64,000 nt of DNA from Enterococcaceae bacterium (GTDB lineage Bacteria; Bacillota; Bacilli; Lactobacillales; Enterococcaceae): positions 38,345 to 102,344 of the forward strand of contig JALCOL010000007.1 in NCBI GenBank assembly GCA_022649665.1. Reading direction: 5' to 3'. The translations under genes were made by a program, and so were the position numbers. Positions 1 through 64,000 of this stretch are shown piece after piece (the first letter of the stretch is position 1; each line of letters opens with the position of its first letter). Under the pieces are notes generated by a model. It was not told the origin of the DNA, searched no databases, and saw only the letters and a program-made list of their open reading frames with translations.

Positions 1-98
1 ACAAAGAGATCTGTATCGAAGCGCCGCTTCCGAAAGAGCTGGCGCGTTTTAAAGCGAATCAAATGAAAAGTGGTGAGAAGATCGATGGAAGATCGTAG
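1..98 (+). CDS. RluA-family pseudouridine synthase, C-terminal end (partial)
   Basis: Only the last 31 codons are in the window, in the frame beginning at base 3, with a TAG stop at 96-98. The peptide contains EICIEAPLPKELARF, which resembles the closing beta strand of RluD-like 23S rRNA pseudouridine synthases, where an EAPLP-type motif ends the fold. In Bacillus the order nadK, rluD-like, mgtE is conserved, and mgtE follows directly here, which supports the call. The reading frame overlaps the start of mgtE by 14 bases. So little of the protein is visible that this is an inference. Confidence 0.5.
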   Translation, partial: KEICIEAPLPKELARFKANQMKSGEKIDGRS

Positions 99-1452
99 CT
101 TATTGCAAGAAGAGCAGACGCGTCTGCTCCATCGCTGGTTGGCCAAAGATGATCTGCCGCAGTTCCGCGAAACTTTTTTATCGATGCACATTTACGATCA
201 AGCGCAATTTTATCAAAGCATCACCGCGGAAGACCGCAAAAAGCTTTACAACTATCTATCGCCGAAAGAATTGGCGGATATGTTCGATGTGATCGAAGAA
301 GAAGACGAACGCTTGCCGGAATATCTCGGCGAGATGCGGCCAAGTTATGCGGCAGATATGCTGTCGGCGATGTATGCCGATAATGCGGTCGATCTTTTAG
401 ATCAGCTGCCGAAAAGCCAAATGGCGATGTATCTGAGCCTGATGGACAACGACAGCGCGCGCGCAGCCAAAGAGCTTCTCCATTATGAAGATTCGACTGC
501 CGGCGCGATCATGACTACCGAGTATGTTTCGATCTTGGCAAATCAGACGATCCGCAGTGCAATGAACGAACTGAAAAATCAAGCGGATGTCGCAGAAACG
601 ATCTACTACACCTATGTAGTCGATGACGACAACCGTTTGGTCGGCGTGATCTCGCTGCGTGATTTGATCTTGAGCGATGAGGAAGAGATGATCGCGCAAA
701 AGATGAATCATCGCGTCCATTCAGTCAGCGTCGGGATGGACCAGGAAGACGTCGCGAAAACGATCCGCGATTACGATTTTCTGGCGGTCCCGGTCGTTGA
801 TTACGACAACCACCTTTTGGGGATCGTCACGGTCGATGATATCATCGACGTCATCGATGAAGAAGCAACGGAAGACTACTCGGGGTTGGCCGCTGTCAAT
901 GTCGAAACGATCGCAGCCAATCCGGTCCAAGCGTCTTTAAAACGGCTGCCGTGGCTGATCACGCTCTTGTTTTTAGGAATGTCGACCGCAACGATGATCT
1001 CGCACTATGAAGCGCTCGTCAGCGAGGCGAGTATTCTCGCGGTATTTATTTCGCTGATCACCGGAACTGCCGGAAACGCCGGGACGCAAAGTCTGGCAGT
1101 TGCCGTGCGGCGCTTAGCGATCAAGGAAGATTCAAATTCTTTTTTCAAAACGTTTTTCGGCGAACTCGTGACCGGCCTCGTGACCGGCCTCGTGACTGGC
1201 GGCACGATCTTTTTGATCGTCGGTCTCTGGAAGCAAAATTTTATTTTAGGATTTGTGATCGGGACCGCGATGTTTTTTGCGATCACCGTGGCGAATCTAG
1301 CCGGCAGCTTGATCCCGATCTTGATGGAAAAACTCGGTTTCGATCCGGCAGTTGCCAGCGGGCCGTTTATCACGACGCTGAGCGATCTGACGAGTGTCTT
1401 GATCTATTTCAATATCGCCAGCTTGTTTATGAGTCACTTTATCGGTACTTGA
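85..1452 (+). CDS. mgtE: Magnesium transporter MgtE
   Basis: Mg2+ channel/transporter of the cytoplasmic membrane, about 455 residues, the usual family length. The parts appear in the normal order: a helical MgtE_N domain (about 1-130), a tandem CBS pair (about 135-255, with DSTAGAIMTTEY opening the first CBS), a connecting helix, then five hydrophobic segments from about 285 to the end. The P-rich motif and the GTAGNAGTQS stretch of the pore domain are present. In this family the CBS and N domains sense cytosolic Mg2+ and close the pore. ATG85 is chosen because GGTGA at 72-76 sits at a good distance; in-frame GTG codons at 70 and 73 are alternatives. The sequence TGACCGGCCTCG is repeated in tandem near 1168-1190, giving a VTGLVTGLVTG stretch. 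Confidence 0.93.
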   Translation: MEDRSLLQEEQTRLLHRWLAKDDLPQFRETFLSMHIYDQAQFYQSITAEDRKKLYNYLSPKELADMFDVIEEEDERLPEYLGEMRPSYAADMLSAMYADNAVDLLDQLPKSQMAMYLSLMDNDSARAAKELLHYEDSTAGAIMTTEYVSILANQTIRSAMNELKNQADVAETIYYTYVVDDDNRLVGVISLRDLILSDEEEMIAQKMNHRVHSVSVGMDQEDVAKTIRDYDFLAVPVVDYDNHLLGIVTVDDIIDVIDEEATEDYSGLAAVNVETIAANPVQASLKRLPWLITLLFLGMSTATMISHYEALVSEASILAVFISLITGTAGNAGTQSLAVAVRRLAIKEDSNSFFKTFFGELVTGLVTGLVTGGTIFLIVGLWKQNFILGFVIGTAMFFAITVANLAGSLIPILMEKLGFDPAVASGPFITTLSDLTSVLIYFNIASLFMSHFIGT

Positions 1453-1471
1453 ACGAAAGGAGCATCAGCTA

Positions 1472-2314
1472 GTGGGAAGAATGAAAAAAATCGACCGCGG
1501 AAAAGCATTTCTCGTTCGCGAAGCGGACCGTTTTCGTTGTCCGGTCTGCCATGAAGGGATGCACTTTCGTGAAAATGGACTGATTTGTACGACCGGCCAC
1601 CGCTTCGACCTTTCAAAGAAGGGCACACTTTATTTTTTGAAGCGCCATTTGGAGAGCGAATATACGACAACCATGCTCGCGCATCGCCGCCGCATGCTGC
1701 AAAGCGGCCTATATGCTCCGCTCGTGGAGCACTTGGCAGAAATCATAGCGCCGGAAGCGGCACTTTTAGATGCGGGCTGCGGCGAGGGCAGTTTTTTGGC
1801 AGCGCTTGAAGCAGCAGGACATTCGGGAGTCAAAGTCGGTTTCGACCTCTCGAAAGAAGGCATCTATTTGGCGACTGACCTAGCGGCTGACGCTTTCTTT
1901 TGCGTTGCAGATATGACGAATCTGCCTTTTCAAACGGGAAGTTTTGCGGCGATCTTGAACATTTTATCGCCTTCGCATTATCAAGAGTTCAAGCGGGTCC
2001 TCGCGCCAGATGGAAGGCTCATCAAAGTACTCCCAGGCAGCGATTATTTAGCGGAGCTCCGAAGAGGGTTCTTTCAAGATGACCGTGAAAACTATTCGAA
2101 TGAGCGGGTCGTTCAGAAACTTTCTGCGGAAATGAAAATCATTGAAAAGACACATCTTTTCTATCAACAACAAATTTCCAATGAGCTGTTCCCGGACCTT
2201 CTCGCGATGTCGCCCTTGACGTGGCAGTTTTCTGCGCAAGAAAAAGAACAGTTCTTAAAAAATTATTCAGGAGAAATCACGATCGATTTATGGATTTATC
2301 AGGGAGTTCACTGA
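1472..2314 (+). CDS. rlmA: 23S rRNA guanine-N1 methyltransferase RlmA-like
   Basis: SAM-dependent methyltransferase of about 280 residues. The N-terminal zinc-binding module is visible (RCPVCHEGM ... CTTGHRFD), typical of RlmA(I)/RlmA(II), which methylate G745 or G748 of 23S rRNA in the peptide tunnel. The Rossmann motif I follows as LLDAGCGEGSFL (about 110-121). In Gram-positives the RlmA(II)/TlrB type methylates G748 and modulates macrolide response; which type this is cannot be settled from sequence alone. The GTG at 1472 is preferred because an AAAGGAG Shine-Dalgarno lies about 10 bases upstream. ATG1481 would be too far from it. It begins 19 bases after mgtE and probably shares its transcript. 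Confidence 0.85.
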   Translation: MGRMKKIDRGKAFLVREADRFRCPVCHEGMHFRENGLICTTGHRFDLSKKGTLYFLKRHLESEYTTTMLAHRRRMLQSGLYAPLVEHLAEIIAPEAALLDAGCGEGSFLAALEAAGHSGVKVGFDLSKEGIYLATDLAADAFFCVADMTNLPFQTGSFAAILNILSPSHYQEFKRVLAPDGRLIKVLPGSDYLAELRRGFFQDDRENYSNERVVQKLSAEMKIIEKTHLFYQQQISNELFPDLLAMSPLTWQFSAQEKEQFLKNYSGEITIDLWIYQGVH

Positions 2315-2351
2315 TTATTCAACAAATATTAATGAAAGTTTAGTAAACAGC

Positions 2352-2380
2352 TTGCAAAGTTTTCGGGCAAGTGCTATATT
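2352..2380 (+). promoter_or_regulatory. Sigma-A type promoter upstream of structured RNA
   Basis: The -35 box TTGCAA (2352-2357) and -10 box TATATT (2375-2380) are separated by exactly 17 bases. The predicted start near 2387 gives a transcript that immediately enters the three hairpins described next. Nothing comparable lies between those hairpins and trmL. Confidence 0.6.
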
Positions 2381-2386
2381 GCTTGT

Positions 2387-2497
2387 AAAGAGTTATTCAT
2401 TGATTTATATCAGATTCCTGTTCTGATATAAGTTAGTGAAAATTCTGCACTAACGTAGCAGCTCGCAGTGAAGACACCGAGCGGTTACGTTTTTTTT
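2387..2497 (+). ncRNA. Candidate small RNA / attenuator leader before trmL
   Basis: About 110 nt between a good promoter and an intrinsic terminator. Three consecutive hairpins are visible. The first is a perfect 10-bp stem, 2405-2414 with 2422-2431, and a 7-base loop. The second is a perfect 7-bp stem, 2432-2438 with 2448-2454. The third is an imperfect 12-bp stem, 2454-2465 with 2478-2489, followed by eight T residues, which is a Rho-independent terminator. An 8-codon reading frame (TTG2400 to TGA2426, peptide MIYIRFLF) with AAAGAG upstream overlaps hairpin 1. It does not match the consensus of T-box, preQ1, yybP-ykoY or tracrRNA as I know them. It may be a free sRNA or an attenuator for trmL. 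Confidence 0.45.
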
Positions 2498-2534
2498 GTA
2501 TTTTTTCGTATACTAAAGTAAAGAGGGAATTTCA

Positions 2535-3038
2535 GTGACGAATCATATTGCATTATTTGAACCGCTGATCCCGGCGAATACCGGGAATATTTCGCGGACT
2601 TGTGCGGCAACGAATACCCCGCTCCACTTGATCGAACCGCTCGGATTTTCAACCGATGACAAGCATTTGAAACGTGCGGGTCTTGATTATTGGGATGCGG
2701 TCGACATCATGTATCACCCGGACCTCGAACACTTTTTGGATTTTGTCGGGACACGTCCGCTCCATTTGATCAGCAAATTCGCCAATCGTGTTTATTCCGA
2801 TGTGGATTATACGGCGGGCGAGCATTTCTTTTTATTCGGCAAAGAAACGACCGGACTGCCGGAAGAATTCATGCGGAAGAACACCGACAAGTGTCTGCGG
2901 ATCCCGATGAACGATGAGCATGTCCGCAGTTTGAATCTTTCCAATACAGCTGCGCTGGTCCTCTATGAAGCGCTGCGCCAGCAAGGATTCCCGGAGATGG
3001 AACGGACGCACCACTACCTGCAGGACAAATTAGACTAG
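2535..3038 (+). CDS. trmL: tRNA (cytidine/uridine-2'-O-)-methyltransferase TrmL
   Basis: SPOUT-class RNA methyltransferase of 167 residues, normal for TrmL, which methylates the wobble ribose (position 34) of tRNA-Leu isoacceptors. The family signature is complete: N-terminal [21 protein letters not shown], the knot glycine-rich strand [14 protein letters not shown], and the C-terminal [28 protein letters not shown]. It starts at GTG2535 behind an AGAGGG Shine-Dalgarno. The upstream hairpin/terminator unit means the gene may depend on read-through. It is followed 9 bases later by a phosphatase gene. Confidence 0.93.
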
Positions 3039-3047
3039 GAGGTCATT

Positions 3048-3710
3048 ATGGAGCTGTATTTTACTCGACATGGACGAACGGAATGGAACAAAGAGAAGCG
3101 TTTGCAAGGGTCAAACGGTGATTCGCCGCTTTTGCCCGAAAGCCGCAAACAAATCGCGGCTTTCGGCAGATATCTTGCAAAAGTTCCATTTGAAAAAATC
3201 TATGTATCGCCGGCAAAGCGGGCGATCGATACGGCGAAGATCCTCAAACAGGCGTCTGAGTGTGCTGCTCCGCTGATCGTCACCCCGGCGCTCAAAGAGA
3301 TCGGGTTGGGACGCTTAGAAGGAGAATACATCAAAGAAGCACAAGCGGCTTTTCCGCAGGAGATGGAAAATCTCAGACATCATCCGGACCGCTACGATCC
3401 GAAAATCTTCGGCGGCGAGCCTTTTCCGCACGCGATCGCGCGTACGACGCGGTGTGTGCTGGAAGCTTATCACCAAGCGCAGCACGGACCGCTCTTGTTC
3501 GTCGGGCATGGGGCGTCGCTGACGGCTTGCGTTCAGACACTGATCGGAACGGCGTTAGCCGATACGCGGAAAATGGGCGGGTTGAAAAATAATAGTTTGA
3601 CGATCGTACAAGCTGAAACGCCGGCACCGCCGTTTCGGCTGGTCGAATGGAATGAGCTGCCGTTTTTGAAAGGGGGGCGGGCGTTTGAATCCGGAGACGA
3701 CCTTATTTGA
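3048..3710 (+). CDS. Histidine phosphatase (phosphoglycerate mutase-like) family protein
   Basis: 220-residue cytosolic enzyme of the histidine phosphatase superfamily. The phosphorylated histidine lies in FTRHGRTEWN at the N-terminus. The conserved arginine (SPAKRAIDT), the acidic residue (EIGLGRLEGE) and the second histidine (FVGHGASL) follow in the expected order. Family members include cofactor-dependent phosphoglycerate mutases and broad phosphatases such as PhoE; the length and divergence suggest a phosphatase, but the substrate is unknown. It has AGGAGGTC just before the ATG. Its last 26 bases overlap the start of recD2, implying translational coupling. Confidence 0.88.
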   Translation: MELYFTRHGRTEWNKEKRLQGSNGDSPLLPESRKQIAAFGRYLAKVPFEKIYVSPAKRAIDTAKILKQASECAAPLIVTPALKEIGLGRLEGEYIKEAQAAFPQEMENLRHHPDRYDPKIFGGEPFPHAIARTTRCVLEAYHQAQHGPLLFVGHGASLTACVQTLIGTALADTRKMGGLKNNSLTIVQAETPAPPFRLVEWNELPFLKGGRAFESGDDLI

Positions 3711-6096
3711 TACCGAAGAAGCAGCTGTTAAAGGAAAAGTCTTGGCGATCTTTTTTGAGAACCCGAGCAATTTTTATAAAGTCGTCCTGCTGGAAGTTCA
3801 AGAAAGCGAGCCGCCCTTGGCAGAGCCCGAAATCGTCGTGACCGGCAATTTTGGCGATCTGCATGAAGGCGAAGCGTATCAATTTTTCGGTGAAGTCGTC
3901 GAACATCCGAAATACGGTCGTCAATTTCAAGCATTGCGCTACCGGCAAGTCCAGCCGACTTCCGCGGAAGGGGTCGTCGATTATTTAGCGAGCGATAAAT
4001 TTCCGGGGATCGGCAAAAAAACGGCGGAGACGATCGTGGAAACACTGGGAATCGACGCGATCGATAAAATCCTGGCAGAGCCGGCGTGTCTCGCGAAGAT
4101 CCCGCGCTTTACTGCGAAAAAACGGCAAATGCTGGTGGAAACACTGCGGCAGAACTATGGGATGGAAAAGATCATCATCCAGCTGAATCAATACGGCTTC
4201 AGCGCGCAGCTCGCGTTTGCGATCTACCAAGTGTATAAAGAGGATACGCTTGAAGTCGTTCAAAAGCATCCTTATCAGCTCGTTGAAGATGTCGAAGGGA
4301 TCGGTTTTAAAAAAGCAGATGATCTGGCGGAAAACTTAGGGATCGATGCCCGCTCACCGGAACGGATCCGGGCTGCGATCCAATATGAGCTGCCGCATTT
4401 ATGCATGGATAGCGGTGATACATACGTTGAGGCGGAAACCCTTTTAGCGAACAGTTTGGAAATATTGGAAAAAGCCCGTGCAGTCGAGATCCCGCGCGAA
4501 ACAGCTGCTCAAATGATCTTGGAACTCGCAGAAGAAGGCAAGATCCAAGAAGAAGGGACGCGCTTGTTTGAAAACTCGCTTTATTTCGCTGAGATCGGGA
4601 TCGCTGGTGCGATCGAGCGTCTCCAAAAAACACAAAATACGCACGACTACACTACGCAAGAGCTGCAACCCAAAATTCATGAAATCGAAAAAAAAGCCCA
4701 GCTGAATTATGGTGCTTCACAACGTGATGCGATCGAAAAAGCTGCAAAAAGTCCGCTCTTTCTGCTGACTGGCGGCCCGGGGACCGGAAAGACGACAGTG
4801 ATCGATGGGATCGTGCGGCTTTATGCGGCACTCAATGACGTTTCGCTGCGGCCGGAAGACTACACGGACGAACCTTTCCCGATCCTTTTGGCAGCTCCGA
4901 CCGGCCGCGCGGCAAAACGGCTGAATGAAACGACCGGCTTGCCGGCGAGTACGATCCATCGTCTGCTGGGTCTGACCGGCCAAGAGAGAGATCCAGTCGA
5001 AAGCGCTCAAGAGATCGATGGCGGTCTGTTGATCATCGATGAATTTTCGATGGTCGACACGTGGCTTGCAAATGCACTTTTTCAAGCGATCCCGAGCAAG
5101 ATGCAAGTGATTTTGGTCGGCGATAAAGATCAGCTGCCCTCGGTCGGACCAGGGCAGGTGCTGCATGATCTTTTAACGGTCCCGACGATCCCGCATAAAG
5201 AGCTGACCGAGATCTACCGCCAAAAAGAAGGTTCAACGATCATCACTCTGGCGCACGAGATCCGGCAAGGACGGCTGCCGAAAAACTTTAGACAGAATCA
5301 AGCTGACCGTTCGTATTTTCCGGCGCACAGCGCGCAAATCGAACCATTGATCCGCCAGATCGTCGAGAAAGCCCAGAAAAAAGGTTTTACCGCCCAGCAG
5401 ATCCAAGTACTGGCGCCGATGTATCGCGGTCCGGCGGGAATCGATGCGCTGAATCAGATGCTGCAGGAAATTTTCAACGGCAATCCGACTGGACAGAAAA
5501 AAGAAGTCGCCGACCGAAAGTGGAAATACCGCATCAATGATAAAGTACTGCAATTGGTCAATGCACCTGAGCTGAATGTTTTCAACGGCGACATGGGCGT
5601 GATCACTGGGATCACGCTCGCCAAAGACAGCGAACAAAAAGTCGATGAGCTGACGATCCTTTTCGATGGCGGCGAAGTGACTTATCCGCGGAACGAATGG
5701 TACAAGATCACGCTTGCCTACGCGTGCTCGATCCATAAAGCACAAGGCAGCGAATTCGAAATGGTGATCTTGCCGATGGTCCGGCAATATCACCGGATGC
5801 TCCAGCGCAATCTGCTGTATACAGCGATCACCCGCAGCAAAAAGATTTTGATCATGCTGGGCGAGCTGGACGCTTTTGAAGCCTGTGTCCAAAATGAATC
5901 TGCGAATCGCAAAACGCGGCTTGCGGCACGCTTGTGCAAGGAAGAAAAAGAAAAAAGCGCCGGAAGCGAAGAAGCTCCAGACGCGATCATCGAAGAGGAA
6001 AAGCCGGATTACCGGTTGACGAAAGTCAAAATCGCAGCAGGGATCGATCCCTTGATCGGAATGAACGGCCTGACGCCGCTTGACTTTCAAAGCTAA
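3685..6096 (+). CDS. recD2: ATP-dependent RecD2 DNA helicase
   Basis: 803-residue superfamily 1B 5'-3' DNA helicase of the RecD2 type, which acts in DNA repair and fork maintenance without RecBC. The long N-terminal region (about 1-335) carries helix-hairpin-helix-like stretches (FPGIGKKTAETIVE and GIGFKKADDLAENLG) that distinguish RecD2 from RecD. Motor motifs are visible: Walker A LTGGPGTGKTTV, Walker B LLIIDEFSMVD, motif III VGDKDQLPSVGPGQVL, and C-terminal YACSIHKAQGSEF and LLYTAITRSKK. TTG3685 is chosen as start because an AAAGGGGGG Shine-Dalgarno lies 8-9 bases upstream and no ATG is nearby. It ends tail-to-tail with the lipid kinase, overlapping by 4 bases. Confidence 0.95.
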   Translation: MNPETTLFDTEEAAVKGKVLAIFFENPSNFYKVVLLEVQESEPPLAEPEIVVTGNFGDLHEGEAYQFFGEVVEHPKYGRQFQALRYRQVQPTSAEGVVDYLASDKFPGIGKKTAETIVETLGIDAIDKILAEPACLAKIPRFTAKKRQMLVETLRQNYGMEKIIIQLNQYGFSAQLAFAIYQVYKEDTLEVVQKHPYQLVEDVEGIGFKKADDLAENLGIDARSPERIRAAIQYELPHLCMDSGDTYVEAETLLANSLEILEKARAVEIPRETAAQMILELAEEGKIQEEGTRLFENSLYFAEIGIAGAIERLQKTQNTHDYTTQELQPKIHEIEKKAQLNYGASQRDAIEKAAKSPLFLLTGGPGTGKTTVIDGIVRLYAALNDVSLRPEDYTDEPFPILLAAPTGRAAKRLNETTGLPASTIHRLLGLTGQERDPVESAQEIDGGLLIIDEFSMVDTWLANALFQAIPSKMQVILVGDKDQLPSVGPGQVLHDLLTVPTIPHKELTEIYRQKEGSTIITLAHEIRQGRLPKNFRQNQADRSYFPAHSAQIEPLIRQIVEKAQKKGFTAQQIQVLAPMYRGPAGIDALNQMLQEIFNGNPTGQKKEVADRKWKYRINDKVLQLVNAPELNVFNGDMGVITGITLAKDSEQKVDELTILFDGGEVTYPRNEWYKITLAYACSIHKAQGSEFEMVILPMVRQYHRMLQRNLLYTAITRSKKILIMLGELDAFEACVQNESANRKTRLAARLCKEEKEKSAGSEEAPDAIIEEEKPDYRLTKVKIAAGIDPLIGMNGLTPLDFQS

Positions 6097-7094
6097 AACC
6101 ACAAAAATTTTGATTTAACAGCGAAGGTCAGATCAAGCGAGCGCTTGCTCCAGACTTCGCCATCAGTTTGCACAAACTGCGGAATGGTCGAGACCAGCCG
6201 CAGTTTTGTCGTTTTCAGGTGATGGAAATAACGGCTTTTTGCTTGTTTTTTGAACAGCAGCAAGAGCATCACCCACATGATTTTGTAAAAGGCGACGCGC
6301 TCGACCAATGCGAGATCAAGTTTTTTCTCGTATGGATCCGCCATTGGCAAAATCGCGACACCGCCGCCGAAATAAGGATGATTTGAGATCGTACACAAGA
6401 AAGCTTTCGGGAATGAATAGTTTTTTCCGTTGCATTCGATCAAGACCGGAAAACTTTTTTGCTGAAACAGGCTCTTGAAGATCTGAAGTTTATAAGCGTA
6501 AGAGCCGAAATGGAAATGATTGAGCCTTTTTTTGGTGTGCGAGCGGTTCGCTGCTTCAACGATTGACGCATCCAGTCCGACGCCCAGATTATTCAGCAGG
6601 ATCCCGCTGGCCTGCTGGATCCCTTCTTCATAGCACAAAACATTGATCTCGCGCGGCGTCTGCGCTTCTAAGAGCTGCAAGATCAGTGTTTCCAAGTCGC
6701 GCGGTAAAGCGATCGCACGCGCGAAATCGTTTGCGCTTCCGCTGGGGAGGTAGCCGACCGGGACATCCGGAAAAGCTGCATCAAGCGCATTCAGTACTTC
6801 ATGAAGTGTCCCGTCGCCGCCGATCACGACCAAGAGCGGCACGTGGGGCGAAGCGCTGGAAAGAAAGTACGGCGAATCGTCGCCGGATTCTTCAGCAGAT
6901 TTTTTTTGCCAAGGCAGCAAAAATTCCTGCGCGAGTTCAAGCGCTATGGCGCCCGCGTGTCCCGGGTACTCAGTAAAGTAAAAATGGTGGTCGATCTGCC
7001 ACTTATCCAGGATCTCTTCGGTCTGCGAGGCATTTCGAGCGCCGATGCCGCCGCCGGATTGCGGATTGACGATAATATAAAGCGATTTTTTCAT
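6093..7094 (-). CDS. Diacylglycerol kinase family lipid kinase (DgkB/YegS-like)
   Basis: About 333 residues. The NAD-kinase/DAGK fold signature is clear: N-terminal IIVNPQSGGG and the nucleotide loop VVIGGDGTLHEVLNAL, followed by LPSGSANDFAR. These match soluble DgkB, which phosphorylates diacylglycerol to return it to phospholipid synthesis and is needed where lipoteichoic acid synthesis releases diacylglycerol; the exact lipid is inferred. ATG7094 gives the standard MKKSLYIIVNP start. An in-frame ATG at 7160 exists, but a TATAAT promoter box overlaps it. An AAAGGAG lies about 29 bases upstream of ATG7094, too far for direct use, so initiation here is unusual. Confidence 0.85.
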   Translation of the reverse strand: MKKSLYIIVNPQSGGGIGARNASQTEEILDKWQIDHHFYFTEYPGHAGAIALELAQEFLLPWQKKSAEESGDDSPYFLSSASPHVPLLVVIGGDGTLHEVLNALDAAFPDVPVGYLPSGSANDFARAIALPRDLETLILQLLEAQTPREINVLCYEEGIQQASGILLNNLGVGLDASIVEAANRSHTKKRLNHFHFGSYAYKLQIFKSLFQQKSFPVLIECNGKNYSFPKAFLCTISNHPYFGGGVAILPMADPYEKKLDLALVERVAFYKIMWVMLLLLFKKQAKSRYFHHLKTTKLRLVSTIPQFVQTDGEVWSKRSLDLTFAVKSKFLWF

Positions 7095-7269
7095 ATAGGT
7101 AAGCGCAACTCGCGCTCGCGTCGCTCCTTTCGTAAGCAAATCAAATTTTGTCTGCTTCATTATAACAAAAGTCTTGCAGAAATGGGAAAAGCATTTTTTA
7201 CTGGATTCCACTTGCAAATCAGTGCAACTCCTGATATAAAGGGAGCGTTGCGATTATTGGGGGAGATCC

Positions 7270-7313
7270 CTGAGCGGTTCATCAACCATCCCGCTTTATC
7301 AAAACTCGGAGGG
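7270..7313 (+). promoter_or_regulatory. PreQ1-I riboswitch
   Basis: The 5-bp P1 stem AGCGG (7273-7277) with CCGCT (7291-7295) encloses a C/A-rich loop. An A-rich tail (TTATCAAAACT, 7296-7306) runs into the Shine-Dalgarno GGAGGG of queT. This arrangement closely resembles the compact class I preQ1 aptamers, in which the loop pairs with the tail as an H-type pseudoknot. Because the tail abuts the ribosome site, control is probably translational: preQ1 binding would hide the Shine-Dalgarno. The downstream gene, a queuosine-precursor transporter, is the expected target. Confidence 0.75.
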
Positions 7314-7324
7314 AGAGAATAGGA

Positions 7325-7828
7325 ATGAAAACAACAGAGGTAGAACAAAGGAGCCGGGTGCATTTATTAGCGATCAATGCACTGGTAGCGGCGCTGTATT
7401 TAGCGTTGTTCCTAGTTGCGCCGTCCAGTGGTGCGATCCAGTTCCGTATTTCAGAATCATTGAACCACTTGGTCGTTTTCAATAAACGGCTGCGCTGGGG
7501 CGTCATGATCGGGGTCATTTTGGCCAATTTCATGTTCGGCTTGGGAATTTTAGATGTTTTGTTCGGCGGCGGTCAAACGATCTTGGCATTGACGATCACT
7601 GCATTTTTGAGCAAATTCATCAAAAACAAAAAATGGCTATTATTTTGGAACAGTATCATTTTTGTCGCAACGATGTTTTTGATCGCGATCCTGCTGGTGA
7701 TCACCGCCCAGCTGCCGTTTTGGGCTACTTACGGCACACTTGCACTCAGCGAAGCGATCATTATGGCGCTCTCGGCACCGGTAATGTATTGGATCGATAA
7801 AAAGCTCCATTTTGCGACTTGGTTGTAG
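7325..7828 (+). CDS. queT: Queuosine precursor ECF transporter S component QueT
   Basis: 167-residue membrane protein with five to six hydrophobic segments. It matches the QueT family, the substrate-binding S component of an energy-coupling-factor transporter for queuosine precursors (preQ0/preQ1 or queuine). The motif FRISESLNHLVVFN between the first two membrane spans is characteristic. ATG7325 follows GGAGGGAGAG at good spacing. A preQ1-I aptamer in the leader fits the function. The stop codon (7826-7828) lies inside the first base pairs of a repeat element. No ECF A/T genes are nearby, so it would use a shared module encoded elsewhere. Confidence 0.9.
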   Translation: MKTTEVEQRSRVHLLAINALVAALYLALFLVAPSSGAIQFRISESLNHLVVFNKRLRWGVMIGVILANFMFGLGILDVLFGGGQTILALTITAFLSKFIKNKKWLLFWNSIIFVATMFLIAILLVITAQLPFWATYGTLALSEAIIMALSAPVMYWIDKKLHFATWL

Positions 7829-7974
7829 CAGCTTTTGAAACGCTGTTTATGCGAAGAGGTCGTGACAAAAGTGTTCGGCTTCGAGAAATAAGAAGGGAAA
7901 TCCGAAAATAGTTTTTCATATTTTTGAGATTTTTCGGCTTATTTCCGAAGAAGCAGCTTTTGAAACGCTGTTTA
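7827..7974 (+). repeat. Dispersed intergenic repeat, copy 1 (rearranged)
   Basis: An identical 23-base direct repeat (containing CTTTTGAAACGCTGTTTA) occurs at 7827-7849 and 7952-7974. Between them, 7855-7951 is clearly related to 59993-60092: both contain CGTGACAAAAGT, then GAAAATAGTTT, then GATTTTTCG in the same order and spacing. The first 23-base unit overlaps the queT stop codon. This looks like a partial or nested copy of the MITE-like element near 60 kb. Confidence 0.6.
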
Positions 7975-8025
7975 ACTGAAGAAAAGGACCTGCGGCGGCT
8001 TCGTCGCAGGTCCTTTTCTTCAGTT
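7974..8025. terminator. Bidirectional intrinsic terminator (queT / cbpA)
   Basis: A perfect 21-bp inverted repeat, 7974-7994 with 8005-8025, with a short loop and A/T-rich outer ends. It serves queT on the plus strand and the CBS-domain gene on the minus strand, whose stop codon (8020-8022) lies inside the 3' arm. Confidence 0.85.
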
Positions 8026-8664
8026 GCTGGGGTGTTGCAGATCTTCGATTTCGATGACTTGGAAATTTTTCTTTTCGAGCTGTGCGATAATGTCGTCGCG
8101 GATTTCCGGTGTGACCCCTTGCGGCAGCGTCATCAGTGTCCGCCGAATAAATTCATCTTGGCCGACGTCGAGCGTGATGCAGCTGGCAATGCTCGTCACT
8201 TTCGAAATGATTTTCGCGATGGCAGCCAGATCACCGCGCTTGCCGGTCGAAGCGATCGTCAACACATAGCTGCCGGTCGAAACATTCCAAGATTCAGAGA
8301 GCATATTCAGCAAGCTGGCGTGCGTCAGGATGCCATAGAAATGCTGATCCTCATCCAATACCGCGATGTAGGGAAGCTCTTTGATCGTAAAGAATACTTT
8401 AAAGAACGAAGTATTCACATAAATAAATTTCGTTGCGTTTTTCAATAAATACGTTACCGGCAGATTCATGTCGCCGCCGTTTGCTTTGTGGCGGTAAATA
8501 TGCATTTTATAAATATTGCCGCGGAACAGCGCGCCGGTTTTATCAAGGACCGGAACACAACGAAAACCCGAACCTTCCAAAATTTTCAACGCTTCAGCAA
8601 GCGTCGCCGTTTCATCGACCGTCGTCAAATCTTCTTTTTTATAAACCAAAGTTTTTAACAGCAT
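8020..8664 (-). CDS. cbpA: CBS-ACT domain protein, cyclic-di-AMP-binding CbpA-like
   Basis: 214 residues: two CBS motifs (about 1-65 and 75-130) followed by an ACT-like segment (about 135-205, SYVLTIASTGKRGDLAAIAKIIS). This CBS plus ACT architecture matches CbpA of Listeria, identified as a cyclic-di-AMP-binding protein. Ligand binding is inferred from family membership. It has no catalytic domain and no membrane segments, so a cytosolic sensor or adaptor role is likely. A GGAGG Shine-Dalgarno precedes ATG8664. It is a single-gene unit, convergent with queT and divergent from rpmG. Confidence 0.75.
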   Translation of the reverse strand: MLLKTLVYKKEDLTTVDETATLAEALKILEGSGFRCVPVLDKTGALFRGNIYKMHIYRHKANGGDMNLPVTYLLKNATKFIYVNTSFFKVFFTIKELPYIAVLDEDQHFYGILTHASLLNMLSESWNVSTGSYVLTIASTGKRGDLAAIAKIISKVTSIASCITLDVGQDEFIRRTLMTLPQGVTPEIRDDIIAQLEKKNFQVIEIEDLQHPSN

Positions 8665-8744
8665 CGCAAAACCTCCATGGTTTGATTGATATTCTAATCA
8701 TAACATAATCTTTTGGAAATTCCTAAGTGGTTTTTCACATCTAA

Positions 8745-8773
8745 TTGACTTTGGATAGGCTTCATGATAGAGT
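8745..8773 (+). promoter_or_regulatory. Promoter of rpmG-secE
   Basis: TTGACT (8745-8750), 17-base spacer, TAGAGT (8768-8773). It lies 28 bases before the rpmG start codon and is the only good candidate in the gap between cbpA and rpmG. Confidence 0.45.
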
Positions 8774-8801
8774 TGAATAGGTAAAATAGGGGGATGGAAT
8801 C

Positions 8802-8954
8802 ATGAAAACTAAAAAATCTGCCTTAGCTTGTTCCGTTTGCGGCTCGCGAAATTACACAAAATCCGTCAGCGAAGGGAAAAAGAGTGAGCGTTTAGAATTA
8901 CGAAAATTTTGCAAACACTGCAATCAATATACACTGCATCGTGAAACTAAATAA
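8802..8954 (+). CDS. rpmG: 50S ribosomal protein L33
   Basis: A 50-codon gene encoding a small basic zinc-ribbon protein. Two Cys pairs are visible (ACSVCGS and FCKHCN), so this is the zinc-binding C+ form of L33. L33 lies near the E site of the large subunit. ATG8802 is preceded by AGGGGGATGG. The order rpmG-secE-nusG is the standard one in Firmicutes, and secE follows 14 bases after the TAA. Confidence 0.93.
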
Positions 8955-8968
8955 TAGGAGCGGGGATA

Positions 8969-9178
8969 ATGGCAAACGAAGGAAAAAAAGAAAAAAAACA
9001 AGGCTTTTTTGCTAGCGTAGTCGAAGAAATGCACCGGGTGACGTGGCCGACCAAAAAGCAATTGCGCAAAGATACACTGGTCGTCATTGAAACTTCAGTG
9101 ATTTTTGCACTTCTTTTAGGCTTCTTCGATTGGGGTTTCAACAAAGGCATCGCGGCACTGATGAAAATCGGCAAGTAG
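8969..9178 (+). CDS. secE: Preprotein translocase subunit SecE
   Basis: 69 residues: a short basic cytosolic N-terminus, the conserved amphipathic segment VVEEMHRVTWPTKKQLRKDT and a single membrane span. This is the one-span SecE form typical of Gram-positives, which clamps SecY in the SecYEG channel. AATAGGAGCGGGG precedes ATG8969. It ends the rpmG-secE unit; nusG has its own promoter. Confidence 0.95.
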   Translation: MANEGKKEKKQGFFASVVEEMHRVTWPTKKQLRKDTLVVIETSVIFALLLGFFDWGFNKGIAALMKIGK

Positions 9179-9186
9179 CGGCCGCT

Positions 9187-9257
9187 AGTCAACCGCACCA
9201 GATAATGTTATAATGTGAAGCAGAGAAAAACTTCGGTCACGGCTGAGGTTTTTTTAT
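9187..9257 (+). promoter_or_regulatory. nusG promoter with start-proximal hairpin and T-run
   Basis: An extended -10 element, TG-T-TATAAT (9206-9214), is preceded by a weak -35 about 16 bases upstream. Only about 8-10 bases after the predicted start lies a hairpin (9229-9250, partly G-U paired, AACUUCGG opposite GGCUGAGGUU) followed by seven T residues. It may simply terminate rpmG-secE. Its position inside the nusG leader, downstream of the promoter, would also allow attenuation of nusG. Confidence 0.5.
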
Positions 9258-9300
9258 TATGGCCAAAATCAAAAATAAAAATATAAGGAGTTTGACACAA

Positions 9301-9843
9301 ATGGAGTCTCTTGAAAAAAACTGGTATGTCCTGCATACGTATTCCGGTTATGAAAACAAAGTCAAAGCTAACTTGGAATCGCGTGCTCAAAGCATGGGAA
9401 TGGAAGATTACATTTTTCGCGTGATCGTGCCGGAAGAAAAAGCAACGGAAGTAAAAAACGGCAAAGAAAAAGAAGTCACGCATAAAACATTTCCCGGCTA
9501 CGTGCTCGTTGAAATGATCATGACTGATGATTCTTGGTATGTTGTCCGCAATACACCCGGAGTGACCGGCTTTGTCGGCTCACACGGCGCCGGAAGCAAA
9601 CCCGCACCGCTCTTGCCGGAAGAAGTTCATTCGATCCTCCGTACGATGGGTGAGCCGGTCCGCCATAAAGCGCTCGACGTCGAAGTCGGCGAAGTCGTCG
9701 AGATCATCGAAGGCGCATTCTCCGGACTTTCCGGAACGGTTTCAGAAGTCGATGACGAAAAACAAAAACTGAAAGTCGAGATCAATATGTTCGGCCGCGA
9801 AACGAGCACCGAACTGAATTTTGATCAAGTGGACAAAGTATAA
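9301..9843 (+). CDS. nusG: Transcription termination/antitermination protein NusG
   Basis: 180 residues. The NGN domain begins with NWYVLHTYSGYENKVKANLESR and contains FPGYVLVEMIMTDDSWYVVRNTPGVTGFVG. The C-terminal KOW domain is EVGEVVEIIEGAFSGLSGTVSEVD. NusG binds RNA polymerase and couples to Rho or ribosomal S10. ATG9301 is chosen because TAAGGAG lies 10 bases upstream and it gives the normal N-terminus; an in-frame ATG at 9259 would add 14 non-conserved residues. It is followed within 5 bases by a lipoprotein gene, an uncommon neighbour. Confidence 0.95.
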   Translation: MESLEKNWYVLHTYSGYENKVKANLESRAQSMGMEDYIFRVIVPEEKATEVKNGKEKEVTHKTFPGYVLVEMIMTDDSWYVVRNTPGVTGFVGSHGAGSKPAPLLPEEVHSILRTMGEPVRHKALDVEVGEVVEIIEGAFSGLSGTVSEVDDEKQKLKVEINMFGRETSTELNFDQVDKV

Positions 9844-9847
9844 AAAA

Positions 9848-10705
9848 ATGAAAAAGTTTCGCTTGGGATTTTTGCTGGGGATCGGTCTTCTATTGTTTTC
9901 CGCCTGCGCAAAATCGGCAAACACACCGGCAGCAGGTTCGGAAGCGGCCCGTACTGAAAAAACTGCCGCGACACGCGAACAGACTTCAAAGCGCGGCACG
10001 CCGACGGTCTTCATCCATGGATACAGCGGCGGCGAATCATCATTTGGCGGGATGCTCAGCCGCTTTGAAAAGGCCGGGATCAATGAAAGCCGCTACCAGA
10101 TTTTCGTTTCAGCAAACGGCGAGCTTTCGACGAACGGTACGCTCTCCGGAAAGCATCCGCTCGTTCAGCTGTTATTCGAAGACAATCGCAATAACGAATG
10201 GAATCAAGCGGATTGGCTGCAGGCTGGTTTGCAGCTTCTTAAAAAAGACGGCGTCAGCCAAGTCAATTTGGTCGGCCATTCGATGGGCGGTGTCGACATC
10301 ATGCGCTACTTAACAACTTATACGCAAAATGCACAAGTGCCGAAAGTTGCAAAAATCGCTTTGATCGCTGCACCGCTCAATGATTTTATCGATAATAATG
10401 ATCAGAGTTTTGCTGATTTTGAAGCAAATGGTCCGGCCGAGCAGGGGACGCGTTTTCGGGAATTTGCGCAAAAGATCGGGAATTTGCCAGCAGGCTTGCC
10501 GATCTTAGTGATCGCCGGCGACAACGGCACCGGAAGCGACGGCGCAGTCCCGGTCAAAAGTGCTTTGGCGCTGGACGCGCTGGCGAAAAAACAGAAGCTT
10601 GATTATCACAGCGAGCTTTTGGAAGGCGAAAAGATCCAGCACAGCGAGTTGCATGAAAATAAAAAAGTCGATCAACTGCTCAGCCGCTTTTTATGGGATG
10701 AATAA
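9848..10705 (+). CDS. DUF915-type alpha/beta hydrolase lipoprotein
   Basis: About 285 residues. A lipoprotein signal peptide is followed by a lipobox (LLFSAC), so it is anchored outside the membrane. After a low-complexity linker (about 25-55) comes an alpha/beta hydrolase fold: oxyanion region TPTVFIHGYSGGESSF, nucleophile elbow VGHSMGG, a probable acid in VIAGDNGTGSDG and a C-terminal histidine in HSELHEN. This is the DUF915 family common in Lactobacillales; the substrate is unknown. ATG9848 lies 4 bases after nusG with no clear Shine-Dalgarno, so coupled or leaderless-like initiation is likely. Confidence 0.8.
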   Translation: MKKFRLGFLLGIGLLLFSACAKSANTPAAGSEAARTEKTAATREQTSKRGTPTVFIHGYSGGESSFGGMLSRFEKAGINESRYQIFVSANGELSTNGTLSGKHPLVQLLFEDNRNNEWNQADWLQAGLQLLKKDGVSQVNLVGHSMGGVDIMRYLTTYTQNAQVPKVAKIALIAAPLNDFIDNNDQSFADFEANGPAEQGTRFREFAQKIGNLPAGLPILVIAGDNGTGSDGAVPVKSALALDALAKKQKLDYHSELLEGEKIQHSELHENKKVDQLLSRFLWDE

Positions 10706-10734
10706 AAAGAATTCGCTGTTGAAAAGCCGGTTAC

Positions 10735-10776
10735 CACAAAAAGAGGAACGCGAAAAATCGCGCTCCTCTTTTTGTG
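10735..10776. terminator. Bidirectional intrinsic terminator (hydrolase / sdaAA)
   Basis: The inverted repeat CACAAAAAGAGGA...TCCTCTTTTTGTG with an inner CGCG pair forms a long hairpin with A-run and T-run flanks. It lies between the convergent hydrolase and serine dehydratase genes. Confidence 0.85.
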
Positions 10777-10780
10777 ATAT

Positions 10781-11650
10781 TTATGCTCTTTTTGCCAGTT
10801 CTTTGGCGATTCTTTTGCCGGTCGGGGTGGTCGCCAAGCCGCCCTCCGCAGTTTCACGGAAAATTGACGGCATCTGCTGGCCGACGTGCTTCATCGCGGT
10901 AATGACTTCGTCCGGCGGGATCACGCTTTTGATCCCAGCCAGTGCCATATCAGCAGAGATGAATGCTTGTGAAGCACCCATCGCATTGCGCTTGATGCAC
11001 GGGATCTCGACCAAGCCCCCGACCGGGTCGCAGATCAGCCCCATTACATTAGCAAGGGTGATCGCGACCGCCTGCCCAGCCGCTTCAGGTGTGCCGCCCT
11101 TGGCGATCACGAGCGCTGCCGCAGCCATCGCACTGGCTGAACCGACTTCGGCTTGACAGCCGCCTTCCGCGCCGCTGATCGAGGAACGGTTGGCGATCAC
11201 CAGCCCGAACGCGCCGGCGGTAAACAAGAAGTCGACTTGCGCTTTGTGCGACATTTTCAAAGGGCCGCGGATCGCCATCAAAACACCGGCCAAAACACCG
11301 GCGCTGCCGGCAGTCGGTGTTGCGCAGATCAAACCCATTTTCGCATTGACTTCATTTGTGGCGATCGCATTTCTGACTGCTTTTAAAATCATCGAATCTG
11401 TCAGTGATTCATTCGTATTCAAATATTCATCGAGCCGTTTGGCATCGCCGCCGGTCAAGCCGGTTACCGAAGTCACGCCGGCGATCCCTTCTTCGATGCT
11501 TTGCTCCATGACCGCCAAATTGCGTTCCATGATCTGCCAAACCTGCTTTTCGCTGATTTCGCGTTCGGCCGCTTCTTTAGCGACGACCATCGCAGCGATC
11601 GAGGGATAACCGCGGCTCTCAGCAGTGAGGCGTTCGATCGAATCAAACAT
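10781..11650 (-). CDS. sdaAA: L-serine dehydratase, iron-sulfur-dependent, alpha subunit
   Basis: 289 residues; with the beta subunit it deaminates L-serine to pyruvate and ammonia using an oxygen-sensitive [4Fe-4S] cluster. Recognisable motifs are GLICATPTAGSAGVLAGVL and GLICDPVGGLVEIPCIKRN, which hold cluster cysteines, and SISGAEGGCQAEVGSASAMAAAAL. ATG11650 is preceded by AGAAAGGAAATG. It lies 16 bases downstream of sdaAB in the same operon. The two-subunit arrangement is the Gram-positive form, as opposed to the fused SdaA of E. coli. Confidence 0.95.
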   Translation of the reverse strand: MFDSIERLTAESRGYPSIAAMVVAKEAAEREISEKQVWQIMERNLAVMEQSIEEGIAGVTSVTGLTGGDAKRLDEYLNTNESLTDSMILKAVRNAIATNEVNAKMGLICATPTAGSAGVLAGVLMAIRGPLKMSHKAQVDFLFTAGAFGLVIANRSSISGAEGGCQAEVGSASAMAAAALVIAKGGTPEAAGQAVAITLANVMGLICDPVGGLVEIPCIKRNAMGASQAFISADMALAGIKSVIPPDEVITAMKHVGQQMPSIFRETAEGGLATTPTGKRIAKELAKRA

Positions 11651-11666
11651 GTCATCATTTCCTTTC

Positions 11667-12335
11667 TTAATCAAAGAAGTTGGCACTGTGGAGGTGCGGG
11701 ATCTTGCGCAGCTCCGGCAAGACTTCAGCGACATCGCGTTCATCGATCTCGATGATCATGATCGCTTCGTTGCCTTTTGCCGAACGGGTCACCGTCATCG
11801 TGCCGATGTTGATATTATGGCGCGACAAGACGTTGGTGACTTGGGCGATCATCCCGGGAACATCTTGGTGGACGATCAGGATCGTCGGGACACCCATCGT
11901 CAAGTTCACTTTGAAGCCGTCGACTTCTGAGATCTGGATGTTGCCGCCGCCGATCGAGATCCCGGTGATGCTCATTTTTTTCTTGCCAGCCGAAAGAAGC
12001 AGGCGGACGGAATTCGGATGTTCTTTTTTTTCGTTCGAAGGAATAAAAGCGATCTCGATCCCTTCTTCGTATGCCAATTTCAGACTGTTCGCCAAATTCG
12101 GATCATCAGGCTCCATCCCTAAAAGACCGCCGACGAGCGCGATATCGGTTCCGTGGCCGCGATAAGTTTTCGCAAACGATTCATATAAATAAATATCGAC
12201 TTTCTCCGGCTTTTCACCGAAGATCGTGCGGACGATCTTGCCGATCCGCGCGGCGCCGGCGGTGTGCGAGCTGCTGGGGCCGACCATGACCGGACCGATA
12301 ATATCGAAAACACTGCGATAGCGCAGATCTGTCAT
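11667..12335 (-). CDS. sdaAB: L-serine dehydratase, iron-sulfur-dependent, beta subunit
   Basis: About 222 residues. The N-terminal domain has the signature FDIIGPVMVGPSSSHTAGAARIGK. The C-terminal half is an ACT-type regulatory domain (about 145-222, TILIVHQDVPGMIAQVTNVLSRHNINIGTMTV). ACT domains here usually take part in serine sensing or assembly. ATG12335 is preferred, with GGTGA 5 bases upstream; an in-frame TTG at 12347 is an alternative. It is first in the sdaAB-sdaAA operon and divergent from rplK. Confidence 0.93.
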   Translation of the reverse strand: MTDLRYRSVFDIIGPVMVGPSSSHTAGAARIGKIVRTIFGEKPEKVDIYLYESFAKTYRGHGTDIALVGGLLGMEPDDPNLANSLKLAYEEGIEIAFIPSNEKKEHPNSVRLLLSAGKKKMSITGISIGGGNIQISEVDGFKVNLTMGVPTILIVHQDVPGMIAQVTNVLSRHNINIGTMTVTRSAKGNEAIMIIEIDERDVAEVLPELRKIPHLHSANFFD

Positions 12336-12355
12336 TTTCTTCACCAATCTTTCTA

Positions 12356-12368
12356 TAGAATGATTCTA
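12356..12368. promoter_or_regulatory. Perfect palindrome upstream of sdaAB
   Basis: TAGAATGATTCTA is a perfect 13-base inverted repeat with a single central base, about 20 bases upstream of the sdaAB start codon, in an A/T-rich promoter-like stretch. It could be a repressor site. No matching regulator is encoded nearby. Confidence 0.35.
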
Positions 12369-12425
12369 TTTTATCACAATCGGCGACTTGTCGGAGCGCT
12401 TGTTGCCCGATGATCGGAAAAGAAC

Positions 12426-12547
12426 TTGCAAATGACGGGAAGATTGAATATAATGTCTTAGTGTGTCTTTTGACAGACATTTTTATCGTGGGAGGAGAAA
12501 TACGCATCTCCAATTCACCACAGCACGGACTTAAGGAGGTATGTCTC
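12426..12547 (+). promoter_or_regulatory. rplK-rplA promoter and structured leader
   Basis: The -35 TTGCAA (12426-12431), 17-base spacer and -10 TATAAT (12449-12454) form a near-consensus promoter. The leader of about 85 nt contains a hairpin with GTGGGAGGAGA (12488-12498) pairing towards TCTCC...CCAC (12507-12521), just before the Shine-Dalgarno AAGGAGGT (12533-12540). In many bacteria protein L1 represses this operon by binding a leader mimic of its rRNA site; whether this hairpin is that site is not shown. Confidence 0.6.
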
Positions 12548-12973
12548 GTGGCAAAGAAAGTAGAAAAAATCGTTAAGTTACAAATTCCTGCAGGAAAAGC
12601 AACTCCAGCACCACCAGTTGGACCAGCCCTTGGGCAAGCAGGGATCAATATCATGGGTTTCACGAAAGAATTCAACGCTCGGACCGCTGATCAAGCTGGA
12701 ATGATCATTCCAGTCGTTATCTCAGTGTACGAAGACCGTTCATTCACTTTCATCACAAAAACCCCGCCAGCAGCAGTATTGTTGAAAAAAGCTGCTAAGG
12801 TCCAAAAAGGATCTGGAGAACCAAATACGAAAAAAGTGGCAACTGTCACTAAAGATCAAGTCAAAGAAATCGCTGAGTTGAAAATGCCGGACCTAAACGC
12901 TGCCAATGTTGAATCGGCAATGCGCATGGTTGAAGGAACTGCACGAAGCATGGGGATCACTGTCGCCGACTAG
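12548..12973 (+). CDS. rplK: 50S ribosomal protein L11
   Basis: 141 residues starting at GTG12548, 7 bases after a perfect AAGGAGGT. It has the typical start [42 protein letters not shown] and the C-terminal RNA-binding domain with [32 protein letters not shown]11 forms the base of the GTPase stalk and is needed for RelA activation and thiostrepton binding in well-studied bacteria. It is first in a two-gene operon with rplA. Confidence 0.97.
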
Positions 12974-13072
12974 GCGCTAGCGACCAACTGGTACGCTTCT
13001 CAGTAGTTTATTCCGAAAGGCATAAGCGTGTGGGAGGGTAACCGCTATAACCACATTCAAGGAGGAAACATC

Positions 13073-13762
13073 ATGGCTAAACATAGCAAAAATATGCAAG
13101 AAGCATTGAAAAAAGTAGATGAAACGAAAGCTTATCCAGTGGATGAAGCCGTCGCTTTAGCGAAAGATACGAATTTTTCAAAATGCGATGCAACGGTCGA
13201 CGTTGCCTATCGTTTGAACGTTGATCCGAAAAAAGCAGACCAACAAATCCGCGGAGCAGTCGTTCTGCCTCACGGTACCGGCAAAAAACAAGTCGTTCTT
13301 GTTTTTGCCAAAGGCGAAAAAGCAAAAGAAGCCGAAGCTGCCGGCGCTGATTACGTTGGCGAAGCAGACTTGGTTGAAAAGATCCAAGGCGGCTGGATGG
13401 ATTTTGACGTTGTTGTTGCGACGCCGGATATGATGGCGCAAGTTGGCCGTTTGGGCCGCGTTTTAGGGCCAAAAGGCTTGATGCCGAACCCGAAAACCGG
13501 GACGGTAACGATGGACGTTACGAAAGCTGTGGAAGAAATCAAAGCCGGGAAAGTTACTTACCGCGTTGATAAAGCCGGCAACGTACATGTTCCGATCGGC
13601 AAAGTTTCTTTCGACAATGCGCAATTGATCGACAACTTCAAAACGATCAACGATACATTGGTGAAAATTCGTCCGGCAACGGTCAAAGGCCAATATATCA
13701 AAAATATTTCTATTTCAACGACATTCGGTCCTGGGATCCATGTCGACCAAGCTTCCTTTTAA
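13073..13762 (+). CDS. rplA: 50S ribosomal protein L1
   Basis: 229 residues, the standard length. Conserved blocks include [52 protein letters not shown] and the C-terminal [18 protein letters not shown]1 forms the mobile stalk that guides deacylated tRNA out of the E site. ATG13073 follows AAGGAGGAAACATC. The 99-base gap after rplK shows no promoter or terminator, consistent with one transcript. Confidence 0.97.
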
Positions 13763-13777
13763 TTAATCGAAAACGAC

Positions 13778-13940
13778 TTGACCTGAACGAGTGGGATATG
13801 ATACACTCGTTTAGGTTGAATATTCGTACCGAAGACTCAGGTGAAGATGCGCTGCATTTTCTTAATCTCCTGCCGAGGGAAATTCTCATAAGCTAGTATG
13901 AGGAACCTCTATGTCGACGGCGACATGGAGTTTTTTTATT
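13778..13940 (+). promoter_or_regulatory. L10 leader with promoter and attenuator
   Basis: TTGACC at 13778 with a -10-like stretch near 13797-13805 starts the rplJL transcript. The leader contains the conserved TTCTTAATCTCCTGCCGAGGG core (13858-13878) known from Firmicute L10 leaders, where the L10(L12)4 complex binds. It ends with a hairpin (13905-13931, arms CTCTATGTCG and CGACATGGAG) plus seven T residues, an intrinsic terminator. The arrangement indicates autogenous attenuation of rplJL. Confidence 0.75.
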
Positions 13941-13979
13941 GCAAAAAAACTCTTTGATCAATTGATGGAGGTGAAATCA

Positions 13980-14486
13980 ATGAGCGAACAAGCTATCGCT
14001 AAAAAAGCTGCTTTAGTTGACGACGTCACGAAAAAATTCGAAGGTGCTGTATCGATCGTAGTTGCAGATTACCGCGGATTGACAGTTGACCAAGTAACTG
14101 AACTTAGAAAACAATTGCGTGAAGCAGGCGTTGAAATGCGGGTCATCAAAAACTCGATCCTTTCTCGGGCTGCCAAACAAGCTGGACTTGAAGGATTGGA
14201 CGACGTATTTGCCGGTCCGACAGCTATCGCTTTCTCGAAAGAGGATGTTGTAGCACCAGCGAAGATCATCGATACTTTTGCGAAAACGGCGGATGCTTTG
14301 AAAATCAAAGGCGGCGTGATCGAAGGAAAAGTAGCCGATATCGAACAAATTACCGCTTTGGCAAAACTTCCAAATCGCGAAGGGATGCTTTCTATGCTGC
14401 TTTCTGTCTTGCAAGCACCAGTCCGCAATGTGGCTTATGCTGTCAAAGCAGTTGCAGAAAAAGAAGAAAAAGAGGAAGTTGCTTAA
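13980..14486 (+). CDS. rplJ: 50S ribosomal protein L10
   Basis: 168 residues. Standard blocks are [58 protein letters not shown] and [11 protein letters not shown]. The C-terminal helix ([13 protein letters not shown]) binds L7/L12 dimers. ATG13980 has ATGGAGGTGAAATCA before it; an upstream in-frame start at 13911 lies inside the attenuator and is rejected. Confidence 0.97.
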
Positions 14487-14529
14487 TTGCAGCTTGACGT
14501 AAAAACTACTTAAAACGGAGGAAAACAAA

Positions 14530-14901
14530 ATGGCATTGAATATTGACAATATTGTTGCTGAATTGAAAGAAGCAACGATCCTTGAATTGAACGACCTCGT
14601 GAAAGCGATCGAAGACGAATTTGGCGTTACTGCTGCTGCTCCAGTTGCTGCTGCAGGTGCTGCTGCAGGCGCTGACGCTGCTGACGAACAAACTGAATTC
14701 ACTGTTGAATTGTCCGAAGTCGGCGATCAAAAAGTGAAAGTGATCAAAGCAGTCCGCGAAGCAACTGGTCTTGGCTTGAAAGAAGCTAAAGGCGTAGTTG
14801 ACTCTGCTCCAGCTCCAGTTAAAGAAGGCCTTTCTAAAGAAGATGCAGAAGCATTGAAAGCAACTTTGGAAGAAGTCGGCGCAACGGTGACTTTGAAGTA
14901 A
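14530..14901 (+). CDS. rplL: 50S ribosomal protein L7/L12
   Basis: 123 residues. It has an N-terminal dimerisation helix pair ([32 protein letters not shown]), an Ala-rich hinge (about 36-55), and the C-terminal factor-binding domain with [58 protein letters not shown] precedes ATG14530. It ends the operon; an intrinsic terminator follows within 20 bases. Confidence 0.97.
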
Positions 14902-14917
14902 TCGTTCAGATAAATAC

Positions 14918-14953
14918 AAAAGATGGAAACCTTTCGTGGCTTCCATCTTTTTT
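14918..14953. terminator. Intrinsic terminator of rplJL
   Basis: AAAGATGGAA and TTCCATCTTT form a perfect 10-bp stem followed by more T residues. The opposite-strand cupin gene ends within the T-run, so it may serve both directions. Confidence 0.85.
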
Positions 14954-15255
14954 TATTTCGCTAAAACCGATTTGACAACGATGATCTCGCTGTCTTCTAA
15001 GGCGCGCAGCGCGTGCATATCGCCGGGTGAGATCTGGACGATCATTCCGGGAATGATTTCGACGTCGCGTGTGCCGTCGGAAAACAAAACCTTTCCTTTG
15101 AAAACGACGGCGATGCCGGAAAATTTTTCCGGACCTTTATGGAGCGGGACTTCGGCGCCTTTTTTCAAAATGACGTGCGAGACGACTTGGTTGGGATGTT
15201 CGATCAAATTTTCGACATGATCGATATCGCTGCTGCTGGTATAGATTTCCATCAT
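14953..15255 (-). CDS. Cupin-domain protein
   Basis: 100 residues forming one small cupin barrel. The first motif is loosely PLHKGPEKFSGIAVVFKGK and the second is PGMIVQISPGDMHALRALED. The histidines expected of a metal-binding cupin are only partly kept (one His in each motif), so binding of metal or a small ligand is uncertain. It has a strong GAGGAGGG Shine-Dalgarno. ATG15255 is used, though ATG15252 is equally possible. It is monocistronic; the ligand is unknown. Confidence 0.7.
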   Translation of the reverse strand: MMEIYTSSSDIDHVENLIEHPNQVVSHVILKKGAEVPLHKGPEKFSGIAVVFKGKVLFSDGTRDVEIIPGMIVQISPGDMHALRALEDSEIIVVKSVLAK

Positions 15256-15371
15256 GATCCCTCCTCTTTCCAGCTAAACGTAGCATGATTTAAAAAAATT
15301 GACAAGAAAACTGCTGTCCAGCTTTTTCAAATCCCGCGAAAATGCTAAAGTGGAGGAAAGGGGAGCCGTTT

Positions 15372-16022
15372 ATGAAGAAAAAGCTGATGATCATTGGATA
15401 TATCTCGCTGCTGCTGTTTGCGGTCGGCGACTTTTTGGTGCCGTATTTTTTGGGTCCGCGCTTGCCGAATTACGATCCGCTGACGAGCGTGATCAGTTTG
15501 ATCGGCAAAGTCGGGAGTCCGACGCAACATATCTTTGCGCATGTCGAGATCGTCACCGGGACGTTGGCGCTGATCGGGGCGCCGGCCGTTTATGAGACAT
15601 TTGTTTCAAATTCGAGAAAAGCGGCAGCACTGCTTGCCGGGGGTGTGGCAGCATTTGGGATCGGCGAATGTATTTTCACTGGCGTTTTCAGTGTGAATCA
15701 TCAAGTTCCGGGGATCACACTGGGAGATCTGATCCACGGTGCCGGTTCAGGGATCGGCTTGGTCGGCTTGCTGATCTTTCCATATATTTTAGCGCGATGC
15801 TATCGTGTGCTGAATCAATCCCGCCGTGCACAAGTTTATTTGGTGATTTTTGCAGTGGCACTGGTGACGGTCTCGCTGGACGGATTGTCGCAGCTTTTCA
15901 AATGGCATTATCGCGGCCTCATTCAGCGGATTTCTTTTGTATTTATTTATTTGCCGCCGGCTGCACTGGCGCTTGATCAATTGAAGCAACGTTTATTTCA
16001 AACGAAAAGCAGGGACTTGTGA
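15372..16022 (+). CDS. DUF998 family membrane protein
   Basis: 216 residues with about six hydrophobic helices: an N-terminal span, a conserved extracellular-type loop (PYFLGPRLPNYDPLTSVISLIG), then spans near 55-75, 85-105, 118-140, 150-170 and 180-200. The motif NYDPLTSVISLIGKVGSP is typical of DUF998. Function is unknown. ATG15372 is preceded by AAAGGGGAG. The 3' end is embedded in a strong terminator. It lies convergent to the hydrogenase operon. Confidence 0.75.
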   Translation: MKKKLMIIGYISLLLFAVGDFLVPYFLGPRLPNYDPLTSVISLIGKVGSPTQHIFAHVEIVTGTLALIGAPAVYETFVSNSRKAAALLAGGVAAFGIGECIFTGVFSVNHQVPGITLGDLIHGAGSGIGLVGLLIFPYILARCYRVLNQSRRAQVYLVIFAVALVTVSLDGLSQLFKWHYRGLIQRISFVFIYLPPAALALDQLKQRLFQTKSRDL

Positions 16023-16052
16023 CAAATCCGTCACAAGTCCCTGCTTTTTTTG
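16008..16052. terminator. Intrinsic terminator (DUF998 gene / hydrogenase operon)
   Basis: A perfect 16-bp stem, AGCAGGGACTTGTGAC with GTCACAAGTCCCTGCT, is followed by seven T residues. It overlaps the DUF998 stop codon and also lies just past the end of the minus-strand hydrogenase operon. Confidence 0.85.
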
Positions 16053-16067
16053 AATGATGTTTCAATG

Positions 16068-16600
16068 TTATTTTTTTACTCGCTGAAGCATCGGCAGCAA
16101 GATCGTTGCCGCGATGCCGCCGATCAGTGCAGTGATCAGCTGTGGTACAGAGAACATCGTCGTGATCAGCTTCGTCTGCGGCGCAGGCAGCTGCAGGAAA
16201 TAAGGCAGCAGACACTTTGTCACAGTCAAAAACAAGACGAGAAATTTGCAAACAGCACCGATGACGGCAGCCGTGCCGTACTGCAGCCATTGATTTTTGA
16301 TTGGGGTTTTTTGATGATCAAATGCCAAATCACGACCAATACGAGATTCCCGAGGATGATAAAAGGGATCAGCGGCGGCAGTTTCGGCCCGATACCTAAA
16401 AGAAAAGCGAAGATCGGCGAGATCGCAGCGACGACGATGCCGCTTTTTGTATCGATCAGAACTGTTGCGGCAATCAAAACGAAATTGACCAGAGAGCCGG
16501 TCACGAGTTGGCCGAGCGGCGCAGAGAGACTTTGAAAAATGATCAAGATCGCCACGAACAATGCTGTTTGGACGATCCACTTGGCAGGTGAAGTTTTCAT
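16068..16600 (-). pseudogene. ECF transporter S component-like protein, frameshifted
   Basis: The N-terminal part (16600 to about 16310) encodes a hydrophobic start, MKTSPAKWIVQTALFVAILI, and several membrane spans ending in VVIWHLIIKK. The rest (TPIKNQWLQYGTAAVIGAVCKF to QRVKK) continues in another frame down to 16068. The break is at a run of six A on the coding strand (plus-strand T-run 16307-16312); one more A would restore a protein of about 177 residues. The fold resembles ECF S components; the substrate is not recognisable. It begins 38 bases after the hydrogenase gene and is probably co-transcribed with it. A real mutation, a sequencing error or a -1 ribosomal shift are all possible. 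Confidence 0.65.
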
Positions 16601-16621
16601 AAGTGGCTAGCTTCTTTCTAT

Positions 16622-16653
16622 TTTATAATTCTTCGACTTTATAATTCTTCGAC
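16622..16653. repeat. 16-bp tandem duplication spanning the hydA stop codon
   Basis: TTTATAATTCTTCGAC occurs twice head-to-tail, at 16622-16637 and 16638-16653. On the minus strand each unit contains GAA GAA TTA TAA, so the last codons and the stop codon of the hydrogenase gene are duplicated. The first stop is used; the second copy lies in the gap before the ECF gene. Confidence 0.85.
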
Positions 16654-18360
16654 GTTGTGGACAGTGTGCAGTTGATGATGGGCGAGTTCAGAGAGCGGCT
16701 TCCGGTAGTATTCGCGATAGATCTCTTGGATCGAAGGATTTTCATGCGAGAAGCGGAGCTGATCATGCATATCCAGCTTGTACAGTGTTGGTGCGCGTCT
16801 GGCCGCCATTTCCTCGCCGTCGCAGATCGGCTGACCGCCGCCGCCGACGCAGCCGCCTGGACAAGCCATGATCTCAACGAAGTCAAATTGGCATTTGCCG
16901 TCTTTCAGATCTTCGATCAGCTGACGGGTATTGGCAAGTCCGCTGACAACGGCCGCCCGGATCGGTTTGCCGCCAAGTTCGATGGTGACTTCTTTACGAC
17001 CGTTTTGCCCGCGGACCGCTTTGAAATGGTCCGGTTCGGGATTTTTACCGTTGACTAGATAATAAGCGGTTCGCAAAGCGGCCTCCATTACCCCGCCAGT
17101 TGCACCGAAGATCACACCGGCACCGCTCCCGGTTCCAAGCGGCGAATCCAGCTCGATTTCTTCAAAGTCGCGCGGATCCAAAAAGTCGCTTTTCACCATC
17201 CGGTCGAGCTCGCGAGTCGTAAGGGCAACGTCAACATCGGCCGTGCCAAAATCATTTTTCATACTTGGCAGAGCAGCCTCTTCTTTTTTTGCTAAGCAAG
17301 GCATGATCGAAACCGAGAAAACTTTTTTCGGATCGAGATTTTTTTGTTTGGCAAACCAGTTTTTCGTCACTGCCCCGAACATTTGCTGTGGGGATTTTGC
17401 GGTTGAAAGATGATCTGCCAGTTCAGGAAACTCTAATTTGGTAAAACGTACCCAACCTGGGCAGCAGGAAGTGAACATCGGCAAGTCTTCGGGATTTTTT
17501 TGCTGGATGAACTCAAGAAATTCTGAACCTTCCTCCATGATCGTCAAATCGGCACTGAAAGTCGTATCAAAAACATAGTCAAAGCCCATATGTTTCAAAA
17601 CAGCTCCCAGGCGTTCTACGGTCGCTTCTTCGGGCGTCATATGGAACGCTTCGCCCCAAGCCGTTCGGATCGCTGGCGCGATCTGAACGACCGTCGTGAT
17701 CTCAGGATCGGCGATCGCATCGATCACTTGCTGGATGTCGTCGCGTTCATGCAAGGCGCCGACTGGACAATGCGTGATGCACTGCCCGCAAAGCGAACAA
17801 TTGGCTTGTTCGATCGGTTTGTTGTGATGGACCTTGACGGTTGCCTGGGTTCCCGGGTAAGCGACATCCCAAACGTTGAGCGATTGGATATTGTCGCAGA
17901 CTTGGATGCAGCGCATGCATTTGATGCACTTGCTGTTGTCGCGGATCAGCGGAAAATTCTGCGGCCACGGCATCGTATCATATTTTTTGTCAAAATTTTC
18001 CTGGACTACTCCCAGCATATTGGAAAGGTCGCGCAAAGTACAATTGTCTCCGCGCACACAGCTCGTACATTCCACTTTATGCTGGCTCAAAATCAGCTCG
18101 ACATTATTTCGGCGGGCCGCTCGCACGGCAGGACTGTTGGTCCGGATCTCCATGTCATCAGCGGCCGGCGTGTTGCAGGCAGCGACCAGCTGATCTTTTC
18201 CTTCAACTTCAACAACACAGACGCGGCAGGCGCCGATCTCATTTAAATCTTTATAGTAGCAAAGCGTCGGGATATGGATCTTGGCTTGTTTGGCAGCCTC
18301 CAAGATCGTTGTTCCCGCCGGAACTTCAATCGCTCGATTATCGATCGTCAGTTTTACCAT
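16639..18360 (-). CDS. hydA: [FeFe] hydrogenase, catalytic subunit (CpI-like architecture)
   Basis: 573 residues, close to clostridial CpI. Order of modules: N-terminal [2Fe-2S] ferredoxin-like domain (cysteines in CYYKDLNEIGACRVCVVEVEG region), His-Cys3 [4Fe-4S] site (HKVECTSCVRGDNC, about 95), two [4Fe-4S] motifs (CIKCMRCIQVC and CSLCGQCITHC), then the H-cluster domain. All three H-cluster signatures are intact: FTSCCPGW (L1), MPCLAKKEE (L2) and EIMACPGGCVGGGGQP (L3). The C-terminal small-subunit-like tail has EYYRKPLSELAHHQLHT. It should interconvert 2H+ and H2. The HydEFG maturases are not in this window. It overlaps the preceding gene by 7 bases, so it is translationally coupled. Confidence in the reaction is high, physiological direction unknown. 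Confidence 0.95.
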   Translation of the reverse strand: MVKLTIDNRAIEVPAGTTILEAAKQAKIHIPTLCYYKDLNEIGACRVCVVEVEGKDQLVAACNTPAADDMEIRTNSPAVRAARRNNVELILSQHKVECTSCVRGDNCTLRDLSNMLGVVQENFDKKYDTMPWPQNFPLIRDNSKCIKCMRCIQVCDNIQSLNVWDVAYPGTQATVKVHHNKPIEQANCSLCGQCITHCPVGALHERDDIQQVIDAIADPEITTVVQIAPAIRTAWGEAFHMTPEEATVERLGAVLKHMGFDYVFDTTFSADLTIMEEGSEFLEFIQQKNPEDLPMFTSCCPGWVRFTKLEFPELADHLSTAKSPQQMFGAVTKNWFAKQKNLDPKKVFSVSIMPCLAKKEEAALPSMKNDFGTADVDVALTTRELDRMVKSDFLDPRDFEEIELDSPLGTGSGAGVIFGATGGVMEAALRTAYYLVNGKNPEPDHFKAVRGQNGRKEVTIELGGKPIRAAVVSGLANTRQLIEDLKDGKCQFDFVEIMACPGGCVGGGGQPICDGEEMAARRAPTLYKLDMHDQLRFSHENPSIQEIYREYYRKPLSELAHHQLHTVHNVEEL

Positions 18361-20182
18361 GATTGTTTTCTCCCTCCACGAAAGGCTCCATAGCCAAAAT
18401 GATCACAGCGCAAGCAGCGGGACGCTTCTTGCAGTGCTTCTTCTTCCGAATTCGGCAATTCGATATCTTTGAAGTCGTGTTTGCGCTCTTCAGCGGCCCG
18501 TTCATGCAGTTCGACACGCCCGCACGGAACACGGTCATGGAGCAGCGGAGCCGGGATCTCGACGTCAGTTTGGATCTGATGATCGAAGCCCAGATGTTGA
18601 TCGATATTGGCAGCTGCTACTTTGCCGGCTGCGATCGCTTTGATCACGGTCGCCGGACCAGTCACACAGTCGCCCCCGAGAAGACTTTCGGCATTTCATC
18701 GAATTGAGTTTCTTGATTTGGAACTAAACGTCCCCATTTTTCCGGCAGGCCGACTTCAGCGAAAACTTCGCTGTCGATACTTTGGCCGATCGAAACAATG
18801 ACGATATCCGCATCGACTTTGACTTTCGGAATGTCGGCTTTGCGCGGTGCAGGGCGGCCGTTTTTATCGTAAGGACCGATGATCTGCGGTTGGAGCCAGA
18901 TTCCAGTCACATCTTCATTCGCGTCGGTTTCGATCGAAACTGGCGCCATCAGTTCCATGACATCACATCCTTCGGCGATCGCGCCTTCGACTTCAGCCGG
19001 CAGCGCCGTCATATCTTCTTGCCGCCGCCGGTAAGCGATGTGAACGATCTCGGCACCTAAACGGACGGAAGTTCTGGCCACATCCATCGCGACATTGCCG
19101 CCGCCGACAACAACGACGCGTTTGTCTTTGAAGTCCGGCATTTTTCCATCGCCGATCGCACGCAGCATTTCAACAGCGGAGAAGACGCCGCGGCCCTCTT
19201 CGCCCGGGATATTCAAATGTTTTTCTGCATGGGCGCCGATCGCAACATAGATCGCGTCAAAGTCGCGCTGGAGACGTTTGAAGTTGCTTGGCTCATTAAT
19301 GTCCGTATCGGTCTTGATATCAACGCCGGTACTCAAGATCAAATCGATATCACGCTGCAGATTTTCACGGTTCAAGCGGTAGCTCGGGATCCCGTAGCGC
19401 AGCATGCCGCCCAACTGCTGGCGTTTTTCAAACACGGTCGTATCGTGGCCCATCAGCTGCAGATAGAAAGCGGCTGTCAAACCGCTTGGTCCGCCGCCGA
19501 TGATCGCGATCGTTTTGCCGGTCTTCGGATACGGCTGCATCGGCAGCGCGTCCCCGCCGTTTTCAACGGCAAATTCTTTCAAGCCGCGGATATTGATGCT
19601 GCGATCCAGCATATTCCGCCGGCATTTATTTTCGCATGGATGCTCGCAGACATATGCGCAAGCTGTGGGGAAGGGGTTATCTTTGCGGATCACTTTCAAG
19701 GCGTCGGAGTTGCGGTGGTCGCTGATCAGCGCAACATATCCCGGGATATCAACTTCAGCCGGGCATTCTTCAACACATGGAATGCCTTGATGTTCACTCA
19801 AGCAGTACCCGTTGGCAACATGGTTCTCAAAGTCAGAACGGAAGGCGACCACGCAACGCAAAACTTCGGACGCTGCTTGGAAGCCGATCGCGCAATCCGC
19901 TGAATTTTTGATATTTCGCGCAGTTCTTTCGATCAAATCGATCGTTTTGTCCGAACCCTCGCCATGGAGGACCTCATCTAAGAGGGTGCGCAATTGACCG
20001 AGACCGATTCGGCAAGGGACACATTTCCCGCAGCTTTGGCTGTGACAGAGATGGACAAATGCAGAAGCTACTTCGACAGGGCACAGATTGGGCGCAGCAA
20101 AAACACGCCGCTGAATGTTTTGATACAGCTCTTCAGTGACTTTTTCGGCATACGCCTGTGAATGCAATGATAGTCTGTTCAT
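18354..20182 (-). pseudogene. NuoF-tail/GltD-type NAD(P)H:acceptor subunit of hydrogenase, frameshifted
   Basis: A NuoF-like C-terminal iron-sulfur segment (about 45-130, SQSCGKCVPCRIGLGQLRTLL) is fused to a GltD-type flavoprotein. The GltD part has cysteine motifs CVEECPAEVDIPGY and CAYVCEHPCENKC, an FAD loop IAIIGGGPSGLTAAFYL and an NAD(P)H loop VVVVGGGNVAMDVARTSVRLG. It lacks the FMN domain of NuoF. It would pass electrons between NAD(P)H and the hydrogenase. At 18673-18677 a run of five G (coding strand) should be six: as it stands the frame ends after VFSGATV, and the expected GGDCVTGPATVIKAIAAGK continues in the -1 frame to 18354. Restored length is 609 residues. The start has AAAAAGGAG 12 bases upstream. 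Confidence 0.8.
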
Positions 20183-20253
20183 GAGTGGTAGACGCTCCTT
20201 TTTGTGAGAATGAAAATCAACATTACGTAGTTTTTTTATAAAGACTTTCCATT

Positions 20254-20287
20254 ATTTTATTATGAAATGAAAGGGATTGCAATCCCT
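20254..20287 (-). promoter_or_regulatory. Hydrogenase operon promoter with palindromic operator
   Basis: Reading the minus strand, TTGCAA (20282-20277), 17-base spacer and TAAAAT (20259-20254) form a good promoter about 70 bases before the start codon. The -35 box is the centre of a perfect 16-bp palindrome, AGGGATTGCAATCCCT (20272-20287). A protein bound there would block the promoter, so this is a strong operator candidate. The regulator is unknown. Confidence 0.6.
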
Positions 20288-20454
20288 CAATATTCATTTT
20301 CCTTCATATTAGTAAATTCACAAGATAATTAATCGTTTTGTTATATAAAATTCATTTCACAAAAGGGCCGTTAAGCAAGCGAAATATTGGAACGAATCGT
20401 CCCTAATATTTTTTAGTATCCCTAATTTTTTTTAATTATTCAAGCGGAAAACCA
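20288..20454. other. A/T-rich divergent intergenic region with repeated TCCCTAAT motif
   Basis: No gene is seen between the hydrogenase and feo promoters. The region holds two adjacent 19-base direct repeats beginning TCCCTAAT and followed by T-runs (20400-20418 and 20419-20437). Together with AATCCCTCAATATT (20281-20294), this makes three TCCCT-AAT units. Two half-sites TTCACAA (around 20327 and 20357) resemble half of a Rex operator but are not paired. Confidence 0.4.
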
Positions 20455-20504
20455 TTGACATTCGGCAGGTTTGGCGGTAGAATAGCCAGTGAGAATGATT
20501 ATCA
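20455..20504 (+). promoter_or_regulatory. feoAB promoter with Fur box
   Basis: Consensus TTGACA (20455-20460), 17-base spacer, TAGAAT (20478-20483). Starting at 20490, at the expected transcription start, TGAGAATGATTATCA differs by one base from the 7-1-7 Fur consensus TGATAATNATTATCA. Fur-Fe2+ binding here would repress feoAB when iron is plentiful. Confidence 0.85.
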
Positions 20505-20533
20505 CTTACTATTGCGATGGGAGCGGAAGTTAA

Positions 20534-20992
20534 ATGAAGTTGTCAGATGCTGCATTGAACCAAGTATATACGATCACCGGATTCCACGGGTTCGCCGGGC
20601 AAGAAAGGCATTTGCATAATCTCGGATTGATCATCGGCGCGAATGTTCGATTGGTCACAATGCATAAGGATGCCGGAATTTTATTGATCCAAAACTCGCG
20701 TTTGGCTTTATCCAGAAAATTGTTGAGCAGCATCGATGTCGAAGAAGGTGAAATCGCCCATCGAGAACGAATGCCGCTTTCCAAAGCAAAATTAGGAACG
20801 ACCGGCAAAGTTGCCGCGATCATCGGTTCAGCAGATATCAAGCGGCGGATCATTGATAAGGGGATCACGAAGGGGACTGAGATCACCGTGAATAAAATCG
20901 CGCCGCTCGGCGACCCGCTCGAAGTTCAAGTCAGAGGATACAAAATGAATTTACGAAAAGAAGAAGCAGATTTGATCATGGTGGAGGTCTAG
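20534..20992 (+). CDS. feoA: Ferrous iron transport protein A (double FeoA domain)
   Basis: 152 residues, twice the usual 75, consisting of two SH3-like FeoA units (about 1-72 and 78-152; the second has LGTTGKVAAIIGSADIKRRIIDKGITKGTEITVNKIAPLGDPLEVQVRGYKMNLRKEEADLI). FeoA is a cytosolic partner that supports FeoB. ATG20534 follows GGGAGCGG. It is first in a Fur-controlled operon; feoB begins 4 bases after its stop. Confidence 0.93.
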   Translation: MKLSDAALNQVYTITGFHGFAGQERHLHNLGLIIGANVRLVTMHKDAGILLIQNSRLALSRKLLSSIDVEEGEIAHRERMPLSKAKLGTTGKVAAIIGSADIKRRIIDKGITKGTEITVNKIAPLGDPLEVQVRGYKMNLRKEEADLIMVEV

Positions 20993-20995
20993 TTG

Positions 20996-23155
20996 ATGAA
21001 AAATGAAAAAAAAATCAATGTTGCGCTCGCCGGCAATCCGAACAGCGGGAAGACGAGCTTGTTCAACGGATTGACCGGAGCTGCTCAATATGTTGGGAAC
21101 TGGCCTGGGGTTACGGTTGAAAAAAAATCTGGTGTTTACCGCAATGATTCACGAATCGTCATTCAGGATCTTCCTGGTTGCTATTCGCTTTCCCCGTACA
21201 CTTCAGAAGAGATCGTTTCGCGGGATTATTTGATCCAAGGAAATCCGGATGCAGTCGTCGATGTTGTTGATGTAACGAATTTAGAACGTCATCTATACTT
21301 GACGACGCAGTTGATCGAAACTGGTCATCCGGTCGTGATGGCGCTTAATATGATCGACTTGCTGGAAAAAGATAAAAAAGCCGGTATCAACGTTGAGAAA
21401 CTTTCTTATGCATTGGGGATCCCAGTCATTGAAACAAGCGCCGTCAAAAATAAAGGATTAGTCCAATTGATGGAAGCTGTTGCTAAGCGCGTTGAAGACT
21501 CATCTGCTAAGATCCAATATCCGGACTACAGCAGTCAAGTCGAAAGCGCCTTGTCTGAAATCGGCAAAGTGATCAAAGACAATGTTGCGCCGGACAAGCT
21601 TCGCTGGTACAGCATCAAACTTTTTGAACGCGATGACAAAGCAAAAAAAGAAGTCGAGCTGAATGGCAAACAGCTGCAAGACATCGAAGACATCATCGGG
21701 ATCGTCGAAAAGTTGAAGATGGATGATTCTGAGTCGGTCATCGTCAATGAGCGCTATGATTACATCCATCGCGTCGTTGAACTATGCATGGTCGACCGCT
21801 CAGTAGCTGCGGCGAACTTGACGGACAAGATCGACCGCATCATCACCAATAAATGGCTTTCGGTTCCGATTTTTGCCTTGATCATGTGGGCAGTCTACTA
21901 CTTGTCGATCCAAACGGTCGGCACGTGGGGAACAGATTGGATCAATGATCAGCTTTTCGGGAAATGGGTTCCTGATTTTCTGAATACTTGGATGCAGAAC
22001 ATGAACGTCGCCGCATGGCTGCAGGACTTGGTACTGAACGGTGTCATCGCCGGTGTCGGCGCAGTCCTCGGCTTCCTGCCGCAGATCGTTGTATTGTTCC
22101 TCTGTTTGAGCTTTTTGGAAGATTGCGGCTACATGGCGCGGATCGCTTTTGTTATGGACCGGATCTTCCGCAAAGTCGGGCTTTCCGGCAAACAATTCAT
22201 TCCAATGCTGATCGCAACAGGCTGCGGTGTTCCAGCAGTGACGGCTACTCGAACGATCGAAAATGAACAAGATCGCCGGATCTCGATCATGGTCACGACA
22301 TTCATTCCTTGTTCGGCGAAATTGCCGATCATCGGCTTGATCGCCGGCGCCTTCTTCCCGCATTCCAGCTGGGTCGCGCCTTCTGCATACTTTGTCGGGA
22401 TCGCTGCGATCATCCTTTCGGGGATCGGTTTGAAGAAAACACGCTTCTTCTCTGCAGATGCCGCACCATTCATCATGGAACTGCCAAACTACCATCTGCC
22501 GAACTTGCGCAATGCGCTCCTGCAAACTTGGGATAAAGCAAAGGGCTTCATTCATAAAGCTGGAACGATCATCTTCGTTTCCAGTATCGGGATCTGGTTC
22601 TTATCTACGTATAATTTCCGTCTGCAAAATGCCGGCGAATCCAACAGCATTTTAGCCAATATCGGACATGTCGTTGCCCCGATCTTTAAGCCATTAGGCT
22701 GGGGAACTTGGCAAAATACCGTGGCCGTCTTTACCGGACTGGTCGCGAAAGAAAATCTGCTCGGGACGCTTGGGATCCTCTTCGGGTCACAAGTTGCCAG
22801 TGAAAACGGCACCGAGATCTGGACGCAATTGCGGGCTGCGATCTCGCCGGTAGCCGGCTACTCGTTTTTGATCTTCAATCTGCTTTGTGCGCCATGTTTC
22901 GCTGCGATCGGTTCGATGTACCGCGAAATGGGCAGTGCAAAATGGACTTGGGGTGCGATCGCTTATCAATGCGGTCTGGCTTATGCAGTCAGCTTTGTGA
23001 TCTATCAAATCGGCTCAGTCCTCTTTGAAGGAGCAGCTTTCAATATTGCTACGATCTTGGCACTTCTAGTTATCGCGCTCGGCATCTACTTCATCGTTAG
23101 AAAACCGAAAGCACGTCAACATTCTTTGGGAAAATTAGCGAATGATGCGCTTTAA
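20996..23155 (+). CDS. feoB: Ferrous iron transporter FeoB
   Basis: 719 residues. N-terminal G domain: G1 AGNPNSGKTSLFN, G3 DLPGCYSL, G4 NMID. A GDI-like helical linker spans about 170-270, and the membrane permease with two Gate motifs starts at about 285 (LEDCGYMARIAFVMDRIFRKVGLSGKQFIPMLIATGCGVPAVTATRTI, and the FIPCSAKLPI region). It imports Fe2+ under anoxic or low-iron conditions. ATG20996 sits 8 bases after GGAGGT. It is followed by a small Cys-rich membrane peptide gene. Confidence 0.96.
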   Translation: MKNEKKINVALAGNPNSGKTSLFNGLTGAAQYVGNWPGVTVEKKSGVYRNDSRIVIQDLPGCYSLSPYTSEEIVSRDYLIQGNPDAVVDVVDVTNLERHLYLTTQLIETGHPVVMALNMIDLLEKDKKAGINVEKLSYALGIPVIETSAVKNKGLVQLMEAVAKRVEDSSAKIQYPDYSSQVESALSEIGKVIKDNVAPDKLRWYSIKLFERDDKAKKEVELNGKQLQDIEDIIGIVEKLKMDDSESVIVNERYDYIHRVVELCMVDRSVAAANLTDKIDRIITNKWLSVPIFALIMWAVYYLSIQTVGTWGTDWINDQLFGKWVPDFLNTWMQNMNVAAWLQDLVLNGVIAGVGAVLGFLPQIVVLFLCLSFLEDCGYMARIAFVMDRIFRKVGLSGKQFIPMLIATGCGVPAVTATRTIENEQDRRISIMVTTFIPCSAKLPIIGLIAGAFFPHSSWVAPSAYFVGIAAIILSGIGLKKTRFFSADAAPFIMELPNYHLPNLRNALLQTWDKAKGFIHKAGTIIFVSSIGIWFLSTYNFRLQNAGESNSILANIGHVVAPIFKPLGWGTWQNTVAVFTGLVAKENLLGTLGILFGSQVASENGTEIWTQLRAAISPVAGYSFLIFNLLCAPCFAAIGSMYREMGSAKWTWGAIAYQCGLAYAVSFVIYQIGSVLFEGAAFNIATILALLVIALGIYFIVRKPKARQHSLGKLANDAL

Positions 23156-23180
23156 GAATTTTTGAAAGAAGGAATTGAAA

Positions 23181-23333
23181 ATGGGTACATTCATTATTGC
23201 AGCAATTCTGTTCGGTAGTGCGGGCTATGTCGTTTACCGTCGTTTCAAAAATGGTCCGGAATGCGACGATGCATCATGCAACTGCGGCTGTTCTGTCAAT
23301 AAAAAGAAAGTCCGCAAACTGAAAAAATCATAA
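23181..23333 (+). CDS. FeoB-associated Cys-rich membrane peptide
   Basis: 50 codons: one membrane helix (TFIIAAILFGSAGYVVY), then a cytosolic tail with a tight cysteine cluster (CDDASCNCGC) and a lysine-rich end. Small proteins of this design follow feoB in many Firmicutes and are thought to fill the FeoC position; the molecular role is not established. AAAGAAGGAATTG precedes ATG23181. It is last in the feo operon, before a terminator. Confidence 0.85.
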   Translation: MGTFIIAAILFGSAGYVVYRRFKNGPECDDASCNCGCSVNKKKVRKLKKS

Positions 23334-23334
23334 G

Positions 23335-23373
23335 AAAAAAGATGCTGCCGAAAAAAACGGCGGCATCTTTTTT
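23335..23373 (+). terminator. Intrinsic terminator of feo operon
   Basis: AAGATGCTGCCG and CGGCGGCATCTT form a stem (one G-U pair) around an A-rich loop, followed by six to seven T residues. Confidence 0.85.
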
Positions 23374-23387
23374 GCGTTTCGATTTCC

Positions 23388-23425
23388 TTTACAATTGAAG
23401 AGAAACTACTTATGCTTAGAAGTAG
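23388..23425 (+). promoter_or_regulatory. Promoter of the wall-binding CAP protein gene
   Basis: TTTACA (23388-23393), 17-base spacer, TATGCT (23411-23416). The arms CTACTT (23406-23411) and AAGTAG (23420-23425) form an inverted repeat across the -10 box, a possible operator. Confidence 0.5.
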
Positions 23426-23440
23426 ATAGGGGTGAAGGTA

Positions 23441-25267
23441 ATGAAAGGAAAAACAAAAAAATGGCTCTTGGGGACCGCACTTTTTGCCGGGTTGCTCTTG
23501 AGTCCAGTCGGCGCAAAACAGGCTGATGCGGCTGACTCTTGGTATTGGAACGGCGACTATTGGACGTATGTCAATGAACAAGGTAATTATCTATTCGGCT
23601 GGCAGGCGATCGGCAACACGTGGTACTATTTCGATGCCGGAACAGGAAAGATGCACACCGGCTGGCTGCAATTGGGTGATGCTTGGTATTATCTAGAAGA
23701 CAGCGGGATCATGGCGACCGGAACGCTTACGATCGGCGGCACAGTTTACAACTTTGATGCTTCCGGCAAATGGATCGAAAATCCAAGTCCCGTGGTCAAA
23801 AAAGGTTGGCAATCAGAAGGCGGCCAGTGGTACTTTTATGACAACGGTCAAAAACAATTCGGCTGGCTGCGCGACGGAAATAGCTGGTACTTCTTAAACA
23901 CCGCTTCCGGTGCGATGCAAACCGGCTGGCAGACGATCTCGGGCAATTGGTATTTCTTCAATCCGAGCGGCGTGATGCAAACCGGCTGGCTGAATGACGG
24001 GGGTACTTGGTACTATCTGCTGGCAGACGGGTCGATGGTAACTGGCGACTATACGATCAATGGCCAAACTGAACGCTTCGATGCTTCTGGAAAATGGACC
24101 GGACCAGTTGCAAGCGACGGCTGGAAGAATGAAAGCGGTACTTGGTATTATTACAAGAATGGGACCAAACAAACCGGCTGGCAAAATGTAAATGGTACAT
24201 GGTACTTTATGGATACCCAAGGCGCAATGCAGACCGGCTGGCAGACAATCAGCAGCCTGAAATTTTATTTTAGTGCAAACGGTGCGATGCAGACGGGCTG
24301 GCTGAATGATGGCGGCAGCTGGTACTTTCTTAGTGCAGGCGGCTCGATGGTGACCGGCGATTATACGATCAACGGTCAAACTGAACGCTTCGATGCTTCG
24401 GGAAAGTGGCTCGGTCCAGTTGTAAATGAAGGCTGGAAGAACGAAAACGGCAGCTGGTATTATTACAAAAATAATATCAAACAAACGGGTTGGCAATTGG
24501 TCAACAATGTTTGGTATTATATGAATCCTCAAGGAGTAATGCAAACGGGTTGGCAGATGATCAGCGGCCATTGGTATTGTTTTGATAATGGCGGCGCGAT
24601 GCTGACGGGCTGGCAAGCAATTACTGGCAGCTGGTACTTCTTTGATAATGGCGGCGCGATGCAAACGGGTTGGCTGCAGTTGGGCAATGATAAGTATTAT
24701 CTGCGCACAGATGGGTCGATGGTGACCGGCAGTTATACGATCGCGGGCGTCGTTTACAACTTCGATACTTCAGGTCGTTTGATCGGCAACACGCCTTCCG
24801 GCAACCGGACCTATACGAATGCGGTATATGGCGGCAGCAAAATCACGAACGCCGGGATCGCTAAAGAGTTCATCAATGTCATCAATGAGTATCGGACGCA
24901 AAATGGGTTGACGACTTTGCCGTTCAATCAAGAAGTGGCTGATGTTGCCAATGAATGGGCGCTCAGCGACACGAAAGAGGCTTCTCCGCTCTCTTGGCAG
25001 CCGTTTCACAGTTGGGCTGGCGACGGGGCATTGCTGTTCACAAATGACAGCAGCGGCAAGTCTGATCGGCAAATCGCTGAAGACGCGCTGCAGTATCTGC
25101 TGAAGAACAATCCAAATGGCGGATTTGAAGCAAATCTTTTGGATAAGAGAAATATGGGGATCGGGACTTCGGTTTATGTTAAAAAATATACGGCAAGTGA
25201 TTATGGCTTCATGATCATCGTTGAGTTCAAAAATCCTGCAAAACCGAATAATCGTCCAATTGGATAG
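23441..25267 (+). CDS. Secreted cell-wall-binding-repeat protein with CAP (SCP/PR1-like) domain
   Basis: About 608 residues. A Sec signal peptide ends near GAKQADA. From about 30 to 460 the protein is built of some twenty aromatic repeats of about 20 residues (pattern GWQ..NG.WYYF...G.MQTGW), like the choline- or glucan-binding repeats of streptococcal surface proteins. A longer unit of about 100 residues is duplicated (NDGGTWYYLLADGSMVTGDY and NDGGSWYFLSAGGSMVTGDY). The C-terminal 140 residues (FINVINEYRTQNGLTTLPFNQEVADVANEWA) resemble a CAP domain. The protein probably sits non-covalently on wall polymers. ATG23441 follows AGGGGTGAAGG. Ligand and activity are unknown. Confidence 0.8.
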   Translation: MKGKTKKWLLGTALFAGLLLSPVGAKQADAADSWYWNGDYWTYVNEQGNYLFGWQAIGNTWYYFDAGTGKMHTGWLQLGDAWYYLEDSGIMATGTLTIGGTVYNFDASGKWIENPSPVVKKGWQSEGGQWYFYDNGQKQFGWLRDGNSWYFLNTASGAMQTGWQTISGNWYFFNPSGVMQTGWLNDGGTWYYLLADGSMVTGDYTINGQTERFDASGKWTGPVASDGWKNESGTWYYYKNGTKQTGWQNVNGTWYFMDTQGAMQTGWQTISSLKFYFSANGAMQTGWLNDGGSWYFLSAGGSMVTGDYTINGQTERFDASGKWLGPVVNEGWKNENGSWYYYKNNIKQTGWQLVNNVWYYMNPQGVMQTGWQMISGHWYCFDNGGAMLTGWQAITGSWYFFDNGGAMQTGWLQLGNDKYYLRTDGSMVTGSYTIAGVVYNFDTSGRLIGNTPSGNRTYTNAVYGGSKITNAGIAKEFINVINEYRTQNGLTTLPFNQEVADVANEWALSDTKEASPLSWQPFHSWAGDGALLFTNDSSGKSDRQIAEDALQYLLKNNPNGGFEANLLDKRNMGIGTSVYVKKYTASDYGFMIIVEFKNPAKPNNRPIG

Positions 25268-25274
25268 TTCAGAG

Positions 25275-25318
25275 AAAAAGATCCGGCCGGAAAATCAAAT
25301 TCCGGTCGGATCTTTTTT
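25275..25318. terminator. Bidirectional intrinsic terminator
   Basis: AAAAAGATCCGGCCGGAA pairs with TTCCGGTCGGATCTTTTT, with A and T runs outside. The convergent thioredoxin-like gene ends inside the stem (stop at 25295-25297). Confidence 0.85.
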
Positions 25319-25654
25319 TGTGTTGTCTTGATGGTCATAATAGGCGCAAATTTTTTTGACGCGGGCACTCAGTTGCGGCAGCGAGGTGCGGCTGCCTTCT
25401 TTGAAAATCAGCACACGATCGATGAAGAACAAATAACTTGGGGCACCTTGCAGCGAATATTTTTCCATGACCTCAGTCATTTGCGAAAGATCTGCTGAAA
25501 AGAGCTTCAGTGAAGGAAGAACTGCCAAGTTTCGCTGCAGAAAGGACTCCGCGATCTGGCAGCTGCCGCAAAACGGCAGTTTGCACAAGATAAGGAGCGG
25601 GCCCTTTTGCTGGATCGTTTGAAAAAACTGAGCAGCGTTGCGGATCTTCTGCAC
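25295..25654 (-). CDS. Thioredoxin-like protein
   Basis: 119 residues with a thioredoxin fold. The active-site motif LPFCGSCQ (CGSC instead of CGPC) is near residue 32, and the cis-proline appears in GAPSYLFF. The protein has no signal peptide, so a cytosolic disulfide or bacilliredoxin-like role is likely. GTG25654 is chosen because GGGAGGTGA lies immediately upstream; an in-frame ATG at 25690 would leave no Shine-Dalgarno. It is separated from prsA by a terminator. Confidence 0.7.
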   Translation of the reverse strand: MQKIRNAAQFFQTIQQKGPLLILCKLPFCGSCQIAESFLQRNLAVLPSLKLFSADLSQMTEVMEKYSLQGAPSYLFFIDRVLIFKEGSRTSLPQLSARVKKICAYYDHQDNTKKDPTGI

Positions 25655-25696
25655 ACGATCACCTCCCGGAAACTGCAGTAGAAACATCATTTATTC

Positions 25697-25727
25697 AAAA
25701 AAGACCGCGACAATTGTCACGGTCTTG
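25697..25727 (-). terminator. Intrinsic terminator of prsA
   Basis: On the minus strand AAGACCGTGACAATTGTCGCGGTCTT forms a 10-11 bp stem with a short loop, followed by T residues. It lies 17 bases past the prsA stop. Confidence 0.8.
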
Positions 25728-25743
25728 AAGATAATGGTCATGG

Positions 25744-26808
25744 TTATTCGGCAGAGCTGCTTTCCGTCGTGCTGGCTGCGGTGGAGCTGGCAGCAGTACT
25801 TTCCGTTGTTGCTGTGCTGCTGGTCGATTCTGTTGCAGCTGAACTGCTTTCGGTTGCGGCAGTGCTGGATGTCGCAGCGGTAGAATTGTTCGTTGCGGCG
25901 CCGGAAGAAGAGCTCTTCGTGCCTAAGAAATCAGAGAGGACATTCTTGAAGGCGTCATCTTTGATCTTGACATTTGCTTTTTCAAGTTCTTTTTTGATAA
26001 CGCTTTGAACAAATGTGCTGTCTTGGCGTTTGTTTTCTTGCGCGATTGTTTTCAGCTCTTTTTTATAAGGGTCCATCGAGTTGCCTTTGGCCTTGTTTTT
26101 GACCATCTTCACAATATAGTAGGAAGTCGAGTAGCCATTGTTGGATTCGATGACATCAGAAACTTTGCCATCTTCTAATTTGAAGGCTGCTTGCTGCACG
26201 TCAGATGGGACATCAGTCGATTGCGAATCGAATTTGATTTTTCCGCCGTCTTTTTTCGTTGCGGTATCTTCAGAAACGTCCTTGGCGACAGTTCCGAAAT
26301 CTTCGCCGCCGTTCACGCGGTCGAGAGCTTTCGTTGCGTCATCCTTAGAAGCAGCAACGATGATTTGAGCTTCGACTTCCGGATGGAAAGATTCCCAAGC
26401 AGTTTTCAGATCTTTGTCAGTGATCTTCATATTAGCATCCAAAGCTGCTTGATACGCCAAATTTTGTTTGATCAATGTTTTATAAGTATCTTTTGTGTAG
26501 CCGGATTGTTTCAACAGACTTGAGAATTGATCGCCGTACTGTTTCGCTTGTTTCTTGTATTCTGCATCGACTTTTTTGTCGGAGACTTTGTCGCCATAAG
26601 CATTTTCCATAACTTTATAAATAATCATTTGTTGAACCAGCTGCTGATTAGCACTTTGGCTCTTCGCTTGATTATAAAAGTCTTGGACGGTGATTTTTCC
26701 GCCTTTCATCGTGGCGATATCTTCGTTGTCTTTGCTGCTGCAGGCAGCCAGGGTAAAGATGCTCAGTGCGCTGACACCGATCAGGATCAGCTTTTTTTTC
26801 AAATTCAT
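25744..26808 (-). CDS. prsA: Foldase lipoprotein PrsA
   Basis: 354 residues. The signal peptide has a lipobox (LAAC) at about 20-23, giving an outer-face lipoprotein. The parvulin-type peptidyl-prolyl isomerase core (about 145-245, EAQIIVAASKDDATKALDRVNGGEDFGTVAKDVSED) is present but somewhat divergent. SurA-like flanking helices surround it. The last 50 residues are almost purely Ser/Thr/Ala/Glu, a low-complexity tail. PrsA helps secreted proteins fold after Sec export. In Bacillus prsA lies next to hit and ecsAB, as here. Confidence 0.93.
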   Translation of the reverse strand: MNLKKKLILIGVSALSIFTLAACSSKDNEDIATMKGGKITVQDFYNQAKSQSANQQLVQQMIIYKVMENAYGDKVSDKKVDAEYKKQAKQYGDQFSSLLKQSGYTKDTYKTLIKQNLAYQAALDANMKITDKDLKTAWESFHPEVEAQIIVAASKDDATKALDRVNGGEDFGTVAKDVSEDTATKKDGGKIKFDSQSTDVPSDVQQAAFKLEDGKVSDVIESNNGYSTSYYIVKMVKNKAKGNSMDPYKKELKTIAQENKRQDSTFVQSVIKKELEKANVKIKDDAFKNVLSDFLGTKSSSSGAATNNSTAATSSTAATESSSAATESTSSTATTESTAASSTAASTTESSSAE

Positions 26809-26854
26809 ACATAAGCTCCTATCTATAAAGTAATTTCATTTCGGTAATAATAAT

Positions 26855-26883
26855 AGCATAGTTAATAACTGATAAGTATGCAA
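26855..26883 (-). promoter_or_regulatory. Promoter of prsA
   Basis: On the minus strand TTGCAT (26883-26878), 17-base spacer, TATGCT (26860-26855), about 47 bases upstream of the prsA start codon. Confidence 0.5.
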
Positions 26884-27022
26884 ATCCGCGAGATTCAAAT
26901 AAAATTCACGCATTTTTTAGGTTTTGCTAATATTTAAGGAAACTTTCAGAATAAAATGTTAGCAAATGAAAACACGCAGTGCAGCGATTTTTTAGCTTAG
27001 GTTCACAAATCATTTTAAGCAC

Positions 27023-27077
27023 ACTATTTATCGGAAAATAGGGGCTGTGATAAGAATTTTTATCACGGCCCCTGAGA
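27023..27077. terminator. Terminator hairpin with repeat-family flank, copy 4
   Basis: AGGGGCTGTGATAA pairs with TTATCACGGCCCCT. On the plus strand the hairpin is preceded by TTATCGGAAAATAGGGG, closely matching the flanks at 33274-33290 and 60111-60126. It probably terminates the ytxH-like/hit transcript on the minus strand. The rest of the gap from here to the prsA promoter is A/T-rich with no gene seen. Confidence 0.7.
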
Positions 27078-27080
27078 AAA

Positions 27081-27416
27081 CTATAAATCTTGCGCTTCTT
27101 GCGCGACTTTGTCAGCCGTTTTGCGGATTTCAACAAGGCGCGGTTCTGCTTGAAATTGAAAGGCAGCGATGCTTTTTTGAATCTCTTTGGGAAACGGTTT
27201 GCCGAATTGATCGATCGCGCTCTTCAGCTGCAGCACAGAACGGTCCAGCTTGCTGACATTTGCTGCGATTTGTTTGACCAACGAAGCTGTTTCATCGACT
27301 TCACGGATCAAACCGTTCAAATGCGGATGGGAGTTGTTCGGTGAGAGTAAGAGTCCCAGACCGCCGCCGAGTGAGCCGCCGATCAAGAGCCCCTTGCCGA
27401 ATTTTTTCCAATTCAT
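27081..27416 (-). CDS. YtxH/YhaH-like membrane-anchored protein
   Basis: 111 residues. The N-terminus has a glycine-rich hydrophobic segment (KGLLIGGSLGGGLGLLLSP, about 8-26), and a mostly helical, charged remainder follows that is likely coiled-coil. This is the YtxH-like layout, and Bacillus has such a gene (yhaH) beside prsA and hit. Its ATG overlaps the hit stop codon by 4 bases. Function is unknown. Confidence 0.7.
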   Translation of the reverse strand: MNWKKFGKGLLIGGSLGGGLGLLLSPNNSHPHLNGLIREVDETASLVKQIAANVSKLDRSVLQLKSAIDQFGKPFPKEIQKSIAAFQFQAEPRLVEIRKTADKVAQEAQDL

Positions 27417-27841
27417 TCGCGGATCTCCGCAGCGATCAATTTGCTCATTGCTTCAAGCTGTTCAGGGGTATAATAGCTTTGGTGATTGCCGAAGTGGATC
27501 GAGAAGTCATCTTTTTCGTCATAGCGCGGAATCAGATGCACATGGAAATGAAAAACGGATTGATAAGCGACTGCGCCGTTATTGTTGATCACGTTCATGC
27601 CTTTGATCGTCGGAAAAGCTTTTTTCAAGGCTTTGGCGATCAGCGGGACTTTGCCGTAAACTTGTTCGATCGTTTTTTCATCGATATCGAAGAGATCTTT
27701 CGTATGTTTTTTTGGAACAACGAGTGTATGCCCCGGGGTGGTTTGCGAAATATCCAAGAAGGCATAAAGATGCTCATCTTCATAAACTTTGTAGCTGGGG
27801 ATGTCGCCATTCACGATCTTGCAAAAAATACAATCTTCCAT
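27413..27841 (-). CDS. hit: HIT family nucleotide-binding protein
   Basis: 142 residues. N-terminal CIFCKIVNGDIPSYKVYEDEHLYAFLDISQTTPGHTLVVPKKH is the classic start, and the histidine triad FHFHVHLIPRY is complete. Members hydrolyse adenosine-phosphoramidate-type or dinucleotide substrates; the physiological substrate is not known. Conserved partner of ecsAB, which is divergently transcribed. Confidence 0.93.
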   Translation of the reverse strand: MEDCIFCKIVNGDIPSYKVYEDEHLYAFLDISQTTPGHTLVVPKKHTKDLFDIDEKTIEQVYGKVPLIAKALKKAFPTIKGMNVINNNGAVAYQSVFHFHVHLIPRYDEKDDFSIHFGNHQSYYTPEQLEAMSKLIAAEIRE

Positions 27842-27920
27842 AATTCCTGCCTCCGTTCATAGTGGTTTTGCTCTCTTTACTTTAGCACAGAAAGACCGGA
27901 AAGAAAATCATCAGCAAGTT

Positions 27921-27948
27921 TTGGCAATTAGCGGAAAACTGATATAAT
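27921..27948 (+). promoter_or_regulatory. Promoter of ecsAB
   Basis: TTGGCA (27921-27926), 16-base spacer, TATAAT (27943-27948), 36 bases before the ecsA start codon. Confidence 0.65.
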
Positions 27949-27983
27949 TAAGCCGTTCAAAGTGAATCGGAGGAGGAACAGCA

Positions 27984-28721
27984 GTGACTTTAATCATAGA
28001 TCATTTAACTGGCGGATATGGGCAGATGCCCGTTTTGGATGATATCAGTTTTCAAGTCCAAAATGGTGAGATGGTCGGCTTGATCGGGCTTAATGGCGCG
28101 GGAAAGTCGACGACGATCAAAAACATCATCGGTCTGTTGACGCCGTTCAAAGGAAAAATCGCGATCGACGGCGAGACCCTCGATACGCATCCGGATAATT
28201 ACCGTAAAAAAATCGGCTATATTCCGGAGTCTCCAGTATTATATGAGGAATTGACGCTGCGCGAGCATATCGAAGTGACCGCGATGGCGTATGATCTGCC
28301 GAAAGAAGAAGCGCTGCGCCGTGCACAGGGATTATTAGAAACTTTTCGTTTGGAGAAACGGCTGGATTGGTTCCCAGCGAATTTTTCTAAAGGCATGAAA
28401 CAGAAAGTAATGGTCTTATGTGCTTTTTTAGTGGATCCGAGCTTATTTATCATCGATGAGCCTTTTTTGGGGCTGGATCCTTTAGCGATCCATGCATTGT
28501 TAGAGCTGCTCGACGCCAAGAAAAGCGAAGGAGCAAGCATTTTGATGTCGACGCATATTTTAGCGACGGCCGAAAAATATTGCGACCGCTTTATTTTACT
28601 GCATGAAGGGCAGATCCGTGCTTCCGGAACGGTTCCTGAACTGCGCAAGGAACTTGGATTGCCGGATGCCGATCTGGATGAGATCTATTTGAAATTGACG
28701 GCCGCGGACGGGGGGAAATAG
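27984..28721 (+). CDS. ecsA: ABC transporter ATP-binding protein EcsA
   Basis: 245 residues. Walker A GLNGAGKSTT and Walker B LFIIDEPFLGLDP are present, but the signature motif is FSKGMKQKVMV rather than LSGGQ, as usual for EcsA. With EcsB it forms an exporter-type ABC complex that affects protein secretion and competence in Bacillus; the substrate is unresolved. It starts at GTG27984 behind CGGAGGAGG and directly abuts ecsB. Confidence 0.93.
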   Translation: MTLIIDHLTGGYGQMPVLDDISFQVQNGEMVGLIGLNGAGKSTTIKNIIGLLTPFKGKIAIDGETLDTHPDNYRKKIGYIPESPVLYEELTLREHIEVTAMAYDLPKEEALRRAQGLLETFRLEKRLDWFPANFSKGMKQKVMVLCAFLVDPSLFIIDEPFLGLDPLAIHALLELLDAKKSEGASILMSTHILATAEKYCDRFILLHEGQIRASGTVPELRKELGLPDADLDEIYLKLTAADGGK

Positions 28722-29939
28722 ATGAAGACGTTTTATCAAGCGCGTCTGCATCGCCATTTGACGCAGATGGCTAAGTATTTCCGTTATGTATTCAATGATC
28801 ATTTTGTTCTGGTCAGCTTTATTTTGTTTGGCGGGGCCGCTTATTATTATGCGCAAGCTGTCAAAACACTCTCTTCCGCAGACTGGTGGGGACCGTTCCT
28901 GGTTTTTGGATTGATGTTTTTGGCACTTTTTGCGGGCAAGCTTGTCACTTTGGCAGAAGCGGCAGATGAAATATTTCTGCTGCCCAAAGAAGGCGAGATG
29001 CGAAGCTACTTCAGCCGCGCCTATCTGTATTCGATGATTTTCCCGCTGATTCTGCTGGCACTCGTGATGGGTGCGTTGATGCCGCTTTTAGTCGCTTGCG
29101 GCGCTGCAAGATTCCAGGACTTTTTTTGGTTCGTCTTGATGCTCTGGGGATTGAAGAGCGCTGAGATGGCGGTTCAAGTCAAAGAACTGGATTTGAACGT
29201 CCGCTGCATCGGCAGGAGGATCTCGCTAAATCGCGCCTTGTGGCTGATTTTTGCGCTGGTGATCATTTGGATCGGATTCAAGATCGCCCCGCTCGCTGGC
29301 GCATTATTCGGCGTCGCGGCGGGTGTCGCTTTTACCCGCACGACTTTTGCGAACGCTAAATTTCGTTTGGATTGGGAGAAGATGGTCGCGGTGGAAGCGC
29401 AGCGCCAGCAGCGGATCTTTCACTTTATCGCGCTGTTTACAGATGTTCCCGGTATTCAAGGGCGTGTCCGCAGAAGACGGTATTTGGATCCGCTTTTGCG
29501 AAAAGTCCCGCAGCGTCACGAGAACACCTACTTTTATTTGATGGTGCATACATTCAGCCGGACGACCAGCTACAGCGGTTTGTATCTGCGCTTTTTGATT
29601 TTCGGAACGTTCTTTTTATTTTTTGTCAATCAGCTGTATCTGAGTCTGTTTATTGCATTTTTGTTTTTGTATCTTCTCGGCTTTCAGCTGCTGCCGCTGG
29701 CACAAGAGTATCGCTCGATGATTTTGACGCAGCTTTATCCGCTGCCCAAAGATGCAAGCGAAGCGGCAGTCAAAAAGCTCTTATGGATCCTGCTCAGCAT
29801 CGTCGGGATTTTTTACAGCGCGGCGGTCCTCGGCCGTAACGGCGTTTCCGGGATCCTATTCGCCGGGGCAGCTGCGGGTTTCGTCGTTTTGTTTAATCTT
29901 TTTTATGTTCCATATCGTTTGAAAAAGGCGGATTCATAA
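28722..29939 (+). CDS. ecsB: ABC transporter permease EcsB
   Basis: 405 residues with about eight hydrophobic spans: near 20-50, 60-85, 100-130, 150-165, two at 170-205, two at 285-325 and two at 350-395. A soluble stretch (about 215-265) includes a WEKMVAVEAQRQQRIFHFIALFTDVPGIQ motif typical of EcsB. It begins immediately after the ecsA stop. It is the membrane half of the Ecs complex. Confidence 0.9.
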   Translation: MKTFYQARLHRHLTQMAKYFRYVFNDHFVLVSFILFGGAAYYYAQAVKTLSSADWWGPFLVFGLMFLALFAGKLVTLAEAADEIFLLPKEGEMRSYFSRAYLYSMIFPLILLALVMGALMPLLVACGAARFQDFFWFVLMLWGLKSAEMAVQVKELDLNVRCIGRRISLNRALWLIFALVIIWIGFKIAPLAGALFGVAAGVAFTRTTFANAKFRLDWEKMVAVEAQRQQRIFHFIALFTDVPGIQGRVRRRRYLDPLLRKVPQRHENTYFYLMVHTFSRTTSYSGLYLRFLIFGTFFLFFVNQLYLSLFIAFLFLYLLGFQLLPLAQEYRSMILTQLYPLPKDASEAAVKKLLWILLSIVGIFYSAAVLGRNGVSGILFAGAAAGFVVLFNLFYVPYRLKKADS

Positions 29940-30003
29940 AATCAACGTTTCTTTCACCGCCGAAATGGCTTATACTATCTGAAACAACAAGGGGGATGAT
30001 ACC

Positions 30004-31170
30004 ATGCGCAAAGGAATCTGGCTGCTCATCAGTCTCTTCCTGCTGAGCGGCTGCCATTCATTCGGGAATCAGGCAAAAGAGACGCGCTCTTCGCAAGTCC
30101 CCAAAGAAACGACAGCGCTCAGCACAAGCGAAACGAAAAAAGCGCAGGCCGCGGCGGAAAAGAAAAAAATCAGCCAGCAAGCCCAAAAGATCGTTGAAAA
30201 CATGACGCTCGAAGAACAAGTCGGCCAGCTTTTTCTGGCAAGAGTGCCAGAAAAGGATCAGCTGACCGATCTGGAGAAATATCATTTAGGCGGCTACTTA
30301 TTGTTCGGCCGCGATTATGACGGGAAAACGCTTGATCAAGTCCGTGCGATGAACGCCGAGTTTCAAGCACACAGCAAAACACCGCTCTTGATCGCTTCTG
30401 ACGAGGAGGGCGGTACGGTCAGCCGGATCAGTGCGATCCTGCCCGAACCATTTCCCTCACCGCGTGCTGCGTATGATGCGGGCGGGATGGAAGGCGTGCT
30501 TACCAATGTGAAGCACGAAGCTGAAGTTTTGAAGTCCGTCGGTATTGCAACAGGACTCTTTCCGGTCGCAGACGTTGCGACGGATCCCGCGGCCTTCATT
30601 TATCCGCGAACCCTCGGACTGGATGCCCAGGGAACTGCTGATTATGTTTCGCAAGTCGTCACCGTATTAAAAAAGGAGCAGCTCGGCAGTACGCTGAAGC
30701 ATTTTCCGGGATATGGCAACAACGCTGACTCGCATGTCGCGGTCGTCCGCGATGAACGTTCGCTTCAGAGTCTGGAAAACAATGATTTCTTGCCGTTTGC
30801 CGCTGGGATCAAAGCAGGGGCGGACAGTATTTTAGTTTCACACAATATCGTCACAGCGATCGATCCGAGCATGCCGGCTTCGCTCTCAGCGCCGGTCCAT
30901 CAGATGCTTCGCGAGAAGCTTGGTTTTGAGGGTGTGATCATGACAGATGATATGGATATGGCAGGGCTGGCGGATTTTATCTCGCAAAAAGAAGCGGGCA
31001 TCAAAGCGCTCCAAGCGGGCAATGATCTGATCTTGAGCTCGAGCTACGCGCAGCAGATCCCGTATATTTTGGAACAGGAAAAAGCCGGCAATATTTCAAA
31101 GAAAACGATCGCGCAGGCTTGCGAACGGGTCGTCCTTTGGAAAATCAAATTAGGATTGATCACGGAGTAA
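30004..31170 (+). CDS. nagZ: Beta-N-acetylhexosaminidase NagZ-like lipoprotein (GH3)
   Basis: 388 residues. The lipoprotein signal has lipobox LLSGC, then a Lys/Ala/Glu-rich linker (about 20-60), then the GH3 barrel: EEQVGQLFLARVPE, DEEGGTVSRI, LKHFPGYGNNADSHVAV (the phosphorylase-like His of NagZ) and VIMTDDMDMAGL with the nucleophile Asp. It likely removes terminal GlcNAc from muropeptides outside the cell during wall turnover. It is followed 15 bases later by proB, an uncommon pairing. Confidence 0.9.
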   Translation: MRKGIWLLISLFLLSGCHSFGNQAKETRSSQVPKETTALSTSETKKAQAAAEKKKISQQAQKIVENMTLEEQVGQLFLARVPEKDQLTDLEKYHLGGYLLFGRDYDGKTLDQVRAMNAEFQAHSKTPLLIASDEEGGTVSRISAILPEPFPSPRAAYDAGGMEGVLTNVKHEAEVLKSVGIATGLFPVADVATDPAAFIYPRTLGLDAQGTADYVSQVVTVLKKEQLGSTLKHFPGYGNNADSHVAVVRDERSLQSLENNDFLPFAAGIKAGADSILVSHNIVTAIDPSMPASLSAPVHQMLREKLGFEGVIMTDDMDMAGLADFISQKEAGIKALQAGNDLILSSSYAQQIPYILEQEKAGNISKKTIAQACERVVLWKIKLGLITE

Positions 31171-31185
31171 AGGAGTTTTCGGCAG

Positions 31186-31995
31186 ATGGGCAGAGAAAAA
31201 TTGAAAGAGGCAAAGCGGATCGTCGTAAAGATCGGCACGAGTTCGCTCTTGATGAAAAACGGCAAAGTCAATTTGCGCCTGATCGATGAGCTGGCATTTA
31301 CGCTGACAGATCTCAGGAACCGCGGCAAAGATGTCATTTTGGTTTCTTCCGGTGCGATCGGGGCCGGGATGGGAACACTCGGGCTCAGCGAACGGCCCAA
31401 AGAGATCCCCCTCCAGCAAGCGCTGGCAGCGGTCGGGCAGGCATCGCTTTTAAATATTTATATGGAACGCTTCTCCGGCTACAATCAGAAGATCGGCCAA
31501 GTCTTGATGACCCGCGACGTGATCGAATACCCGGGAAGCCGCGCGAATGCTGTCAATACGTTTGAAAAGCTGCTTCATTTGGGGCTGGTCCCGATCGTGA
31601 ATGAAAATGATACGGTCGCGATCGATGAGTTGCAGCATGAAACGCGTTTCGGCGACAATGATCTTTTAAGTGTGATCGTGGCCGTGCTGCTCGAAGCGGA
31701 TCTTTTAGTGATGTTCTCGGACATCGACGGTTTTTATACCGCGAATCCTTTGACGCATCACGAGGCTAAGCTGATCCCGGAAGTCCACCGGATCACGAAA
31801 GATCTGCTGGAGCGCTCGCATGAAAAAGGAAGCAAGTTCGGGACCGGCGGGATGCACAGCAAGCTGATGGCTGCCAAACAGATCATCGCACAAGACGCGA
31901 TGATGGTCTTGACTAATGGACAGCGGCCAAAAGACTTGTTTGAAATATTAGCCGGCAAAGAAATCGGAACTTTCTTTGCCGCTGCAAAAGAATGA
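31186..31995 (+). CDS. proB: Glutamate 5-kinase
   Basis: 269 residues: amino-acid-kinase domain only, without the C-terminal PUA domain of E. coli ProB. Motifs: VVKIGTSSLL, VSSGAIGAGMGTLGL, PIVNENDTVAIDELQ and GTGGMHSKLMAA. It phosphorylates glutamate in the first step of proline synthesis and is usually feedback-inhibited by proline. AAAGGAG precedes ATG31186. proA follows 13 bases later. Confidence 0.96.
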   Translation: MGREKLKEAKRIVVKIGTSSLLMKNGKVNLRLIDELAFTLTDLRNRGKDVILVSSGAIGAGMGTLGLSERPKEIPLQQALAAVGQASLLNIYMERFSGYNQKIGQVLMTRDVIEYPGSRANAVNTFEKLLHLGLVPIVNENDTVAIDELQHETRFGDNDLLSVIVAVLLEADLLVMFSDIDGFYTANPLTHHEAKLIPEVHRITKDLLERSHEKGSKFGTGGMHSKLMAAKQIIAQDAMMVLTNGQRPKDLFEILAGKEIGTFFAAAKE

Positions 31996-32008
31996 AGGAG
32001 GAATGAAA

Positions 32009-33256
32009 ATGAAAGATCTACAGGAAATCGGCCAAAAAGCGCAAAAAGCTGGGTACTTATTGGGGCAATTGCCGACGAAAGAAAAAAATCAAACGCTGCT
32101 CAAAATCGCAGCTGTACTGGAAGATCATTTTCCAGAGATCCTTGAAGCGAACCAAGCAGATCTATTAGCGGGCAAAGAAAATGGGATGCCGGTCGTAAAA
32201 TTGGATCGCCTGGAGCTGACCGAAGCCCGCTTGATCGATATGGTCCAGGGGATCAAACAAGTCGCGGCTTTGCCGGACCCAGTCGGCGAGGTTGAAAAGA
32301 TGTGGCGCAATGAAGATGACCTGCTCATCGGGCGCGAACGCGTGCCGCTCGGAGTCGTCGGCATGATCTATGAATCGCGGCCGAATGTTACGACGGATGC
32401 GGCCAGCCTGTGCTTTAAATCAGGCAATGCGGTCATTCTGCGCGGCGGCAAAGAAGCGATCCATTCCAATGTCAAACTGACGGAATTGATGCGGCGCGGT
32501 CTGCAAGAAGCCGGTCAGCCAGTCGATGCGATCCAGATCATTGAAGACACTTCGCGCGAAACTGCACAGGCGCTGATGAAGCTGAATGATTATTTAGATG
32601 TACTGATTCCGCGCGGCGGCGCCGGCTTGATTCGTTCAGTCGTTGAAACGGCGACGGTCCCCGTGATCGAGACTGGGACCGGTAACTGCCACATTTATGT
32701 CGACAAAGATGCACAGCTTGAAATGGCCAAACGAATCGTCGTCAACGCTAAAACTCAGCGGCCGTCTGTCTGCAATGCAGCCGAAAAACTGGTGATCCAT
32801 TCAGCAGTTGCGAAAGAATATCTGCCGGTGATCGCAAATGCACTCACGGACAAAGGGGTCGAACTCCGCGGAGACAAACGCGCGTGCGAGATCCTGCCTG
32901 ACTGCCAGCCGATCAACGAATCCGAATGGGGTCAAGAATATCTGGATCTCGTGATCGGGATCAAAGTCGTCGATTCGCTGGAAGAGGCGATCGAACATAT
33001 CAATCGCTACAGTACAAAACATTCTGAAGCGATCATCACTGATAATTATTTTGCGGCACAGGACTTTTTGAAAAAAATCGATGCCGCGGCCGTCTATGTC
33101 AATGCTTCTACGCGCTTTACCGATGGATTCGTCTTCGGGTTCGGTGCTGAGATCGGGATCAGTACGCAGAAGCTTCATGCGCGCGGACCTATGGGACTTG
33201 AAGCGTTGACAACGACGAAATATACGATCTACGGGGAGGGACAGATCCGCAAATAG
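32009..33256 (+). CDS. proA: Glutamate-5-semialdehyde dehydrogenase
   Basis: 415 residues. NADPH-dependent reduction of glutamyl-5-phosphate, second step of proline synthesis. The catalytic cysteine is in QRPSVCNAAEKL, and ESRPNVTTDAASLCFKSGNAVILRGGKEA and GTGNCHIYVD match the family. ATG32009 lies 8 bases after AAGGAGG; the in-frame ATG at 32003 is too close to it. It ends the nagZ-proB-proA unit and is followed by a repeat-linked terminator. Confidence 0.96.
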   Translation: MKDLQEIGQKAQKAGYLLGQLPTKEKNQTLLKIAAVLEDHFPEILEANQADLLAGKENGMPVVKLDRLELTEARLIDMVQGIKQVAALPDPVGEVEKMWRNEDDLLIGRERVPLGVVGMIYESRPNVTTDAASLCFKSGNAVILRGGKEAIHSNVKLTELMRRGLQEAGQPVDAIQIIEDTSRETAQALMKLNDYLDVLIPRGGAGLIRSVVETATVPVIETGTGNCHIYVDKDAQLEMAKRIVVNAKTQRPSVCNAAEKLVIHSAVAKEYLPVIANALTDKGVELRGDKRACEILPDCQPINESEWGQEYLDLVIGIKVVDSLEEAIEHINRYSTKHSEAIITDNYFAAQDFLKKIDAAAVYVNASTRFTDGFVFGFGAEIGISTQKLHARGPMGLEALTTTKYTIYGEGQIRK

Positions 33257-33319
33257 TCTTTTGAAACACCGTTTATTCCGAAAACAGGACCATGACTTTT
33301 TCGTCATGGTCCTGTTTTC
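33257..33319. terminator. Intrinsic terminator with repeat-family flank, copy 2
   Basis: A perfect 17-bp stem, GAAAACAGGACCATGAC (33280-33296) with its complement (33303-33319). Upstream CTTTTGAAACACCGTTTATT matches the 3' part of the repeat near 7950 and 60096. It separates proA from the convergent unknown gene. Confidence 0.8.
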
Positions 33320-33320
33320 A

Positions 33321-33809
33321 TTAACTGGTTTTTCGGTAAGGGGCGGGCGGCAAGTGGAGCTGCCGGGCGGCATCGGCATAATAATCGCTGACGCTGTACG
33401 TATTGCGGCGTGCCAGCGAGTGCGCAAAGTGCGCTTGGATGTCTTCGGCAAGAAATGCTTTCAGCTCTGCACTGTCCAAAAAGTCGGAGTATTTTTCCCA
33501 AAAAGCATGCGGCAAGATTTTTTTCATATAATAATCATCAAGCTGTTCCTTTAGACGGGCGGCATCGACCGAAAGTGATAAGCCGCCGTGATTTTCGGCA
33601 AAGCGGAGAAACTTCTCAGGCGTCCCGCCTTCTAAAAAAGCCGGATGTCGTGCGAATTCCTTTTTAACGACGTCAAGGGTATGCCAGTGGCGCCCTTCGA
33701 TCACTGCAAAAGCTGTCAAGCAAAGAAAAAAAGAAGCGCTTACAATGATCGCAAAAGCAATTGCAAGTTTGGTGTGGCTGGGCAAAAGCGATAAGTCGTC
33801 AATGATCAT
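33321..33809 (-). CDS. Uncharacterised membrane-anchored protein
   Basis: About 162 residues; I do not recognise the family. It has a short N-terminal stretch, one strong membrane helix (LAIAFAIIVSASFFLCLTAFAVI, about 15-37), then a soluble, charged, probably extracytoplasmic helical domain with tryptophan and tyrosine-rich segments (HAFWEKYSDFLDSAELKAFL; NTYSVSDYYADAARQLHLPP). ATG33809 overlaps the nnrE stop by 11 bases; ATG33833 is an alternative, and the two are part of a 12-base tandem repeat. It is co-oriented with nnrE and probably coupled to it. Confidence 0.6.
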   Translation of the reverse strand: MIIDDLSLLPSHTKLAIAFAIIVSASFFLCLTAFAVIEGRHWHTLDVVKKEFARHPAFLEGGTPEKFLRFAENHGGLSLSVDAARLKEQLDDYYMKKILPHAFWEKYSDFLDSAELKAFLAEDIQAHFAHSLARRNTYSVSDYYADAARQLHLPPAPYRKTS

Positions 33810-34434
33810 TTTTCTCAGCATCTTTCTCAGCATAGATCCCGATATCGGCGATCACGAGTTTGCCGCAATACTTTGGACCGGAAGCTTTCAGCAGGCCCGC
33901 TTTCGCGTATGCCAAAGTAACGGTCATCTCCGCCGGAAGCGCAGTCCCCATGATGTCGCCTGTGTCGCCGTTGATGCCGGAGGGAATATCGATCGCAAGT
34001 GTCGGCACTTTTGCGTCAGCTGCCTGATCGATCGCTGTTCGATAGCGGCCGCTGATCGCTCGATCGAGCCCGCTGCCGAAGATCCCGTCAATGAAAAGAT
34101 CATAGGCGGCGGTTGCTTTTGCCGCTTGCGGGATCTGATAATGCTCGCAGATCGCGAGCTGCCGCTTACAGTCCGCACTCAAATGTGCGCGATTTCCCAG
34201 CAAAAAAATATCGACCGCATATCCGGCGCAGTGGAGGAGGCGCGCTGCGGCCAGCGCGTCGCCGCCGTTATTGCCGCCGCCAGCCAATACCAATGTTTTT
34301 TGCGGCTGGAAAGTTTCGGCTGCTTCAAATACTTTCAGCGCTGCTCTTTCCATCAAGACGAGCGAAGGGATCCCGATCGTTTCGATCGTGTACTGGTCAT
34401 AAGCTTGTGCTTGGGCAACTGTAATTGGTTTCAT
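33799..34434 (-). CDS. nnrE: NAD(P)H-hydrate epimerase
   Basis: 211 residues, YjeF N-terminal domain. Motifs: LVLMERAALKVFE, LVLAGGGNNGGDALAAARLL (substrate/NAD-binding loop) and IDGIFGSGLDR with the catalytic Asp. It epimerises damaged R-NAD(P)HX so that the S-form dehydratase can repair it. The dehydratase domain (NnrD) is not fused here, and no separate copy is in the window. ATG34434 has AAGGAG upstream. Confidence 0.93.
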   Translation of the reverse strand: MKPITVAQAQAYDQYTIETIGIPSLVLMERAALKVFEAAETFQPQKTLVLAGGGNNGGDALAAARLLHCAGYAVDIFLLGNRAHLSADCKRQLAICEHYQIPQAAKATAAYDLFIDGIFGSGLDRAISGRYRTAIDQAADAKVPTLAIDIPSGINGDTGDIMGTALPAEMTVTLAYAKAGLLKASGPKYCGKLVIADIGIYAEKDAEKNDH

Positions 34435-34509
34435 TTGATCAACTCCTTAATGTAAGTATAAGCAATTTTGCGTTATAATTCTATTAAACTCTCAAGAAAG
34501 GAGAATTCC

Positions 34510-36393
34510 ATGTCGGCGAATGCTCCCTTGGATCCATCAAAAGAAAAAGCGCGGCTGGATGCGGAAGTCAAACGTTCTGATGTTCCCCTTCCAGACAAAA
34601 ATGGAGCGTGCGGGATCACTTACGAACCGCAGCACTCCGAAGAGACTGTGAAGCCATCTGCCAAAGCGCAGCGCAGACGCTTCAAAGAAATCATCAAAGT
34701 CTTCCATCAAGAAAGCGTCGTACATTGTCTTTTGCACCAAGAACATCCGGAAAAAGTCCGCGAAGCGTTTGAAATGCTGGGCGCGACGTTCATCAAGATC
34801 GGCCAAATGCTTTCCGTCCGAACGGATCTCCTTGACGCCGGATTTGCCAGCGAACTAGGAAAACTGCAAGACGAAGTGCGCACCGATCCTTTTTCGGAAG
34901 TGGCACAGACGATCAAACAACAGACCGGCTGCAATTGGCAGGAGATTCTGCAAGATCTGGAACCGCAGCCCTTTGCGTCGGGTTCGATCGGCCAAACGCA
35001 TTTTGGCCGTTTGAAAAACGGCGCTCCGGTCGCGGTCAAAGTGCAGCATCCGCATATTCGCGAAGATATTTTGCTTGATCTGCGGCTGTTTGAAAGAAGT
35101 CTGCCGGTCTTAGAGCGCTTACCGGATGCGAATGTCGTTGATCTGCGTGAGATCTTGCGCGAGATCAAAGAGTCGCTCTTGCGCGAGCTGGACTATAAAA
35201 GAGAAGCCCGCAATACGAAGCGGTTTTATGAATTGAATAATCATTGGGATATCATCGAAACACCGTACGTCTATGAAGCGCTTTGCACGCAGAAATTATT
35301 GATCACGGAGTATAAGACCGGTCAAAGCATCAAATACTTTTTAGCGGGAAAACAAGACGAAAAAACAACGAAGATCAAACGGTATTTGGCGGATGTGCTC
35401 ATCGACGATTTCATCAAATCCGTTTTTCAAGACGGCTTTTTCCATGCCGATCCGCATCCCGGCAATATTTTTTTAGAACTCCATCCGGATGAAAAAGATC
35501 CGCCGAATATCCGCCGCTTACCGCAGCATATGAAAATGCATGCCGGTTCCTGGGAGTCGGAAATCTCGTGGGGCGGCGAACCGCGGGCACTCCCCGATTA
35601 TCGCTTGATCTTGCTGGATTTCGGGATGGTCGGCGAGCTGACCGAAGCGCTCCGGACGCAGTTGAGCGAAGTCGTCTTTTCGCTTTTTCAACAAGACAGC
35701 TATGCAGTCGGTGAAGCACTGCTTGTTTTATGCAAAGTGATCGGGCCGCTTGAAAAAGAGCATTTTTTCGAAGAACTAGATACTTTTTTGGAAACGATTT
35801 TCAATTTGCCGCTTGAGGCAGCGGATTTGGTCGGGTTATTTCAAGAAGTCGTTTTGATCTGCAAACGAAATCATCTCCAAATGCCGCATGAAGTGACGAT
35901 GCTCGCCAAAGCGTTCGCAACGCTCGTGACTCTCGTGGAAGAGCTGAACCCGCTTTTGAGTTTGCGGCTCGTTTTGAACCGCTTTGCAAAAATCTATTTG
36001 CGTCAGCAGCTCGAGCCGGCCCAATTAAAACAATCGGGAGAAAATACACTGCTGAGTGTTTGGCGGCAAGGAAAAACGCTCAGCAAGATCCCGCAGAAAT
36101 TATTTACGACTTTAGACGGATTGAGTTCCGGCAAGTTTGAAGTAGAATTAAAGATGAAAGAACAAGAGCAGATCCTGAGACGCATCGAAGGGATGCTCAA
36201 TAAAACATTGTTTGGTATCTTGGTCGCGGCGATCATCATCGGCTCTTCTCTTTTGGTCGGAGCGGATACCGGGTATGCGTTCGTCGACAAACTAGGGATC
36301 GCCGGCTATCTTTTAGCCGCAGGCGTGATTTTGGCGATCTGCTTGAAAAGCTTGTTTGCCCCGCTGATCCGCTGGATACGCCGCAGGAAATAA
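34510..36393 (+). CDS. ABC1/AarF/UbiB-family atypical kinase
   Basis: 627 residues. A polar N-terminal extension of about 60 residues precedes the ABC1 core: KxGQ motif FIKIGQMLSVRTDLL, the Ala-rich loop region PFASGSIGQTHFG, VAVKVQHP with the invariant lysine, ELDYKREARN, and the catalytic FHADPHPGNIF and LLDFGMVGEL. Two C-terminal membrane helices follow (about 565-620). This architecture matches the UbiB family. Lactobacillales often lack ubiquinone but may make menaquinone, so the role (isoprenoid lipid handling) is inferred. ATG34510 follows AGAAAGGAG. Confidence 0.9.
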   Translation: MSANAPLDPSKEKARLDAEVKRSDVPLPDKNGACGITYEPQHSEETVKPSAKAQRRRFKEIIKVFHQESVVHCLLHQEHPEKVREAFEMLGATFIKIGQMLSVRTDLLDAGFASELGKLQDEVRTDPFSEVAQTIKQQTGCNWQEILQDLEPQPFASGSIGQTHFGRLKNGAPVAVKVQHPHIREDILLDLRLFERSLPVLERLPDANVVDLREILREIKESLLRELDYKREARNTKRFYELNNHWDIIETPYVYEALCTQKLLITEYKTGQSIKYFLAGKQDEKTTKIKRYLADVLIDDFIKSVFQDGFFHADPHPGNIFLELHPDEKDPPNIRRLPQHMKMHAGSWESEISWGGEPRALPDYRLILLDFGMVGELTEALRTQLSEVVFSLFQQDSYAVGEALLVLCKVIGPLEKEHFFEELDTFLETIFNLPLEAADLVGLFQEVVLICKRNHLQMPHEVTMLAKAFATLVTLVEELNPLLSLRLVLNRFAKIYLRQQLEPAQLKQSGENTLLSVWRQGKTLSKIPQKLFTTLDGLSSGKFEVELKMKEQEQILRRIEGMLNKTLFGILVAAIIIGSSLLVGADTGYAFVDKLGIAGYLLAAGVILAICLKSLFAPLIRWIRRRK

Positions 36394-36406
36394 GGAGGTT
36401 TATCTA

Positions 36407-36946
36407 ATGAAAAAATTTTTCGATCGATTTCATCAAAATCAGATCGTACGCGCTGTGATGTACTTGCTGATCGGCTTGCTGCTGTTTTTAAAGCCCAGTT
36501 CGCTTTTTAACGGGGTCTTGTACCTGATCAGTTGCTATTTTCTTGTCAACGGGATCTTGAATTTAGTGCAGGCACTGAAAGTTCGCAAAGAAGTCGGACT
36601 TGGCTGGATGTTCTCCAAAGGGATCATTTACATCTTTTTGTTTTTCTTTCTCTTGCTGTTTGGCCGCGGGATCGCAAGCATTCTGCCGATCCTTTTTGGG
36701 CTGGCGATCTTGATCAACGGGGTGACCCAGCTCACACAAGGGCTGAACATGCGGCAGTTCGTCAACGTGACATGGCAATGGTCGCTTCTGTACGGCATCG
36801 CTCAGATCATCGTCGGCGGGCTGATCTTATTCAATCCGTTTTCAAGTTTGCTGCTTCTCTTGCGCTTTACGGGAGTCTTCTTCCTCGTGATGGGGGTCAG
36901 CGAAGCGGTACAGTATATCCGCTACCGCAATTACTACCGCGGGTAA
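36407..36946 (+). CDS. DUF308/HdeD-like membrane protein
   Basis: 179 residues with six hydrophobic segments in three pairs (near 15-50, 65-110 and 115-165), the layout of the HdeD/DUF308 family. The hydrophobic pairs are separated by short loops with repeated GxxxLxNG-type turns (FLVNGILNLVQ, ILINGVTQLTQGL). AAGGAGG precedes ATG36407, 14 bases after the ABC1 kinase, so probably one transcript. Function is unknown; E. coli HdeD is linked to acid stress. Confidence 0.75.
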   Translation: MKKFFDRFHQNQIVRAVMYLLIGLLLFLKPSSLFNGVLYLISCYFLVNGILNLVQALKVRKEVGLGWMFSKGIIYIFLFFFLLLFGRGIASILPILFGLAILINGVTQLTQGLNMRQFVNVTWQWSLLYGIAQIIVGGLILFNPFSSLLLLLRFTGVFFLVMGVSEAVQYIRYRNYYRG

Positions 36947-36960
36947 AATGAAATAAACAG

Positions 36961-37001
36961 GACAAAAATGGACAAGTGCCGAGCACTTGTCCATTTTTGT
37001 C
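36961..37001. terminator. Bidirectional intrinsic terminator
   Basis: GACAAAAATGGACAAGTGC and GCACTTGTCCATTTTTGTC form a perfect 19-bp stem around a 3-base loop, between convergent genes. Confidence 0.88.
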
Positions 37002-37009
37002 GCACAGCT

Positions 37010-38521
37010 TTATGAATTTTCGAGGAAAAAGATCTTTTGATTTTTTTTGAGATACAGCTGTTTCAAATCTGAATACAGCTGGACCAGCTCTTCATCGCTC
37101 GCATCGAAATCCCAATAGTAAAACGGGATCTCGGGATGCGCCTGCTGAAAGTATTGTGAAGAAGAAATGATGATGTCCCAATCGGTCAGCTGATTGCCGA
37201 ACGGGCACAGCTCGACGAAGGACAAGTCTTTTAAAAAGATCATCAGCTTGGCGAAAAGTAGCAGATTTTGTTCAACGGCAAGGCCGACTTTCAATAATTT
37301 CTTTTTCGCGCGTCCTTCAAAAAAAGGCAGCAGCAGATTTTTGTATCCCATCGTCAACGCTTTGCGCGCGGGAACCAGGATTTGATATTCGCGTTTTTTC
37401 AACTGTTTTTCAAAGAAGGCGTTGAGCCACGAGTCGATCTCATAGGAAAGGGCATTTTCTGCGACATCTTTGTCGACCAGCGAAAACATATTCGGCGTAT
37501 TTGCTTCGAAAATATACGCTGTAAAGGTAATGTGCATCAAATTGCCGACCAGACAATCATAGAGACTCTGCGGGCAGCGAATCTGATTCGATTGTTTTGC
37601 TTCTTCAAGCACCGCAAAAACGAGGGAAGCGATCGGATTTTTCTGATGCTGAAAAGTACGCAGTGAACGTGCCAAATTGGGGTCGTCAATCCGGTAGAAG
37701 ATCGGTGCGAACAGACTTAAAAAGTGGAGATAGGCGCTTTCGCCTTTGATAACGTTTTCGGGTAAGCCCGGCAAGTGGAGCGCTGCCAAGTCCATCGGAA
37801 AATCCGCCGAGTCGCTCAAGAAACGATCATATTTTTCTTTATACGGCGCAAAGTGCTGCTGGCGAATCCGCAAAAGCGAGATCCCCAAGAAAAGTTCCAG
37901 TTCTTTTCGCCCAACATACGTCGTACTGAGCGTAAAGCGGTCTTGCAATTTTTGGACCAGGAATTTGCTGAAATTTGCGATTTCTTCGGAAAAAGGCCAG
38001 TGGGTGCCTTTGACACAAAACCAGAAAAGATAAAAAAGCGTCATCCGGATCTTCGTTTCGTCGCCGACGATCCTTAACTTGGAATAGCTGATCCGCAGCT
38101 GATACTGTTTAAAATATTGCGAAAGCGGCTTCAGTTTGCGACCTAATGTCGAGCGGCTGATCTCGACTTCACGGCAAAAATTTTCGACACTTTTCTGCGG
38201 ATCGTCGCGCATCAAATAGCAGAGGAACTGATAAGGAATTCCTTCTTTAACTAAAAGATAGCGGTAATCATCAACGGTCACTGCCAAGCGGCGGGTATCC
38301 AACCCGCCGTTTTTAATAAAAAAGTGTTCATGAAAAGCGGACTGCGCTGTTAAATCATTGTCGACTTCATGCAGCAGTGTATAAAGCTGCTGATAAGAAA
38401 AATCAAAGTGTTTGACGAGTTGATTGATCGTATAGATATCCGGAGGTAAAACGACAAGCAGCCGAAAGACGCGGTACCGATTCCATGAAGCCGTATCCAT
38501 CATGATCTCTTCGAACAGCAA
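37010..38521 (-). CDS. Mga-like helix-turn-helix transcriptional regulator
   Basis: 503 residues. N-terminal winged-helix DNA-binding regions (about 15-65 and 100-150, with NFCREVEISRSTLGRKLKPLSQYFKQYQLRIS) are followed by a PRD-like middle and an EIIB-like end (about 400-500, LSFVELCPFGNQLTDWDIIISSSQYFQQ). This matches the Mga/MgaSpn/AtxA family of virulence and carbohydrate-responsive regulators. TTG38521 has AAAGGAGGG just upstream; ATG38503 is an alternative. It lies 14 bases downstream of brnQ, so it may be co-transcribed with it. Target genes are unknown. Confidence 0.8.
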   Translation of the reverse strand: MLFEEIMMDTASWNRYRVFRLLVVLPPDIYTINQLVKHFDFSYQQLYTLLHEVDNDLTAQSAFHEHFFIKNGGLDTRRLAVTVDDYRYLLVKEGIPYQFLCYLMRDDPQKSVENFCREVEISRSTLGRKLKPLSQYFKQYQLRISYSKLRIVGDETKIRMTLFYLFWFCVKGTHWPFSEEIANFSKFLVQKLQDRFTLSTTYVGRKELELFLGISLLRIRQQHFAPYKEKYDRFLSDSADFPMDLAALHLPGLPENVIKGESAYLHFLSLFAPIFYRIDDPNLARSLRTFQHQKNPIASLVFAVLEEAKQSNQIRCPQSLYDCLVGNLMHITFTAYIFEANTPNMFSLVDKDVAENALSYEIDSWLNAFFEKQLKKREYQILVPARKALTMGYKNLLLPFFEGRAKKKLLKVGLAVEQNLLLFAKLMIFLKDLSFVELCPFGNQLTDWDIIISSSQYFQQAHPEIPFYYWDFDASDEELVQLYSDLKQLYLKKNQKIFFLENS

Positions 38522-38535
38522 AGGAATCCCTCCTT

Positions 38536-39885
38536 TTATTTACGTTGCTCTGAGCGAGCGAATGAAATAATCAAACCGAGCGCCAAACCGATCAGCGCCG
38601 GGAAGATCCAGCCGAATCCTAATGGATAAAGCGGCAGCCACTCTGTTGCAAAATCGATCATTCTTTGACCGAAAGCACTGTTGGAAAGAAATGGCGGTGC
38701 GCTCTTCAGCGCATCGAACAAAGCCGCGATCGCGGTCAAGATCGTGACCCATTGATAAACAGCACGGTGGTCGTGAAACAGACGGGAAGTAAGGACCAGC
38801 AGGATCAGGGTGATCGCCAGCGGATATAAAAACATCAAGACCGGCAGCGAAAATTTAATGATATTCGTCAAGCCGACGTTTGCAAATAAGCACGGCAAAG
38901 CACTTGCGATCAACGTGAAAGCAAGATAGGAAACATTTGGAAACATCATATGGAAAGTTTCGCTGAAAGCACTGATCAGGCCGATCGCCGTTTTCAAACA
39001 GGCGATGATCACGACGAATGCCAACAGGATCATCCCGCCTCTGCCGAGATAGTAGCTGGCGATTTGGGCGAGTGCGATCCCGCCGTTTTCCGACATCGCA
39101 AAATTGCCAAGACTCATCGCCCCCATGAACGACAAGCAAGTATAAATGATCCCCATCAAAAGAATGCTGATCGCACCGCTTTTGATCGTATCAGCCGCGA
39201 TTGTGCGCGGCTGGGTGACGCCCATCGTTTTAAGCGTCGAAACGATGATGATCCCAAACGCTAAAGAAGCCAGCGCATCAAGGGTATTGTAGCCTTCAGT
39301 CAGCCCCTTGAAAAAGGAGCTGCTTTGATAAGCACTCTGGACCGCCGATGTCTGCCAGTCGCCTAGCGGATGCCAAAAGGCCAAAAGAACTAAAACACCG
39401 AGCAGGACGAGAAAAAGCGGATTCAAGACCTTGCCGATATAGTCTAAAAGGCGTGACGGCTTTCGCGAGTAAAACCAGGCAAAGAAAAAGAAAAGAATCG
39501 AAAATAAGGCCAAGACGAGCGTATGCGAGCTTTTTGGGATCATCGGTGCGATCCCGATCTCAAACGAAGTCGTTGCCAGCCGCGGAAGAGCGAAAAAAGG
39601 CCCGATCGTCAAGTAAAGCAGGATCGTAAAAATCATTCCGTATTTTTTGCCGACGCGCGAGGCGACTTCCAGAATGCCGTTTTGCTGTGAGATCCCGATC
39701 GCGATCACCCCAAGAAACGGCAAGCCGATCCCAGTGACGAGAAATCCCAAATTCGCACTGAAAACATTTTGACCAGCCTCTTGTCCCATATGAACTGGGA
39801 AGATCAGATTTCCGGCACCGAAAAACAAACCGAAGAGCATCGAACCGACATATAAATAATGACGAAACTGCAATTTTTTTTCCAT
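38536..39885 (-). CDS. brnQ: Branched-chain amino acid:cation symporter BrnQ
   Basis: 449 residues with twelve predicted membrane spans. The conserved start [22 protein letters not shown] is diagnostic of BrnQ/LivCS. It imports leucine, isoleucine and valine with Na+ or H+. ATG39885 is preceded by AAAGGACG. The downstream Mga-like regulator shares its direction. Confidence 0.93.
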
Positions 39886-39947
39886 GAAGACGTCCTTTCC
39901 ACCACGCTGAAAGCGATCATATCAAAATTATTTTAACACAAGAGAAA

Positions 39948-39975
39948 ACCCTTCGCATAATAAATTGCGGAGGGT
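39948..39975 (-). terminator. Intrinsic terminator of the lysine-type ABC operon
   Basis: On the minus strand ACCCTCCGCA pairs with TGCGAAGGGT (one G-U), followed by TTTTCTCTT. It lies just past the end of the ATPase gene. Confidence 0.7.
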
Positions 39976-39986
39976 CTGATAAGGAT

Positions 39987-40721
39987 TTAAAGAACACGCT
40001 GCAAGAATTCTTTCGTTCGTGCTTCTTTTGGATGAGTGAAGATCTCTTCGGCTGTTCCTTCTTCAGCGATCAAGCCTTTGTCCATGAACAAAACGCGATC
40101 AGAGACTTCTTTGGCAAATCCCATTTCATGGGTCACTAGGATCATCGTCAAGCCGGTGTGTGCTAATGACTTCATCGTCGCCAGCACCTCACCGACCATT
40201 TCCGGATCCAAGGCGGAAGTGGGCTCGTCGAAAAGCATCACTTCAGGATCCATCGAGAGCGCCCGCGCGATCGCGACCCGCTGTTTTTGGCCGCCCGAGA
40301 GCTGACTGGGACGAGCGTTGATAAACGCTGACATTCCGACTTTGTCGAGGTTTTTTTTCGCGATTTCTTCGGCGTCTTTTTGAGTGCGTTTTAAGACGGT
40401 CATCTGGGCCGTCGTACAATTATCTAAGACATTCAAGTTGTTGAATAGATTGAACTGCTGGAAGACCATCCCGAGGTGTGTTCGATACTTCGGCAGATCG
40501 AAGCCTTTTTCTAAAATGTTGACGCCTTTATAGAGGATCTCGCCTTCGGACGGTTTTTCCAGCAAATTGATACAGCGCAAAAGCGTCGATTTCCCAGAAC
40601 CAGAGGAGCCGATGATCGTCATGACTTCTCCTTTTTCCACAGAAAGATTGATATCTTTCAAGACGACATTTTGGCCGAATTTTTTTTTCAGATGTTTGAT
40701 TTGAATAATAGGCTCTGTCAT
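39987..40721 (-). CDS. Amino-acid (probably lysine) ABC transporter, ATP-binding protein
   Basis: 244 residues of the polar-amino-acid ATPase family (GlnQ/HisP-like). Walker [12 protein letters not shown], signature [15 protein letters not shown], Walker [15 protein letters not shown] and the switch histidine VTHEMGF are all intact. It begins 3 bases after the permease gene. The lysine riboswitch upstream of the operon points to lysine as the substrate, whereas annotation by similarity alone would say glutamine. Confidence 0.9.
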
Positions 40722-40724
40722 AAG

Positions 40725-42344
40725 TTACTCCTTCCGTTTGCCAAGCGGTGTGACTTGATCTTGATTAGCCGCTGGGATATAGCTGTCCTGACCATCGAGG
40801 TGTTTTTCGACAGCGCGCAAGATGCGGGTCACCGTGAAGGTCAAGATAAAGTAGATGATGCTGATGATGAAATACGTCGGGAAGAATTGCAGCGTCGCAC
40901 CTGCGACGGTCGTCCCTTGGAAAAACAGTTCCGTAACAGAAATGATGCTCAAAACGGAAGTATCTTTGATATTGATCACGAACTCGTTGCCTGTCGCCGG
41001 CAGAATGTTGCGGATCACCTGCGGCATCACGATCTTGATCATCGTTTGCCAGTGGGTCATCCCAAGGGCTTCGGCCGCTTCAAACTGGCCGTCATCGACC
41101 GCGAAGATCCCGCCGCGGACGATCTCAGACATATAAGCGCCGGTATTGACCGAAACGATGAAGATCGCCGCCAGCAGCCGGTCCAAATGCAGGCCGAACA
41201 GCTGGGCACTGCCGTAAAAGATCACGGCTGCTTGGACCATCATTGGCGTGCCGCGGAAAATCTCGATATAGGCGGCGAGCAGCCCATTCAAGATCTTGTA
41301 AAAGAAAGCAGCGGCTTTGTTTTCGGGTTTCGTTGAGGTGCGGAAGATCCCGATCAAAAGACCGATCACCAGACCGATGACCGTCCCGACCAAGGAGATC
41401 AAAAGGGTCTGACCGGTCCCGCGCAGAAACATGTTGCCGTATTTTTTCACGATCTTGGTCATCGCAGCGAAGGTTCCAGTCTTCTTCGCCGCTTTGCCGT
41501 CTGTTTCGGTCGACGCCGGCTGGTCTTTGATCGCTTTATCCATGATCTCTTGCCGCTCGGACTCGGGGATCGCGCTTAAGATCTCATTGATCTTCGGCAG
41601 ATCCGCATCGCCTTTGCGCATCCCGACGGAAACTTCTGTGTCTTCGGGATTCGTTTTGAAACCTTCGCCGGACTTGAATTCGATCATTTTCAAATCAGGG
41701 TTGACTTCTTCGGCGGTGATGCCTTCCGGACGTTCAGAAACGTAGCCGTCGACCGTGCCGCTTTCAACGGAGACACGCATCGCTGGAAAGTCTTTCATGG
41801 CAGTTTGTTTTTTGACACCGGGGATCTGCGGGATCACGTCATAATGGAACGTGTTCAGCTGACCGGTGATCGTCGCACCCGATAGATCTTTCAGACTGGT
41901 CGCATTGGCATATTTGCTGTCTTTTCGGACAACGACGACCAGATCGGATTTGTAATAGCTGTTGGAAAAGTCGATCGTCTTTTTGCGTTCAGCAGTCGGG
42001 CTCATCCCGGCGATGATCGCATCGATCGTGTTGCTGCTGAGCGCTGGCGGCAGGCCGTCCCAGCTGGTTTTGACGATCACGAGTTTTTTGCCGAGCTTCT
42101 CAGCGATGATCTTGGCGATCTGGACATCATAACCGCCTGCATAATCATCAGAGCCTTGGATCGGAACGGCGCCGTTTTTACTGTTGGATTGTGTCCAGTT
42201 GAACGGCGGATAGCCGGCTTCCATGCCGACGCGGAACTCTTCTTGGTTCGTGCTCTCAGCAGCTAAGGCTTTGACCGGCAGGACGGACAGTGCGGTCAAA
42301 ACGAATAAAAAGCCGATCAGCAGTTTGGTGATTTTCTTTGACAT
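40725..42344 (-). CDS. Amino-acid (probably lysine) ABC transporter, fused substrate-binding protein-permease
   Basis: 539 residues. The signal sequence ends near VKALA. A type-3 solute-binding domain covers about 35-280 (FRVGMEAGYPPFNWTQ, AGYDVQIAKIIAEKLGKKL). Then comes a HisM/GlnP-type permease (about 310-530) with the EAA loop EAAEALGMTHWQTMIKIVMPQVIRNILPATGNEFV. This single-chain receptor-permease design is common in Lactobacillales. ATG42344 follows AAAGGGG. Transcription starts upstream of a lysine riboswitch. Confidence 0.92.
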   Translation of the reverse strand: MSKKITKLLIGFLFVLTALSVLPVKALAAESTNQEEFRVGMEAGYPPFNWTQSNSKNGAVPIQGSDDYAGGYDVQIAKIIAEKLGKKLVIVKTSWDGLPPALSSNTIDAIIAGMSPTAERKKTIDFSNSYYKSDLVVVVRKDSKYANATSLKDLSGATITGQLNTFHYDVIPQIPGVKKQTAMKDFPAMRVSVESGTVDGYVSERPEGITAEEVNPDLKMIEFKSGEGFKTNPEDTEVSVGMRKGDADLPKINEILSAIPESERQEIMDKAIKDQPASTETDGKAAKKTGTFAAMTKIVKKYGNMFLRGTGQTLLISLVGTVIGLVIGLLIGIFRTSTKPENKAAAFFYKILNGLLAAYIEIFRGTPMMVQAAVIFYGSAQLFGLHLDRLLAAIFIVSVNTGAYMSEIVRGGIFAVDDGQFEAAEALGMTHWQTMIKIVMPQVIRNILPATGNEFVINIKDTSVLSIISVTELFFQGTTVAGATLQFFPTYFIISIIYFILTFTVTRILRAVEKHLDGQDSYIPAANQDQVTPLGKRKE

Positions 42345-42370
42345 AACTTCTACCCCTTTGTTTTGTTGTT

Positions 42371-42407
42371 TGACAAAAAGAAAAGCGACCTGAATACCAC
42401 AGGCCGC
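42371..42407 (-). terminator. Attenuator terminator of the lysine riboswitch
   Basis: On the minus strand GCGGCCTG (42407-42400) pairs with CAGGTCGC (42392-42385), followed by TTTTCTTTTT. It lies between the aptamer and the transporter start codon, as expected of the expression platform. Confidence 0.75.
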
Positions 42408-42438
42408 TACAGACTTTATCAAACATGTTTTATAGCTC

Positions 42439-42608
42439 AACCTAGTAATAATTACTAAGACAGTCCGACAGATATTCTCCGCCGGCCCAACATATTTTTT
42501 GCGAGGACAAAAAATACATTTCGGCAAAAAGACCTCCTCGTTTGTTCAAAGCATCCTCATGCTCCCGCGGATTCATTCTTTTTGCGACCTCTACCTACAT
42601 TTCAGGTT
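42439..42608 (-). promoter_or_regulatory. Lysine riboswitch (L box)
   Basis: Reading the minus strand from 42608, the characteristic L-box pieces appear in order: AGGTAGAGGTCGCAA, a GGAGG...TTTTTGCCGAAAT block, GGGCCGGCGGAGAA, and CTGTCGGACTGTC. The base of P1 is AACCT (42608-42604) with AGGTT (42443-42439). A downstream terminator suggests transcription stops when lysine binds. This links the following ABC transporter to lysine. Confidence 0.8.
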
Positions 42609-42628
42609 TATTCAATTGTCAAATACAA

Positions 42629-42662
42629 ATATTAAGGCAAGGCGTACCGTTTGTCAAACGGT
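42629..42662 (-). promoter_or_regulatory. Promoter of lysine-type ABC operon, with palindrome over -35
   Basis: On the minus strand TTGACA (42657-42652), 17-base spacer, TAATAT (42634-42629). The -35 lies within ACCGTTTGACAAACGGT (42662-42646), a 7-bp inverted repeat that could be an operator. Read on the plus strand it is followed by T residues and could instead act as a weak terminator. Confidence 0.6.
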
Positions 42663-42740
42663 TTTTCTCGCAAGATCATTTGACGGCAGCCGGCTTTTTA
42701 AGGTATTTTTGTATAAAAACACGAAAGAAGGAACAATTGA

Positions 42741-43649
42741 ATGTGGTTTTTACCCGCTTTGATCACCCTCGGCGCCTGGGGAGCGGCCGATTTATTCTAT
42801 AAGAAAGGAAACGATCCGCGCGATCGCTACAGTGCCCTTAAAACAACGGTAATGGTCGGTTTTGTGATGGGGCTCCATGCGATTATTTATTATGGCATTT
42901 TCGAAGGGATCGATTATGATCCGAAAAATCTGCTGCTCTATCTGCCAGTGTCGTCAATGTACATTTTGTCGATGGCGCTCGGGTATTTCGGTTTGCGCTA
43001 TATCGAAGTCTCCGTTTCAAGCCCGATCTCGAACTCTTCAGGCGCCGTTACGGTCGTTTTGAGCTACTTCATCATGCATCAGACAATGAAGGCGCTCCAG
43101 TGGGCAGCGGTCATTGCGATCTTGATCGGCTTGTTTCTGTTGTCGCTCTTTGAAAAGTGGGAGTTTGATCAGGAACTTGCGGAAGCCGGCGAGAAGATCG
43201 ATCCGAAATACACGGTCGGACCGATCGCGATCATCTTCCCGCTTTTGTATTGCGTGATCGACGGAATGGGGACCTTTTTGGACGGGGTCTATCTCGATTA
43301 CCGCAAAATCTTGCCGGAAGATCAGGCCAACATGTCGTATGAATTGACGTTTCTGATCGTTGCGATCCTGATTTGGCTGTATTTGAAATTTTGCAAAAAA
43401 GAAACGATGCATGTCTTCAAAGAGCGCGACAAAGGACTTGCTGCGCTCTTTGAAACGCTGGGACAGTTCTTCTATGTCGGCGCGATGAGCGGCAACGCTT
43501 TGATCGCAGCACCGATGATCGCTTCTTACAGCATCGTGTCGATCCTTTTGGCACGAGTCTTCCTGAAAGAGCGGCTGACGATGAAGCAATACGGCGCCAT
43601 TGCGCTGGTGATGGTCGCGATCGCGATCCTCGGGTTCTATGATGGATGA
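42741..43649 (+). CDS. DMT/EamA-superfamily transporter
   Basis: 302 residues with about ten hydrophobic spans, the layout of drug/metabolite-type permeases. The start WFLPALITLGAWGAADLFYKKG and the C-terminal half (APMIASYSIVSILLARVFLKERLTMKQYGAIALVMVAIAILG, a typical EamA ending) support the call. The substrate is unknown. It heads an apparent operon with a sirtuin, an acetyltransferase-chorismate mutase fusion and NiaR; nicotinic acid or another NAD-related solute would fit but is only inference. AAAGAAGGAAC precedes ATG42741. Confidence 0.75.
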   Translation: MWFLPALITLGAWGAADLFYKKGNDPRDRYSALKTTVMVGFVMGLHAIIYYGIFEGIDYDPKNLLLYLPVSSMYILSMALGYFGLRYIEVSVSSPISNSSGAVTVVLSYFIMHQTMKALQWAAVIAILIGLFLLSLFEKWEFDQELAEAGEKIDPKYTVGPIAIIFPLLYCVIDGMGTFLDGVYLDYRKILPEDQANMSYELTFLIVAILIWLYLKFCKKETMHVFKERDKGLAALFETLGQFFYVGAMSGNALIAAPMIASYSIVSILLARVFLKERLTMKQYGAIALVMVAIAILGFYDG

Positions 43650-43697
43650 GAAAGAACGCGATTCGTGGTAAAATATTCATGACAAAGGGAGATGTTC

Positions 43698-44411
43698 ATG
43701 ATGGAAAAAATCGATTTGGATCAAGGATTAAAATTGATCCAGGAAGCAAAGGATCTGACATTTTTGACCGGCGCGGGGGTGTCGACACCTTCAGGCATTC
43801 CCGATTATCGTTCACTCAACGGGGTCTATCACGGGATCGAAGAGCCGGAATACTTGCTGAGTCTCGATTGCTTGAATAACGAGCCGGAGAAATTTTACGG
43901 GTTTATCAAACACTTATACCATCCAAAAGCAAAACCGAACGTGATCCATCAAAAAATCGCCGCCTTGGAAAAAGTGAAGACGGTGCAGGTCGTCACGCAA
44001 AATATCGATCATCTGCATTCGATCGCGGGCAGTCAGAAGATCGTCAATTTCCACGGGAATCTTTACGACTGCTACTGCCGCAAATGCGGGAAGAAGGTAC
44101 CTTGGCAGGAATATTTGCAAAGCGATCGCCACTCATGCGGCGGACAGATCCGCCCGAATATCGTTTTGTACGGCGAAGGGCTCGATCAGGACAATATCAG
44201 CCGGGCGGTGAAATATGTCGAAGCGGCTGATTTGGTCGTGATCGCCGGGACTAGTTTTCAGGTCCATCCGTTTTGCGATTTGATTTATTATAAAAATCCG
44301 CAGGCGAAAATCCTGGTCATCAATCAAGATCCGATCCCGCTTTCGGGCAAGTATTATTTTTATGAAGGAAATGCGGCTGATTTCTTTAAAGAAGTCAAAG
44401 TCGATCAGTAA
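43698..44411 (+). CDS. Sir2-family NAD-dependent protein deacylase
   Basis: 237 residues. NAD-binding motifs LTGAGVSTPSGIPDYRS and TQNIDHLHSIAGS, and the catalytic histidine in NFHGNLYDCYC, are present. The zinc ribbon is irregular: the first Cys pair is kept (CRKC), but the second reads DRHSCGG with Arg where the first Cys is expected. Sirtuins remove acyl groups using NAD and release nicotinamide. ATG43698 is 6 bases after GGGAG. It lies 48 bases after the DMT transporter. Confidence 0.88.
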   Translation: MMEKIDLDQGLKLIQEAKDLTFLTGAGVSTPSGIPDYRSLNGVYHGIEEPEYLLSLDCLNNEPEKFYGFIKHLYHPKAKPNVIHQKIAALEKVKTVQVVTQNIDHLHSIAGSQKIVNFHGNLYDCYCRKCGKKVPWQEYLQSDRHSCGGQIRPNIVLYGEGLDQDNISRAVKYVEAADLVVIAGTSFQVHPFCDLIYYKNPQAKILVINQDPIPLSGKYYFYEGNAADFFKEVKVDQ

Positions 44412-44431
44412 AGAATGGAGAACAGCTGAAT

Positions 44432-45247
44432 ATGGCAAGTGAAAAAGAAAAAATGCTTACCGGAAAACTTTATTTTTCGGCCGACCCTGAACTAGTTGCG
44501 CTGCGGCGTGCTGCCCGGGAAAAACAAGCCGCGATCAATGCAACTGAAGATCCCGAACTGCGCAGCGCACTCATCAAAGCTGCTTTCGGTCAGACCGGCG
44601 AAAAAATTTATATCGAGCCTGCTTTTCATTTTGATTACGGTGAAAATATCCGCGTAGGTGAAAATTTTTATGCGAACTTCAACTGTACTTTTCTCGATGT
44701 CGCACCGATCACGATCGGAAAAAATTGTCTCATCGGGCCGAATGTGCAGATCTATACTGCCGCGCATCCGCTTGATCCGGTCAAAAGAAACAGCGGCTTA
44801 GAGAGCGGCGAGGCAGTCACGATCGGCGACAACGTGTGGATCGGCGGCAATGCTGTGATCCTGCCGGGAATTTTGATCGGCGACGATGCAGTCATCGGGG
44901 CGGGAAGCGTCGTGACCAAAGATGTCGAAGCGGGGACTGTCGTACGTGGCAATCCAGCGCGTGTCACGCAGACGTTCCCAGAAGAAAACTTGGCGGCATA
45001 TCGCCGCAAGATCGATCAGCTGGACCGTGAACTTGTTGCCCTTTTAGAAGCACGGATGGAAATTTCGCAAAAAGTCGGTCGTTATAAAAAGACGCATCAG
45101 CTGCCGGTCCTTGATGAAGGGCGCGAGAAAGAGCTCTTAGAGAAGTTGAGAAAGCTGAGCGCACCGGAATATCGAAACGCGGTCACCGCGATTTATCAGA
45201 CGATTTTGCAAACTTCACGAGAGTTGCAGCATCACGATAAAGAATAA
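44432..45247 (+). CDS. Sugar O-acetyltransferase fused to AroQ-type chorismate mutase
   Basis: 271 residues. Residues about 1-185 are a maltose/galactoside O-acetyltransferase: a MAC-type N-terminus (EKMLTGKLYFSADPELVALR), a hexapeptide-repeat beta-helix and the catalytic histidine in IYTAAHPLDPVKRNSG. Residues about 188-268 are a chorismate mutase type II helix bundle. Compared with E. coli AroQ, the active-site Arg (YRRKID), Arg (EARMEIS), Lys (GRYK), Asp, Arg and Glu (LPVLDEGRE), and Ser and Gln (TSRELQ) are all kept. It should convert chorismate to prephenate. The reading frame runs through without a stop, so this is one polypeptide. niaR follows 21 bases later. Confidence 0.88.
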   Translation: MASEKEKMLTGKLYFSADPELVALRRAAREKQAAINATEDPELRSALIKAAFGQTGEKIYIEPAFHFDYGENIRVGENFYANFNCTFLDVAPITIGKNCLIGPNVQIYTAAHPLDPVKRNSGLESGEAVTIGDNVWIGGNAVILPGILIGDDAVIGAGSVVTKDVEAGTVVRGNPARVTQTFPEENLAAYRRKIDQLDRELVALLEARMEISQKVGRYKKTHQLPVLDEGREKELLEKLRKLSAPEYRNAVTAIYQTILQTSRELQHHDKE

Positions 45248-45268
45248 ATTTGATTCGGAGGTGAAAAG

Positions 45269-45790
45269 ATGCAGGGAAAAGCAAGACGGCAGCAGATCAT
45301 GGAACGCTTGGCCGTTCAAACTTCTCCTTTGAGTGCTTCGAAATTAGCAAAAGCGCTGGGAGTCAGCCGGCAGATCATCGTCGGCGATGTTGCGCTTTTG
45401 CGCGCGGCCGGGCATCGCGTCGAGGCGACGGGGCGCGGCTACGTCTTGACCGGCGAAGCGGAAGGCTTTGTTTTTCAGATCCCCAGCCAGCATACCGCTT
45501 CGCCGGCTGAGCTGGAAAAAGAGCTGTTGCTGATCGTCGCGCTCGGCGGCGAGGTCATGGATGTGATCGTGGAGCATCCGGTCTACGGCGAACTAAAGGG
45601 GAATCTGCGGCTCAAAACGAAAAAAGATGTTGAACAGTTTCTGGCGGTCTTGGAAAAGGAACAGGCACCGCTCCTTTCCGACTTGACAGACGGTGTCCAT
45701 CTTCATACGATCCGCGTCCGCGAGAAAAAACAGGCCGATGCGATCCAGACCGCTCTGCAAGCCGCTGGATTTTTATATGAAGCAGAATAA
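45269..45790 (+). CDS. niaR: Niacin-responsive transcriptional repressor NiaR
   Basis: 173 residues. The N-terminal winged helix (PLSASKLAKALGVSRQIIVGDVALLRAAGH) is followed by a 3H domain with conserved histidines (DVIVEHPVYGEL and DGVHLHTIRVR). NiaR represses NAD synthesis and niacin uptake genes when nicotinic acid is bound. TTCGGAGGTG precedes ATG45269. It is last in the apparent operon with the sirtuin and the DMT transporter. Confidence 0.92.
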   Translation: MQGKARRQQIMERLAVQTSPLSASKLAKALGVSRQIIVGDVALLRAAGHRVEATGRGYVLTGEAEGFVFQIPSQHTASPAELEKELLLIVALGGEVMDVIVEHPVYGELKGNLRLKTKKDVEQFLAVLEKEQAPLLSDLTDGVHLHTIRVREKKQADAIQTALQAAGFLYEAE

Positions 45791-45838
45791 AAAAGATCCT
45801 TCACAAAATCAATTTTGATTTTGTGAAGGATCTTTTTT
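45789..45838. terminator. Bidirectional intrinsic terminator after niaR
   Basis: AAAAGATCCTTCACAAAATC and GATTTTGTGAAGGATCTTTT form a near-perfect stem of about 20 bp with T and A runs. Confidence 0.88.
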
Positions 45839-45885
45839 GAATAAGCGGTGTTCCGCAGAAGCGGTCCGCTTTTGTTAGGATCTAT

Positions 45886-47289
45886 TTAAAAAACTAACAC
45901 CGGAATGCCGACTTCCACGTCATCAAAAAGGGTGCCCATGACAGACGGTGGAGTGTTGATACAGCCGTGTGAACCGATCGTTTCATAAAGTGTCCCGCCG
46001 TAAGCCGGCTGCCAGTTGGAGTCGTGGATCCCAACGCCGGTCCAATCGATCGGCATCCAATAAGAAACGGGGGAAGCGTATTTGCTGCCGTCGTCATTGT
46101 TGCCGCGCAGCGTTGCATTGCGTTCTTTGCTCCAAACATAATATATGCCGGTTGGTGTCGGAGATTTTGGTTTTCCGGAGACGATATCTGTATCCAGCAC
46201 TAAAGCATTGTTTTTATAGAGCCACATGTGCTGATTGGTCAAATCGACTTCGATGTATGTGCCGTCGATCCGCGGCTTGCTGGCATCTCCCGGGCCGTTG
46301 ACGATCGGCGTCCGCGTAAAGTCCTTGCCGGCCAAGATCGCTTTCTTCAGCGCAGCTGCTTCTTGATCAACATCGATCGACCAGCCGTAAGTGCCGAATG
46401 GGACTTCGACTTGCCCGCGCTTCGTGCTCGCGAGCGTTTGCGGTTTGTTGTAGGTATTGTATTTTTCGCCGAGCTTTGTGACGTAGTCGGTGAGCGCCGT
46501 CTCGTCGACAGTCACTTCACCGTCCGAGTATTTCAGCCAGCTTGCCAGCGTTTCTTTTGGAATATTGACGGTTTCGCCGTTGATTTTATAGTTTGCTGAA
46601 ATATCGATCAGCTGATTCATTTTAGCCGCACTTTTCTGCAGATCCTCCTCAGAGAGCTTCTCTTGATATTTGTTGACATCAAGGGTCGTGCCGCTGTCTT
46701 TGGTGGTGCTATGTAAAGAATCATTGACTGCTTTGCTCAATTTCTTCGCATCGATCTGCGTGCCGGCTTTTCCTTTTTCAGCGGCAAAGCTATTATTGAC
46801 GAATTTGATCTCACTCGGCTGCGCCGTTTCTTTAGTTTCATTCAGTTTTGCGACCTCTTGTTCGAGTCCGGTCAAATAATTTTTCAAAGTCGTTTGGTTG
46901 AATGAAGCATCTGGCAGGGCAGCTTGCCGTTTTTCCAAGTAGGCGAGCGGCCAGCTCCACTGATTTTGTTCTTTCAGCAAAGCCTTGAGGGATGCATCAT
47001 AATCGGCATTCAAGCCGACCTCGTTTGCAGTGATCTTTTTCCACGTTTTTCCGTTGTTCTTCAAAGTGAGCAAGACCGTTTTGTCTTTTTCCTTATCGAG
47101 CACTGCCGCGGCTTCAGCAGGGGTCTGATTGCTGATGTTTGCATTAGCGACATACGTCTGCGGCAAAAAATGGTTTTTGTAGTAGGACCCGATCCCGGCA
47201 TATACGCCGCCCGCCACAAGAAGCAAAGCAAGAAAGCTCCCCAGCAGGATCCATCTTTTTCTGATCTTTTTTCTTCTCTTTCTTTTCAT
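45886..47289 (-). CDS. L,D-transpeptidase (Ldt_fm-like, YkuD catalytic domain)
   Basis: 467 residues. A very basic cytosolic N-terminus (KRKRRKKIRKR) and one membrane helix (about 12-34) anchor it. Two PG-binding-4-type repeats (about 60-330, ITANEVGLNADYDASLKALL) precede the catalytic YkuD domain (about 345-467). The catalytic motif is GIHDSNWQPAYGGTLYETIGSHGCIN, with His and Cys conserved. The order matches Ldt_fm of Enterococcus faecium, which makes 3-3 cross-links in peptidoglycan and can bypass beta-lactam-sensitive D,D-transpeptidases. It is monocistronic. Confidence 0.93.
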   Translation of the reverse strand: MKRKRRKKIRKRWILLGSFLALLLVAGGVYAGIGSYYKNHFLPQTYVANANISNQTPAEAAAVLDKEKDKTVLLTLKNNGKTWKKITANEVGLNADYDASLKALLKEQNQWSWPLAYLEKRQAALPDASFNQTTLKNYLTGLEQEVAKLNETKETAQPSEIKFVNNSFAAEKGKAGTQIDAKKLSKAVNDSLHSTTKDSGTTLDVNKYQEKLSEEDLQKSAAKMNQLIDISANYKINGETVNIPKETLASWLKYSDGEVTVDETALTDYVTKLGEKYNTYNKPQTLASTKRGQVEVPFGTYGWSIDVDQEAAALKKAILAGKDFTRTPIVNGPGDASKPRIDGTYIEVDLTNQHMWLYKNNALVLDTDIVSGKPKSPTPTGIYYVWSKERNATLRGNNDDGSKYASPVSYWMPIDWTGVGIHDSNWQPAYGGTLYETIGSHGCINTPPSVMGTLFDDVEVGIPVLVF

Positions 47290-47368
47290 TCTTTTCTCCT
47301 TCTAAAATAGAATGAGTTCATTCTAACATATCCGTCTGGGCATTCACATAGAATCAAACAAAATTTAA

Positions 47369-47409
47369 AGGCTTTTAAAAAAACGGAAAACCCGCCTTTT
47401 TAAAAGCCT
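47369..47409 (-). terminator. Intrinsic terminator of ldh
   Basis: AGGCTTTTAAAAA and TTTTTAAAAGCCT (13 bp) enclose a GC-containing loop; on the minus strand the loop is followed by T-rich sequence. Confidence 0.75.
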
Positions 47410-47428
47410 CGTCGAGTAGGCTGCAAAC

Positions 47429-48415
47429 TTATTTTTTAGCAGCGTCTTCTTCAGCTAAAGCTTTGAAGGCTCCTTCTTGGACTTCTTTCAAACGATCAGC
47501 CGATGCGTTCAAGCGATCGACTTCGCCGTCTGTCAGCGGGACTTCGATCACTTGTTTGACACCGCTGCGCCCGACGACGGCCGGTGCGCTGATATAGATA
47601 TCTTTCAAACCATACTCGCCGCTCAAATGAACAGACAGCGGCAAGACCGAGTTTTCATCATTCAAGATCGCTTTTGTCAAACGCGCAGCGGCAACGGCGA
47701 TCCCGTAAAATGTCGCGCCTTTTTTATCGATGATCGTATAGGCGGCATCCCGAACGTTGAAGAACAGGTTGACCAATTGTTCTTGATCGATCTCAGGATG
47801 ATGCCGGACCCATTCATAAATCTGAAGGCCGGCGACATTCGCATGTGACCAGACTGGAAATTCTGTGTCGCCATGTTCGCCCATGATATATGCATGGACA
47901 TTTCGAGCATCGACACTTACCAAGTCAGCGATCGCTTGGCGGAAGCGCGCAGTATCAAGCGATGTTCCGCTCCCAAGGACGCGCTCTTTTGGAAAACCGG
48001 AGAATTTCCAAACCGCATAGGTCAAAATATCGACTGGATTGGAAACAACGATGAAAATGCCGTCGAAGCCTGAAGCAACGACGTCGTTTACGATACTGCG
48101 CATGATCCGCAAGTTTTTATGGACCAGCTGCAAGCGGGTTTCACCCGGTTTTTGGGCGGCACCGGCAGTGATTACAACGATATCGGCGTCTTTGGCGTCA
48201 GCATATTCTGCGGAATAGATTTTTTTCGGACTGGTAAAAGCAAGCGCGTGCGACAAATCAAGAGCGTCGCCCTCGGTCCGATCTTTATCGATATCAATGA
48301 TCCCGATCTCGCGTCCAATATTCTGAGTGACCAGTGTGAAAGCATAACTTGACCCGACTGCACCGTCTCCCACGAGAATGATCTTCTGATGGGCTGATTT
48401 CATTTCTAATGACAT
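47429..48415 (-). CDS. ldh: L-lactate dehydrogenase
   Basis: 328 residues. NAD-binding loop [14 protein letters not shown]; substrate and catalytic elements [38 protein letters not shown] and [15 protein letters not shown] with the catalytic His. It converts pyruvate to L-lactate and regenerates NAD+, the main fermentative sink in this group. AAAAGGGGTGG precedes ATG48415. A GTGACA-18-TAGTAT promoter lies near 48445-48485 on the minus strand. It competes with the hydrogenase for reducing power. Confidence 0.96.
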
Positions 48416-48647
48416 AGATCTTCCACCCCTTTTGCTTTACTCTTTCTTCATCACAATACTAGCATTGACTTGCCGGGTTTGTCACCCAAAATGAATCACT
48501 CAGCTTCCTTTTTGCCAGCAAATCCAAAGAGATCCCGGCGGGTTTATGATATAATAAAAAATACTTGGGGGCTGGAGATGTCGCTGAGTACTTTTGCGTG
48601 TATCAAACTTTATTCTGTGAAGAACACAGAGAGAAAAGAGGATTTTT

Positions 48648-49217
48648 TTGAAAGCAGTGATCGGCCTGGGCAATCCAGGAACAAAATATCAACAGACAAA
48701 ACACAATATCGGATTTATGGTCGTTGACCGCATCGCGCGGAAAGAAGCGGCCGCTTTTAAATATGAAAAAGTTTTTGAAGCAGAAGTCGCCGATTTTCGT
48801 TTGAACGGCGAGAAGATCCTGCTCATCAAGCCGTGGACGTTTATGAATGAGTCGGGCAGAGCAGCTGGGCCGCTCTTGACTTATTACGGGATCGATTTGA
48901 AAGACGTGCTCGTTGTTCATGATGACCTCGATCTGGCAGTCGGCAAACTGCGCCTTCGAACAAAAGGCAGTGCCGGCGGGCATAACGGCATCAAAAGTTT
49001 GATCTCTTATTTTCGGACGCCGAACTTCAACCGGGTCCGTGTCGGGATCGGGCGGCCGAAAGCGCATCGCGCAGTCGTCGATCATGTCCTTTCGCCTTTT
49101 GATTCGGAAGATGCGCCTTTGATCGAAAAAGGGGTGGACGAAGCCGCTGATGCTGTCATGTATTTTTTGGACGGGCACACTTTTTCGGAGACGATGAACC
49201 AGTTCAATCACCACTGA
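48648..49217 (+). CDS. pth: Peptidyl-tRNA hydrolase
   Basis: 189 residues. AVIGLGNPGTKYQQTKHNIGFMVVD with the catalytic His, PWTFMNESGRA, VLVVHDDLDLAVGKLRLR and GSAGGHNGIKSLI match Pth, which frees tRNA from dropped peptidyl-tRNA. The start is TTG48648 with AGAGGA 7 bases upstream. A TATAAT box lies at about 48549-48554. It is first in the long pth-mfd-...-ftsH run. Confidence 0.95.
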   Translation: MKAVIGLGNPGTKYQQTKHNIGFMVVDRIARKEAAAFKYEKVFEAEVADFRLNGEKILLIKPWTFMNESGRAAGPLLTYYGIDLKDVLVVHDDLDLAVGKLRLRTKGSAGGHNGIKSLISYFRTPNFNRVRVGIGRPKAHRAVVDHVLSPFDSEDAPLIEKGVDEAADAVMYFLDGHTFSETMNQFNHH

Positions 49218-49229
49218 GAAGGGGAAACT

Positions 49230-52200
49230 ATGGATTTAATACAGCTTTTTCAAGAAACGCGAGCCAAAGAATGGATCAATGAAAAGCCGGCCGGGCGCGA
49301 GCTCGTGACCGGCCTTTCGGGATCAGCCAAAAGTTTGGCGATCTTAAGTTATTATCGGGCGCATCTTGCGCCGCTCGTCGTGGTTTTACCGAATTTGTAT
49401 CAAGCCAATGCGCTCTTGGATGATCTTCATCAATTTTTGGCGGAAGACGAACTTCATTTTTTCCCGGTCGATGAAGTGCTGGCGGTCGAGATGTCGTTTG
49501 CGTCTCCTGAAGCGCGCAGCGAACGGATCAAAGCACTCGACTTTTTAGCGAGCGGGGATGCGGGGATCGTCGTGACGACGCTGGCTGGAATGAAGCGTTT
49601 CCTGCCGCAGCGTGAAGTCTGGCAAAACGCGCATTTTGCTTTTAAGATCGGCAGCACTTTTGCCTTGACCGAACTGCCCCAGCAGCTCGTATTGATGGGC
49701 TATCGCCGCGAAGCGCTGGTCGCCTCGCCGGGAGAGTTCAGCCTGCGCGGGAGTATCTTGGATATTTATCCGCTGACTGCGGAAGCGCCGGTCCGCATCG
49801 AATTTTTTGATGATGAAGTCGACTCATTGCGCTCGTTCGACCCGGAAACACAGCGTTCGCTCGATCCGCTCGAACATTACGAGGTCAATCCGGCCACTGA
49901 TAAGCTCGTCACGCAGCGTGATCTGGCGGAAGCTGCCAAGAAAATGCGCAACGAGCTCGAAAAGCTCCTGCCGACCCTTTCAAAAGAAGAAAAAAAAGAT
50001 GCGGAGAGCTATTTTGGCGGGATCATCGGCCAGTGGGAAGAAGGTTTGCCGAGCGAGAACGATCAGCTGTATTTGGATTATGTGTATCCTGACCCGCAGC
50101 GGCTCGATCAATTTGCGCTGGGGACACCGCCGCTTTTTATCGATGACTACAGCCGCATCCAAGAACTTGAGCGAACACTCGCGGAAGAAGAAGCGGAATG
50201 GATCACCGATCAGCTGGCGGCGCGCCGGATCTTTTCGACGCAGCGCTTCAGCCACTCATTTCACGAAATAGTCCGAAAACGCCATCAGCCGCAAGTGTTC
50301 TTTTCGCTGTTTCAAAAAGGGATGGGCAATCTGAAGTTCAATCATGTCTATGCCTTCCAGCAAAAAGCGATGCAGCAGTTTTTTGGACAGCTGCCGCTTT
50401 TCAAAACGGAAGCGGACCGCTGGCAAAAGCAGCAGCAGACCGTCGTGATCCTTGTGCCGACCGAAGAGCGTTTAGCGAAAGTCGAAGAGATTTTGCGCGA
50501 AGGCGGCATTCAGACCGTCATCGCTGAAAGCGGCGCGATCACACGCGGCGTGACCCAACTGATCCTCGGCAATTTAGCCAACGGTTTTGAGATGACGGCC
50601 GACAAGCTGGTCGTAGTGACTGAGCATGAGATCTTCCACACGCCGACCAAACGCAAAAAACGCCGTCAGCATTTATCGAACGCCGAACGGCTGAAAAACT
50701 ATAGCGAGCTCAAACCGGGCGATTATGTCGTGCATGTCAATCATGGGATCGGGCGCTTTCTCGGGATGGAAACGCTTGAAGTCGACGGGGTCCATCAAGA
50801 TTACATCACGATCCTTTATCAAAACAACGATAAATTATTCATCCCGGTCACCCAGCTCGATATGGTGCAGAAGTATGTCGCTTCAGAAGGGAAATCGCCG
50901 CGCGTCAATAAGCTGGGCGGCAGTGAATGGGCGAAAACCAAACGCAAGATCTCCGGCAGGATCGAAGACATCGCCGACGAGCTCGTGCAGCTCTACGCTG
51001 CGCGTGAAAGTGAGAAAGGATTTGCTTTTTCGAAAGACGACAGCTTGCAAGCCGAGTTTGAAGCTGCCTTTCCGTATGCCGAGACCGACGACCAATTGCG
51101 CAGCATCGCCGAGATCAAAAAAGATATGGAACGCGAACGCCCGATGGACCGCCTCCTGGTGGGCGACGTCGGCTACGGGAAAACTGAGGTCGCGCTGCGA
51201 GCCGCTTTTAAAGCGATCCAAGACAATAAGCAAGTCGCCTTTCTAGTGCCGACGACGATCCTTGCGCAGCAGCATTATGAAACGATGCTCGAGCGTTTTG
51301 ACGGTTTCCCGGTCAATGTCGGGATCTTGAGTCGTTTTCGGACGAACAAACAGCAAAAAGAAACGCTGGCTGCGCTGAAAAAAGGGCAAGTTGATATCGT
51401 GGTCGGCACACACCGGCTGCTTTCAAAAGACGTCAAGTTTCAAGATCTGGGGCTTTTGATCGTCGATGAAGAACAGCGTTTTGGCGTGAAGCACAAAGAA
51501 CGGCTGAAGCAGCTGAAAGCGCAAGTCGATGTCCTGACGCTGACCGCAACGCCGATTCCGCGGACCCTCCACATGTCGATGATCGGCGTGCGCGACTTGT
51601 CTGTCATTGAAACGCCGCCTGAAGACCGCTATCCAGTGCAGACCTATGTCATGGAGCGGAATCCCGGGGCGATCCGTGAAGCGATCCAGCGCGAGCTGGC
51701 GCGCGGCGGGCAGATTTTTTATTTGTATAACCGCGTTGAAACGATCGAACGCAAAGTCGCCGAGATCGAGGAGCTGGTCCCGGATGCCCGCGTCGCTTAT
51801 GCGCACGGACAAATGAGCGAAGGCCAGCTCGAAGGCGTTTTGATGGAGTTTATCGACGGCAACTATGATGTGCTTGTGACGACGACGATCATTGAAACCG
51901 GGATCGATATGCCGAACGTCAATACGCTGTTCGTCGAAAATGCGGATTATATGGGGCTCTCAACACTCTACCAGCTGCGCGGCCGGGTCGGCCGGACGAA
52001 CCGCGTCGCCTATGCGTACTTTATGTATGAACCGCTGAAGATCTTAAGCGAAGTGTCCGAAAAGCGTCTGCAAGCGATCAAAGACTTTACGGAACTCGGC
52101 TCCGGCTTTAAGATCGCGATGCGCGACTTGTCGATCCGCGGCGCCGGGACGCTTTTAGGTGCGCAGCAGCATGGCTTTATCGATGCGGTCGGGTTCGATA

Positions 52201-52754
52201 TGTATTCACAAATGCTGAATGAGGCGATTGCCCGCAAACAAGGCAAGAATGCGCAGAACGAAAAGACGGCCGTCGAATTGAATCTCGGAGTCGATGCATA
52301 TCTGCCGGATGACTATATCAGTGATCAGCGCCAAAAAATCGAATTTTACAAACGGATCCGCCAAATGGACTCGCCGGCGACACTGGTCGAGATCCAAGAA
52401 GATCTGGTGGACCGCTTCGGCGATTATCCGCCGGCAGTCGCGGAACTGTTAACAGTCGGGGAGATCAAAATGAATGGGGACCGGGCGCTTTTGGATGCTG
52501 TCGATCGGCGCGGGCCGCTGCTTTCGATCAAACTCAGCCGCGCCGGCACGAAGCGCTTTAATGTCGAAGAGATCTTCCAAGCACTGAGCGCTACGACGCT
52601 GAAAGCTTCTTTAGCAACCGAAAACGAACAGATGATCATTACTTTGCGGATCCCGAAGACGATGAAAAACGCGGACTGGCTGACAGAACTGAAAAAAGTC
52701 GTCGACAGTTTGCAAGAGATCCGTGCTGCAAAGCTGGCTGAAAAAGTGCAGTGA
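49230..52754 (+). CDS. mfd: Transcription-repair coupling factor Mfd
   Basis: 1174 residues. UvrB-like N-terminal region (about 1-350), RNA polymerase-interacting CarD-like domain (about 490-560, LKPGDYVVHVNHGIGRFLGMETLEVDG), and the RecG-like translocase: Walker A DVGYGKTEVALRAAF, DEEQRFGVKHKE, TATPIPRTLHMSMIGVRDLS and QLRGRVGRTNRVAYAY. A C-terminal TRCF domain follows. It removes stalled RNA polymerase and recruits UvrA. It begins 12 bases after pth. Confidence 0.97.
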   Translation: MDLIQLFQETRAKEWINEKPAGRELVTGLSGSAKSLAILSYYRAHLAPLVVVLPNLYQANALLDDLHQFLAEDELHFFPVDEVLAVEMSFASPEARSERIKALDFLASGDAGIVVTTLAGMKRFLPQREVWQNAHFAFKIGSTFALTELPQQLVLMGYRREALVASPGEFSLRGSILDIYPLTAEAPVRIEFFDDEVDSLRSFDPETQRSLDPLEHYEVNPATDKLVTQRDLAEAAKKMRNELEKLLPTLSKEEKKDAESYFGGIIGQWEEGLPSENDQLYLDYVYPDPQRLDQFALGTPPLFIDDYSRIQELERTLAEEEAEWITDQLAARRIFSTQRFSHSFHEIVRKRHQPQVFFSLFQKGMGNLKFNHVYAFQQKAMQQFFGQLPLFKTEADRWQKQQQTVVILVPTEERLAKVEEILREGGIQTVIAESGAITRGVTQLILGNLANGFEMTADKLVVVTEHEIFHTPTKRKKRRQHLSNAERLKNYSELKPGDYVVHVNHGIGRFLGMETLEVDGVHQDYITILYQNNDKLFIPVTQLDMVQKYVASEGKSPRVNKLGGSEWAKTKRKISGRIEDIADELVQLYAARESEKGFAFSKDDSLQAEFEAAFPYAETDDQLRSIAEIKKDMERERPMDRLLVGDVGYGKTEVALRAAFKAIQDNKQVAFLVPTTILAQQHYETMLERFDGFPVNVGILSRFRTNKQQKETLAALKKGQVDIVVGTHRLLSKDVKFQDLGLLIVDEEQRFGVKHKERLKQLKAQVDVLTLTATPIPRTLHMSMIGVRDLSVIETPPEDRYPVQTYVMERNPGAIREAIQRELARGGQIFYLYNRVETIERKVAEIEELVPDARVAYAHGQMSEGQLEGVLMEFIDGNYDVLVTTTIIETGIDMPNVNTLFVENADYMGLSTLYQLRGRVGRTNRVAYAYFMYEPLKILSEVSEKRLQAIKDFTELGSGFKIAMRDLSIRGAGTLLGAQQHGFIDAVGFDMYSQMLNEAIARKQGKNAQNEKTAVELNLGVDAYLPDDYISDQRQKIEFYKRIRQMDSPATLVEIQEDLVDRFGDYPPAVAELLTVGEIKMNGDRALLDAVDRRGPLLSIKLSRAGTKRFNVEEIFQALSATTLKASLATENEQMIITLRIPKTMKNADWLTELKKVVDSLQEIRAAKLAEKVQ

Positions 52755-52777
52755 TTGCTCGATCAAAGGAGAAGATG

Positions 52778-54355
52778 ATGGGAACTCGCGAGATGAAATC
52801 CATGCTGCGAGGGGCGCTGATTTTTACGATCGCCTCTTTTATCGCCAAAATCTTAAGTGCTGTCTACCGAATTCCCTACCAAAATCTGGTCGGCGATGAG
52901 GGGTTTTACGTCTATCAGCAGATCTATCCTTTTTACGGATTGGCGATGACCCTCAGTTTGAACGGCCTGCCGGTCTTTTTATCGAAACTGGTCGCTGAAA
53001 CGAAAGACGTATTTGCGCAGGAAAAAATCATGAAACAATGTTTTCCTTATATTTTCTGGCTTTCGGCCGTTCTTTTTCTCGGAACATTCCTCGGCAGCGG
53101 TTTTTTAGCAGCGATGATGGGGGATCCCGGACTGGCACCGCTTTTGCGGGTGATCGCGTTCAGCTTTCTGCTTTGCCCGTGGTTGTCTTTTTACCGCGGA
53201 AACTTTCAAGGCAATCTGTGGATGACGCCGACCGCCCTCAGCCAGATCGCAGAACAATTGATCCGGGTCGCGATCATCGTGCTGGCAGCACTCTGTTTCA
53301 AATACTTGCACTGGGGAACTTATTTTACCGGGGAAGTGGCAATGACCGGCGGCCTTTTTGGCGGTGCGGCGGCTTTCTTCATTTTAAAGCAGGAGAATCG
53401 ACGGCGAGATCGCTTTCCGCTGGTGATCCATTGGGACTGGCTGCGTTTGCCAAAAGTGCACACGATCTTGCCTCGTCTCTTGATCGAAGGGACCTTGATC
53501 TCTATCTACAGTTCGCTGCTGATTTTTTTCCAGCTGAGCGACTCTTTCGCGGTGAAAAACGCTTTAGTGGCTGGCGGTGCGACGGATCTGGCAGCGAAAG
53601 TGCTGAAAGGGATCTTCGACCGCGGCCAGCCGCTCGTTCAGCTCGGGCTCGTGATCAGCTTAGGGATGAATGCGATTTTTCTGCCCTCGCTTACTAAGAA
53701 ATATTTGCAAAAAGGCGGCGGCTTTTTTCGCTCCAGCCGGATTTTTTTGCGGCTCGTCACGGCGCTTGCGCTGGCTGCGAGCTGCGGGATGATCCTGTTG
53801 ATGCCTTATATCAACTATTTTCTGTTTGCCGATCACGCCGGGACCGGAATGCTGATGATCTATGCCTCTGCTGTTGCCTGGGTCTCTCTGATCCAAGCTT
53901 ATCAAGCGATCTTGCAAAGTATGGACAGTTATCGGCCGGCATTGTGGTTTGCCGGCGGCGGGATCTTGCTGAAGCTGGTGCTGACTTATCCGCTGACAAA
54001 ACAGTTCGGCGGCGTTGGGGCAAGCTTGGCGACAGTCGCCGGGCTGGTGCTGATTCTGCTGCTTTTGTTCGGCACGCTGCCCAAAGCTGTCCGCGCCTAT
54101 TGGTCAGCCGGAAGATATGCCGCAAAATTGGCGCTTGTCTTGGGGCTGATGGTTATTTCTTTGCTGCTCTTGAATGATTTATGGTACGATTGGGGCATCG
54201 CTGCACGAGCACATGCACTCGTGATCGCGCTTTTGGGCGCATTTTTCGGGACCGTCGTTTTTTTTGCAGCGGCCTGGCAGCTCAAACTGTTTACGCTGCG
54301 TGAATGGCTGATGCTTCCCGGATTCGAACGAATCATCAAAAAAATATCCCGTTAA
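52778..54355 (+). CDS. Polysaccharide biosynthesis / MOP-family flippase (YabM/SpoVB-like)
   Basis: 525 residues with about 14 hydrophobic spans. N-terminal MLRGALIFTIASFIAKILSAVYRIPYQNLVGDEGFYVYQQIYPFYGLAMTLSLNGLPVFLSKLVAE is typical of the SpoVB/MurJ-like branch of MOP exporters. It may flip lipid-linked cell-wall precursors; in Bacillus the equivalent position holds yabM. ATG52778 is 6 bases after AAAGGAG; the frame upstream overlaps the mfd stop. yabN (MazG-like), present next in Bacillus, is missing here. Confidence 0.85.
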   Translation: MGTREMKSMLRGALIFTIASFIAKILSAVYRIPYQNLVGDEGFYVYQQIYPFYGLAMTLSLNGLPVFLSKLVAETKDVFAQEKIMKQCFPYIFWLSAVLFLGTFLGSGFLAAMMGDPGLAPLLRVIAFSFLLCPWLSFYRGNFQGNLWMTPTALSQIAEQLIRVAIIVLAALCFKYLHWGTYFTGEVAMTGGLFGGAAAFFILKQENRRRDRFPLVIHWDWLRLPKVHTILPRLLIEGTLISIYSSLLIFFQLSDSFAVKNALVAGGATDLAAKVLKGIFDRGQPLVQLGLVISLGMNAIFLPSLTKKYLQKGGGFFRSSRIFLRLVTALALAASCGMILLMPYINYFLFADHAGTGMLMIYASAVAWVSLIQAYQAILQSMDSYRPALWFAGGGILLKLVLTYPLTKQFGGVGASLATVAGLVLILLLLFGTLPKAVRAYWSAGRYAAKLALVLGLMVISLLLLNDLWYDWGIAARAHALVIALLGAFFGTVVFFAAAWQLKLFTLREWLMLPGFERIIKKISR

Positions 54356-54379
54356 AACGGAACGAATAAGGAGAAAATT

Positions 54380-54652
54380 ATGCGTCTAGACAAATATTTG
54401 AAAGTGACCCGTATCATCAAACGCCGGACAGTCGCTAAAGAAGTAGCCGACAAAGGCCGCGTCCAAGTGAACGGCAAAACGGCAAAATCATCGACTGACA
54501 TCGGAGTCGGCGATGAGCTGACGATCCTTTTCGGCAATAAAACATTAAGAGTCAAAGTGCTCGATTTGAAAGAATCAACAAAAAAAGCCGATGCGGAAAA
54601 AATGTATCAAATAATCAGCGAAGAAAAACGAACGGATGACAAAATAGATTAG
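54380..54652 (+). CDS. rqcP: RNA-binding S4 protein RqcP (YabO)
   Basis: 90 residues. An S4 fold at the N-terminus, [49 protein letters not shown], matches RqcP (HslR-like), which helps RqcH add poly-alanine tails to stalled nascent chains on 50S subunits. AATAAGGAG precedes ATG54380. It is in the conserved position before divIC. Confidence 0.92.
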
Positions 54653-54709
54653 ACACTCCCGGCGGATACTGTTATAATCGAGCTGTATAACGAAGTGGGA
54701 GTGTATCCG

Positions 54710-55162
54710 ATGAAAAAAAGCGAAAAAAACAAAGTCACTCCATTGAATACGAAATATTCAAAAGAACAGTGGGCAAAGATCCAGGAGCGCCAGCGGGCAC
54801 TGATTTTTAAACGGCGCCGCTTAGCGGTCTTATTAAGCATTATGTTGATCATCGTTGTCGTAGCAGCGGTCGGCATGGGCAAAGATCTTTACGAATTGTA
54901 TCAATTGAATCAGGAAAAAGAACAAGTAGTCGTTGAAAATCAGAAATTGAAAAAACAGCAGGCGACGTTATCAACGGATGTGAAACTGCTGCATGATGAC
55001 GAATATATTTTGAAACTTGCGCGCAGCAAGTATTATTTATCGCGGTCCGGCGAACAGATCTATCCGTTGCCGGATGAAAAAAAGACCAGCGAAAGTTCGC
55101 AAGACGCGGTCCAGCAAACGAGTTCGAGCCAGATGAGCGTGACCAGTTCGTCGGCTGAATAA
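54710..55162 (+). CDS. divIC: Septum formation initiator DivIC/FtsB family
   Basis: 150 residues: cytosolic basic N-terminus, one membrane span (LLSIMLIIVVVAAVGMG, about 43-60), an extracellular coiled coil (LNQEKEQVVVENQKLKKQQATL), the DivIC motif DEYILKLARSKYYLSRSGEQIYPLP, then a Ser-rich tail. It acts with FtsL and DivIB in the divisome. ATG54710 is chosen with GGGAG upstream; GTG54695 is possible. Confidence 0.93.
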   Translation: MKKSEKNKVTPLNTKYSKEQWAKIQERQRALIFKRRRLAVLLSIMLIIVVVAAVGMGKDLYELYQLNQEKEQVVVENQKLKKQQATLSTDVKLLHDDEYILKLARSKYYLSRSGEQIYPLPDEKKTSESSQDAVQQTSSSQMSVTSSSAE

Positions 55163-55212
55163 AATAAATGAGTCGAAAGACCCTGTAAGCTTTAAGGAGG
55201 AGCAATTTTTTT

Positions 55213-55647
55213 ATGGCAATTGAAGTAGGGGAAAAAGTATCTGGCAAAGTCTCCGGAATCACAAATTTTGGTGCATTTATTGATCTTGGCGGCGGGAAAA
55301 CCGGATTGGTGCATATCAGCGAAATTTCCGACGACTTTATCAAAGATATCCATGATGTCTTGAAAGTCGGCGATCAAGTGACCGTCAAAGTCGTTTCTGT
55401 CGGCAACGACGGCAAGATCGGCCTATCGATCAGAAAAGCAGTCGATCATCCGCAAAAAGAAAGACACAATTCTCATGAACGTCCCCAAGGAAGAAAATCC
55501 CCGAAAAAATCTTTTCAAAATACAAACAAAAAACAAGATTTTGATAGTTTGATGACTTCCTTCATCAAGGACAGTGATGAACGGTTAAGTTCTCTGCGCC
55601 GCAACACCGAGGGCAAACGCGGCGGACGCGGCGGACGCCGGAACTGA
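55213..55647 (+). CDS. yabR: S1 RNA-binding domain protein (YabR-like)
   Basis: 144 residues. One S1 domain (about 1-75, GEKVSGKVSGITNFGAFIDLGGGKTGLVHISEISDDF) and a basic, low-complexity tail ending in GKRGGRGGRRN. It binds RNA or ribosomes, but its exact role is unclear; general stress protein 13 is a relative. TAAGGAGGAGC precedes ATG55213. Its position between divIC and tilS is conserved in Firmicutes. Confidence 0.88.
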   Translation: MAIEVGEKVSGKVSGITNFGAFIDLGGGKTGLVHISEISDDFIKDIHDVLKVGDQVTVKVVSVGNDGKIGLSIRKAVDHPQKERHNSHERPQGRKSPKKSFQNTNKKQDFDSLMTSFIKDSDERLSSLRRNTEGKRGGRGGRRN

Positions 55648-55654
55648 GAATGAT

Positions 55655-55706
55655 CAAAGAGCTGAAACGAACGGTCAAGCGATCGCTCGTTCAAGCTCTT
55701 TTTGAG
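55655..55706 (+). terminator. Intrinsic terminator inside the pth-ftsH run
   Basis: AAAGAGCTGAAACGAACGGTCAAGCG and its partner CGCTCGTTCAAGCTCTTTTT form a long imperfect stem followed by T residues, between yabR and tilS. It would lower read-through into tilS. Confidence 0.75.
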
Positions 55707-55735
55707 TTATCGAAGTTTTTTTCAAGAGGAGAAAG

Positions 55736-57094
55736 ATGAAAAATCCAGCAAATCATTTAAAAGATTTTTTTCTAGCGCATCCGCTTGCGCGGCAAAAAGG
55801 GATCCTTGCGGCTGTTTCAGGCGGGGTCGATTCGATGGTGCTGCTCCAATTGCTGTTGGCTGAAAAAAAAGAAAAGGATTTTCGCTTGGCGGTAGTTCAC
55901 GTGAACCATCAGCTGCGGGCAGAATCAGGTGAGGAAGAGCGGGCGCTGCGCATCTTTTGCCAAGCACAGGCGATCCCGCTTTTTGCGGTGCGCTGGCAAG
56001 CGGACCCAGCGGAAGTCAAACGTTTAGGGACGGAGAGCGCTGCCCGGACTTTCCGCTACCGCTTTTTTGCTGAAGTGATGCAAAAAGAAGGTTATCACTA
56101 CTTGTTGACTGCGCATCACGAGCAGGATCTGGAAGAGACGCTTCTGCTGAAAATGATCCAAGGCACGAGCGTTGCCCACCTGAACATCGCACCCTGCCAG
56201 CCCTTTGGCACCGGCGAGCTGCTGCGGCCGCTTCTCGGTGTTTCAAAGACTGCACTTTATCAGTACGCTGCCCAGCACGGACTTCGCTATTTTGAAGACG
56301 CGACGAACCAAGCGACGCTTTACCGTAGAAATCGGCTGCGCCTCCAAGTGCTGCCGCTTTTGCGAAAAGAAAATCCGGCGCTTGGAAAAAGCATGACCCG
56401 GCTGGCCGAAAGTTCGCAATTAGCGGAAGAGCTGTTTGAGGAATGGTGGCAGAAACATCGCCGGACCGAGTTTCCTTTCAGTTGGTGGAAAAAATTATCG
56501 TCTGCCAAACAACGCTATTATTTGAAGCGCTGGCTGTTGGAAGAAGCAGCGGATTTTCAGCCGAACTATGAACAGATCTTGCAAATCACGCAGCTGCTGA
56601 ACGGTACGAAACCGCAAGGCGAAGTCCGGCTGAATGCCGCACTGCGCTTGGTGCGCAGATATGAGGCGATCGCGATCAAAGCTATTTCTAACGAAGCTCC
56701 GCACGAAAACCAGTGCTTCAGCGTTCAGCCAAACCGCTGGCAAAAGCTTTCGGCAACAGAATGGTTCGGCTTTTTTACCGATCCGCCGCGCCTTTCGGAA
56801 AAAGACGGTACAGTGTTTGAAGCGCCGCTCTACGGGACGCTGCCGCCGGAGATCGAGCTGCGGCACGTGCGCCCCGGAGAAGTGATCGCTAAAAAGCCGG
56901 GTCACTACCATAAAAGAATCAAAAAAACTTTTCGCGAACACCGGCTGACGATCGAAGAACGCCAAAATGTCTGGGCGGCATTTACCCCGCAAGGCGCATG
57001 TTTATGGGTCATTCCATGGGAAAAATCTTATTTGAGTTTGCCCGGAGAAACTGATAAAATAATGGGAAAGTTGCTATATATTTGTAAAAAATAA
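55736..57094 (+). CDS. tilS: tRNA(Ile)-lysidine synthase
   Basis: 452 residues. PP-loop ATPase motif ILAAVSGGVDSMVLLQLL at about 25-42, RTFRYRFF and LLTAHHEQDLEETLLLKMIQG. A C-terminal TilS domain follows (HVRPGEVIAKKPGHYHKRIKKTFREHRLT). It adds lysine to C34 of the AUA-decoding tRNA-Ile. AAGAGGAGAAAG precedes ATG55736. It is followed by hpt, as in Bacillus. Confidence 0.94.
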   Translation: MKNPANHLKDFFLAHPLARQKGILAAVSGGVDSMVLLQLLLAEKKEKDFRLAVVHVNHQLRAESGEEERALRIFCQAQAIPLFAVRWQADPAEVKRLGTESAARTFRYRFFAEVMQKEGYHYLLTAHHEQDLEETLLLKMIQGTSVAHLNIAPCQPFGTGELLRPLLGVSKTALYQYAAQHGLRYFEDATNQATLYRRNRLRLQVLPLLRKENPALGKSMTRLAESSQLAEELFEEWWQKHRRTEFPFSWWKKLSSAKQRYYLKRWLLEEAADFQPNYEQILQITQLLNGTKPQGEVRLNAALRLVRRYEAIAIKAISNEAPHENQCFSVQPNRWQKLSATEWFGFFTDPPRLSEKDGTVFEAPLYGTLPPEIELRHVRPGEVIAKKPGHYHKRIKKTFREHRLTIEERQNVWAAFTPQGACLWVIPWEKSYLSLPGETDKIMGKLLYICKK

Positions 57095-57115
57095 TGCGGC
57101 AAGAAGGGAGCACTA

Positions 57116-57655
57116 ATGTTAGAACAGGATATTTTGGAAGTGCTGTTGACTTCTGAGGAAATCCACTCGCGTTGCCAAGAATTGGGCAAGCAGATCGCTC
57201 AAGATTATCATGGAAAAAAACCGCTGCTGGTCGGCGTGTTAAAAGGAGCTGTCCCGTTTCTTTCAGATTTGATGCAAGCGATCGACTTGGATCTTGAAAT
57301 CGATTTTATGGATGTATCAAGTTATGGAGATGCGACGGTATCAAGCGGTGAAGTGAAGATCGTGAAAGATCTGGATACAAATGTCCAAGGCCGCCACATT
57401 TTGATCGTAGAGGATATTTTGGATTCCGGCCAAACGCTTGCCTATCTGCGTGATTTGTTCAATTACCGCCAAGCAGAGTCCGTGAAGATCGCAGCTCTTT
57501 TGGATAAACGTGAAGGACGTCTCATGCCGATCGAAGCTGATTATGTCGGTTTCGATGTTCCGAATAAATTCGTTGTCGGTTACGGGCTTGACTTTGCGGA
57601 GAAGTATCGCAATCTCCCGTACGTTGGCGTATTGAAGCCTGAAGTTTACGAATAA
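57116..57655 (+). CDS. hpt: Hypoxanthine phosphoribosyltransferase
   Basis: 179 residues. The PRPP-binding motif is [18 protein letters not shown], with [25 protein letters not shown] for the flexible loop and [19 protein letters not shown]. It salvages hypoxanthine (and guanine) to nucleotides. The order tilS-hpt-ftsH is conserved. AGAAGGGAG precedes ATG57116. Confidence 0.96.
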
Positions 57656-57780
57656 TAACGGAAATCTCAATTCTTAAAATTTCCTTCATTTTCGCAAAAC
57701 AAGGCAAACCATTATTCACTTTGCGTTGGATATGGTAAACTCTTAAGGTACCAAATTTAATAATATGAGGGAGGTCCCAA

Positions 57781-59976
57781 ATGAAGAAAAAAAACAGCGG
57801 CTTAAAAAGTGGCCTTTCCTATGTATTAGTCGTTTTGTCGTTGGTTCTGTTCGTCTATTTCTTGTTTGGAAACAATAACGAACAATCACCGGAAATAAAC
57901 TATTCGAATTTCACTGAGCAGTTGGCTAAGGGAAACGTTGAATCGATGACTGTACAACCGGCAAACGGTGTCTACAAAATCACTGGACAATACAAGGAAG
58001 AACAAAAAGTCGAAAATGACGGTGGACTGCCGATTTTAGGTACGACCAAAACGGAAACAAAAAATTTCAGTACGATCGTTTTGCAAAATGACAGTTTAGT
58101 TACTGAAATCGAAAAAACCGCAAAAAGCTCCGGAACGAAAGTCACAGTCAATGAAGAGTCATCAAGCGGGATGTGGCTGACGCTGCTTTTCAGTGTACTG
58201 CCACTCGTCTTTATGTTCATCCTGATCTATATGATGATGGGACAAGGGCAGCAAGGCGGCGGAGGCGGCCGCGGCGTGATGAACTTTGGAAAATCAAAAG
58301 CCAAAGAAGCCGACAAAAAAGCAAACAGCGTGCGTTTTACCGACGTTGCCGGCGCGGAAGAAGAAAAACAGGAACTCGTCGAAGTGGTCGAGTTTTTGAA
58401 AGATCCGCGGCGTTTTGTTGAATTAGGCGCTCGTATCCCGGCTGGGGTGCTGCTCGAAGGCCCTCCCGGAACCGGGAAAACACTGCTTGCCAAAGCGGTT
58501 GCCGGAGAAGCCGGCGTACCATTCTACTCGATCTCCGGATCAGACTTTGTCGAAATGTTTGTCGGTGTCGGCGCGAGCCGGGTCCGCGACTTGTTCGACA
58601 CAGCGAAGAAAAACGCGCCAGCGATCATCTTTATCGATGAAATCGATGCAGTCGGCCGTCAGCGCGGCGCCGGAATGGGCGGCGGGCATGACGAACGCGA
58701 ACAAACGCTGAATCAGCTTTTGGTCGAGATGGATGGGTTTGATGGAAATGAAGGCGTGATCGTGATCGCAGCGACCAACCGTTCGGATGTTTTGGATCCT
58801 GCCCTTTTGCGGCCAGGTCGTTTTGACCGCCAGATCTTGGTCGGCCGTCCGGATGTCAAAGGACGCGAAGCGATTTTGCGTGTCCATGCCCGCAACAAAC
58901 CGATGGCAGACGATGTCGATTTGAAGATCGTTGCCCAGCAGACGCCTGGCTTTGCCGGTGCCGATCTGGAAAACGTTTTGAATGAAGCAGCACTCGTTGC
59001 TGCACGCCGCAATAAAAAGAAAATCGATGCTTCAGATATCGATGAAGCAGAAGACCGCGTGATCGCGGGACCTGCGAAGCGTGACCGCGTGATCAGCAAG
59101 CGCGAACGCGAAATGGTCGCCTACCATGAAGCGGGCCATACGATCGTCGGATTGGTGTTGAGCAATGCGCGCGTCGTTCACAAAGTAACGATCGTGCCGC
59201 GCGGCCGTGCCGGCGGCTACATGATCGCCTTGCCGAAAGAAGATCAGAACTTGTTGACGAAAGAAGATATGTTCGAACAACTGGTCGGCATGCTTGGCGG
59301 GCGTGTCGCAGAAGAAGTCGTCTTCAATGTCCAAACAACAGGCGGAAGCAATGACTTTGAACAAGCGACAAATCTTGCCCGGGCAATGGTCACTGAATAC
59401 GGGATGAGTGCCAAACTCGGACCGGTCCAATATGAAGGCAACAACCAAGTCTTTATCGGCCGCGACTATGGGCAGACGAAGGGTTATTCTGAACAAGTCG
59501 CCTATGAGATCGATTCCGAAGTGAAGCGGATCATTACAGAAGCACATGATAAAGCGCGCGAGATCATTGAAACACATCGCGAAAAACATAAATTGATCGC
59601 TGAAAAGCTGCTCATTTATGAAACGCTTGATTCGAAAGAAATCAAATCGTTGTTTGAAGACGGCGTAATGCCTGAAGGAACTCCTGAATTCCCAAGTGAA
59701 AAAACGACGGCTTCCACTTTTGAAGAAGCAAAACGTGCTTTGGAAGAAAAGGATGCTGAAAAACAGGCAGAAGAACGCGAAGATTTCGTTGAAGTCAAAC
59801 GCGATCTTGAAGCACAGAAAAAAGAGATCGAAGATGGGAAAGCACCATCAGAAGAGCAGAAAGCTTCCTCTGATGCGCCGAAACCTTCAAGTGATCATTC
59901 GGAGGCGCCGCAAGAAACGTCGAAAGATTCGGCAGATCATGACGCTGATTCAAACAATTCGGAGCCGAAAGAATAA
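57781..59976 (+). CDS. ftsH: ATP-dependent zinc metalloprotease FtsH
   Basis: 731 residues. Two membrane spans (about 12-30 and 125-145) flank an extracytoplasmic region. AAA domain: Walker [19 protein letters not shown], Walker [35 protein letters not shown]. The zinc protease motif is HEAGH. The final 90 residues are a Glu/Lys/Ser-rich tail, longer than in Bacillus. It degrades damaged membrane proteins and regulators. GGGAGG precedes ATG57781, in a 125-base gap after hpt that probably contains its own promoter. Confidence 0.97.
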
Positions 59977-59987
59977 GTTGCAAACAG

Positions 59988-60163
59988 CAAAAGAAGAGGG
60001 CGTGACAAAAGTACTCATCTTTGAGAAGCAGGAAAAAAGTCTGAAAATAGTTTCGTATATTTTCGCGATTTTTCGACTTGTTCACGGAGAAACCGCTTTT
60101 GGAACATCGTTTATCTAGAAACAGGGGCCATGACAAGACTTATGTCACGGTCCCTCTCTTTTT
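59988..60163 (+). mobile_element. MITE-like element with terminal inverted repeats (copy 3)
   Basis: About 175 bp without coding capacity between ftsH and hslO. The ends are imperfect inverted repeats of about 22 bp: 5' AAGAAGAGGGCGTGACAAAAGT against 3' ACTTATGTCACGGTCCCTCTCTT. The 3' end also forms a hairpin by itself (GGGGCCATGACA...TGTCACGGTCCC). Its interior matches the repeat at 7855-7974. No clear target-site duplication was found. A terminator function for ftsH is also likely. Confidence 0.55.
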
Positions 60164-60181
60164 CGTAAAGGAGAGAAATGT

Positions 60182-61066
60182 ATGTCAGAAAAAGATTATA
60201 TGGTCCGCGCTTTAGGGAGCAGTGAGCAAGTCCGTGCTTATGCGTTGAGCGGAAAAGGAGTCGTCGAAGAAGCTTGCCGGCGGCACCATTTGACGGTCGG
60301 GGCTGCGATTGCTTTGGGACGCACGATGATGGGGACGCTTTTATTAGGCGCGACCCTTAAAGGCGACGACAAATTGACGGTCAAGATCAACGGCGGCGGT
60401 CCGCTGGGGAGCATCGTCGTTGACGGCAACGGACACGGAACAGTCAAAGGGTATGTGCAGCACGAGGATGTCGAGCTGCCGAAAGATGAAAACGGCATCG
60501 ATTCTTTAGCAAGCATCGTCGGGACAAATGGTGTTGTCACCGTGATCAAAGATCTTGGTTTGAAAGAACCTTTCAGCGGACAAACGCCGATCGTAAGCGG
60601 TGAGATCGGCGATGATCTCACTTATTATTTAGCGTCTTCTGAACAGATCCCGTCTGCGATCGGCCTCAGTGCCGCGATCGATGAAAAGCATCAGGTGCTG
60701 GCGGCGGGCGGCTTCATGCTGCAAGTTTTGCCGGGAGCAAGCGATGAAGTCGTTGCTTCACTTGAAGAAAAAATCAAAGCGATCGGCTCGCTTTCCAAAC
60801 GTCTGGAAAAAGGCGAGACCCCTGAAGATATTTTGCGAGTGATCTTCGGAGCGGATCTTAAGATCTTGGATAAGCTGCCGGTTTCGTTCCGCTGCGACTG
60901 CTCCAAAGAAAAATTTGCCGCTGCGATCGTCGCTTTAGGCGAAAAAGAGATCACGAACTTGATCGAAGAAGACCACGGCGCAGAAGCAGTCTGCCGCTTT
61001 TGCGGGAAAAAATATCACTATTCGGAAGATGAACTGAAGCAGCTGCTGAAAGACGCGCAAGAGTAA
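60182..61066 (+). CDS. hslO: Redox-regulated chaperone Hsp33
   Basis: 294 residues. The Hsp33 core (RALGSSEQVRAYALSGKGVVEEACRRHHLT) is followed by the C-terminal redox switch with four zinc cysteines, CDC (about 237-239) and CRFC (about 268-271). Oxidation releases zinc and activates the holdase. AAAGGAGAG precedes ATG60182. It sits in the conserved position between ftsH and dusB. Confidence 0.96.
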   Translation: MSEKDYMVRALGSSEQVRAYALSGKGVVEEACRRHHLTVGAAIALGRTMMGTLLLGATLKGDDKLTVKINGGGPLGSIVVDGNGHGTVKGYVQHEDVELPKDENGIDSLASIVGTNGVVTVIKDLGLKEPFSGQTPIVSGEIGDDLTYYLASSEQIPSAIGLSAAIDEKHQVLAAGGFMLQVLPGASDEVVASLEEKIKAIGSLSKRLEKGETPEDILRVIFGADLKILDKLPVSFRCDCSKEKFAAAIVALGEKEITNLIEEDHGAEAVCRFCGKKYHYSEDELKQLLKDAQE

Positions 61067-61079
61067 GAGGGGAAACATT

Positions 61080-62051
61080 TTGTGGAATATCGGTAAGGTA
61101 AAGATAGAAAACCCGGTCGTTTTGGCGCCAATGGCTGGCATCTCCAATGCGGCGTTCCGCCAGATCGCTAAACGATTCGGCGCAGGCTTGATCGTAAGCG
61201 AAATGATCAGTGATCAAGGGATCCATTTTCGCAATAAAAAGACACTTGAAATGCTTTATATCGCTGAAAACGAACATCCGATCAGTACGCAGATCTTTGG
61301 CGGCAGTGCGGAAAGTCTGACGGAAGCGGCGGTATACGTCGCGGAGAACACCAAGACGGACATGATCGACATCAATCTGGGCTGCCCGGTCAAAAAAGTG
61401 ATCAAAGCAAATGCGGGCTCGCAGTGGCTTTTAGATCCGGATCGGTTGTATCATATGGTCGATCAAGTCTCACATGCGATCGATCTGCCGCTGACGGTCA
61501 AGATGCGGATCGGCTGGGATGCGCAGCATATCAACGCGCTTGAAAATGCACAGGCGGCCCAAGCGGGCGGAGCGGCAGCACTTGCAATGCATGGGCGGAC
61601 GAGCGCGCAAATGTATACCGGCCACGCAGATTGGGAGATTCTAAAAAAAGTCAGTGCGCAATTAACGATTCCCTTTATCGGCAACGGCGACGTCAGAACA
61701 CCGGAAGACGCCAAACGGATGCTGACGGAAACGGGTGCCAGCGGCGTGATGATCGGACGAGCGGCTTTGGGGAACCCGTGGCTGATCCGCCGAACAGTTG
61801 AATATTTGACGACCGGCACGCTTTTGCCGGAACCCGCACCGGAAGAAAAAATCGCGCTTGCTTTGACACATCTGCAAAGTCTGATCCAGTTGAAAGGCGA
61901 GAAAGCCGGAACGCATGAATTCCGCCAGCACGCGGCTTACTATTTGAAGGGGATCCCGCACGCTGCTCCGGTGAAGTCGCAGCTGTACCAAGCGGAAACT
62001 GAAAAAGAAGTCCGTTCGATCTTTAACGTTTTCCTGGAACGAATTGCGTAA
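61080..62051 (+). CDS. dusB: tRNA-dihydrouridine synthase DusB
   Basis: 323 residues. FMN-binding barrel: VLAPMAGISNAAFRQIAKRFGAGLIVSEMI, the catalytic cysteine in DINLGCPVKKVIKANAGSQWL, MRIGWD, MHGRTSAQMYTGHADW and IGNGDVRTPEDA. It reduces uridine in tRNA D-loops. The start is TTG61080, 9 bases after GAGGGG; no nearby ATG fits. Confidence 0.95.
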   Translation: MWNIGKVKIENPVVLAPMAGISNAAFRQIAKRFGAGLIVSEMISDQGIHFRNKKTLEMLYIAENEHPISTQIFGGSAESLTEAAVYVAENTKTDMIDINLGCPVKKVIKANAGSQWLLDPDRLYHMVDQVSHAIDLPLTVKMRIGWDAQHINALENAQAAQAGGAAALAMHGRTSAQMYTGHADWEILKKVSAQLTIPFIGNGDVRTPEDAKRMLTETGASGVMIGRAALGNPWLIRRTVEYLTTGTLLPEPAPEEKIALALTHLQSLIQLKGEKAGTHEFRQHAAYYLKGIPHAAPVKSQLYQAETEKEVRSIFNVFLERIA

Positions 62052-62105
62052 GCGACCTTGCTTTTTTAAATCGGGCTGTGGCATTATGTATAGGAGACAA
62101 AATGA

Positions 62106-63608
<1,503 letters not shown>

Positions 63609-63616
63609 AAAAATTC

Positions 63617-63656
63617 CTGAGAGAAGCCTGCTTAAATGCGCAGCTTCTCTCTTTTT
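63617..63656 (+). terminator. Intrinsic terminator of lysS
   Basis: GAGAGAAGC pairs with GCTTCTCTC, with an inner partly paired loop, followed by TTTTT. Confidence 0.85.
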
Positions 63657-63741
63657 ATGACGTGAAAAGCGAACGATTTTGTGTTTTGTAATTTCAATCG
63701 GCCGTCTTTTAAAAAAAGATCGAAAAACCGTCTTTTTTTTG

Positions 63742-63770
63742 TTGACCTCAGCCCGCTCAGTTGGTATAGT
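63742..63770 (+). promoter_or_regulatory. rRNA operon promoter P1
   Basis: TTGACC (63742-63747), 17-base spacer, TATAGT (63765-63770). Located about 115 bases upstream of a second promoter, in the tandem arrangement typical of rrn operons. Confidence 0.7.
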
Positions 63771-63856
63771 AATATACGTTGCTGAGGGAGAGCAGTTGTC
63801 AAACAACACCTTCTTCGGAAATGAATAACAACTCTTAAAAATAAATAAAAAAATCA

Positions 63857-63885
63857 TTGACAAGCATAACAGCTGATGATAAGAT
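63857..63885 (+). promoter_or_regulatory. rRNA operon promoter P2
   Basis: Perfect TTGACA (63857-63862), 17-base spacer, TAAGAT (63880-63885), preceded by an A/T-rich UP-like stretch (63836-63854). Confidence 0.7.
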
Positions 63886-63889
63886 ATAA

Positions 63890-64000
63890 GAGTTGACGCG
63901 AACAAGTCGCGTTCAGTGCTGACAAGCGCTGTGTAGACCTTTGAAAACTGAACAAAGCAAAGACGAACCAATGTGCAGGGCGTTTCGAGCGATCGAAACA
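63890..64000 (+). other. rRNA operon leader (16S gene begins beyond the window)
   Basis: The leader contains ACGCGAACAAGTCGCGT (a 6-bp hairpin) and CTTTGAAAACTGAACAAAG near 63940-63958, which closely resembles the boxA/leader sequence found before 16S rRNA in Lactobacillales. The start of mature 16S (GAGTTTGATCCTGGCTCAG) is not reached. No other gene is seen between lysS and the window end. Confidence 0.75.

What the first reader, a model, noticed from the sequence alone, without database searches (positions are those of the whole stretch)
16068..20182. [FeFe] hydrogenase operon in a lactic-acid-type genome
Seen: a 573-residue protein with all three H-cluster signatures and the full CpI-style iron-sulfur relay. 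It is translationally coupled to a NuoF-tail/GltD-type flavoprotein and followed by an ECF S component. Known: such hydrogenases are common in clostridia but not a standard part of Enterococcaceae-like genomes; the electron-transfer partner here lacks the FMN domain of bifurcating HydB. Inferred: it would link NAD(P)H and H2 directly, giving an alternative electron sink to lactate (ldh is in the same window). The ECF partner's role is unexplained.
Basis: partly seen in the sequence, partly recalled or inferred. Interest (0 to 1): 0.75.

Follow-up and report, generated by a model that had tools for sequence, protein, structure and literature searches.

The report
[FeFe] hydrogenase with its own transporter
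An Enterococcaceae bacterium carries a hydrogen-enzyme gene of a type also found in clostridia, followed by the gene of a small membrane protein built like vitamin-uptake subunits; in 105 genomes of this family that protein was found in exactly the 23 in which a hydrogenase of this class was found, so it likely serves the enzyme, perhaps by importing something needed to make it, although in this assembly both partner genes are split by frame changes.

Summary
The hydrogenase is real: HydA (16639-18360, minus strand) is intact with all three H-cluster motifs and the full Fe-S relay, and HydE, HydF and HydG lie elsewhere in the genome. The NuoF-tail/GltD partner and the ECF S component are also real, but in this assembly each is split by a frame change; near-identical intact copies exist in databases. 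By gene partner it is HydDB group A2, whose role HydDB calls undetermined. Enterococcaceae do have such enzymes: 23 of 105 family genomes carry a group-A HydA. Ten of the other 22 were compared and are 44-46% identical to the window's; four whose gene order was read have HydABC operons. The new result concerns the ECF protein. It occurs in exactly the same 23 of 105 genomes, always on the hydA contig, and in other Bacillota it also lies beside stand-alone and NuoE-HydB-HydA hydrogenases. It seems to follow the hydrogenase, not its electron partner. I propose that it imports a molecule that hydrogenase-making cells need. The substrate is unknown; the closest known fold is the riboflavin S component RibU.

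The parts
16639..18360 (-). hydA: group-A [FeFe] hydrogenase catalytic subunit, 573 aa, intact
18662..20182 (-). N-terminal piece (506 aa) of the NuoF-tail/GltD-type flavoprotein gene; reading frame changes near 18670, at a G run
   Evidence: intact copy P0121 (609 aa)
18354..18665 (-). C-terminal piece of the same flavoprotein gene, in another frame; holds the C-terminal CLRC motif and overlaps the hydA start by 7 nt
16298..16600 (-). N-terminal half of the split ECF S-component gene, starting 38 nt after the hydA stop
   Evidence: intact copy P0283 (177 aa)
16068..16290 (-). C-terminal half of the split ECF S-component gene, in another frame
20490..20504 (.). Fur-box-like palindrome in the region shared with the divergent feoAB genes (pattern recalled)
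   Evidence: one site matched on both strands, 0.07 matches expected by chance

Best explanation
The locus is a GltD-linked (HydDB A2-type) [FeFe]-hydrogenase operon in an Enterococcaceae genome with all three maturases; its flavoprotein would pass electrons between NADP(H) and HydA, and its ECF S-type membrane protein likely imports a small molecule that cells need when they make [FeFe] hydrogenase. Shown: the gene order, the motifs, the maturases, the S-component fold of the predicted model, and the co-occurrence and proximity of this ECF family with [FeFe] hydrogenases of several architectures. Inferred: the direction of electron flow (most likely NADPH to H2, as a fermentative electron sink beside PFOR, Nfn, Rnf and formate dehydrogenase); NADP rather than NAD; transport by the ECF protein; and a substrate used for the H-cluster or another need common to all these hydrogenases. 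Also inferred: an ancestor of this genome exchanged a HydABC-type enzyme, as in its relatives, for GltD-HydA while keeping the family's ECF gene. In the assembled strain the flavoprotein and ECF genes are frame-split, so the operon may be inactive there.
Against: 201 of 309 HydA-positive genomes in the phylum sample lack the ECF family, so it is not generally required. 66 of the 80 ECF loci fetched have no HydA-like match over 100 bits within 6 kb, and the maturases were seen near only 1 of 80 (L179, a 109-bit HydG-like match), which speaks against a tight link to maturation genes. HydDB suggests NAD and H2 oxidation for group A2, not NADPH and H2 evolution. No riboswitch clue was found; EcfA/T genes were not searched. 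The 80 loci were 80 of 117, mostly by score; G113 and G432 were picked although low-scoring because searches had already shown hydA beside them. Without these two the figures are 12 of 78 by tblastn and 8 of 78 clear group A. Co-occurrence statistics ignore phylogeny. Contig C21 ends soon after PFOR, and its first 8 kb was not read. In this assembly both partner genes are split.
Confidence: 0.55

Rival explanations
1. The ECF protein is an ordinary riboflavin or flavin importer that serves flavoenzymes (HydB FMN, GltD FAD, NfnAB, flavodoxin), and its place beside hydA is an indirect consequence.
Against: In L120 and L162 the gene follows a stand-alone hydA with no flavoprotein subunit in the stretch read. 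Nfn genes are near 0 of 80 and PFOR near 1 of 80 phylum loci. Identity to RibU is 13-16%, too low to infer a substrate.
Confidence: 0.25
2. The operon is a decaying relic in this strain: the frame splits are real mutations and the hydrogenase no longer couples to NAD(P)H.
For: Two splits in one operon, with intact near-identical copies in other database sequences. In 296 kb of own sequence the ECF gene is the only junction where the upstream frame stays open about 60 nt past the switch while the downstream frame is open more than 300 nt back. One relative, G093, has an in-frame stop in its ECF gene.
Against: Both splits lie at homopolymer runs, where assemblies err. The frame scan is not sensitive: the GltD split itself looks there like an ordinary gene overlap. 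hydA is intact.
Confidence: 0.4
3. The A2 enzyme bifurcates or confurcates: its GltD-like subunit, related to the large Nfn flavoprotein, would couple NADPH and ferredoxin to H2.
For: Sequence matches to Nfn subunits 5jca_L and 5vj7_A over residues 134-532 and to 8oh5_C (recalled as the Sporomusa Stn complex) over 121-595; PFOR, an NfnB-like protein and RnfC in the genome imply a ferredoxin pool.
Against: No second flavoprotein subunit in the operon; no biochemistry for A2 seen in the papers found.
Confidence: 0.15
4. The ECF-type protein anchors the hydrogenase at the membrane or signals, and does not transport.
For: It sits beside different hydrogenase types.
Against: The fold matches solute-binding S components; 66 of 80 homologues fetched stand without a HydA-like match over 100 bits within 6 kb.
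Confidence: 0.07

Closest known systems
HydDB [FeFe] group A2, glutamate synthase-linked (PMC5037454; passages seen)
   Same: Group-A HydA paired with a GltD-type flavoprotein; HydDB lists its role as undetermined.
   Different: HydDB's rule looks at the protein downstream of HydA; here the flavoprotein gene is upstream and an ECF S component is downstream.
Enterococcaceae HydABC operon with flavodoxin-like, NfnAB and PFOR genes (L047, L048, L051)
   Same: Same ECF S clade beside hydA; the window genome has the flavodoxin-Nfn-PFOR island on another contig.
   Different: HydA is only 44-46% identical where compared, with NuoE- and NuoF-type subunits; the ECF gene is convergent with hydA, not co-directional.
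Clostridial gltD-hydA pairs (L044, L045)
   Same: 609-612 aa NuoF-tail/GltD protein overlapping hydA by 7 nt; HydA best segments 59-60% identical to the window's.
   Different: Flavoprotein gene in one frame in both (L044's hydA is itself broken). No ECF gene after hydA in L045; L044 ends 0.4 kb after hydA, so it cannot tell.
ECF S components RibU, PanT, ThiT
   Same: Same fold over nearly the whole chain.
   Different: 12-17% identity for these; substrate not inferable; here in an operon with [FeFe] hydrogenase.

Membership tests
HydDB [FeFe] group A2 | Group-A HydA with the three H-cluster motifs | tested here: met
HydDB [FeFe] group A2 | Neighbouring GltA/GltD-type protein | tested here: met
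   PRK12771 and gltA-family matches; gene upstream of hydA, frame-split in this assembly
HydDB [FeFe] group A2 | Classifying protein lies immediately downstream of HydA | tested here: not met
   downstream gene is the ECF S component; so described as 'A2-type by partner', not as a member by HydDB's literal rule
HydDB [FeFe] group A2 | No NuoF domain in the partner | tested here: inconclusive
   NuoF Fe-S tail PF10589 present, PF01512 not among the matches; nuoF_fam 48.8 bits against a cut-off of 558.65
NCBIfam NF040763, NADH-dependent [FeFe] hydrogenase group A6 | Score over the curated cut-off of 765 bits | tested here: not met
   753 bits; the HydABC-type HydA of L047 scores 897.1
Bifurcating HydABC (A3) | NuoE- and NuoF-type subunits in the operon | tested here: not met
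   none at this locus; in the own-genome stretches fetched, such matches occur only in a formate dehydrogenase operon; the rest of the genome was not searched for them
ECF S component (PF12822) | Family score over cut-off | tested here: met
   intact copy P0283 38.5 bits against 30.7
ECF S component (PF12822) | S-component fold | tested here: met
ECF S component (PF12822) | Works with EcfA/EcfA'/EcfT and binds a substrate | not tested
   no search for EcfT or EcfA was run; binding needs experiment

The most novel reading that the evidence does not exclude
[FeFe] hydrogenases have a dedicated ECF transporter: this S component imports a building block or cofactor for making the H-cluster (from memory, candidates are lipoate for the lipoyl-H-protein route to the dithiolate bridge, or the tyrosine used by HydG), and lineages that swap their whole hydrogenase keep it.
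Probability: 0.25. Interest if true: 0.85.

Novelty: new variant of a known kind. Interest (0 to 1): 0.6.

Why it matters
The hydrogenase itself is a new member of a poorly understood known type in an unusual host. The ECF association would point to an unrecognised nutrient need for [FeFe]-hydrogenase biogenesis or use, testable by one deletion and one binding screen, and could explain which growth media allow H2 production. Searches of the held library for the combination returned 1 and 4 papers, one of them shared. I saw passages of that one (PMC7478625), which do not describe such a link, and saw the other three only as listings.

Tried and rejected
'No maturases, so inactive': rejected. 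'HydA inherited with the family's HydABC': not supported by the tree or by 44-46% identity. Tree limits: 60 rows were planned and 43 used; 17 were dropped (L044 because its frame is broken, 16 because a strict motif filter missed them), so only 4 Enterococcaceae and 1 other Lactobacillales HydA stand for those groups. Riboswitch clue to the ECF substrate: at gathering thresholds 35 loci gave five T-boxes and one rli28 match, none leading an ECF gene; the window has lysine, 23S-methyl and L10 elements. PDB sequence search with the ECF profile: best E 0.99. Named genome scan with HydA: only 2 loci. Plasmid search: best match 56.3% identity, on a record labelled Collinsella aerofaciens. In the ECF tree, 32 of 98 rows carry the 'linked' label; three of these (L138, L172, L187) lack a full set of H-cluster motifs, L185 resembles group B, and P0297 is labelled linked only because its contig length equals that of P0002. 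L120, L121 and L162 lack the exact CPxGC motif; L120 and L162 read CSGGC. The first motif regex was too strict and was replaced. The GltD-like model (pLDDT 80.8) was not searched further. Literature on hydrogenases in lactic acid bacteria and Enterococcus: listings only, no title or abstract start on this locus. One search was an idle script.
Full report
OBSERVATION. The window lies in a 2.37 Mb draft genome of 26 contigs. The nearest solved chain by sequence is an electron-bifurcating HydA1 (8a6t_A, 552 bits), with CpI-type 'Iron hydrogenase 1' chains at about 417 bits.

FRAME SPLITS. The flavoprotein gene is split near 18670 and the ECF gene near 16300. Near-identical intact proteins are in the protein database: P0121 (609 aa; one difference over the first 498 residues) and P0283 (177 aa; one difference over the parts compared). 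The database HydA P0001 differs by one residue. The window thus shows one strain or assembly of an organism that also has intact copies. The C-terminal part cut off from the flavoprotein holds the end of the pyridine-nucleotide domain match and a CLRC motif invariant in 32 aligned relatives. A Fer4_20 match lies at residues 134-207, and a weak one (22.2 bits, below cut-off) to the start of the same domain lies in the C-terminal piece. A 296-kb frame scan of own sequence found no other equally clear split, but the scan is not sensitive. Whether the splits are real is open.

CAN IT WORK? All three maturases lie together on contig C3. Elsewhere the genome has PFOR with a flavodoxin-NfnA-NfnB island, a second 2-oxoacid oxidoreductase, RnfC over cut-off, and a formate dehydrogenase operon with a NuoF-type subunit. 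A ferredoxin and NAD(P)H economy is thus encoded. That electrons flow from NADPH to H2 is inference. The GGGNVA motif fits the NADP(H) assignment proposed for related flavoproteins in PMC7483475 (passages); HydDB instead suggests H2 oxidation with NAD for A2.

ORIGIN. In the family, 23 of 105 genomes have a group-A HydA over cut-off. In the four relatives whose gene order I read, HydA sits with HydB and NuoE-type subunits (L047, L048, L050, L051). In the order sample, 14 of 395 genomes match at E<=1e-80; the 13 others, 10 of them in the family, are 44-46% identical. The remaining 12 of the 22 family relatives were not compared for identity. The tree puts the window HydA with P0002 ('Lactobacillus sp.' MAG), P0003, P0004 and P0006 (100/100), in a clade with clostridial proteins and far from the HydABC type. 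A GltD-like protein from Loigolactobacillus rennini (P0124) is 63% identical. The simplest reading is one or more transfers of a GltD-HydA unit into Lactobacillales; the donor is not resolved.

THE ECF PROTEIN. In the family it occurs in 23 of 105 genomes, the same 23 as HydA, on the same contig and 3' of hydA in all 23. It is convergent with hydA in 22 and co-directional only in the window, so the neighbourhood was kept through a change of orientation and of hydrogenase type. In the phylum sample of 398 genomes, 108 of 110 ECF-positive genomes have HydA, against 201 of 288 ECF-negative. The two exceptions, G438 and G460 (79 and 87% complete), belong to one genus whose third ECF-positive member, G242, has HydA. 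Of 117 non-own matches I fetched 80, mostly by score. 14 have a HydA-like match over 100 bits within 6 kb, the nearest on the same strand in all 14. After closer scoring 10 are clear group A (one of them, L137, a partial gene at a contig start), one resembles group B, and three are doubtful. Two of the ten (G113, G432) were picked with knowledge of the neighbour; without them, 8 of 78. For a chance rate of 1.5-3%, my rough estimate from about three hydA genes per genome, that is 2e-5 to 2e-3, relatedness ignored. Near the same 80 loci, PFOR was seen once, Nfn never and a HydG-like match once. Gene orders show the ECF gene after a lone hydA (L120, L162), after hydA in a NuoE-HydB-HydA set (L168), before such a set (L115, L122), and after GltD-HydA (window). 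The common factor is the hydrogenase itself. The predicted model is a confident S-component fold, closest to RibU.

MECHANISM. I commit to import of a small molecule that hydrogenase-producing cells need and that some lineages do not make. That 201 of 309 HydA-positive genomes lack the gene fits an optional importer that covers a missing synthesis. That maturases are rarely beside it (1 of 80) is a point against a narrow H-cluster role. The substrate is unknown. Lipoate and tyrosine are candidates from general knowledge of H-cluster biosynthesis (recalled, not looked up); riboflavin is the rival suggested by fold.

KNOWN OR NEW. HydDB already holds GltD-linked hydrogenases as A2 with 'undetermined role' (PMC5037454, passages). 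The host and the ECF link are the new parts; library searches gave no paper on the link that I could see (PMC7478625 passages; the others as listings only).

CHANGES ON CHECKING.

Noticed in passing
window 20534-23155 (+): feoA and feoB (ferrous iron uptake) are divergent from the hydrogenase operon, with a Fur-box-like palindrome at 20490-20504 in the shared region.
   Followed up: partly
L206 (G000:C21:8000-24754): Flavodoxin-NfnA-NfnB-PFOR island at the end of contig C21; upstream ORFs resemble selenium/molybdenum accessory genes (read by eye only).
   Followed up: partly
L207 (G000:C13:40000-54000): Rnf-type gene cluster (RnfC over cut-off; neighbours by eye) in an Enterococcaceae genome; RnfB was not identified in the stretch.
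   Followed up: no
L061:7707-14959 (G000:C5): Formate dehydrogenase operon: formate/nitrite-family transporter, NuoF-type subunit, FdhA (878 bits) and a MoeA-like protein.
   Followed up: partly
L054 (G093), about 10007-10525 (-): The hydrogenase-linked ECF gene of this relative carries one in-frame stop.
   Followed up: no
G010, G013, G003, G018 hydrogenase loci: 4.9-11.3 kb lie between the HydA match and the ECF gene instead of under 0.6 kb; content not read.
   Followed up: no
window 23432-25267 (+): 611-aa protein of many choline-binding-like W/Y/G repeats with a C-terminal domain, by eye.
   Followed up: no
window 42425-42601 (-): Lysine riboswitch (84.3 bits).
   Followed up: no
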